In this document: positions 1 to 64,000 of the stretch, one piece after another | How the letters are laid out: the number at the start of each line of letters is the position of its first letter | Numbering within the stretch: the stretch's first letter is position 1 | Source of the DNA: Glandiceps talaboti | Lineage: Eukaryota; Hemichordata; Enteropneusta; Spengelidae | Direction: 5' to 3' | DNA length: 64,000 bases | Assembly: GCF_964340395.1 (NCBI RefSeq) | Contig: NC_135551.1 | Span: 9,940,379 to 10,004,378 of the forward strand | Program-made: the position numbers and the translations under genes | The notes under the pieces: generated by a model | Databases searched by the model: none | The model's input: the letters and a program-made list of their open reading frames with translations, nothing else | Told to the model about the DNA's origin: nothing

Positions 1-552
1 CTGTAAACTTGAAATTTATTTTAAAGTTTATTTAATTTTAAGTGTGTGCTTGGCACGCTGAAGAAATGCTGATGTTGGAGGGAAATCTCCATGGTTATCG
101 AAATGACTCATTGTTACAGATTTTTGCAAAATTACAGCAACCTTATAAGAAGTGACACAGTACAATATAAACCTGACAATCTTCAGCACTTTAGGTCATG
201 ATGAGATTGGAAATTATCTCTATTAATAAATTAAGAATAAAATTCAAACCAACTGAAATGATATACTAATAGCAGGACATGGAAAAGGGTAAATATTGGA
301 ATATTTGAATGAAAACGAACACTTTCAGTGAGACGCTGTTCTTTTGATTTACCCTGCTTGTGCATTTTAGATGATCTACATACATGTACATTGTGTTCAC
401 CACCCTTGAGAAACTATACAAAAATCTGATAATCAAATCTAATAATCCGATATACATGTATTGCTGTTTCAGTTAATCACTGCTAAACCAGCTAACCATA
501 TATTTACTGCCAACTTACACCGGACTGCCATTATCTGGGAACTCTTACAACC
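1..552. other. Upstream flank and 5'UTR of TTK
   Basis: No coding exon is visible here. The stretch is AT-rich and ends in the TTK start codon. It should hold the promoter and 5'UTR, but I see no TATA box, CCAAT box or other element clear enough to mark. The only longer open frame, on the minus strand at 266-457, resembles nothing known. Confidence 0.4.
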
Positions 553-3500
553 ATGTCGAAGTTAAATTTGGAATCACTAAGAGCAAGACTCGACAATATC
601 AAACCGTCAAAACAGATGCAGGAGAAAGATAAAGATAAAGATGACACTTCCCATGGGAATACTGGAACAGTTACTTTGGAATTTACAGGTATGTACAGTG
701 GCTTTGCATGCCAAATCCAAACCTTCAAGATCATTAAATTATAGTTTATCACTTTAATATAAACTTTGTGTTTGTTATCACCGTGGGCCTTCTAAAAGTT
801 TGCATTACAGATACTGTGTGTAAAATGTATTTACATACGTAGTAGTAGTGCCAAACCAGATGTCTTTTCCAAGATGCAGTTTATACAACTTATGTTATAC
901 CACCTATTTTAAAATTGAATGTAATCGGAACCACACAAATTTTTTTGTTACGCCTGACCGTGAATTCATATGGCCGCCATTTTACTCCCAAATATATCTA
1001 TCAAAGAGTCACTATCCTGTCTGACTACCTGCAAAGGGCATTTTACTGGTCCTTACAGACAGTTACTGGACTCGGGATAGTAGGCCAGTGTGTATGTCGA
1101 ACCCTGTTTTAGACTCTTCACCTTAAAATAAACAGACCCCATTTTAGACTAAAAGGCTAGTAAATGTACATATACTCAAATAAGAGAGTAGCTTCCCCCA
1201 CCCTCCCCTGGGGGAAGGAACTGACAGGGAATTGTAATTGGTTACTTCATTCAGACAATTGCTCATTAATATTCAATTAGTACAACTCAATTATTGTTTG
1301 TTTAGATTTGACACTGACAAACATTTTTTTATTTTTTTTCCTTGCAGACCATACATCTTGGTTGAATAAGATAATAGAATGTGGTAACAAGCCAGAGAAT
1401 TGGTTAGAATTTTTAAATTATGTGGAGTTTAGAAGAAACTACCAGGACAAACAAACACGCTATCAGTACCTGTATAGTGTGTTTAGTAAAGCTATACAAC
1501 AAATGTCACTGGATGAGAATAAGAAAAATCTAAACTATGCCAAGATTCACATCAGATTTGCTCTCTTACAGGGGTAAGTTATTTAGCATTAATTTTATCT
1601 TATTAGTCTGATTTATTTCACCACTTCTGATATTTTGCTCAATTGCAAGGTGACATTTTTGAGGGTCAAAGCCAATGTTTTTTGCTATGGTTTTGCTGGT
1701 AACAGAAGGGGGGGACATACATGTATGGTAACACTGTGGTATAGTCTCAGCATCCCATTCTTTATACCATAATAACTTTGGTCAGAAACCCCAGTGAAAT
1801 GAAAGGGGAACCCAAGGTAGATTTTACATACTTACTGCCCTTAATTTTAGAAAGGTGCAGTATTGAGCATCATATCAGTACCACTTAACTTTTACATCAA
1901 ACAGATTGCTACCTGATCCTTATATAATCAGTAAATATATTACTGAGTTATGTAAAAAAAAAAAACTCTAATAAGTATTTCACAGATATTCTACATGGTA
2001 CATGTAGCGCTATCTAATGTACATGTACATGTATGCAGTGATATCTCCAGGCCATGTACATGTAGAGCTAGCAATGTCCACACTTAAATCAATTCGAAAC
2101 CAAGTCAGACTAAACTGTTCAATGAAGTCAGTTTGAAACTGGTCTCAGTCCTCACAAGAAAACTGATCGGTGAATCTGAATTAATCACCTTTGTTTTTGC
2201 ATTGGCTTGAAACCTACTTTGAGTAAGTTCAAAACCTTCCCAGTAGTTTCAACTAAATCAATTCAAACCAGTGGGTTTTAGTGGAAGTGGGGATAGGAAA
2301 ACCGACTTTGATACAAACATTTCAAAAGTCAACATAGGGACAGTGACAGGTTGTGTGTATTCAACGGTGACAGATCAATTCGTCCCAATTTCAACTCGTC
2401 CCATTTCAACTCGTCTAATTTTCAACTCGCCCCATTTTCAACTCGCTTCAACTCTTTACAATATAATTTACCTGTGCATATATGAAATCGAACCTAGTAG
2501 TACTCAGTTTGGAGGGTCTGTGGTATCTCGTATTCCACTAATGAAGTAACACTTGCGCTGTAAACACATACTACAATACTTAGTTGCGTTAACTAGGGAG
2601 AGGAGACACGTCTCCAAAACAGGTACACGTGGAAGTCGTAAGCGTGTCAGTCACTAATATTCTCCCTGGTTATATTATCATTATTATTTCTTATTTGGGT
2701 CCTAATGTGAAAAGTGATATTCCATGACTGTGGAAAGTTGTTGTGCTAGTATAAGTTCTAGATCTAGCAAACACTTAGCCGAAACCCACACCACTTTCTG
2801 CTATGAAATGTTACCTTTGCTACGCTTCAGCTGGCCACGTAGGTAAAATCATGTGAATTTTTCGGTCCTCGTACTTCAAGTCCATGTATCGTTTAGATTT
2901 ATAAACGTTTACTAGTGTTGTTGGGGCGAATTGAAAATGGGACGAGTTGAAATTGGGACGAAGTGAATCGCAATCGTATTCAACATATTGGAGTGGAAAT
3001 TCTACAACCTTTAACATGGTATTTAATCATTATCACTACAGTGACAAATTTTTCTGACAATATAAATGTCATGGGGTTTCAAATGTTTTCACCCACTGTG
3101 TAGTTGCTTTGACTCACCAGTATGTTGTTGGTACGTACACATATATATTTCAGAGAGGATGACGTGGAGGATGGTAGAATGCAGTTTCAGTATGCTCGAG
3201 CTAATCTAAGAACTATAGCATTGGTACATGTCGCAGCTGCACAGTATGAACTTGAACATGGTAAGTGGGTCAGAGCTAATCTAAGAATCATAGTATTGTT
3301 TAAGTGTAGCAGCTGAACAGTTTGAACTTGAACATGGTAAGGGACCATCGCACAATGTCGCACAAGCTCAATAAGTTAACTTCATTCATTTAGGACAAAA
3401 CCCCCTCCCCTATATGAATGTTCACAAGTGTGACATGACAAGTTTATATAAGATGTGAAGCTTGATAAAATTTGTAGCTGTCACACCACTGCCGTCAATA

Positions 3501-6500
3501 CAATGTAAAAACATGATAGTAAGCACATCAAAATACTACCGGAAACCCAGCACTTTATCTCACATTAGAAGTAAATTTTAATGAACTTATCAACATCTCA
3601 GTTGTAAATATCAAATCGTTGAAGGAGTGAAAGTTTTCGAAATTTTGTTAGGAGTGCGAAAATGAAGTTCAGCAATCACATTGATGGCAGACCCCCTACC
3701 CCCTTAAACCAAACAAAGTTCATTTATTGAGCTTGTGAGACATTGTGTGATTGTCAGTAAGTAATGCAGAACTCATCATGCAGCACATTGTATACATGTA
3801 CGTCAACAAAATAGATGTGCTTCATCCCAAACGACCACTGTACTTTATCTAGATGATTGTTATTATAAACTAGTACAATATAGATGATCCCCACTTGTCC
3901 TCTGGGCTGAACATACATGTATACTGAAGCAATGTTCATGTGGCTAGGCACATAAATTTAGAAGGCAGGTTGTTGTGAGGCAGAGAGTGAGCAACGGTGG
4001 ATATATAGAGAGAGGAGTCACTCCAGTTGTGGCTAAAATCAGAATACTTTATTTCACAGGATAAGTAATGTTAAAAGCTCAAAGTATAGGAAGTGGGTTG
4101 TAACTAATAAGGATATACATTATATGTATATACAACATCTGTTTATGTAAGCGATGATATTACTGGCATTTATGAGATGTACGAGAACATTCTTGAAATT
4201 GAAGTGACCTCTGATGTCTCCGGCAGTTCACTTGAATCATCATTTCATTGTAGATCATTGAAGTTTACCTTGTAACTGTACAAGTACAATGTTTGTTGAC
4301 TGTCAGACATTACTATAGGGTAGAGCATATGTCTGATAATGACTTTTCAACTAACTCATCCCTACAATCTTTTGACAGATAATGTACCAAAGAGTAAAAG
4401 TATCATGAGAAAGGCCAAGGAAGTGGAAGCAGAACCAACAGAATTGTTAAACCAAGCTATGAGAAAATTAATAAATGGTGAAAAACAAATTTATGGTGCT
4501 GAAGAACATGGCATCAAACCAAGTAAGACATCTCACGGATATATAGCATAACTTTGAAATAAGATTTTGAAGTAGCAAAAAGTATGGTGGTAGTTAATCA
4601 TAAAGTGTTACCACTATTGTATGACTATGAACCCATGTACCTCGTGGAGTGGGGGTCATGATGCCTGGGCAAATTGTTAGAGTGACTGACTTGGATTCTG
4701 CAGGTTGCAGGTTCAAGCCCCGTCGCTACCATTTGTTTCTGAATGACTAAAGTCCTTGGACAAGATTTGAACCACGATAGTGCCTCAGTCAACCCAGCTG
4801 TATAATTGGGGACCTGTAGTGGTAGGATAGAGGTTGCAATGTGAATGTTTTAATCCTATGTGCTTATATGTTATAGAGGCTGCAGTGGATTATATATACT
4901 CCCCAGGGAGTTGAGAAAGTCTAACTTACATGTTATAGGCATGCCTTATATTTAAAAAAATACATTGTTTTAGTGTCGAGTATAGCAGTTTTAATTATTT
5001 GTTTTGTTAATTCTATTTTCAGGTCATCATACTTCCAGGATAAGTGAGTTAGGACATTACCGTCACCGTTCCTGGGTAAACAGTGGCAGTAACAGTAGTG
5101 GTGGAAGTAACAGTAGCAAAAATTCATCAGAAGAAGATATGAATGTACCAGCTAAAAGCACTTTTTCTAATACCAGGTAGGTTCTGAGAAGTGGAAAATT
5201 AGTGTTTTGTCTGTTGTATAAAGGTTACCCACAGCAGAGAGATGTTGAACATGTTCAGTTTTGAAGTCTAATATTAAATGTAATGTCTATACTGACTGTA
5301 GGCCATTGCATGCATTCATTCCTAGTGTTATTTAGAGATGCCAGCGATCAGAACATTGTTTTATCAATAGTGGACATTTAAAACTAGCTTTGTACATGTA
5401 GGTGTCAAATTCTTCTCGTTATCACACTATAAAAATAGAACTGTCACAAAATAACAGCGAATGTCTCTGGTGTAGGTTCATGCGACGCTTTCATCATTTT
5501 TTTTATGTCTGTGGAAGTTAGTCATATTATTACATACGAATGACTAACTTTCACGGACATAAAGCAAACTGTCATGAACCAACATCAGAGGTCCTTATTG
5601 TTTTTTATGAAGGCTTTGCAATCATATCATGCATTCACAGCAAATTCGTTGTATGTAACAATTTGGCTCCTGTATCTTGGTCAAAATGTTCAACATTGTC
5701 ATTATTTGACACATGTACATTAACCTTGCATAAGTGTGATTACACAATGTATATATTATCCACCAATATGTTTCTTCATTCAGTCATAATATACTTGTGA
5801 CCTAAGGAGTTTTTTGTTATTGCTTGTGTTTGACACATAGTGACAAGGCCCCATAAGTCACTCATATTTTCCTTGGCTGAATGAAGACAAATATTGGGGA
5901 ATAATTAGTAATGGTATGTATTTCATATTTCAGTTTGAACAGCTCTAGTGCCAGTTCAAGTAGTTTGTCAGATCACCATCACAGCACTCACATGACAATT
6001 GATGGAACTGTTAGTTTCAAGACAACCGACAGGTAAGACACTCTGTTCCCGCCGTGCTCCTACGTAGACTGACTCTCTACTGTCTTGGGAGTGTCTCTAG
6101 CAGAAAGGGCTGTTTTGCATGAACTGATACATGTATCTACCAGATAATTGTACTCGAATATCCTTGTACTGTGCGCGCCATCGACTAGATAGGGCTAACC
6201 ATTCATTGACGTCTTACTGCTACGGCCCCCACTGAATGCTGCGTCAATTTGAAAGATTAGTCGGAGGTCGACTTTTTTATGATAGCGCCACATAGGAGCT
6301 TGTGTGTTACCCCTTGTCCTTGGCAGTTACTGTATTTAGAACTGTTTCATAACTCCTTAGCAATGGACCACATCAACCTTGTAACACTGCGTTTCTCCTA
6401 AATGATGGGTTTATTTGAAGCTAGTGTTTAACTTCTTGGAGGGTCAGACTACCAAACAGAGGCCTTTTTCATATTTGTTGTATACTAATCTATTGAAGCT

Positions 6501-9500
6501 GTGAAATTCAAACCAGTTTCAGATTTTGAACTTCAAAATGAGGGTTACCAATATGTTGAATTTAAAACTAGCTTTACTGCATTCATTCCTCTTCGTTTTA
6601 GTGCAATAGTTAGCTTGTATCCTGAAATGTGCAGTCTTGCTGAAGACTTACATGCTTCCATATTCATATTTATTACAGTAACATTATTCTTCAGGGTTCA
6701 ACATCTTTGTGATCTACCTTTATGTTAGTTTTTTTTTCTGGACGTATATTTATTTTTTTTAAATCTATTTATTTGTTTATAATGTATTTAATGTGTATTT
6801 TGTTTTGTTATTTACTCAGGTCTCACTCCACAGTAGAGAAGTCAGCTGGTAGTGATGCAGACACAATACCAATGCAGTTCCCACATACAGCACAAAAGAG
6901 TGATAGTCGTAGAAAAGAACATGTAAGGATATATTAGTTTATAATTCTTATCATTACCTGATTACACCTACTGATGCCCAGTGCTCGAAAGAACGTCATT
7001 AAGAAGTCCTTTATTCAAACTGCTGTAAAACTTTTAAACTTGGACTTGGCAAAGAGTAAATGCAGTTTTTAATGCTATTGTTCTCAGTTATTTTTCTGTA
7101 GCACAAGCATGCTCTTTTTACCTTCAGTTTTACATTGGTGTTTTGTTTTGTTTATGTCTGTACGCATGTCTTGTCATTTATTACATTTGATGTTTGTCTG
7201 GTGCCAAGACGAATTTCCATGTTTTCTTGGACAATAAAGTATATCTAATCATAAAAAAAACAAAACTATAAATATAAAAATGTTACCACTTACGATGTCA
7301 TAAAAAATAACTACATTGTAGTTTGATTTCTTGGTCGACATGAGATCAATGATCAATGCATGTATTGCCCTTGTTGTTGTTATGAAAGTATTGAGAAAAC
7401 ATTTCAAGGTTCTGTGAATTTCATACAACTTTGAATGTACTGTCAAACAATGGCTTTTTGAATCCATGAATGTTGTGTTAACCAACCAAGCTATAATTGT
7501 AGAACTTTGTCAATTGGATGTGAGACATGTAGGCTGTATGGATTGGATTATAATCATTTGTTGATCACTATATTTACAGGCATACCAATTTAGTCAAAGT
7601 GCCAAAAAAAGTGTGAGAGGACCAGTGTTTACACCAGATACCAAGCTACTACCATCTGTCACCAGTGCCAGTGCAGGACCAGTTAGAGTACCAAGAACGT
7701 AAGTCAAACTACAAATTACACTAATCCAGGAATCTACATCTCTTGATTGCAAATTTCTGTTTCTTATCTATCTAAATTGTTCTTAGGGAACATAAAATGT
7801 GTAATGATATGCACAGTCATTCGGCAATCCCTTGATGTCTTACCTGTAGCTTCTTTGTCCCAAGGATGATGTGTGTGTGTGTCGATGTTTCAGTTGGAGT
7901 CGGATGGTGTTGTTTATATTAAATTTGTAATGAGTGGTCTATGGGAAGCCTGTTTCTTATCTATCTAAATTGTTTGCATTTATTGTACATTACCAACAAA
8001 ATTGATGAATTTATATATTCGATTTCAGAAACTCGAAGTTCGGGGGACCTGTAAGATTTGCTAGAATTGGTTTACCAAAAGTCTATGAATATAAAGGACC
8101 AGATGAAGATGATGACGATGATGACTACGATATACTCCACGGTGTCAAACCACTGGATGAGACTGATGGTCCAGGAAAGGTCACAGGTCACAGTCCTGAT
8201 GACAAGACAGGGGAAAAGTCAGCTTCCATGGACATGATTTCCAGAACATCAACCGGAATGAGACTGAATGCCAAGGAAAGGAAAGAATCGATGACATCAA
8301 CTGTGGATCGTCTGAGAACCAAGTCTGTAATCCAGAACTTTGAAAGAGACCAGGTCAAGAGTAGATCGTCTATAGCACAGGGTTCTAATATGGTGACATC
8401 TGAGAGTTTGCCAGACAAGATGGAAACCAACAAAGCTGTCCCTGAGGTGTTATCGTCAGTGAACTCTCGGAAGGCTAGAAATATTACAAGTAGTGGTCTG
8501 AACACGCCATACTCTTCTAAGCCTCTCCTTCGTCAATCCGCAGTGTCGAGTGTAACTGAGGTGTCACAGGACAACAAGACTGTGACATCACAGGACAGCA
8601 AGACTGTGACGTCACAGGACCGGCCAACGGTAGTGACTACAACACCAAAACCACCTAGGCTGCTGTCTATTTTCAATATGGATTCAGAGGAGGAAGAACA
8701 ACAGCAACACAAACAGCAGCAGGTGCATGAACCAATGGATGTAGAGATGGCTGACGTTGACACAGTCAAAGCCAAGCCACAGCAGATACCTGCAACATTA
8801 CCACAACAACAAGTGCAGCAGCAGCAGCAACAACAACAACAACAACAGCAGCAGCAGCAACCATTACCCATGAACTTGCCTCAAACCTTGCAAACATCAC
8901 AAGCTGCAGTACAGTACAGGTATGTATTCTAAACTGTCTTGATGCTGCCGTTGACACTTTGCTTAGTAACAACCCAATGTTGCAACCAGACTGAGTTTTT
9001 GTGTCATTGTTTTGTCAATTTTTTTTTGTGCAATATTGTGCGATCATTCTAAAACAGGGAGTGTTTGCCAGAAGACTGTACTTCCCATATACATTTAACA
9101 TCAATCATTTGGCAAGTTCAGTCTGTTGTTTCAACTGTCAGACAAGAATACTTTTATTGCTGAACACAGCAGGATTGTGTTCATTGAAGAGAGAGTTTTG
9201 TTTACATTCATTTCAGCTTTTTACAATCCCCTTGTTAACAATCATGCTGTGTTCAACAGTAAAAGTGTCACTACCTACCAAGTAAAACAATAACTTAAAC
9301 CTTCCAAAATCATCAACTTTGATCATAACTGTATTTTTTTAAATTTACATAAGTGTTTTGGCAAAAATTGCTTCTTTTAGCTGTATATACTATAGAACAC
9401 CTAGAAGATAACACTGACATACTAGTACTACAAAACCAGAGAGACTACATGTACAGAGTTTCAATTTGGCGGCACAGTGTTTTGTAGTAAAAAAATCTTG

Positions 9501-12500
9501 AGTCAGTTTTTGTCCTCAATGCTCCTATTGTTGGCTTTACAGAATTTGTGTAATGAGCGCCACCAACGATGAATCTTTGGGTATACGTGTAGATCTGACT
9601 CTGAACACATCAAAGCAGTTTTAGAAATGCACATATTCATTCTGTTTCTGTCACTGCAGCCATACCCCATCTCAATACAAATGTTACTATTCTGTCTACT
9701 CTTGTATTGATCTTTGCTTCATTTTTTTTTCTGAATAGTCAAAACCCACCATCCGTGATGGGGTACCAACAAATGATGCAGCAGCCATGTCAATTCCAAC
9801 AACCGACTTTCCCCCCTCAACAACCTATGATGCCACCACAGGGGTATGCAACACCGCAGCCAGGCTTGCCTGTTACCCAGGAAATGATGGTAAGTAACAC
9901 CACAGTCAGGCCAAATCTTGCCTGTCACCCAGGAAATGATGGTAAGATTATCACAGACACTTTGTAGTACATGTATTTATTTGTTGACACCAATATCTTT
10001 TAAATCATGTCGCCATTTCTGAGGACCTGTGTCTTCTATAAAGACGTGTTTACACACACTCAGACAACTTCAACTGCAAAATAAACAATTATTATAGCTG
10101 TGCCACGTACATCATAGACTGTAAATTGAAGATCTTTCATAATATAGCATTGTAACTATTCTTTTCTGTATTTTATTTTTATTCAGGCCATGCAAGCACC
10201 CATAGCAGCCAAAAAGGATGTGATCGTAGTCAATGGTAGATCCTATAACATACTGAGAGTCATTGGTAGAGGTGGTTCTAGTAAGGTATGTGATTATAGT
10301 CAATGGTAGAGGTGGTTCTAGTAAGGTATGTGATTATAGTCAATGGTAGATTCTGGTGAGATTAGTGGTCCATACTTGAATATGATTTTTTTCGAATATG
10401 ATATATCATCTTCGTCTCAATAAATTTATCATTGAATTCCATTTGGTTTGTAGGTATACCAAGTGTTTGATGAGAGTAAAAAGAAGTTGTATGCCATTAA
10501 ACAAGTCAACTTAGAGTGTGCTGATGAAATGACAGTACAGGGTTACATCAATGAGATTAATCTACTCCAGAAATTAATGAAGAGTGAAAGAATAATACAT
10601 CTGTATGATTGGTGAGTTTGCATATTTCTAACTCTATGTACATGTAACATCTCTGGTGAGTCTTCGTATTTCTATTAACTCTATGTAACATCTCTGGTAC
10701 ATGGTGAGTTTGCGTATTTTTAACTCTATGTAACATCTCTGGTGAGTCAACTCATGTCTACGTCATTGGTTCTGCTGTGTTCAAAATATGAGTCAAAACG
10801 TTCAAAATTTCCATTACTTTCCCCGGTTTTTCTTTGATATCACTGGCGCTGGTATAATTATGTTATTCTCCTATATTTTTCTTCATTCAGCCTGAAAATA
10901 CTTATGACCTAAGGGTGACAAAGCCCCTTAGGTCATTCATATTTTCCTTCCACTTATGTAGAATAGAGCAAAAATACAAGAACAAGGGATTGAATCTTGG
11001 GTCTCGTAAAGCGTATTCGAATGACTTGTTTGTTTATAGGGTACTGTCTGGACATCTGTCTTTCATCAGTCTTACACTGTGGGACTATACATCATATTAC
11101 TATGGGAACTGAGCCTTCACTTTACTAAGATAGACACAAACTAAAACTATTGTCGCAACATCTCAATACAACAGTCAGTGATAAGCTATTGAACGGATGT
11201 TGGTTTAGTTTTAATTATAGTCTCGGTTGGGGAGGGCCAAGTGTTGCTGAAGTTGATTTATTTATAGTTCCTATAAACTTGCAGTAGTGTCTTGGGACTT
11301 CCAATGTTTACACTAGCTATGTTGATCACAGGGTGATTAGAATTACACAACAGAGGAACCACTATCACCAACTTGTGTAAATCTACCACATTGAAGTACA
11401 GTAGATTTAGTTTGTGTCTGTCTTAGTAAAAACCGAAGGCTCGATTACCAGTGTCGTATCTTCTCCCTGAACAAATCATGGACATACATGTACTTTACAT
11501 TGTAACGCACTTGTAGTTTCAAGGAGTGCTCGCCATGTAAATAAAAAATCTTCTCTTTTTTTTATTACTTTCAACAGTCAGGTGACAGATACACATATTT
11601 ACATGATACAAGAATGTGGTAGTATAGACTTGGCCAGTTTTCTACGTAAAGCTAAGAAACAGAAAGCTATCAAGAATGAAGACATCAAGCATTACTGGAG
11701 ACATATGCTGGAAGCTGTAGAGTGTGTACATAAAGAAGGTAAAGTGAAAATGGCTCTAGGACAGATTACTGATTTTAAGTTTGAGAAAACTGTGATATCT
11801 TTTGTTTGACGCAAGTCAACAGGATCACCATGCTGTGACAGAACGCCATGACGTGTGAGTGTTGATCTGACATCCATGTACTCAAGGTATTTGCCAATCT
11901 GATTCAAATCTGATGTAGTGTACACAGCACAATTTCTTTTTGGCTGTTACATTTACTGTCGTTTGTTCTTTTGTGAGTGCCCGTTTCATACATCTGACAC
12001 AATACCCGATATATCTGATACAATTTGCTGAACCCAATCTTGTACTTACGCATAGCCAACCAGAATGTCTTACAGAATAACACTCAATGTTTGAAACTGA
12101 AAGAAAGAGAACCACCAAACAATAACTATAATGTCCTTGCCTGCACTCTGCTCTTTTCAAACAGAGCGCTCTGAAGTACTGTACCCATATTTTTTTGGCA
12201 CATTACGTGTTCACATTTGTTGAGTGAATTCACTCAGCACTCATGTAGCTCTGGAAAACCTATGGTATTGTGTCAGATGTATGTAACAGGCGTTCACAAA
12301 AGAACAAACGACAGTAAACATAACAGCCAAAAAGAAATCATGCAGTGTACACTACATCTGACTATAATCAGATTGGGTATTAGTATGAGAACTTGCAGTG
12401 TTCTCTACGGCCACACTTTCACTTTCACAAACGACGTTTACGTAGTGACTGAAAGTGTACCAGAAAACGCTACAAACACACTAGTACCCACACTTGACCT

Positions 12501-13843
12501 CTGATGTCATGGGGCTCTGTAATTATGTTTATGTTTATCCAAAAACAGTAAATACATGTAAAACATTACAAATACATGTATGAGTTCACATGATTGTGTG
12601 TAGAAAGATCTACCATGTACTCGCATACAGAATGTTTTTAGTGTTGTACAACTTGTACTGCAGTGAAATACCACTAATATGTGGGTGCACCAATGCAATA
12701 AATCACTGATATGTAATAATGTTACATACCTCAGACTAATTACTACTTGTATAACAAGACCTTGGGTCTATGCTTGTACGGTTACCTGAAAGGTTATCTA
12801 ACAAAAACTAAGGATGACAGTCCCACTGGTGCACAGCCCTTGACAGTACCTCTGGCGCTATGCGACCTGTGGTCTCTTTTAAAATCTTACAGGGTAGCAG
12901 AATTGCCCAAGAGTCTAGCAGCTAGACTACAGTACATTGTACCCCAGTAATTGAGAAATTTTTAACAGAACATACTATAATATTGATATAATTTTACCCA
13001 AAGAATCACCCACAGTGACTTGAAGACATTTTATCCTCCATGTATACTTTTTACCCTAGGAATCATCCACAGTGACTTGAAGCCAGCCAATTTCCTATTT
13101 GTGGACGCTACATTAAAGCTGATAGACTTTGGTATAGCTAATGCAATTCAACAAGACAAAACCAGTGTGATACGGGAATCACAAGTTGGTACGTTAAATT
13201 ATATGTCACCTGAAGCTATCCAAGACACGTCAGCTACACCTAATTTTGATGACAGAGGACACAGAAGACCAAGACTCAAGGTATGTAATCACACTGTCTA
13301 TATTGTAGGTAATAAAAGAGAACGATTATCATCTCATCAAAAAATTGTTATTTTGCAAGACACTCACAGTCTGTCTGAATGAAAATCATGATTACAAAAA
13401 TCAAATTAGGTGCCAAAAAAAAAGAAATTGTTTGGTTCCGGTAACCCAACCCAACCTAGCTTTTTACTTCCCACTCTAAACTTTTTTTTAGGTAATTTGA
13501 AAAAAATTATCAAAAACTCAAAACAGTTTGAAAAGTCATACAAGAAATAGGGAGATTTGAAGATGTCATCCCCTTGTGTGACCCATAACGCAAAGACCAT
13601 ATGGAAGGGATCTAGATAAACAACAGAAAACATAACCTGAACCAGATAAAAAAAAAAGAGTTATAAAATTTTTTTAAAATCCTACCTACCCACCCTATTT
13701 TGAAATTGGACGTTATCAGAACCACACAATTTTGTTTATATGTGGTCTTACATTTCTTGACATATATATATACAATCTCTCTGACTCTGCATGTGATAAA
13801 AATATAACAGACAAATATGGAAAGTTATCCACCCCTCTCCATG

Positions 13844-13893
<50 letters not shown>

Positions 13894-15563
13894 CTTCTGA
13901 CACCCTTGCACAAACACCCCATCTTAGGACAGTGAAATAAAGTACACGATTTTCACTTGACTCAATCATTTTATTATTTTATAGATTGGATGTAAGAGTG
14001 ATGTCTGGTCCCTTGGCTGTATTCTGTACTATATTGTATACGGCAAAACACCATTTCAACACATCAGTAACCACTTTGCCAAACTACAAGCTATCTGTGA
14101 TCCCAACTGTGTGATTGAATTCCCACAACATGAAAACAAACTGGTGATAGATGTATTACAGGTATAGTAGTAGTTAGACATAGTTATTTATATGCAAGTT
14201 CTCTTCTTCCACTTATGTTTCAAACAAATCACTTGTCCTTCTTCAGTGTCTAACTGGATCTAACTGGGTCTAACTGGATCTAGCTGAATGATCCAAATAT
14301 GTTGGAGGTGTAACCAGAGGTGTGAAACGGTTTACTTCAATATGTGTAACTTTGGATCATTCTGTGACTCAGATCTAGCTTACTGAGCTTGTGCGACTTT
14401 GTGCGATCATCCCTTACATGTCATAAAGCCAACAAACAGACAGTTTGACAAAGCTGGTGTACATGTACCTGAACAGGTGAAACGTTACTGCTGTGTAAGA
14501 AGAACTATTTATAACAACCCTAAGAATTATGTTTATGTCTTGATTTCAAATATGTGTGTTCTTCTTTTTTATTTGTTACACAGAAATGTCTGAGAAGAAA
14601 CCCAAAGGAGAGACCATCCATACAGGAGTTACTAAACCATCCATATCTACAGGCACCACCATCTGCAATGAATGTGATGAATGTTGAACTACAGTTTAAA
14701 AATCTTTTAACTCAGTTGACCCCACACTCTCCAAACTCCATCAATCTTATGACACGTAGTTTGATAGCTCAAATGCAGACAGGTGGCAATGTTGACATGT
14801 CAGCTATGCTGAGTAATAAAACTAGTCAGGTGAGATTTGCATACCCTCATAACTAGCTATAACCATCACCAGCTCTAACCCTTATCAGCTGTAAAGGCCA
14901 GAGTTTCAATCTCAGGTTCTCACATAATGTTATTTTATCAGTGGAATCATGAAGATTACATGTACATACATTTGATCTATGTGTGCGCCATCCTTACCAA
15001 TACTCAGCCCTTACCCTAAACATCACTAACCATAACCAGCCGCATTCCAAATAAGCTAACTATGATAATCATCAATTTTTTTGTTCGCCAGCTAATTACT
15101 TTCCAGAGGTATTGATTTGTAACATTTCATATACATACTGATACTTGCTTCCAATTGATATGGTTGGGTAGAACTCACAAGTAAAAATAATAAAATGAAG
15201 CTTTCTTTGACTGTAAAATTTCAAATTCTTTGTAGTTCACATATATTAATGTACTCATTTGTTGTCTAATTACAGGCTACTACAATGGGCCCTCCAATTC
15301 CACCACCTAACTTCTCACTACCACCAAAATCAATACAACACCAACCCATGATGACCCATCCACAACCACACATCTCATCACAAGTACCTAGATCAACGCC
15401 GTCACAGAGACAACCACTCGGTATGGTCAGCATGCAAGAATTTGGACAGGTTCAGAATGTGCAACCGAATCCAGAGTCTGTCTGCAACAAGTATACCAGG
15501 AATACAGTGGATAGAGAGAATGACGGAATGCATTCTGAACCTGGTGTCTTTCCACAACACTGA
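553..15563 (+). CDS. TTK: Dual-specificity kinase TTK/MPS1 (spindle checkpoint), 17 exons
   Basis: This is the kinetochore kinase that starts the spindle assembly checkpoint. Exons read from splice sites, all phases compatible: 553-688, 1348-1573, 3154-3260, 4379-4522, 5023-5176, 5934-6032, 6820-6922, 7580-7698, 8029-8919, 9739-9889, 10187-10285, 10454-10611, 11578-11738, 13060-13280, 13985-14161, 14584-14829, 15276-15563. The product is about 1159 aa; human TTK is 857. Residues about 46-165 form the N-terminal TPR region ([31 protein letters not shown]). The linker is Ser/Gln-rich and disordered, with an acidic run and poly-Q. The kinase domain is about 730-990: GRGGSSKV loop, Lys759 in [13 protein letters not shown] (Asp855), DFG Asp872, and activation loop [14 protein letters not shown], where Thr894 matches human Thr686 and Thr884 matches Thr676. 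HSDLKPANF and [12 protein letters not shown] identify the family. The tail is Pro/Gln-rich. The exact C-terminus is the least certain part, because an alternative last exon may lie at 19145. Confidence 0.95.
904..955 (+). repeat. Fragment of dispersed GGAACCACACAA repeat
   Basis: This piece of TTK intron 1 contains ATTTTAAAATTGAATGTAAT followed by CGGAACCACACAA. It matches the right arm of the inverted-repeat element at 13413-13740 and, on the other strand, a stretch at about 54474-54530. It looks like a partial copy of the same transposon family. Confidence 0.5.
1192..1218. repeat. GC-rich hairpin in TTK intron 1
   Basis: CTTCCCCCA and TGGGGGAAG form a perfect 9-bp stem around a short C-rich loop, in a very AT-rich intron. 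No role is evident. Confidence 0.5.
2080..2280 (+). repeat. Dispersed repeat, copy 1 (TTGAAACC-rich)
   Basis: In TTK intron 2. The stretch carries CAATTCGAAACC-like words and a core TTTTTGCATTGG, then TTTGAGTAAGTTCAAAACC. A diverged relative in the same orientation lies at about 54905-55190, with TTTTGCATCGG and TGTGAGTCAGTTCAAAACC at matching spacing. The family is unknown. It has no open frame and is probably a non-autonomous element. Confidence 0.45.
2376..2970. mobile_element. Foldback-type element with repeated TTTCAACTCGTCCCA arms
   Basis: In TTK intron 2. The left arm (2376-2454) holds four to five tandem versions of a 15-bp word, ATTTCAACTCGTCCC. The right arm (2922-2970) holds the reverse complement of about three of them, and roughly 470 bp lies between. 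Inverted ends built from tandem units are typical of foldback DNA elements. No transposase is present and target-site duplications are not clear. Confidence 0.55.
3198..3336 (+). repeat. Tandem duplication of TTK exon 3 end plus splice donor
   Basis: The last 60 or so bases of exon 3 and its GTAAG donor are repeated about 76 bp downstream in the intron (copy 1 about 3198-3265, copy 2 about 3273-3341). Shared words include GAGCTAATCTAAGAA and TTTGAACTTGAACATGGTAAG (last G of the exon at 3260 and 3336). The offset is not a multiple of three and the second copy meets a stop, so use of its donor would truncate TTK within the TPR region. Confidence 0.85.
4651..4915 (+). mobile_element. tRNA-derived SINE in TTK intron 4
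   Basis: The head looks like a tRNA with RNA polymerase III boxes: an A-box-like GCAAATTGTTAGAGTG near 4671 and a good B box GGTTCAAGCCCC near 4710. A non-tRNA body follows (TCCTTGGACAAG, then GCCTCAGTCAACCCAGCTGT and GGGGACCTGTAG), similar in style to the conserved central domain of widespread animal SINE superfamilies such as MetaSINEs. The superfamily name is from memory and unverified. The tail end is uncertain and there is no poly-A. It is not a functional tRNA gene, since the head has lost a normal cloverleaf. Confidence 0.7.
5464..5592. mobile_element. Long imperfect hairpin (MITE-like) in TTK intron 5
   Basis: The inner arms TTTATGTCTGTGGAAGTTAG and CTAACTTTCACGGACATAAA pair almost perfectly around a loop of about 20 bp. 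Outer arms GGTTCATG and CATGAACC extend the stem to about 125 bp overall. The shape suits a small palindromic DNA transposon remnant. Confidence 0.55.
5774..5886. mobile_element. MITE, CTTCATTCAG / GACCTAAGG family, copy 1
   Basis: A 113-bp element in TTK intron 5 with perfect 10-bp terminal inverted repeats CTTCATTCAG and CTGAATGAAG, and inner arms ACTTGTGACCTAAGG and CCATAAGTCACTCATAT. Related copies lie at 10881-10951 and 59744-59854, which supports a genuine dispersed family. Confidence 0.7.
6063..6240 (+). mobile_element. Partial copy of the TAGACTCTCTC MITE family
   Basis: In TTK intron 6. The order of words GACTCTCTAC, CTTGGGAG, GCTGTTTTG, ATGTATCTACCAGATAATTG and CATTCATTGACGTCTTACTGC follows the left half of the better preserved element at 43088-43359. 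It is a degenerate half-copy. Confidence 0.55.
8558..8632 (+). repeat. TTK: Coding tandem repeat VTSQDxKT in TTK linker
   Basis: Within exon 9 the coding sequence holds three tandem 24-bp units that translate to [16 protein letters not shown] and SQDRPTVV. They lie in the disordered linker before the kinase domain. Ser-Gln pairs are possible ATM/ATR-type phosphosites, which is inference only. Confidence 0.7.
8813..8862 (+). repeat. TTK: Poly-glutamine (CAG/CAA)n tract in TTK
   Basis: A mixed CAG/CAA run encodes about 16 glutamines just before a PLPMNLPQ stretch, inside exon 9. Interruption by CAA should make it more stable than a pure CAG run. Its length probably varies between individuals. 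Confidence 0.85.
9848..9947 (+). repeat. Tandem duplication of TTK exon 10 end plus splice donor
   Basis: The exon end ACCCAGGAAATGATG and its GTAAG donor (last exon base 9889) recur 52 bp later as CACCCAGGAAATGATGGTAAG (last base 9941). The upstream words match too: ACACCGCAGCCAGG against ACACCACAGTCAGG. Splicing at the second donor would add an open but frame-shifting 52 nt. Confidence 0.85.
10211..10350 (+). repeat. Two and a half 40-bp repeats across TTK exon 11/intron 11 boundary
   Basis: Exon 11 contains AAGGATGTGATCGTAGTCAA TGGTAGA (10215-10241). The exon's end and the first bases of intron 11 repeat this as AAGGTATGTGATTATAGTCAA TGGTAGA, twice, 40 bp apart (from about 10282 and 10322). 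The unit also includes the coding end GGTGGTTCTAGTAAG. The splice donor GTATGT therefore lies inside a copy of coding sequence. The 40-bp copies are almost identical, so the event looks recent. Confidence 0.85.
10611..10747 (+). repeat. Repeated splice-donor units at start of TTK intron 12
   Basis: The donor of exon 12 (GT at 10612) begins a unit of about 40 bp, GGTGAGTTTGCATATTTCTA then ACTCTATG..ACATCTCT. Near-copies start at 10655 and 10703 and a fourth start at 10741, each with GGTGAGT. Reading past the first donor meets TGA at once. Confidence 0.85.
10881..10951. mobile_element. MITE, CTTCATTCAG / GACCTAAGG family, copy 2
   Basis: In TTK intron 12. It begins with the same CTTCATTCAG terminus as the 5774 copy and has a strong hairpin, ATACTTATGACCTAAGGG paired with CCCCTTAGGTCATTCATAT. 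Its right terminus is lost. Confidence 0.6.
11110..11442. mobile_element. MITE-like element with 38-bp inverted ends
   Basis: In TTK intron 12. Left end GAGCCTTCACTTTACTAAGA then TAGACACAAACTAAA; the right end is the reverse complement of TTTACTAAGACAGACACAAA with GAAGGCTC outermost. The interior is non-coding, about 330 bp overall. Similar words (AACTA(A/G)AACTATTGT(C/T)GCAACAT) recur at about 17061. Confidence 0.55.
11886..12382. repeat. Large inverted repeat (two ~120-bp arms) in TTK intron 13
   Basis: The left arm 11886-12006 is the reverse complement of the right arm 12264-12382 with few differences; shared words include CACAAAAGAACAAACGACAG and ACAGCCAAAAAGAAAT. The spacer is about 255 bp. 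In the transcript this would fold into a long stem. Two insertions of one element, or a foldback element, would explain it. Confidence 0.75.
12992..13085 (+). repeat. Tandem duplication of TTK exon 14 acceptor edge
   Basis: The acceptor region and first codons of exon 14 (TTTACCCTAG, then GAATCATCCACAGTGACTTG) are preceded about 58 bp upstream by TTTACCCAAAG and AATCACCCACAGTGACTTG. The upstream copy encodes a version of the catalytic HSDLK motif but lacks a good acceptor and is out of use. Confidence 0.8.
13413..13740. mobile_element. MITE-like element, AAATTGTGTGGTTC family
   Basis: In TTK intron 14. The left end GAAATTGTTTGGTTCCGGTAAC is matched by the reverse complement of the right end (GTTATCAGAACCACACAATTT). 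It is about 330 bp with no coding capacity. Partial relatives sit at 904-955 and about 54474-54530. Confidence 0.55.
13845..13892. repeat. (CA)n microsatellite
   Basis: An uninterrupted dinucleotide CA run of about 24 units in TTK intron 14, between the MITE-like element and exon 15. Confidence 0.97.
14891..14960 (-). mobile_element. MITE, AAAGGCC family, partial copy
   Basis: In TTK intron 16. AAAGGCCAGAGTTTCAATCTCAG, with TTATTTTATCAGTGG after it, is the reverse-strand form of the element ends found at 25124-25290, 32683-32804 and 58931-59156, and parallels 42741-42815. Confidence 0.6.
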
Positions 15564-16311
15564 TAAGGAGATACAATGACATTACGACGCAAATTTTGGT
15601 GATCGTTGCAGAATTTCATCTTGTGTTTGTGAGTCAGTCTGAACAATGCTACTGTAGTACAAGGAAGCAAAAATTACAAATAGCTATGAACTATAATATA
15701 GAGCCAATTTGTACTTTGTATTCTAAAAATCCAGAACGTCAGACTTTTAGTATTCTCCCCAGCAAATATTAGAGTAAATATCATCACTATTAGGACCAGA
15801 ATAGATTGGAAAAACAAATGTACCCGAACAATATTTCTCCCCAGCGATTTGATATAGTCATGGGAGATTTGCATAACAAATGAATGCATTGTTATGTTAA
15901 TCCATGTCTTTAGGTCTCAAGAATTACCCACTACTCTAAAGGTTTTGAGAGAACCCCTCGGTTCTTTTCAACATTAATGAGCACAAAAAGATATAGGAAT
16001 TCCTTCAAACTCTAGACTGAACATTCAATTGCAGTAACTTTTACTCACAAACAAAATTTTGTAAAAAAAAATAGTTACAAGTGAGCAAACAGCTGTATAG
16101 AAGTCTGTATTGTAACAGTGTTCTCCCTCCAGAATTGATAAGAATTGTGGCTAATTTGCATAATAATGTATATATCAATAACAATGAAATTTGCATAATG
16201 GTCAGCATATATTAATTACTATGCATGTCACATACTCTCGTATGTTTATATTTAACTCGTACACACATGGGCATTAGGATCAACCATTTTCCTTCATGTG
16301 GAAAGTATTAT

Positions 16312-16551
16312 GCAACCAAGATCAGGATTGTGTGGAAAGTGTAGTCTACGCAACATCGTTATAATTCAACCAATCGTCATTTTTTCCTCTTTGAGTATAC
16401 TGCTTAGTGGAACCGTCATTGCAAAATAGTTTTCACATTTATCAATAATTGTGAGACAAGTAAGTTATAGTGAATCACTTTCATTGCATTCACTAATAAG
16501 TCCCAAAGAATGTTGCATAGACTACACTTTCCAAAACAACCCTGATCTTGT
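16312..16551. mobile_element. Inverted-repeat element, arms AAGATCAGG...GTAGTCTAYGCAAC
   Basis: Left arm 16312-16357 (AAGATCAGGATTGTGTGGAA, then AGTGTAGTCTACGCAACAT) pairs with right arm 16508-16551 (ATGTTGCATAGACTACACTT, then CCAAAACAACCCTGATCTT). The loop is about 150 bp of AT-rich DNA. Probably a MITE. Confidence 0.6.
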
Positions 16552-17145
16552 TGTAATGTTGTCATGCAAAAAGTACTGAAACGCAAGGATGGTAGAACGG
16601 TTTTAAAGCATGACAGAAACCTGCCAAGTTAGCAGCCTGAGTGGCAAGGACAGTGTTAGCACTATGCTCTCTCTCTTTATCTATCGTGGGGGAGAACACT
16701 GTTGTAAGGTTGTTGAGAAAAATGTACATAAGAACATTTATTAAATATTGATATTAATTTTGCATATATTAATGTAGCGAGTAAAGTATTTGCTATTAGG
16801 TTTGTAAAATCATGCTTCAAAGCTACTTTATGCTTTTCAAATTCAAGATTTATTTTCTGATATGTATGTAGTTAACTGGCCTGAAATCTTTGATACTATC
16901 TTACTATTTCTTTATCTGGAGATGTTTACATTTCTGTCCTTTCAGATAACGTGTTATGTATAACAGTAAGGTAGTAGGCACATTGAAATAAAGTAAAACT
17001 TCTTAAGTAGGCAATTTGTAAGATTGGCAGATGAACTATCAACAAGTTACAACAAGGACATAAACTAGAACTATTGTTGCAACATGTTGATGGACAGGCC
17101 AGATAAATAAAAATGGCTAGAGATGAGAAGAGATTCAGTCCATGT

Positions 17146-17355
17146 ATGGCCTCTAGCACAGGCAATTTGTATGATTTTTTTTTTAAAATGTAGAGTAAAT
17201 ATGTGGTTGTGTGATTATAGTAATTGTTGGTTGGAATCATAGGGTGTTTGAATTGCAAACTGTCGGTGGCTTGTTAGGCTTCATACCTTGTCGTATCTAC
17301 TCTACATTTTAAGAAAAAATCCTACAAATTGATTTGAGTACCTGTGGCCTCTAGA
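17146..17355. mobile_element. Inverted-repeat element, GGCCTCTAG ends
   Basis: GGCCTCTAG with ACAGG, CAATTTGTATGATTTTTT and AAAATGTAGAGTA on the left is mirrored by TACTCTACATTTTAAGAAAA, ATCCTACAAATTG and CCTGTGGCCTCTAG on the right. It is about 210 bp and lies in the probable TTK 3'UTR. Confidence 0.65.
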
Positions 17356-19144
17356 TTAGCCTTACATACGAAGTGTCTAACGAGTCTGTAATACCGCTGT
17401 TTAAAAAGAAACAAAAAGTTATCTGTGCACCTTTACATTTGAAATATTGTATAGTTTACCATACAGTACATACTTGACGGGTTGAGGATGAATTTTGGAC
17501 GTGAAGCCATGGGAAATGACGATTTATTCACTTTTGATCCAAAATCTACTGTTGAAAGGCTCCCCAAGTGGCCAAACCACACAATCTTTTGTCTTTCTCT
17601 GAAAACCGAAATATGGTGTATTCATGCAATATGGTTGTTTATAGTCATGCATAGAAGTAATAAGGTTTCTATCTCGAAGTGATCAGAATAAAGTTTGTTT
17701 TGAAGTTCGCATCTCATTTACAAATTTCTCTTCTGTGTATATACTTTGTTAGCTGCAATAAAATATTGTATGCCTATATTGTGATATGTGTTTTACTTTG
17801 ACTTGTTGATAGTAGAAATATGAGCAGTGTGAACTTTATTCAGGAAAAAAGCACCATTGATATTTTGTGTTTTGCTGTAGATAGGGTTATCATCATGGTG
17901 ATGGTATTAACTTCACCACCATGCACAATGCCAAGAAAACAAAAACAAATTTCTTGATCGCCAATTAGATCCTTCAAACTTTCTGTGGAATACTTTACAA
18001 AGTTTACTGTGGCCTGAGAACAGTCCAATTCGTGTGTAAAACCTGAGAAAGCTAGCCGCATGAAACAGCTCCGAAGGTGGCGTGTATAAAAACAAAAGCA
18101 TGGTATGTATTGACCGTAGAGGGCACACATGCCAATGTACAAGAATAGTTTGACGAATGAAGTAGGTCAAATCATAACGAGTGATTTTACTCCAATTTGA
18201 AGCAACAATGTACTAGTCTGATTACAAAATGCATATTACATGTGTATAAGACATCAAAAACAAAAAGTTTAGCAGCACATCTGCGTCGACACTGACAAAG
18301 CATATAAAGATACCCTGTTGTCATTCTTTCAAACAAATATTTAAGGTATATCCACCAAATTGAAAGACCATAAAGTTTAGAGACTGTCCATTTAACAATT
18401 TAGCATCACTGAGATAGTATCTCCGTATGCAAAGGCTTATGAGAAAAATCATTTCCTTTGCAATATATTATATACTGCTACATCTTGAAACAATCTTCCT
18501 TTCAATCCCCGTCATTCCGCGAATCTCTGACATCCTTCCGTCAATCTCTAAAGATTCACAATAGTCATAAAAAAACTTGTCAAATTGTCCAATGTTTGCG
18601 TATATCACTCTCCCCTTTCCCATTCTTTGTGCACCGTGCAATCCCTACTTTGTCATGATCCCTTCAGTGCCCAGAGCTTCGTTTGCGGAGACTAGACGCA
18701 TTATAACTTTATTTGTTACTTTGCAAAATGTATAATTCTTCAGTGACCCATCCAACTCAGAGTCGGAAAAAAAATCGCACAATATCATTGTGTATACATA
18801 CAATATTTGGTTCGAACCATTTACGAAAAATATTTACATCTAAACATGGTTGGTACGGGAGACATAAAATGAAAGTCTTTAAAGTGCCCCCAATGATTTC
18901 AAAGACAAAACCGATGTATATTGGTATACACTTTTCAAGATTCAAGTTGAATTAGTTTTGCTGCAGGTTTCGATAGTGTTGCCATGGTAAACGTTGCCTC
19001 TCGTGACACACTCCACAGCTTTCCATAATGAATAACGTGAACCTATAGTTGGTTGAGGGAAGAAACAGGTTTAAAGTCGTAAACATCTTGATAAATCAAG
19101 GAAGTATTTGGAAACTACATAACCTAATATTGTTTTATCTGCAG

Positions 19145-19201
19145 GGTAAAGTAAAGTTAACAATAGAAGATGAATCATACCCTATGGAGAATGGACGATG
19201 A
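19145..19201 (+). CDS. Possible alternative last exon of TTK (18 codons and stop)
   Basis: An acceptor TTTTATCTGCAG is followed by an open phase-0 stretch encoding GKVKLTIEDESYPMENGR and TGA. It would join in frame to the exon 16 donor (14829, phase 0) or to a weak donor CAG|GTTCAG at 15449, also phase 0, inside exon 17. The peptide is polar and exon-like, but it is short, matches nothing I know, and lies past the poly-A signals. It could also be chance. Confidence 0.3.
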   Translation, partial: GKVKLTIEDESYPMENGR

Positions 19202-19890
19202 GGGCGCTCTAGCTGCCACAAATAACTTCCTTGGACTCAGTGCATCGACCTCGCCGACCTGGCGAGTTGCCTGAGGACAGGCGTCCTCTTTCATCGGAAA
19301 ACAGCTGGTGGTAGATTTATATTCCATTCGATTTGTAGCAGTGAAGGATAATGTAGCATTCAGTAATTAATGTTGCGTAAAATGTAACCTTCCCCATTCC
19401 TTTTTCTAAAATGTTACCCGCCCCCCAATTCCTTTAAATCATGTAACTCCCTCCCTTAGGTCACAGTGAAAATGCTGTAAGGGGACACAACAGCTATAAT
19501 AATTACCAATTATTCGATCCCACCACTGCACTGCCACCGATTCTATATTTTTTAAAGACATTTGTTGCTCACATGTACAACAGTACATTTGTTTGAAGGC
19601 AGTGAATTAATTAATTTCTGCATTCGGGTCTCTTTGGCATAGCTAAGGACCTGAACTCCCAAAGACTATAGTAGATGTGTGCATTACCTACATACCTTGG
19701 CGGGACTTGATTGTCGGTAGTGATTTGACTGATGTGTTCTGATATCATAGTACTGAAACAATGGTGGCAGTGGTGAGATCTGGCAGCTGTGGGTTATTTA
19801 ACACTGGTAGCAATGATAGGATGCCAGTCACAAAATGTCTCCAGAATTACTAGCATAGAGAAAACATGGTACTAGCTAAATACTGTCTGC
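19202..19890. other. Intergenic, nothing clear
   Basis: No coding exon is seen. Around 19378-19460 there are three loose copies of a word like AAATGTAACCTTCCCCATTCC, a degenerate tandem repeat of about 30 bp. Confidence 0.4.
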
Positions 19891-20172
<282 letters not shown>

Positions 20173-21159
20173 GCAAAAAACCGTCGCCGCGCCCATGGCC
20201 ATGACGCTGATACAGCGGCACATGACAGACTTTTATCATTCTGTGTAATGTATTTAGACCGAGGCCATAAATCTAATTGACCACTTCATTACACACACTG
20301 TCCTTCCACTCGGTATTATGTGACGTATACACGTGACTGTGACGTGTACAACAGGTGGGTTGCTAACAACAGTATATCACTTGAAACTTACAGGTGGCGC
20401 ACCTCAGTGACAACAATAACTTCACATATAATGTACTCACCCGGGGGCATAGAATACAGGTGCACCATTATTCTCCGTGAATCCACAACTGACAATGGAG
20501 TATATATTGAAACATCGCTGTCTTTTCAGGTCATATTAAGGATAGCCTAAGGACAGTGACCTTTTCAATGATCTTTGCTATCCTTACTATCAGTGATAGT
20601 CGTGTGAAAGTGTGGCTTAATTGTAAATAGGCTCGTTGGTAATTACTAGAGCGTATAAACCCTTAGACCACTAAAGCATTGTATAGTGGTCTAAGATAAA
20701 ACTGACTGCAGGGTGATTTTTCTGTAAGTCTTTTATTTGGTTGAAAAACATGGCACAGTTAAAAAAACCGCACTGTCGCCACAGTGTCCACCACTCTGTG
20801 GATCTATAGATTAGTAAATGTCAACACACTGTGTACCTTGTACAAACCAGGAACTAGGCATGAAGAGTTCGCATAAACATATTTCCTAGGGTGTTTTTTT
20901 TCTTCAGAATCTTCAGAAATTGCAATCTATCATACTTGTAAGGGGTGAGGTCATTAGTTCAATGTAAGATAAAAACAACTGAATGACAACACAATCAATT
21001 TGAGATCAGTATGTTTTGTATGGAATGGAGTGCTATGAATACAAAGCCAGTATGTACGTGAGGAAAAGAATAACTCGTTTATTGACACTGCACTGTATTT
21101 TTAGTGCAATGCAGCAAAAATTCGTCGACGTCCACTTCTTGGCTTGACGTTTTTCAGAA

Positions 21160-21290
21160 ATAAATTGTATTTAGGGGTACAAAACAGATTCCATTAAAAG
21201 TAAAAATTGATTTTGTAGGATGAGAAGTAAAATGGTTCAAACCCCACTTAGTTTTTTTTATCCTACACTGAACTACTGATCCTCAGGGGT
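21160..21290 (+). repeat. Dispersed repeat with TTTTTTTTATCCTACA
   Basis: ATTGTATTTAGGGGTACAAA, then CCATTAAAAGTA and GGATGAGAAGTAAAAT match, reversed, the stretch 35235-35345. The downstream TTTTTTTATCCTACACTGAAC matches 35575-35600 directly. It is an unnamed dispersed element. Confidence 0.55.
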
Positions 21291-21359
21291 GATATGAAGA
21301 CTATTGTTGGTTATTTGGAAGTTAGTATATTTCAGCAGCAGCAGTGTCCTCCACCATCT

Positions 21360-21380
21360 CACATCATCATCATCACCACC

Positions 21381-21413
<33 letters not shown>

Positions 21414-21420
21414 GTCATCA
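21360..21420. repeat. (CAT/CAC)n trinucleotide repeat
   Basis: A run of CATCATCAT, CACCACCAC and CATCAT units, about 60 bp, intergenic. Confidence 0.9.
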
Positions 21421-21637
21421 TTTATTATTTGCTGTATGTTTTACAGTGTCTCTAAAGAAAATGTGTGATTCTTTTCCAATGTGAAAGACGTTTCTGTTAG
21501 TCTTTGGTTACAATAAATCCCCCATCTATCAACTAATAAAAAGTCCAGGTAATTGCAAAAGTCCCTATTTCGTCATTATATACGTGATGCGTTCTAAATC
21601 ATAAGCTATAGACACGCCATATTGTCATATTAAATAC

Positions 21638-21726
21638 ACCACGTGAATTATTGCGACGTCATTCTTTCACGTAATATTTGTATGCGAAAGAATGACGTCA
21701 CAATTCACGTACAAATATTACGTCAC
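21638..21726. promoter_or_regulatory. CRE-like palindrome cluster
   Basis: A nested palindrome contains CGACGTCA (about 21654), a perfect cAMP-response-type TGACGTCA (21693-21700) and TTACGTCA (about 21717), plus mirrored words GACGTCATTCTTTC / GAAAGAATGACGTC and ACGTAATATTTGTA / TACAAATATTACGT. The CRE consensus is established knowledge for CREB/ATF factors; function here is inference. The palindrome could equally be a transposon remnant. Confidence 0.4.
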
Positions 21727-23629
21727 TCATTTGCCTAAAATGGAGTTTTGCCTCAATGTCATGACAACTAAGTATATTTCAGTAACATAGCTAAAACACA
21801 TACATATGTACAACAGAAAAAACAGATACTATAAATGAAGGAAACCAGTGAATGTATGAATCATATTCGTTTATATCAACCTGGTAAACACGTGAAAGGC
21901 GTCGTTGTATACGATTAACATGTTTCTACACACTTCCATCTACAAAAGATACAGCTGTGTTTTTTTCCTTTGAATGCAAACGATGACTATGGTAGGTTGA
22001 CACAAACTAACCCAATACCGTACTCTAATAAAAAAAAATATTGATTATAAAATACACGACTAACTTTAGTTCATTCAAATGAAGTGTGTACCGTATTGTG
22101 GTAACAGCGAAACCTTCTTGTAATGGGGAATCGATTTTCACTACAATGCTCGGTATATAGCAGGTTAACATTACGGTATACCGTATAGGCTGTGAAACGA
22201 ACACGCTTATTTTAGGTAAGCGGTGACTTTGAAACTAACACTTGTGTATATAGTAATGCTCAGAAATGAACATAAATTGAAGTTATTAACACATTTGCAT
22301 ATAGATATCCTACTACCTGTCCACAAATCAATATACTTTATCCTCTTCTTGTGTTTCAGGTTCATATCTCTAGCTTTAATTTTTGCCGACTACACTTTAC
22401 AATTAGCATGAAATGAACATTTTATATGAATAAACTCAAAGAATATGAAAGTATGTAATATTATACTGGTAATAGAAAATGATGTTTTAGGGAAGTAAAA
22501 TTTGGCAATTCTATTCTTAAAATGATTATATAGATGACATATTGTTATTAATTGTAAATTCATAAAACTTAACATTACCATAACTAATGTGAACAATCTA
22601 TGATGTCATCCACTATGTTTGTAACTCAATAAATAACAAAAATCAGGTAGCTAAGAATTGTGTAAAAAATTCGTTATTGTATGAAAAATAACATTTTAAA
22701 CCGTTTTTCTTCTCCTAAATTTGCAATTTATTGAGATGCAAACAATGATTTTGTGTTGATTTTCAACTTTGTTTTTTTAAGAGGTAGAAAAACACAGTAA
22801 AGATTTGTTATGAACTAAAAATTCATCCGCCTGGTCATCACTTCAACGAAAATTTTACTCGTACAATCGATTTGTACGTTTACATCGATTAGCTTACTGC
22901 CGAGGTATAATGTTAACTACTATCTCTTAAATTGAGTTTATGTCACGTGTTTCTATTGGAATACACAATTTATTTGTTCACCAATCGTTCCTTCTTGTAC
23001 TTTCGATTTATAATATTCTTTCTATTAATGTAGTATTGTGAAGGACTGGAAATCAATGGAGCGTATGTTACTTAGCTCAATTAAAATCTAATGAGGTCGA
23101 ATCTATATACTGCACGGTACGTCACGCTAGCCAGCAGCTGACTCCCCTACTAGTGCTATACAGACCGTGTGAATGATCATACAGTGTATACACACATATT
23201 CGTCGACTGTGGCGGTGCGCACACGGTGGCCGAGACATATCTTCACGATATGCGTGGATGGGCATGTCGCTGTGGACTTATGGTCTTTTAATTTATTATA
23301 TTTGATAGGGAGTGATCAATAATTATCAGGCTATTATTGGTCAAGCGAACATACTCAGTGAACTCTGGTCATTGCTTTGATTTACCTGATAACAACTTGT
23401 TGCTACCTGATGATCGAACATAAACAACCTCACCGCAGGCGAACAGAGCTACGCTACGGGATTATAGTTCTTTTTAGACTCTGATCGAGCTGTGTTTGAT
23501 GTGACGTGCTAGCCGGTGTCGTCGTGCAAGGTCGGGATAATCCGTAATGTACCTATGGGTGTAATGGACCTATGGGTGAAAGGAGATGAAATATTGTTTG
23601 TTTGTTTGTTTCTAATGTATTGTTTTCAG

Positions 23630-23834
23630 GGCGATATATTTGTTCTTCCACTTCACAGCAATCGGCTGACATTGCCAACCCTTGTCTAAACGCGAAATCA
23701 ACAGAGCGTCACGGTTAAAGGGCTGCTTGAGAACGTCGCACACTTTTGACACCCATTTCTCGATCTATTGTCTTTATCAACGCACGTGTCGATTTGGATG
23801 TGGACACTTTCACGATGCACACCTGGATACACAG
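23630..23834 (+). other. Possible 5'UTR exon of HUNK
   Basis: TGTTTTCAG before 23630 and CACAG|GTGAGC after 23834 bracket 205 bp of more GC-rich sequence on the HUNK strand, about 360 bp before its start codon. No obvious reading frame joins it to HUNK, so it would be untranslated. No transcript evidence is available. Confidence 0.3.
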
Positions 23835-24194
23835 GTGAGCGGTAATGAACAGCGCAGACTTGCAGGTTACTGATGAGATTTGTCAATGTGTTACTTGACT
23901 AGCTTAGTGACATGGGGAATTAGTATGTTATGATTGTGGAGGCATACATATGTACACAGGATCACTGGACACATTTGACATGGAACCACGGATCACATTA
24001 CATGTTTAAACTGAACTGCATTCGGTAAACCACAGAAGCCTGAAATGAACAAGATATTAACGTCACCATGGAAACTCTATTAATGTGGTCAAGGTGATTT
24101 CAATTAATTAGGGATTTTTTAATCTCCCCGCTGGCTTGTAATTCGGGGTGCAGTGCAATCTTAATTTGAAGGAAACCCCAAAGCGAGCACACAA

Positions 24195-39960
<15,766 letters not shown>

Positions 39961-42605
39961 ACCATTGGCCCCACCACAGTTGGCAGTACCTCTTATTAAA
40001 ACGAGGGCTTTGGGACCAACATATCCTATTTAGTGAGGAAACCCATGATATATAACAATATGGTGCCACTGCTTCTGCCATAGTTGGCAGTACCACTCAT
40101 GAAAAGAATTTATTTGATTTAAATATCATATTATCCCATTTTATACGGGACCATTTCAAATAAAAACAAAAGTAGTTCATACTTCTACCACAGTTGGCAG
40201 TACTGGTTATTGAATGCGTTGAGTGTATTTCCATCGAAAGAAATCGTGGAAACATTCACATCTGCTCCTGTCGTAGGATGAAGGACCAACTTATCCTACT
40301 TGAAAGACTCCTTACAAAGCAGATCTAGAAACATTGTAACTGACCTCTATACCATAGAAGAACTTATCTTGTCTCAAAAGTTCACACACATAACGATATG
40401 CCAATAAATTATTCGCTTTACTCATAAGTGGCACTAAAGTAGAAAGTTATACAAATCAGTGTTAGAAGAGTATTCTGAATATGGAATTCGAAATGTCTAG
40501 ATTTTATTTTTAAAATGTTAGTTCTTGTTTTATGAACTTTGTAACGAGGGCATAATCGTCCAAATGGGGAGGGGTGGGTTGGGGGGGGGGGGAGAGGAGT
40601 GCCTGTTTGTACTTAAATCATGTAGTTGCAATGATGCAAACTTGGATTGTACATTGGGTGTCAAGGCACTGTAGAAACTGTACTATTGACACAGTGGAGT
40701 AAACAAACACGAACAACTATGAGTTTGACAATCACAGAATAGTCTTTTTGTTGCATGGATATGATGTAGCATCTACAAGGTCTTATATGATTGGCCAACA
40801 GTGAACTAATCCAGTCATTTACCGTGAAAATAAAACTTTCCAGAAAAAATTCTTTTGGAAATAATGCATATTTTGATACTTTGAACAGTACTGTTTTCAA
40901 TGAAATTAAATGATAGTATATATTGATATGTAATGGTAAAAATCCGTTAGTAGAGATGGTTGGTCAAACACTGACAGTAATAAATTATTTCTATTAAATT
41001 ATTTCAACATATAAATAAGTGGTTTGCATGAATCTGAGGGGGGGGGGGGAGGACTGCACTGGTTGAAGTTCATTTTTATCCTCATGCAAGATATACTAGT
41101 AAATAACTTTCAAGTTCACAGTAGGTAACTAAATCATCACAGCTATAGTCTTTATATCTTACTGGTATTTCATTTTACATTCCTCAGCATGTTCCGTTAA
41201 TGAAACTTTATTTACGCAACTGATATAATTTCCAAGTCTTTTCAAAAATATCTCAGTGAAGTATGACTTCCGTCCCATTTCTCCTTACTTTAAATTTATA
41301 CTTTTTTTTTTAAATATTGTCAATTGAAATTTCTAACAAATCATTTCAATTTAAAAGTCATTAAAAGAATAATTTGATTTTTTTTTTGGAATGTAATTAT
41401 TTTAAACAAATATTGTGCGTAGATAAAAAGAAATGAAATGAAAATTGTGCAATAATACAACAAAAAATGACAATTTCAGTATACACACATATTTTATTTC
41501 AGTTTAAAATGAATATTAGAAAAAAAGAAGACTTAAAACATTCTATAAGAACTTGGAGATCACTGTATGTGATCTCGTGTTGTGTTAGTTGAATAAATAA
41601 GTTATATCAAAATTCATACTACTTGTATTGTTTGTTTTTTTACTAAAATATCTGACTATGTGCAACATATATTTACACTGTTTTAACTCGCTATGTTCCA
41701 AATTTCAGACATTTTTGTCTATGGACTTACTGGAGGATAGCCCAAGTTTTGGGTTCAAATGAATTTGCCTCTATTTTGATTCAACATTAAAGCTCGGGAT
41801 GGATATTTTTAGGTGATTTTGAACTCGATGTTCTCCTCATCAGATTTTCACAAGAACCTACGAAGCCCCAGAGGTTGAAAAAATCTTAATAATTCCAGGT
41901 TTCAAAATAGGAAAAAAGAAAAAAAAGTATCTGGGGTCCGGTGGTTAATTTGTTAGCTCAGAGACTTGTCTTGGTGGTACTTGTATGTAAACCTATGATG
42001 TAATTGTGGTCACACATGACATGACACTAAGAGGATGGCAAAAAAAAAAACAAGCACTAAAGTCAATATGAGATACACTTGGATTTGGTGATGGTAATCT
42101 CAAATTCCAAACACATTCCTGTGCTTCTAATTGCATCTGCCTCGGCTTGGAGTGCAGAGTTTCTCAAGATAGTAACACCAAGACAAATTTCTGGGCTACT
42201 GTTTTGTATTCAGTTTTGCATAAAATGAAGTTGTTTGATTTAATCTTATCAAGATGGTGACGCTAAGAAATTACATGGGGCTTGCGATGTACATTTTAGA
42301 AACATGATTCCATCATAATCGTCCCAATCCAATGATCAACTCATAATTGCCTATCACCCTACGATAGGACTTGGCAACAGCGCCCCCATGAGGTCATCTG
42401 CAAATATTTGTTTTCCCTGGTAGCATTTATACTGATCATAGTTCCATGTACAATTTTCCATTTCAAAATCCTCATGTTTTTTTACTACAAGTTGCAGTCT
42501 ATGTATTCCCTGATATATTCAGTCAATAATAAAAATGTTAAAAAACGTCACAATCTCTTGAATGATACACATAATTGAAAGTTCCAGTGTTTGTTTGTTT
42601 GTTTG
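39961..42605. other. HUNK 3'UTR and HUNK-YRDC convergent spacer
   Basis: Possible HUNK poly-A signals AATAAA are at 40159-40164 and 40403-40408. No coding exon is seen between the two convergent genes. The DNA is AT-rich with poly-G runs near 40580 and 41039. The YRDC poly-A site could not be placed with confidence. Confidence 0.45.
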
Positions 42606-45600
42606 TTATCTCCTCTCCTTCAGTCCATATTTGGTCTCCAATACAGCAACAGTTCCTTTGTATGCACTGTTGAAATAAAAACAAAAGAAAATATGACATG
42701 ATTTATTGAGGGCACACTGCAGCTCAGGTTGCTACTTATACATTTAAAGGCCGGGGTTTCAATCCCAGGTTCTTACATTAGTGTCATCTTATCAGTGGAG
42801 CCATAAGGATTACATAGAATAATTCTTTTGTTCTGCACCAACTTTTTCCATATCTTTGTCAGACAACTGTTCTTCACACATAATGTTTAATCTTTTTTTT
42901 TTTAAAGTAAGCCTTTAACATCATTCTAAAATTTGAGGATTTACTAATTTGCATGAACAACTTTTGGTTCATAATTTCTCACTGAGCTAGACAGGGTGAA
43001 GAGATGATTGGATACCAAGGGTAGGGGTAGGGGTAGGGGTAGACTACACTAAATATATCTAGTCTACTAATACATTGTGGTAGTGTGTAGACTCTCTCAC
43101 CAGACTTGGGAGCATCACTATTAGCTGTTTTGTATGTACCAATATCTACCGAATAATTGTACTGGAATATTCTTATACTATGGACCCTCATCAACTACAT
43201 AGGAGTAATCATTTGTTGACATGTTACTGCGACTCCGTGTTATTGCGATGCTCATCAACAAATGAGTAGCCCTTCATAGTACAATTATGCAGTAGATATC
43301 GGTACATACAAAACAACCCTTTTAGAAGTGCAATGCTATGAGGACTGTGAGAGAGTCTAGGTAGTGTGTTACATGTCTGACTTTCACACATTCATCTTTA
43401 CTTGTATATGTAAATAGGATGTATGCAAATCACTGTTTATCTACCTCTCCTTTGAATAAAAACAGACAACAAATAATGTCTATTTCTCAGGACAGAGAGG
43501 GTGAAGTTTTACTAAATCAGTGTTGTAAATGTGCCTAATTCTTCAAATACTATCAAACATGTAGAATCTAACTGTTCTTTCAACAGAAAAATGAATGGAA
43601 ATTCTTACATAACTCTTGATACATTATTAGTATTGGTTTCTTATGTTTGTCTCCAACTTTACTACATCTGTGACAGACATTGAAAACTTAGAAACTATTG
43701 CTAGTACAACATATATGCATACATATTTTTTTCATTTTCTCATAAAGCAACTGTAAAACTAATTAACTGTCTACTATGTCTTATAAATCTCACCTTCCAG
43801 GTCGTACAATTTTATAAAAGCCAGTACAAGACAAATCTACCACAGTAGATCCTGATCTAGATTCCTCTGTTTCACCTATTTTACCGCCGTCAAATATCAC
43901 GTCTAATTTGGACCACAATTCTTGAAACTCCTGAAATACAATAAATTATGAATTAAATGATTTGAAACATAAACACAAGAAATGAACTTGACATGATAAT
44001 GGCTACAAGTAAACATTGCAGCATCAAAACCCTTCCTTGTACCAAATCACCATGTAAAAGTAAAGAGTTCTTTGTACATGCCAAACACTCCCCCCCCCCT
44101 CCCCAGCCCTGCTACCCAACAGGCTAGATGGTTGATATGGCAGGTGCATTTCATGTGTCTTATATACTACCCCAACTCCCCCCCCCCCCACCCCCTAACA
44201 AAATGGATGGTGAACCTGGCAAGTAAATGTAAAGTCCCACACAACCTGCTATACATGACTTCATAAGCCATATATATACAATCCCCCCTCCCTCCGCCAC
44301 CCCATTATATCATTGAAATAAATGGGTTCAGTCAATGCAAATGCAAATCTTCAAGCAACATCTACTGACACAGTATAACCGATCAACTGTATATTTGTAA
44401 TTTTAATCGTGTGTACGTAAATACATTATATATATTTTGAGTCATATTGAGTACCTTGCTGTTAATTTCTGTATATAAATATGTGAGGGGACAGGCCCAG
44501 ACTACCTGTAAGTTATTTCCTGACTCCCCATTTACCCACTGGTATATTAATTTGGGGTGATTATATAATATTAGGTTGGTGGCTAACCTGTCCTGCTTCA
44601 AAAATAGAGCGAACTCTAAATCTACATATTCATACACTGCCTATTTTAGAGAACACCACTTTCACTGCAATGATCATTCGTACACATAAACTTGACAACT
44701 TTGAAACTTAACCAGCTACTTTATATCTACTGTGGTTACAGTAATGACAGCATATACGGCACAACACAATAATCTTTCATTCCCCAGCGGCACCAACATT
44801 TAGCCTTGCTTTATACCACAGGTAAACATTGCCAGACTCATGGCAGGCCCTAAGTGTTTTAGTCTGGGTTACCCAGACTCTCCATGTATCCCCAGCAGAC
44901 AGTCTGGGATATATTACAACGTCAGACAGTGATTGTTACAAGATGGCTGTGTGGAAAGTCTGACCCACAACAATGACCTCTGTAGTAAAATCACACGGTA
45001 GGAACTCCTACTAAGAGTATTTTGATTAATTTCAAAAAGTTTGTTGTATGATTTGTGTTAAATATATACAGAGTTAATAAAAATGAAAATTCAGAATCAT
45101 TTTCATCCAATCAGTGACTGTCACAGATCTTGGCGGCAACCATGTTGGTCTTTACAATAGGTGGCAGCATATTACCCCACACTCTTGCTAGGTGGGTGTT
45201 ACCCCCAACGACAACAGTCTGGGTAACCGAGACGGTTAAGTGTTTTTGAAATACACGTTAATGCAGGTGTACTAACCTCAACACATAATGTACTCTTTGA
45301 AGCACTGATATTAGCACTAGTCAGTGCCAGTGGTTCATCTATCATTGCACACACTCTCCTAATAAAATCATAGTTTGGTATTCGGATTCCAACCAGCTTT
45401 GTATTGGGATTCAGCTCCGGATTCAGGGATGGTGTTCTCTCTAGTACCGTGGTCACTGGACCTGGTAGCAGATCTTGTAAAAGGTTTGTGGGTACAGTCA
45501 TTTGCCCCCATCTGGAGAGAGAGAGAGAATTAACACACAAACCCATCAGTACTTTTTTTTGAATGATTGGTAGATACAAAAAAGAGCATTTCAACAAGGG

Positions 45601-47688
45601 TGCCACATCGATATTGGAATGTGGAAATTTTACCTGGAACACCTCCCACTGTCCAAAAAACCTTAGCAAAAAAGATTAGCCCATACATCATGTGGTTACT
45701 GAGATGGATGGAGTAGTGAAATACCACTAAGAATTGTCAAGTAAAAATACTAGTATTTGGCTTGTAGTCCCTCTAATGCTAATATAGACTTACTTCTGTA
45801 TATCTTGTAATCCACTAACATATCGTGGTGTTTTTTGTTAAGGGCGGTAAATGGGTAAAAATCTACCTGCGTTCCCCTGTCACTTTAGTGGGTTTCCCTG
45901 CCAAAATCATGGTAATATGCATTGGAAACTATGCCGATTTTACCATATTCCCCTTTTTTGTTACTGGTGGTCCCCCCCCCCCCCAACCTTAGCAAACACA
46001 CTGCAAATGACACTCACTTCTCTATATCCTTTAACTCACTGACACAGATGGCAATAGGTTTAGATCCATTCCTTCCTTTGATGTTGTACAGTTGCTGAAC
46101 AGCCTCTGTTGACTGGGCCAGTGCAGCAACTCCATATATGGTATCGGTTGGCAAGGCGATGACATTACCCTTCTTTAAACTTTCGGCTGCTATGACAACA
46201 GCATCACTGCAATCTGATGAAAAGAAAGTTGGAAATCAAACCAAAACATTTATCACAGTAAAGTGTGTACTAGATATGATGGCATTGACTTCATCAATCT
46301 TTATCACAATGCATAGACAACACACAAGTACTGTGGTATGTCACAATTCAGAAAATGTTTTTAATATGATAGACTCCTTCAATAATAAGGATGTACACGT
46401 AGTTATATTGGACAAAGAATACAGGTGGTTTGAAAGAGGGGTAAAGGACGCCATTTATGTTAAATGGGAGGAGCCTTCTCTTAATAGGGGAGGGGGACTA
46501 CGTCATAACTTGGCAGGCGATAACAACAGAGTGATTAGTAAAATTCCTCAACGGTTTTCATCATCACATGACAATCCTACTCTGTCGGGTGTCACAAACC
46601 ATCTGTCATCAGATCTTCAGTCGGCCTGAGGAAGCGTCCAGGATAGGACGTGAAACTGTTGCCATTCAAAACAATAGCAAGTCCAGTAGGATAGATTATA
46701 ATTACTCCGTTATGATAGAATTATAAAGTCTCAATAATTGCATTTTCATACACTCTGGGTTTCAGCGTCATTTCTTGCAATTACAAATTATGCATGACTG
46801 ACCGGACTCCTGTGAGACTATGTGTGTCCATGGCAACGACATCCACTAAACAATGATTGAGGGAAAAGTTTAAACCTGATATTTCTCACAATTGGGTGTA
46901 CTGGAACTTGTAAGTAAGTGATGTAAAATCATGCAATGACTCTCCAGAACCAAGAGTTCTTCAAAATGTGTTTATTTTCTGCAGTGGCGTTCCCTTCAAG
47001 TTACAACCTAACTACTACATGTTTGGAGATGTACTGGAGGGTCACTATTGAAATGTTGTATTCTAATGGTAGGTACTAGGTAGCACTATTTTTTTTTATA
47101 AGTTATAATAACTAATCAAAAATTATTCTTTTCATTGGAGATGATTTATTTCAAGTAAAGTGGCTAACATTTTGTTGTGGTAAATTCCCTGTGTGACATG
47201 CACATCAGAGATACACTATGCAACTAATCAAATGTACCTAATATCATTTACCCATTTGATCAGGTTTGGAGGATTCACAGATAGCCCTGTTACACTCTCG
47301 CAACAACGACTTAGCTTAATCATTACATGTATACACGGTGCAGTGTGTGGCACAGACGTACGTTTTCATGACTCTGATGAGGTGTAAATACATTATACTG
47401 ACTATTCAGGTAAATCATTAAGCTGTGAGAGTTTAAGGGGAAGTTAAAACTGTAGTCTGGAACCAGTGTTCATTATATAAAGGACATTTTCTTTCCCCAG
47501 TGTGGTACGTAGCAATGGATAACATAGACCCAAGGCTAAATGGAACACGTGGAATGCACACGTGTCTACGTCTCGTACTCACCTCCCTGGTTGATTTTGA
47601 CAATGTTCGCCATGTTCTCCGCTGTTACCTGTCTAAACTTATTGACCGATGTAGAAAGTAGTTTGACTGCAACATGCCTGTATATCAT
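42606..47688 (-). CDS. YRDC: L-threonylcarbamoyladenylate synthase YRDC, 5 exons
   Basis: The enzyme makes threonylcarbamoyl-AMP from Thr, bicarbonate and ATP, the first step of tRNA t6A37 modification in cytosol and mitochondria. Exons in gene order, phases compatible: 47688-47583, 46213-46018, 45511-45277, 43930-43794, 42666-42606; 244 aa (human 279). Family motifs: ALPTDTIYG (residues 55-63), IKGRNGSKP (80-88), LLPGPVT (115-121), LVGIRIP, ALTSANIS (163-170) and IFDGGKIGE...GSTVVDLS. The first Met directly follows an in-frame TGA. Residues 1-25 (MIYRHVAVKLLSTSVNKFRQ) are basic, lack acidic residues and look like a mitochondrial presequence. Met26 could start a cytosolic form. The exon 2 acceptor is taken as CATCAG before 46213; the CAG seven bases downstream would shift the frame. 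YRDC is convergent with HUNK and divergent from the 50078 gene. Confidence 0.95.
42741..42815 (-). mobile_element. MITE, AAAGGCC family, partial copy
   Basis: In YRDC intron 4. TTTAAAGGCCGGGGTTTCAATCC, with AGGTTCTTACATTAGTGTCA and TTATCAGTGG after it, is the reverse-strand form of the copies at 25124, 32683 and 58931. Confidence 0.65.
43018..43042 (+). repeat. (GGGGTA)4 G-rich tract
   Basis: Four GGGGTA units with runs of three to four G, able in principle to form a G-quadruplex. It lies in YRDC intron 4 on the strand opposite the transcript. Confidence 0.8.
43088..43359. mobile_element. Non-autonomous DNA transposon with 9-bp target duplication
   Basis: A 272-bp palindromic element in YRDC intron 4. 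Termini TAGACTCTCTC and GAGAGAGTCTA are perfect inverted repeats, and the arms continue with TTTTGTATGTACCRATATCT AC and ATAATTGTACT. It is flanked by direct copies of GGTAGTGTG at 43079-43087 and 43360-43368. A 9-bp duplication suits Mutator-like and a few other DNA transposon superfamilies. No coding capacity. Confidence 0.85.
43924..45276 (-). other. YRDC intron 3 region
   Basis: The intron proper is 43931-45276. Besides the 376-bp element below, it contains poly-C runs at about 44090 and 44180. No exon is seen. Confidence 0.5.
44861..45236. mobile_element. 376-bp non-autonomous element with 10-bp target duplication
   Basis: In YRDC intron 3. Flanked by perfect TAAGTGTTTT copies at 44851-44860 and 45237-45246. 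Its ends are related palindromes, AGTCTGGGTTACCCAGACT on the left and AGTCTGGGTAACCGAGACGG on the right. The right end stops about 40 bp from the exon 3 donor. No open frame resembling a transposase. A related end is present at 38315-38400. Confidence 0.85.
46310..46690 (+). mobile_element. 3' end of a Penelope-like retroelement (GIY-YIG region), fossil
   Basis: In YRDC intron 1, opposite in sense to YRDC. The plus-strand frame reads VVILDKEYRWFERGVKDAIY, then VKWEEPSLNRGGGLRHNL. This matches the C-terminal signature of Penelope-like elements (an ILDKE..W..RGVKEAIYI..PSLNR pattern in their GIY-YIG endonuclease domain). It is followed by a PEEASRIGRETVA-like tail. Reverse transcriptase is absent, so this is a 5'-truncated remnant. 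Family assignment rests on remembered motifs. Borders are approximate. Confidence 0.6.
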
Positions 47689-49050
47689 TCACAGACAATC
47701 TGTAATCATTATTGTCACTAGCACAACAAATTTCACAACAATTTCTCTTGCACTGCCGTTGCATCAGACAGTCGCCATCTTTACTTCCCTTCTCATTCAC
47801 AAGAGGGCGTCCTATAACAGAGGATGTTTTGAGATGCAAATATGCTGACCATGACTCATTTTCAGTGCCAGCGTTGGTGTCATAGTGATGAGTACTTTTA
47901 CTGCTGTTGTGACCACAAAAGTGGGCTAGACGGTACAATAGGTATTCTCATAACATTTTCTGGGCATTAGTGTTAGCACCGCCATGTGTATTATCTATAT
48001 TTTACACGTAATAATAGCAGGCCCACTATTATTATAAAAATTGCCCAACCCATCACTTGAGACTTTTCCGTCGCGATTCAACAATCCCTTTATTGTACAA
48101 GTAGCTTGCAGTGATCCAACCATTTGTTATATATATATTGTGCACACGAACACCTGTTATCGAATTTTCATTGCCGGAATTTGTCGGGCGTCAAAAGCGG
48201 GAAAATAATTTGTGCTTGAGTGTTAACATATTCCGCAGCACACCATTGTTTCCGGCATGATTACACTCTGGTGTCTCCGTGCTTTCACTGGTATTTTCCT
48301 TCGATTTTGAGCTGACAGTATATAAATATATTTACATAAATGTAATAGTTCACTTATGACAACTTGTTGGCCAAGAGTAACAAAACAGATGGAACACAAT
48401 TCATCACGTATCACATGATACATGACTTTTTATTTTATTCGTTTGTCATTCTTAAATATTTTATATTTTGTTTCTTAGATAGCATCAAAGAGACGGTTTA
48501 CGCAATCATCAAATATGAACCATGATTACTACCAGATTACTACAAAGGAAAAAATGTAACATGAATAAATCATTTACAGAGGAAATGTCAGTCTTTCTAA
48601 GATCTTATCGACCGTGTCGTGTCGATGTCGTGTCGTGATGCTGTGCTTAATGGTCAAACTCATTTTACGTGTAAATGGATCTACATGTGGTTATATACAA
48701 TATCACGTTTAGTAGTGGGCGTAGTGGGCGTACTTCTACTATCAATCGATACGTAAGTCAAGTTGTCTTGATCACTTGAACGACGTGGTTTCTTGGTTAA
48801 ATTTCGTGCAGTGCAGTGGTTGAACTTACCTCCAATTAAAGCAAACTAACCATAGAGTATTAATCAAGCAGCACTGGGGGTTGTTGTTTTTACGTTTTGC
48901 ACAACGTTTTTGTTACAAATTATATAAAACAATATATAGACACTGTTGATAATTTTATGTCACCGTGAACACAAATCAACATCACTGTTGGATGAAATAA
49001 AGAATATTTAAACAAAAAACCAATGTGTCCATTTCATGAATGTAACATTT

Positions 49051-49052
<2 letters not shown>

Positions 49053-49116
<64 letters not shown>
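49053..49116. repeat. (GT)n microsatellite
   Basis: About 32 uninterrupted GT units, intergenic. Confidence 0.97.
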
Positions 49117-49119
<3 letters not shown>

Positions 49120-49405
49120 AGACAGTGTGTGGGGAGGGGGATCCACTGATTGTCTATGGTGTGCGCTATCGTTAATTAGTAGACATGTATTTTGTTTTGT
49201 ATAATTCTTGATAAATGTTGTATGACATTAAAACATGATTGTGTCGCCAAATTGTACAAATGTGATGAGAACGATTAGTAGTAGGAGGTCTAAATAACTT
49301 TTCAGAGGTGACAGTCAGTCATTACATGGGTTGGTTTATTTATCTGAAAAGTTAACGAAGAATATTCCATTTGACATTGTAAACTAGTGTAAACTGAAAA
49401 GTGAT

Positions 49406-49516
<111 letters not shown>

Positions 49517-49973
49517 ATTTCCACCCGTATTATGACAGGTTTTGTATGTGATTTATCTGATTAGTCAATATTCAAACTCGATTTACCCTAATTATTCGCC
49601 AGATATGCAAATCAGTCCTTCTAAGTCCGACAAGCTTTGAATTTAATACATGTTGACTTGATGTGTCGTAGACAAAAAAAATAAATATGCAATATATTAA
49701 TAGGTCCCAGTTATTCCAATAAAATTTTAATTGGCTAAAACCATACAAATCACATGAATCATGTGTTTTCTTTTTGATATCACCGGGAAATGTAAGACAT
49801 ATCGATGTTTGGACTAACTTAAGAATTCATTTGAACTCGCTGACTCGGAGTAACTTATCCTTACGATCGATCGATCACAATCAGTCACACACACAAATCC
49901 ATTAAATGCAAATTAGACGATCCGGGTGGGGCGAATGACCTAAGATATTTTGCATTCCTTTGCTCACTTTGAG

Positions 49974-50004
49974 CCAATCAGATTAAAGAGATTCCGTGAC
50001 GTCA
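49974..50004 (+). promoter_or_regulatory. CCAAT box and CRE upstream of the secreted-protein gene
   Basis: CCAAT (49974-49978, in GAGCCAATCAGA) and a perfect TGACGTCA (49997-50004) lie 74-104 bp before the start codon at 50078. This is a normal animal proximal-promoter arrangement for NF-Y and CREB/ATF factors. No TATA box is evident. Use is inferred from position only. Confidence 0.5.
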
Positions 50005-50077
50005 CTGGTCCTCCATATCGGGATTTCCTATGTAAATTTTCAAGCGGGCATCAACAACTTTTCACGAAGTTCACAAG

Positions 50078-52999
50078 ATGCCGCAAACCGCGGCGTTTTC
50101 TTCGAATTTTAGAAGAAGGGTGCTGCTGATTTTTGTTTTTTTAGTTTCCACAACAGTCGGAGATTTAATATCACGGTGTCAGAGCAGGTGTGAGGAAGAT
50201 TTGGTAAGTAATATTCGTTATTTCGTGTGTCGAGGAGTGGGTCTGAGTTGCACGGTATCGTCTCGTAGTGTAAGTCATTGGTGGTAACAGTCAGTAGCCC
50301 ATCAGCTGTGCATGGGTATTGTAATCTCCAGCAATCTTGGTGGTCTACGTCGTGTTGCCCACACGGTTTCCTGTGTTAATATTTGATGGCTTTGGTATTG
50401 ACAAGCCACGGTGCCCATTGGTTTCGTTTTGCACGCACATTTGCTCGAGACGTGCACGAGCTAAAATTGACAACTACTACCCCCAAGGCGCTGTTACTAC
50501 GTAAACGACTCCTCGCAAGATTTATCTACATGTATTTGACTTGTCTAAGCCCAAATGCACCATGCATGATCTTGCAGTCCCACCGTGAGACATTATTTCT
50601 GATGTCGAAAGATGCATTGGTATAAAAATTGAGACCGTAAATATGCAGAACATTCAAAATTACACCGCCCGCTCTTGAAACGGGGTCAGTGTGTGGTGAA
50701 ATGAACGCGGGACGGTTCGGTTTACGCAAACATGCACGATCTTCTGCAGTGCCGAGGTCAGTGCATATCAGCAGTGTGACATGCCAATAACATATGTTTG
50801 ATCAAAGCAATCCGACTATGAGAAGATATACATTACCTTTCACCCGAACAACAAGATTAAATGCTTGACGGCTAAAGTTTCAGCGGGTAATTGACAACGA
50901 AATCTTCGTAGTAATTTTAAAGCGTGTGTCAATTGCAAACTTCAGGGGTTTCTTTTTGACCCTCACCGGAAGTTTGTCAACGTCTCAGATTCTAGAAAGG
51001 GTGTGTTTTTTGAAGTTTGGGTGCGACCTTCTTACTTGTTGACATACTTTTCCGATGTTATAAACCGCGATTGTTTACATCTGTTTATTCGTCACGCATT
51101 TACTAATCATTTTTGAAGTGTACATAAATTTCCAGTAGCCCCCATTGGGCACATCGCAGCGGGGAGTGTTTGCGTTTGTAAGTGCAAACTCGGCAGGTAG
51201 TGAAATATTCATTACTTCCGGGGTTTTTACAGGTTTTTCGTACTACCGTGTACCGGTAACAGGTAAAATCAAGCAGAATTAATTGATATTTATGTTTTAA
51301 AAAAACTAGTTATGAAAATGAAAATTTATAGTACTAATGTGTACTTTGACACTGGCTGGTTGTAAAATTTGATATTGGTAGTTTAATAGCTCCCTTCTAA
51401 AGTAAGACATGTGCCCACACACTATGACACGCTATTGTCATCTCAAACAATGTGACAGGATGTAAACCGTGTAATACCTGATAAATTTAGAATGAATACC
51501 ACGAACAGATTACAAGTTACCCTCAAAAGAAAGAAACCATAAAAACCACTCAAGTAGAATAGCATTGACCCTATAAGGTAACGGCTACAGGTGTCGGTGA
51601 TCAAAACTGTCAAAACTTGTGGATATGTCACAGGTTGTAATGTAAATATTGGAATGTTAACAACACATTGATAAGTTGAAAAACTTTGCATGTGTCAAAT
51701 TCTGACCCAGAAATGGATCACAAAGATGTGTTTGGTTTTTCACTAACTAACTTACATAATTCTTCAATGCAAATGACACAGTTTACAACAATACATTGAC
51801 AGGTTGTAAAATTTGAAAATGTTAAAAATCTAACTTAATCCCAGAAATGGTTCACAAACTTGCATTTTTTTGTTTGTCGCTGAAAAACTTCAAAATAAAT
51901 CTTACGGTTTACAACAAAACATTGAAAATTTGAAGATAAAAAGTTTGAATACAATACAATAATGTCTGTCAAAAGATGAACCTAGAAATAGTTCACAAAC
52001 CTGTATTTCATCAATAAAGGAAAAACTTTTCACAGTTAACAATTTTTTCTACCACAAATCACGTCATTCCCATTCACAGTTTCTTATCACAATATCAGAA
52101 ATGAAAAAAAAATATCAGCATTGACAGATAGTGTCATTTATTTTCAGTTATCAACAGCTGATATTTGATTATAGAGTCAGTGTGTGTATCTGCAATTATT
52201 GAAAACATGGTCCTCAGATTTCCTTGGCTTGAAATGTCAAAGTTCCATGACCCATATTTGTGAAAAAGTAGACTGCATGTCAGAAGGCTTTAAATGCTGT
52301 CAACACATCATTTAATACCTTGGACTGCATGATTAATGTAACGTTCTTGATTTATTACCATTGCTGTTGGTCAGAGAACATAATTAATTACTGTATAAGC
52401 AAAAAGCTGCACTATCTGCAACTGGAACATTTAAAAAAAAAAATGTTTTGTCAGATAAAATAATTTTCTTATAATATCGCGTACCCTGAAGAGTATTGAA
52501 TCACATGTTGATTGTTGGTGAACATACTTGTACTTTTTTTTGTAGCTGTGTATACATGATATGATACAATAAATCAATTCAAATTGATTTTTAGGTCCAC
52601 ACCCAAAAAACAGCGCCCTCAATGGCAATAACAATTTCAACCAGTTACTGCATTATTTATGGATAAGATCAACCACTGATAATATGTAAACTGTCCAATT
52701 ATTGGAATTGATAAAAAAAAATGAGTGAAATTCAATCTATTCAATAGATTGTAGTTGTCTGATAAAAAAAATAATAATACTTCAGTTACAAACTAGTACA
52801 GTTTTAACATGGCAGCCGTTATCAAAACCAAACTTTTGTTCACGATGTAAAACTTGTTACTGTACACCACCTAAATATAACATTGACCAATAATTAACAG
52901 GTACATGTACAATGTCTTTTTTGTAAGTAACTGACCAAATTGTAATCTCAGGCCAAACTAGGACTTACGATACGTTATGTTGTTCAGGGAGCCTATCAG
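50078..52999 (+). CDS. 5' exons of a secreted Cys-containing protein (anosmin-1-like?), partial
   Basis: Exon 1 (50078-50203, ending phase 0 before GTAAGT) encodes 42 residues: a basic start FRRR, a hydrophobic core VLLIFVFLVSTTVG typical of a signal peptide, then DLISRCQSRCEEDL. A likely exon 2 (52952-52999) between TAATCTCAG and GTGAGT, also phase 0, adds AKLGLTIRYVVQGAYQ. The RCxxRC motif just after a signal peptide resembles the start of anosmin-1 (human ARCASRC), a secreted WAP/fibronectin-III matrix protein, but the match is short. Later exons must lie beyond the window. Exon 1 is well supported as coding. Exon 2 is plausible and identity is a guess. Confidence 0.5.
51656..52015 (+). 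repeat. Degenerate ~125-bp tandem repeat
   Basis: Three loose units share (T)TTACAACAAYACATTGA, GTTGTAAAATTTGAAAATG and AGAAATGGTTCACAAAC. They are diverged, so the array is old. It lies in intron 1 of the 50078 gene. Confidence 0.6.
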
Positions 53000-53811
53000 G
53001 TGAGTGGTAGCATGTTGCAAATATTGTATCTTACAAACTAATCCAAGCTAGGTCTTTGAAGTCCTCATTTAATTTCCCATCAGACCATTTTTTTTATTAT
53101 CCCTGTATTTGCCGTTTTATGTAGTCTAGTTACTATACATGTAGTTTGTCTCTACGATCTCTTTCTAATGTCTTGTAAAACGGACAAATTCTATCAATAA
53201 TCTAGCTAAATCTCCAGCTGGGGAAGGGATGACCAGCGCATGTCAGTAGTAATGCATCATAACGTAAAACGCAATACTACACTAGTACATGCTTAATTAA
53301 AAGAAAATCCATTTGACTATGCATGTACAGTGGACGTGATTTTACCACGTATATAGGGCTAGACTACATTTTATGTTGTGACAAAAATCACTTGGGTTTT
53401 GAATTACACAGTGTACCAGAAGGGGAAATAATGAGTAGTAATTAGGAAATAATGCTATTGTTAGAAGGATGTACGTAATTAGGTAACTTGTGTTCTACAT
53501 TTAGAATTGTCAGGTCATGATGACAGAAAATACAACCTTACACGTACCCCTATCTGTGTCTAGCAATGAGATAAATAGCACACCAGCAGGCCCTGTAAAT
53601 CAAAGCAAGAATCTCACCCTTTGTCTAAACATGACCTTTGTCTGTTACACCATTCTTCACAACTTGCATTTTGTTTTAAAAGCTGACTGTCACGTTAAAT
53701 GAAGTAACCTTCTTTCTGTACTTGTCGGACATAAAATATAAAACTGTACAACGTATGTACATGTAACCAACTCTTACAATGTTTGTAACCAACTCATAAT
53801 TTCACCTAAAT

Positions 53812-53859
53812 TCACACACACACACACACACAGACCCAGACACACACACAGAGACAAAT

Positions 53860-53903
<44 letters not shown>

Positions 53904-53930
53904 GCACACACATACACACACACACACAAA
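53812..53930. repeat. Interrupted (CA)n microsatellite
   Basis: CA runs with interruptions AGACCCAGA, GAGACAAATG and CGCACG, about 120 bp. Confidence 0.95.
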
Positions 53931-54473
53931 ATATTTCTCATGTAAAAAATATGGGAATAATAACTAAAAATTTTTCACAATGTTGTCAGCCATAAAACAT
54001 TTGCAAAATTGCCTCTTAAAAAATACGTAAAGTAATTGATAAAGTTTGTAGATGTCAAAAATAATATTAGATTGTCAACAATGTTGAAAAAGTACAGATT
54101 GCCTCTGTAATCTTAGTTGATGTGAGAAACAGAAAGTCGTTGACAAGTGTTCGGTAAAGTGATTTACCATTCCTCCACTGATGTGAGTTATGGGGTATTT
54201 TTTACATCTCTCATCAATTGTTTAGCTTGCCATAGATATAAACCATTCCATTTCATGTGTCCAGGGTAGTATCATATGTCTGTGAGGGATTACACAGAAT
54301 TACTTTTAGTCACATTTCCACGATTTGTCATTCAGACGCAAGGCTGAATTCCAAGTAAATGTAAATGTAAAAAATATGAAAAAGGCATTTGCACGGCCCG
54401 GAGTATAGTCACATAAAATTGGTATTTGATATGAAAAATATGTTACATTTTTTTTATGGTAATCTTTGTAATT

Positions 54474-54530
54474 TGAAAATTGAAATAAGGCCTATTGAAA
54501 AACAATTGTGTGGTTCCTGTTTATAAATAT
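54474..54530 (-). repeat. Fragment of GGAACCACACAA repeat
   Basis: Read on the minus strand, AACAGGAACCACACAATTG matches the right end of the 13413-13740 element and the 904-955 fragment. Confidence 0.4.
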
Positions 54531-54904
54531 GAACACGGTTGGGGAGAGCAGAGAAATATGTGATCGAACAACTGCCTTGACTAGACTGGTAAAGTAATGA
54601 AGTTTTTAATACGCAATACTGTACCAGTTTAGAACTAGACTACTTCAATACATGTCCAGTCTTTCCTTGGTTTACTAGAGAGTTTGGCCACCCAGCTAAA
54701 TCAATATCTAAATTTCATAGTTCACGGCTTTGTTATTGGGCAATATAAAGATGAAATGAGAAGTATACACAGCTGCAATGATGCAAGTGGATGTATGTTA
54801 TGAAAATGATAATTTCTACTGAAATATTTAAGAGATGAAATCTCTCGTAAGTTTTGACTCTGTTAGCCTAGATTCTTTGCTTGGTTGATTTCAGACAAAA
54901 CACA

Positions 54905-55190
54905 AACCCTGTCCCCCACCTGAATCAATTTGAAATCAATTCAAACAGCCATAACCTTTTAACAGTACATGACCTGAAGAGGCTTCTAAATCAGGATAAA
55001 TAAGTTTGAAACATGTCTATGTCCACACAAGAAAATGGAGCAATAGATTTGAATCCATTCAATTTTACTTTTGCATCGGAACCGATTTACTGTGAGTCAG
55101 TTCAAAACCACTCTCATGAGGAGATTTCAAACCAATTCAATTGAATCAGTTGAAACTTGGTTTTTAGTTCATGTGGTGATCATAGGAGAA
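54905..55190 (+). repeat. Dispersed repeat, copy 2 (TTGAAACC-rich)
   Basis: Diverged relative of 2080-2280, with TTTTGCATCGG, GAGTCAGTTCAAAACCA and AATTGAATCAGTTGAAAC. No reading frame. Confidence 0.45.
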
Positions 55191-56138
55191 CAAATTTCAA
55201 TTTATTTTTGAACCAATTCAAAAATCTGAGGATAGAGCTATGATTGAAATCAAATAAGCGAAAGGTCTTTAAGCTAACTGTGAGTAAGAATTACTATTTT
55301 TCATAAAATTGTACGTCCACTTGTTCTCGATATTTATGTGTAATCTGAAACGAATATTGTAATCAAAGTTTGATTAGTCATGATGAGTCTAGTAGTCTAC
55401 AGATTATAAGTGATTTGAGTTTCCTTTGTTCCGTACTTACATCTGTGTTAGACAATCTCCAAACCACACACCCACCCCACTGTGATGATATCAAATAAGA
55501 TGGTGGCTACTGGTACAGTATGGTTCAAGTTTACTAAACATTTAGGGAGTGTCAGAAGCTGTGAAATTGATACCTCCAAACATATGTAGAGTTGGCATGC
55601 CGATCACCAGAATCATAAGAAATTGTTGAAACTAGGTTACTGTCATAAAAATGAAGATTTAACCACAGATAAAGTCACAGTATTAGATTTCTGGCTTCCA
55701 ATAATAATATGTTCTGTTTCATTCACTTTTATGTGTTCCATCAAGTTCATTCTCGCAAACCAGAGCTGATGTTTCTTCTGCAACACAGCGAAATAACCAT
55801 ATCGATGGTGCCATAATTGTAAAAGAGGCTGTAGTTCATTACGACAGTGATCAAGTTCAACTTTCACTTTGTCTGGAGTAATTAGTACATACAGTTTAGG
55901 TTCACATTGCATGATGATGATAGTTATGAGGTCGCAACATTCATTTGCAGGGATAAAAAATTCTAACATCTAGAAAACTTTTAGCTACTTGTTGTGTATG
56001 GGAAGTGACAATTGACAATTTAAAAATAAGAAAGCAGTTTTGTTCCTCTTTTGTTTGACATTCATTGACCAAACTACACAATGTACAGTGTATGCAGGGC
56101 TTGAATTCAACTGTGGATGGTAGTATGATTTAGTCAAG

Positions 56139-56212
56139 TGAAATTTTAGTTATACTTTTTTTCATTGATTTCTATACTAATCTACAATGGTCTACAGATT
56201 ACATATGTATAC
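56139..56212 (+). repeat. Dispersed ~75-bp repeat, forward copy
   Basis: AATCTACAATGGTCTACAGA TTACATATGTA with its upstream GTGAAATTTTAGTTATA is the reverse complement of 60988-61064. Confidence 0.8.
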
Positions 56213-56700
56213 AAACTTGGTAGTCTAGAGACAATGTTTAGTAGTACTCTCGGTAGTCTAGACTACTAATTTGGTAGTTTAGACACTATGTTATGTGAAC
56301 TACAGGGACTACTGCTATTTGTGCTATGTTGGTAGTCTAGATAGTAGATACAATGTTTAGTAGTCTATGGACGCTGGACTACTGCTAAGTTGGTAGTCTA
56401 GATAGAATGTTTAGTAGTCTATGGAGACTGGACTACTGCTAAGTTGGTAGTCTAGATAGAATGTTTAGTAGTCTATGGAGACTGGACTATATTGATAAGT
56501 TGGTAGTCTAGATATAATGTTTAGTAGTCTATGGACACTGGACTACGCTAAGTTGATAGTCTAGATACAATTTGTTAAGTACATGTAGTCTGGTATGTGT
56601 CCTGGACCACTGCTAATGTGGTAGTCTAGATACAATGTTTAGTAGTCTATGGACGCTGGACTACTGCTAATTTGGTAGTCTAGATACAATGTTTAGTAAT
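56213..56700 (+). repeat. ~54-bp minisatellite (TAGTCTAGATA..AATGTTTAGTAGTC)
   Basis: About eight units of TTGGTAGTCTAGATAGAATG TTTAGTAGTC followed by TATGGAGACTGGACTACTGC. Units vary by substitutions and short indels. The self-complementary CTAGACTA/TAGTCTAG words give each unit foldback potential. Confidence 0.9.
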
Positions 56701-58930
56701 GTTTGTAGTACATGTACATGTATGTATGTGTTGAGCCCTGTGAGAGTACTTGTGCTAAAACTTAAGTTTCAAATCCTTCATATGATAGACTGTGAGACTA
56801 TTAATATTAATAATGGGATTTCAATCATTCAAAGACAGTACATGGGAACTGCTTGAGAACTGTGGTTCCATGTTGACTGCACCATCTGTGATGTATTGTC
56901 TGATGACTACTGATCCCTATACATGTACACTGACTGTTAATGGCATAGTGATGTATTGATAGCTAGTTCACTCTGTATCTCACTATCACAAAATTAATGT
57001 TTATTTGTAAGAAGATTACCCTGTTTGTTGTTAATAATATGGAATTAATGAATGGGTGGAGACATGCTACATTGCCAGACTATCATGACATACAGCATAA
57101 CTTTACAATGTAAATGTAGTTGTCAACTTTCAACACATACAAATCACAATGTCTGTAACAACAACTACACATGTACATGTATGTAAGATGGGTTTGATAT
57201 TGTTTGCATGATTAACTTTGTTCTTATCTCATATATCATACTGTTACTGTACGACAGTCTGATGTGTATCATTATTAAAACAGCGCAGTTCATCATCAGT
57301 GTGATACTGTGTTTTTGTTAGGAATTTTTAATATTGTATGGGTTCCTCAGAAATGTTACCAGAGTCTCGTACCAAAAATCACGTTATGTACAGTTGTGGG
57401 TAGTGATTGCAAAATTTTTACCAGATTCTTGCTCCCCTCCATCCTGACCTACATGTAGCTCCCACCTCCACCCACCCCACCCCATCCCATTAGGTCCCGA
57501 GTATAAATTCCAGTTCCCAGCACAAACAATGAAATTAGTATTGCAACTGGCACTGAAATATTTTAATAGTGAAATAGTGTTTTTTTAGCTTAAAGTTTTT
57601 TGGAACCCCAGTAACGAAGGAGAGAAAGCTGGTAGAACCTGCACAGATTTTCTTACTCTGACTGGTACCATAATTTTGGTGGAGAACCCTGTTCTGTATT
57701 AAACAGGGAGGGAAATCTGGATAAATTAAATTTTCATAGATTTTTGAACCTCAGTACCATAATGTGGATGGGGAATCCTGGGTAAAAAATGCCAATGGAA
57801 TTCTAATAGAGTTTAGTTTACCTTCTCGTCTGCATTAAAGGTTGACTGATCATCATAACCAGAGTATATGTTAGTTCACATGTTGATGAACGTATAAACA
57901 CATGTGACCTGTACTCAAAGACATACATTTAGTCAGTCATGTGAGGACAGCTGGACCAAGTCAACTGGTTGCAATCAACAACAACATACAGTTTGTGTTT
58001 CAATTTCACATTGGTTCAGCTTTGAAAAACAGAAGAAATGTCATATGTACATAGTCCTTGGTATTTCTTTGTCATGTGTAGTTCCTGCCCTAAATGTAGT
58101 TTGGGAAAAGGTCACTTGTTTTTTTTTGGGCTCTAGTGGTAGACAATGGAATATGAGAGAGACAAGTACCAGTAGCACACCAATACTAGATTTAAGGAAA
58201 AGGGTAGTACAGGAAAAAGTCAGTATAAGGTTGTGAAACACAAGATTACAGGCTGTAAGACAGTGTTGAACAGTTACATGTTATATTCGTACAATCATTT
58301 AATGTGTTCTGGTAGAAGTTAAATGTATTCACTTGATTGGATTTTAACCAAAAAAGGCACAGTAATGAATAAAATTATAGAGATAAAATGTAGAGTACAG
58401 GTGTAATTAGATAGTACATAAATTAAACACTTATTTAAAAAAAAAATTATATACATATTTGCAAATGAAAATTTATGAATTGCTGGATTGTAAGAAGTCT
58501 ACAAACATATTTTAATAGACTTAGAATTATTTCTCTTGTAAAAAAAAAAAAAGAACATTGGACTTGGAGAGAGATAGCCAGCCTCAATATTAGTGAGAAC
58601 ACACAGGGTAGCCATACATTATACGTCATGTAATATATATACTCTCTGAGACAGGGGCATTTCAATGTGAAGGACTGTAACTGCAGGGTATGATGAATCC
58701 CTGCTGTCTATGAAACCTTGTATACACAAGTACATGTACCAGTACACACTATACTGGGGTACAAATTCTACACTTAATCTGTGTCTGGCCTAGTCAAGTG
58801 TACAGCCTCAATAGTTACCACAAGGCCAAACTATAGAACACGGAATGTTGATATTAAGTTTAACTTGATAAAATGTAAGAAGTTTTAATTCAAATTATTT
58901 TTATTTTATATATTTATCTGCTTTTATCTA

Positions 58931-59156
58931 ATTTAAAAGGCCTACATGAATGTTACTTTTTTGGGGTCAGATTAGCATTAAAATTTGGGTAACTTGAGAT
59001 AACCAGTTGTCTGGCAGAACTATAGAAGATGTCGATCCAGAACAAAATAATGACCCATTATGTACTAATCCTTATACGACTTATGTGTGATGTATGCCAC
59101 TGATCCGATAGCACTAATGCAAGAACATGGGATTGGAAAATGGGCCTTTAAAAATT
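58931..59156 (+). mobile_element. MITE, AAAGGCC family, near-complete copy
   Basis: Ends ATTTAAAAGGCC and GGCCTTTAAAAAT form terminal inverted repeats around 226 bp. Inside are ACCAGTTGTCTGGCAGA, AATCCTTATACG, GATAGCACTAATGCAAGAAC and TGGGATTGG, shared with the copies at 25124 and 32683. Confidence 0.75.
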
Positions 59157-59743
59157 AATCAAATGATTTTTGGATTTTAGATTCAGATTTAATTCAGCAA
59201 TGTGTACTTTTGAAATTTCTTTTTATTTATACTTTCATTTTGTTAATACTATAATAATAGTACTCCCTTTTTTAGCACAGAAATACCTACGTGTAACGTA
59301 AGAAAATAAAACTCTGGTAGAAATTGAAACCACTGAAAAGATATCTGTCCCAGGGAAGTCCATCAAGTAATCTAATCTCAAAGCCATCACACCATGTCAA
59401 TAAATTTCTTAATAATTTCCATTACATTTTTATAATGAAATTTCTTTACGACAACTTTGTACAATCGCTTTAGATTTTGCTATGCAATATAATCTAGTGA
59501 CAATATTTTGAAATGCTCCTTCCCCGTTCTGTTGGTTAGTTGCAGGTTGTAAAACTCAGCATGTCTATCCACCAATACTTGACATCCAGCCGTGTTGGTT
59601 GCAGAATCTGCTTATTAAATATGTAATACAACATGAACTATACAATGATTAAACACTATACTACAGATATATCTATATATATACAAGTCTCAATAATTAA
59701 ACTTGGTATGTGGAATATTTAGATGTTAGTCCCCAGTATTTTT

Positions 59744-59854
59744 CTTCTTTCAGCCAAGGAAACTACGAGTGACCTAAGGCGTCTTTGTCACTACGAGTCG
59801 CTAGACAAGTAGCGACAACCCTTAGGTCACAAGTATTTTCCGGCTAAATTAAGA
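59744..59854. mobile_element. MITE, CTTCATTCAG / GACCTAAGG family, copy 3
   Basis: CTTCTTTCAG, then GAGTGACCTAAGG on the left, and CCCTTAGGTCACAAGTATTTTCC on the right, with a second hairpin ACTACGAGTCGCTAGACAAG TAGC in the loop. Confidence 0.65.
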
Positions 59855-60987
59855 AAAATAAATGGAAAATAACATACATGTACATTTGTAATTATACCAG
59901 TGCCAGTAATATCAAATAAAAATTGGGGAAAGTAAAGGCAAGTTTGAATATTTGACTCATATTTTGAACACAGCAGAATGAGTGATGTAGACACACCTTG
60001 TTGTGACCTAGAATAACCAGAGTATATATTCCATATTTTTTGCAATTGAACTTGGCTCATGCATGGTATACATTGTAATGTTAAGAATTAAAAGTCCTAT
60101 GGTGAGTCAATTTGATCTCACATCTAAAGCAGTGAAAAAAGTTCACTGACTTTGAAAATATCTGGACTTAGTGTATATTGTATGTAGTGAAACAAGTTGT
60201 TATCAAGAATGCATGTTTTGATTTATTATAATGTAAACTATTGAACAGTCTGAGATGATGTCAGTGTTTGGGGCTGCAATAGCCATAATATACAAATGTA
60301 TTCTAAATTATATATTGGGGTTTACAACCCTGATTTACAGGGGGTAGCAAAACCTGGTCAAGTATGTATTTGACCTACAATTTTTGAGAACATTGTAAGA
60401 AAATTAAGATTGAGCCTTTGAGGCATGGTTAAGTAAACAAAACTTACTTCCAACCCCCCAAATTAGTACTTCAGATGATTTTCATGTTTGTCAGTTCCAA
60501 AAGGCTCACAACATGACGACTAGTCTTAGTCTAACATAGTGCAAAGTGCTATAATTAACCAAATTTGCATGACTTCATTTTTTAAGTTGTTAAATTTCTC
60601 CATTTGTGTCACCACAGCATTTCTACTCCAGAAATATGACAGTTTCTTTGAATTTGTTGATATTTTATAGCAACTCAGGGAAGTGATCAATGTATGGGGT
60701 ACATTAAGATACTTTAAAGTCCTTGTACTACACTCAACATTTTACAAATTTATGTAATGTATCAAGTTTAGTAAATAACTACATCTGTGGGTATTGCTAT
60801 TCTAGTTTTGTCACAAACTGAAATTTATGTCCTCAGATTTAGTAAGTAATTTGATTAATTAGCACATAATCACTTCTAGAATAAACAAATAAACATTCAT
60901 TTTCACCCATTTTGGATTTCAGATTATTTTGGATGTTTGCAATTTTTGTATTCATTTTTTTCCCCAAACTTATACCCCCTCCTTTGT

Positions 60988-61064
60988 TTGTACACATATG
61001 TAATCTGTAGACCATTGTAGATTGGAATAGAAATCAATAAAAAAAATATATAACTGAAATTTCA
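60988..61064 (-). repeat. Dispersed ~75-bp repeat, reverse copy
   Basis: Reverse complement of 56139-56212, about 4.8 kb away; the core ATATGTAATCTGTAGACCAT is exact. Confidence 0.8.
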
Positions 61065-63518
61065 CATTGAGTCCAGGCTATAAATCATGTACTGGTCTAC
61101 ATAGGCCTCCTGGTCGATAGTAAAACTTGTGTAATAGAACACGGCTGACACCCATAATTTGTTTGTTTTGTAGTAGACTTTTATGTTAGAATCTGTTTGC
61201 GTACATACTATACAGTTTGTATGTATGTATAGATCTGGGACTTGCCAATTGCTTCATATCATAAATTATACACATTTTTACCAGGGTTCAGCTAAAAAGA
61301 CAGATTGACCGCTTTGCTAGCTGACATGTTGTGATGTATTCAACTTATGGTATACTTAGAATTCAAGTCATCCACACTACAAGTGGCTGTATCTCGTCCT
61401 ACATCTATTTGTACTTGTGGAGAATTCAGGACGTAGTGTATAATAATGTCAGATCTGTTCAACATTTGCCCTGCAGTATAAAAACAAAACAAATCTGAAG
61501 TGCAATAGCTTGATGACCTTGGCACAAGTATGTATGTTAGTTTAAAATAATAGTGGATAGGTCAGTCGTGTTTATAAAATAAATCTCATTTTCAACACTA
61601 GGGGTTTCTTTTTTTTACGGCTGCAGTTGCTGTAAGCGTCACCAACTGACAGATAAAGGCAGAGAGAGCGAGAGAGAGTCCTACAGTTCGGTTGTTAGTG
61701 TCATCGGCTGATAAATTTGATGAGGTGAATCCTCATGTTGGGGTTAATCAAGGAGAAATGACCTTTCTAATCTAGAACATGACAGCTGTGCAATTTTTAC
61801 ATAGTACTAATCAGAGCTGAAATTTGTTGATTTCTTTGGTGGCTGTGCGGACGTCATCAATTTTGGCCGATTTTCAAGTTTATTTACATTCTTAGGGGAT
61901 ATTTACCATTATACTAGAGACCTTCTCATACTTTGATATACAGGCTACAGCAGAACAGAAATATGATATATCCCCAGATATCATATGTTATTTTAGTGGT
62001 AATTGGTGAATACTTCATTGCATGTTACGTTTTGGTCTAAAGATGGGGCTATAAGTACACAATTCAAGATGTGCAAATATTAAAATTGAAACAACTACTT
62101 GAACTAGTAAAATGATTACTTACATTTACACATGTTAAACTTCATAAAATGAAGAATCAACAATGTGCCATATCATACATCTAGAGTAAACTCTACCCTC
62201 AGAACCTCAGGCTCATGTATACAAAACTACCAGATGTGTATGGTACCTCAATTTTATCCCATTTGCACAAAACTGCCATATGATATAAATGTATACATGT
62301 ATGTGTATCATAGTGCCCTCTAAGCCAATTTGACATGCCACTGATGCACACAATTTCTAGTGACACACCAAAATTTGGTGTTCCCATATCTCTTACTATG
62401 TACTATGTGGTGGCTCACAAGAAATGCCAGTTTTTATCAATTTGATTCACAACAGTAAAATTCGGCTATCATTAGATGACACACTGATGTGTACATTTTT
62501 GGATGCGTACCTCCAGAACTTCATTTGTACAAACTACATTGTACCATGTAATATAAGGGTTCAAAATTAGCAGTAGTCTAGGACAGGTACATGTAGACTT
62601 ACCATCTATGTTCCAGAAAAGTCCCTGCGACCTTGTGGTTATATTTATATCGTAACTTTATTTCAAAATGAAAACTATACTGTTGAAATTATTTTCATTA
62701 CTAAATTTGCGCACTGAAGGCCTTATGTATTTCCTTTCAAAAAAAATTTGATCATCCGCGTAGATATTTTTAAAAGCTCATGAAATCACTTCATAATTTC
62801 TCGAAGAAAATATGATCCCTATAAAAAAAAAAATAACAAAGGCTGAAAGTCAGAATAAGACCAGAAAAAAAAAATTATTGTCAATATTAAAATTAGATAT
62901 CCCAATTGTAGTACGTGTGACCTGAAGATGATTAGAAAAGATTCGGATGATGATGATATTGATGATGTGCGTAAATTGGAAAAGTTTAATATGATCGGTA
63001 GAAACATGAGAGCTATTATGTTATTTGACCACACACACAGGTCAGTGTAGAGGATTTACTAGGTTGTAGTATCAAACCTCCCAGCATGTTAAAGGAGGGA
63101 AAGTACTCCCATCGGTGACCTAGAGCGACCTCAGAGATATGAAAAAGACCCCCTAGTCTGGTTGTAATGTGGACCTATTTATGGAACTTGGCTATTGATC
63201 AGTGTTTGTAATTTAGCTAAAGATAACAAGTTCTTGTACTGGTTTTTTGTCTGTCTTGTGATTTTTACTGTGAACTGTTCAACTGTCTACATACATTTAC
63301 ATACATTTGTGTAAAAATATTTGAAACTTTAGGTTATGGTGTGATTTTGTTGGTTTCATGTCAAGAAAAAATGGAACTATCATACATACAGTTTGTATGC
63401 AAGATAACAAATTTTAATTGCAAACATTACATTTATATGTACTGAGGAGATCAATGCTAATGATGTACATTGTATAAAGAGCAAATTTAAGAGTCACAGA
63501 TATTTGTAAAAACAATCT

Positions 63519-64000
63519 CAAACAGTTAGTCTATACCAGTTGTCCAGACAGTTAGTCTATACCAGTTGTCGAGACAACTCATATGTAGTGGTCATCCTGA
63601 CAGCTACATGTAGTACATGTAAAAAAATTGCATAGTGGTTGTCCAGACAGCTAGTGTATAGTGGTTGTCCAGACAGTGTATAGTGGTTGTCCAGACAGTG
63701 AGTGTATAGTGGTTGTCCAGACAGTGAGTGTATAGTGGTTGTCCAGACAGTGAGTGTATAGTGGTTGTCCAGACAGTGAGTGTATAGTGGTTGTCCAGAC
63801 AGTGAGTATATAGTGGTTGTCCAGACAGTGTATAGTGGTTGTCAAGTTAGTGTATAGTGGTTGTCCAGATAGTGAGTGTATAGTGGTTGTCCAGACAGTG
63901 TACATGTATAGTGGTTGTCCAGACAGAGTGTATAGTGGTTGTCCAGAAAGCTAGTGTATAGTGGTTGTCCAGACAGAGTGTATAGTGGTTGTCCAGAAAG
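63519..64000 (+). repeat. 20/26-bp minisatellite GTATAGTGGTTGTCCAGACA(GTGAGT), runs off the window
   Basis: At least 15 units of GTATAGTGGTTGTCCAGACA, most with a 6-bp GTGAGT extension, begin as diverged units near 63519 and become regular after 63640. The array continues past the window end. The 84-codon minus-strand frame across it is a by-product. Confidence 0.95.

Follow-up and report, generated by a model that had tools for sequence, protein, structure and literature searches.

Tandem copies of exon edges in the TTK gene of Glandiceps talaboti look like tolerated by-products of local duplication

Results

The TTK gene and its surroundings

We analyzed a stretch of 64,000 nucleotides from Glandiceps talaboti (C4:9940379-10004378; assembly of 590 Mb in 47 contigs), referred to here as the window. 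A TTK/Mps1 gene lies at its start (CDS 553-15563, plus strand), with 17 coding exons and 1,159 amino acids in a model that we rebuilt by hand. The junctions of this model are GT-AG and its frame is open with the first donors, and typed pieces of TTK find human TTK structures as matches (6e-100 for the kinase, 6e-22 for the N-terminal TPR part).

The introns of the gene contain several inverted repeats. In intron 2, inverted arms made of a 16-nt tandem motif, TCAACTCGTCCCATTT, resemble a mobile element (2375-2967). An inverted repeat with 40-nt arms (88%) occupies 3343-3755, beginning 2 nt past the end of the exon 3 array described below, and could possibly be a foldback element adjoining that duplication. 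Intron 13 holds a large, foldback-element-like inverted repeat (11875-12395; arms of 132 nt, 84% complementary, spaced by 257 nt). Further along the window, a second protein kinase gene extends over 30716-39960, with MARK1-3 and AMPK as best PDB matches. A large open reading frame at 38842-39960 appears to be part of this gene, and a diverged repeat of ~100 nt (39855-40214) runs from that frame to beyond its stop. A gene with a Sua5/YciO/YrdC domain is found on the minus strand at 43800-46212. An Rfam search of the whole window returned nothing at the gathering threshold.

Copies at TTK exon edges

An earlier note on this DNA had described tandem copies at the edges of five TTK exons. Alignments confirm the exon-end copies after exons 3, 10 and 11, together with their GT donors (Table 1). 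In local alignments, exon 3 and its copy are identical at 59/68 positions with a period of 75-76, and exon 10 and its copy at 46/51 plus one 6-nt gap, with a period of 52. The exon 11 array comprises 2.3 copies with a period of 40 and is 98% self-identical (exon versus copy, 32/33); a second intron 11 match pairs an exon 11 segment further upstream (10214-10244) with 10323-10354, at 28/31. At exon 12 there is indeed an array of three donor-region units (44, 48 and 38 nt; identities 37/40 to 39/41), but the exon end itself is not copied: the array opens at the donor (TG/GTGAGT), the rest is intronic, and the exon-edge score of 15 is at background level. The acceptor-edge copy before exon 14 is borne out at 37/42, with a period of 57 where ~58 had been claimed. 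This copy carries AAA in place of TAG at the homologous position, with a weaker AG 1 nt further.

Table 1. Exon-edge arrays in TTK; a slash marks the splice junction
Feature	Position (strand)	Parts	Donor sites	Genome match
Exon 3 end and donor, with copy	3198..3341 (+)	source 3198-3260; copy 3273-3341	decoy ATG/GTAAGG after 3336	
Exon 10 end, with copy	9844..9946 (+)	internal GTATG (9844) to donor; copy from 9890		itself only
Exon 10 copy	begins exactly at donor 9890 (+)		decoy ATG/GTAAGA after 9941	
Exon 11 3' part, with two partial copies in intron 11	10214..10360 (+)	copies 10286-10325, 10326-10360		
Exon 11 array decoy donors	(+)		after 10325 and 10355	
Exon 12 donor-edge array, intronic	10610..10748 (+)	3 units, each opening GTGAGT		
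Exon 12 array decoy donors	(+)		after 10655, 10703, 10741	
Exon 14 acceptor edge, with upstream copy	12987..13085 (+)	source 13043-13085; copy 12987-13028		itself only

The duplicated unit spans the exon-intron boundary at exons 3, 10, 11 and 14, and at exon 12 only through the last 2 nt; in the TTK model the introns extend past the copies. Divergence ranges from about 3% to 13% across the arrays, and this variation suggests several events. Mismatches in the copies fall on codon positions 1, 2 and 3 at 5/64, 9/64 and 6/66, so that third-position bias is absent, which fits decay as drifting noncoding DNA. This absence, together with the predicted frameshift of the listed TTK alternatives, led us to reject the copies as alternative coding exons.

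Several unit ends lie at short repeats. The exon 10 array opens with a GTATG inside the exon, its second unit begins precisely at the donor GTAAG, and a further GTAAG closes the array. The same three motifs occur at exon 3, with a few unaligned bases beside two of them, and the three boundaries inspected at exon 12 are all GTGAGT. The 40-nt unit of exon 11 is bounded by a 13-nt repeat, AGTCAWTGGTAGA. Break points at short repeats, some of which include the donor motif (GTAWG for exon 10 and, probably, for exon 3), fit microhomology-mediated duplication. Donor-like motifs at array ends elsewhere reach 5/53 against 8.7% at random, no clear enrichment, and the donor motif would therefore be one short repeat among many; break points at donor motifs, considered as a general rule, are not seen in this wider sample.

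The arrays of exons 10, 11 (10258-10360) and 14 each match only themselves in the genome, in a search that skips very common words. The earlier note had argued that no shared mobile element explains the copies, and these matches speak for that claim as regards those three arrays. Mobile-element insertion, under which the array sequence should recur at many genomic places, is not supported for the same three.

Tandem duplication within the window

Leaving microsatellites aside, the window contains 14 tandem loci, 8 of them in TTK; two first-order Markov simulations of the window yielded none in the same scan. Among the non-exonic TTK tandem loci, 5/7 overlap junctions (null mean 1.94, P 0.020), or 5/6 (P 0.0046) without the single widely spaced locus. 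With rotation inside TTK we obtained P 0.009, and with rotation across the window (5/13 loci) P 0.008. All of these placement and rotation values (0.005-0.02) are post hoc, because TTK was picked for its pattern. Selection on the exon would also slow the divergence between an exon and its intronic copy relative to that between two intronic copies, a bias that would favor junctions.

Exon-edge similarity with a score of at least 39 occurs at 4/32 TTK junctions against 2/189 positions in TTK intron interiors (P 0.004), a comparison within a gene that was picked for its pattern. The same score is found at 0/15 other junctions in the window and at 33/1,122 positions in the rest of it; at a score of 40, the counts are 4/32 for TTK and 0/15 for other junctions against 100/4,000 positions. 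Masked shuffles reached 39 in 24/5,000 cases. We used the masked null, the unmasked one being dominated by simple repeats, with a value of 160 for all quantiles shown.

Junctions and background in a genome sample

We extended the comparison to 25 loci of 10 kb, 26 short loci and 8 loci from a kinase search, all from the same genome. All were placed on kinase matches, so the sample is not random. Junctions outside the window are computational calls from an exon caller trained on TTK and on pieces of two other window genes. For the 15 internal TTK exons it recovered both edges of 11 and a single edge of 1, while 3 went uncalled; on one strand of three simulated windows it made zero calls. Short loci with no usable donor (L037, L051, L055, L057) or no usable acceptor (L034, L038, L041, L047) were left out of the respective counts. 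L001-L008, which contribute 8 donors, 8 acceptors and no hits, are long open kinase frames whose called junctions may be false.

Tandem duplication is common in this sample, with 103 non-microsatellite tandem loci in the 25 10-kb loci, or 0.41 per kb. Scores of at least 39 were reached by 5/128 junctions in the fetched loci, and by 5/143 of all junctions outside TTK, against 687/5,608 background positions, which were placed every 40 nt in the 10-kb loci, genic ones included (share per locus 0 to 0.46, median 0.10). Non-TTK junctions are thus below background (P 0.0003, a value that is too small since neighboring positions are not independent). Taken separately, acceptors are below background (P 9e-5) and donors are not (P 0.12), these values being too small for the same reason. 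Counts at a score of 40 agree with this, at 3/78 junctions against 298/3,544 positions, and 0/6 against 123/665. TTK compares with other genes' junctions at 4/32 versus 5/143 (P 0.06) at a score of 39, and versus 4/143 (P 0.038) at 40. The earlier note was right about local tandem duplication. Junctions do stand out inside TTK, a gene picked for the pattern, but the note's view that the tendency is specific to junctions is contradicted elsewhere in the sample, where background positions carry such copies more often than junctions do, an outcome of the kind that the note itself had named as removing the claim; a hot spot at junctions beyond TTK is rejected for this sample.

Similar arrays in other genes

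All five hits outside TTK are donors, in genes whose proteins match NDUFS3, NEK7, PAK, PKN and MAPKAPK structures. Copies of exon end plus donor recur in the NEK7-like (L016), PAK-like (L022) and MAPKAPK-like (L053) exons. The PAK-like exon (L022, minus strand, 8967-9079) is followed in its intron by 12 copies, which after the first one succeed each other every 54 nt; every copy has a GAG/GTATGG donor that scores 6.5 against 6.0 for the native one. Two further donors with the native sequence lie downstream of the NEK7-like exon, and likewise two downstream of the MAPKAPK-like exon. The NEK7-like and PAK-like units run past the donor into the intron.

Three of the hits are soft. The MAPKAPK-like hit scores at the threshold of 39, and by eye its copies carry donors. 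The copied segment at the NDUFS3 exon (L011) stops 33 nt short of the exon end and has no donor. The PKN-like exon (L035, minus strand) has a short-form copy of 18 nt of exon plus donor; with its first donor taken as the native one of the two, the choice favored by the protein match, the score drops to 28. Use of the second donor of this exon would insert 20 residues in frame with no stop.

Across all junctions, 8/87 donors and 1/88 acceptors are hits (one-sided P 0.016), or 5/71 and 0/72 when TTK is left out (P 0.028). The single acceptor case is exon 14, whose copy has lost the homologous AG. Removing the PKN-like hit gives P 0.031 (0.058 outside TTK), removing either the MAPKAPK-like or the NDUFS3 hit as well gives 0.057 (0.12), and removing all three gives 0.10 (0.25). 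This fragile donor-over-acceptor excess is a lead rather than a result, and a low acceptor-side rate is at most suggested by it.

Discussion

We propose, with a probability of about 0.7, that the TTK copies arose by ordinary local tandem duplication, with short repeats as break points, in a genome rich in such duplications, and that copies crossing a donor have been tolerated. Local duplication would occur across the genome, with some units crossing an exon end. Where a unit crosses a donor, the original exon would keep a donor in first place, and the copy would stay in the intron and decay. Provided that splicing takes this first donor, the normal mRNA would still result, and such copies could be tolerated as neutral changes. 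Where a unit crosses an acceptor, the copied acceptor would come first, the message would more often be spoiled and the variant would more often be purged.

Two other readings give the donors themselves a role. The copies may be kept as decoys, as the earlier note suggested: use of a downstream donor by a fraction of transcripts would lead to an early stop and degradation, and so tune the level of TTK. The four donor-side arrays contain seven GT sites that agree with the donor consensus at 7/9 positions or more (7 being the selection cut-off), and all seven listed decoys are predicted to shift the frame, the resulting stops lying 848-2,746 nt upstream of the final exon junction. Use of any of 3 AGs upstream of exon 14 is likewise predicted to shift the frame into early stops. 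By a matrix trained on TTK's own donors, the scores of three exon 12 decoys (6.2-7.0) exceed that of their native donor (4.8), and one decoy of exon 11 ties with its native donor at 8.0, whereas those of exon 3 (6.9 versus 7.4) and exon 10 (6.4 versus 7.4) fall below. Early stops, however, are the usual outcome of any frameshift, the copies lack codon-position bias, and similar arrays are found in unrelated genes. Nothing in these data shows that the decoys are kept for regulation, and we regard this reading as unlikely; the copies are more readily seen as by-products that have been tolerated than as a means of regulation. Alternatively, the donor sequence might itself promote tandem duplication, so that donors move and introns lengthen. 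Unit ends at GTAWG or GTGAGT motifs, as seen for exon 10, for exon 12 and probably for exon 3, would be expected if so, as would the excess of TTK junctions over TTK intron interiors. Against this stand the low rate at junctions outside TTK, array ends elsewhere with no clear excess of the motif, and the NEK7-like and PAK-like units that continue beyond the donor, and such directed mutation seems to us doubtful.

An assembly artefact, through collapsed alleles or mis-joined reads, is highly improbable. The self-identity of the exon 11 array would be compatible with one, for that array, but in the remaining arrays source and copy have diverged by about 5-13%, the gene sits on a 32 Mb contig, and TTK exon 9 has a single genome match.

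Taken by itself, TTK is too unexceptional to matter. The recurrence in other genes, however, supplies natural cases in which to study how the spliceosome chooses among near-identical donors, the 12-copy PAK-like exon being one. More tentatively, and with considerable reservation, many natural exon-end arrays with intact and in places better-scoring donors a short way downstream of the real one, and almost none on the acceptor side, might record a strict first-donor rule across the whole genome. If such a rule were true, the donor nearest the exon's own acceptor would win whatever its strength, donor duplications would accumulate neutrally and acceptor duplications would be purged.

Competition between duplicated donor sites was reportedly studied by Reed and Maniatis in 1986, in constructs with several donors and copied exon flanks per transcript. 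Those were constructs, whereas the arrays described here are natural, with 12 copies in the PAK-like gene. Among the papers listed for us in an open-licence library, we found none that describes donor-side exon-end arrays.

That introns can arise by tandem duplication is well documented (2011 work cited in PMC3443670 and PMC4974935). The TTK copies resemble such intron gain in that exon sequence and splice-site-like motifs are duplicated while the coding sequence is apparently unchanged, and they differ in lying inside introns, with no demonstrated new intron. In the potato RdRp gene (PMC4974935), a tandem duplication across an intron-exon boundary crossed the acceptor and a new intron formed. 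There too the unit crosses a splice junction and an exonic donor-like site is involved (GTATG in TTK exon 10), but the TTK cases are mostly donor-side and leave their decoys in the intron. Drosophila genes have gained new intron positions through tandem duplication (PMC2891723); the shared features are duplication of exon segments at splice-like motifs and premature stops in the intervening sequence, whereas the Drosophila copies turned into introns at new positions. The TTK case belongs with these as a junction-crossing tandem duplication, one in which no new intron is demonstrated, and its copies show a concrete route from exon sequence to intron sequence.
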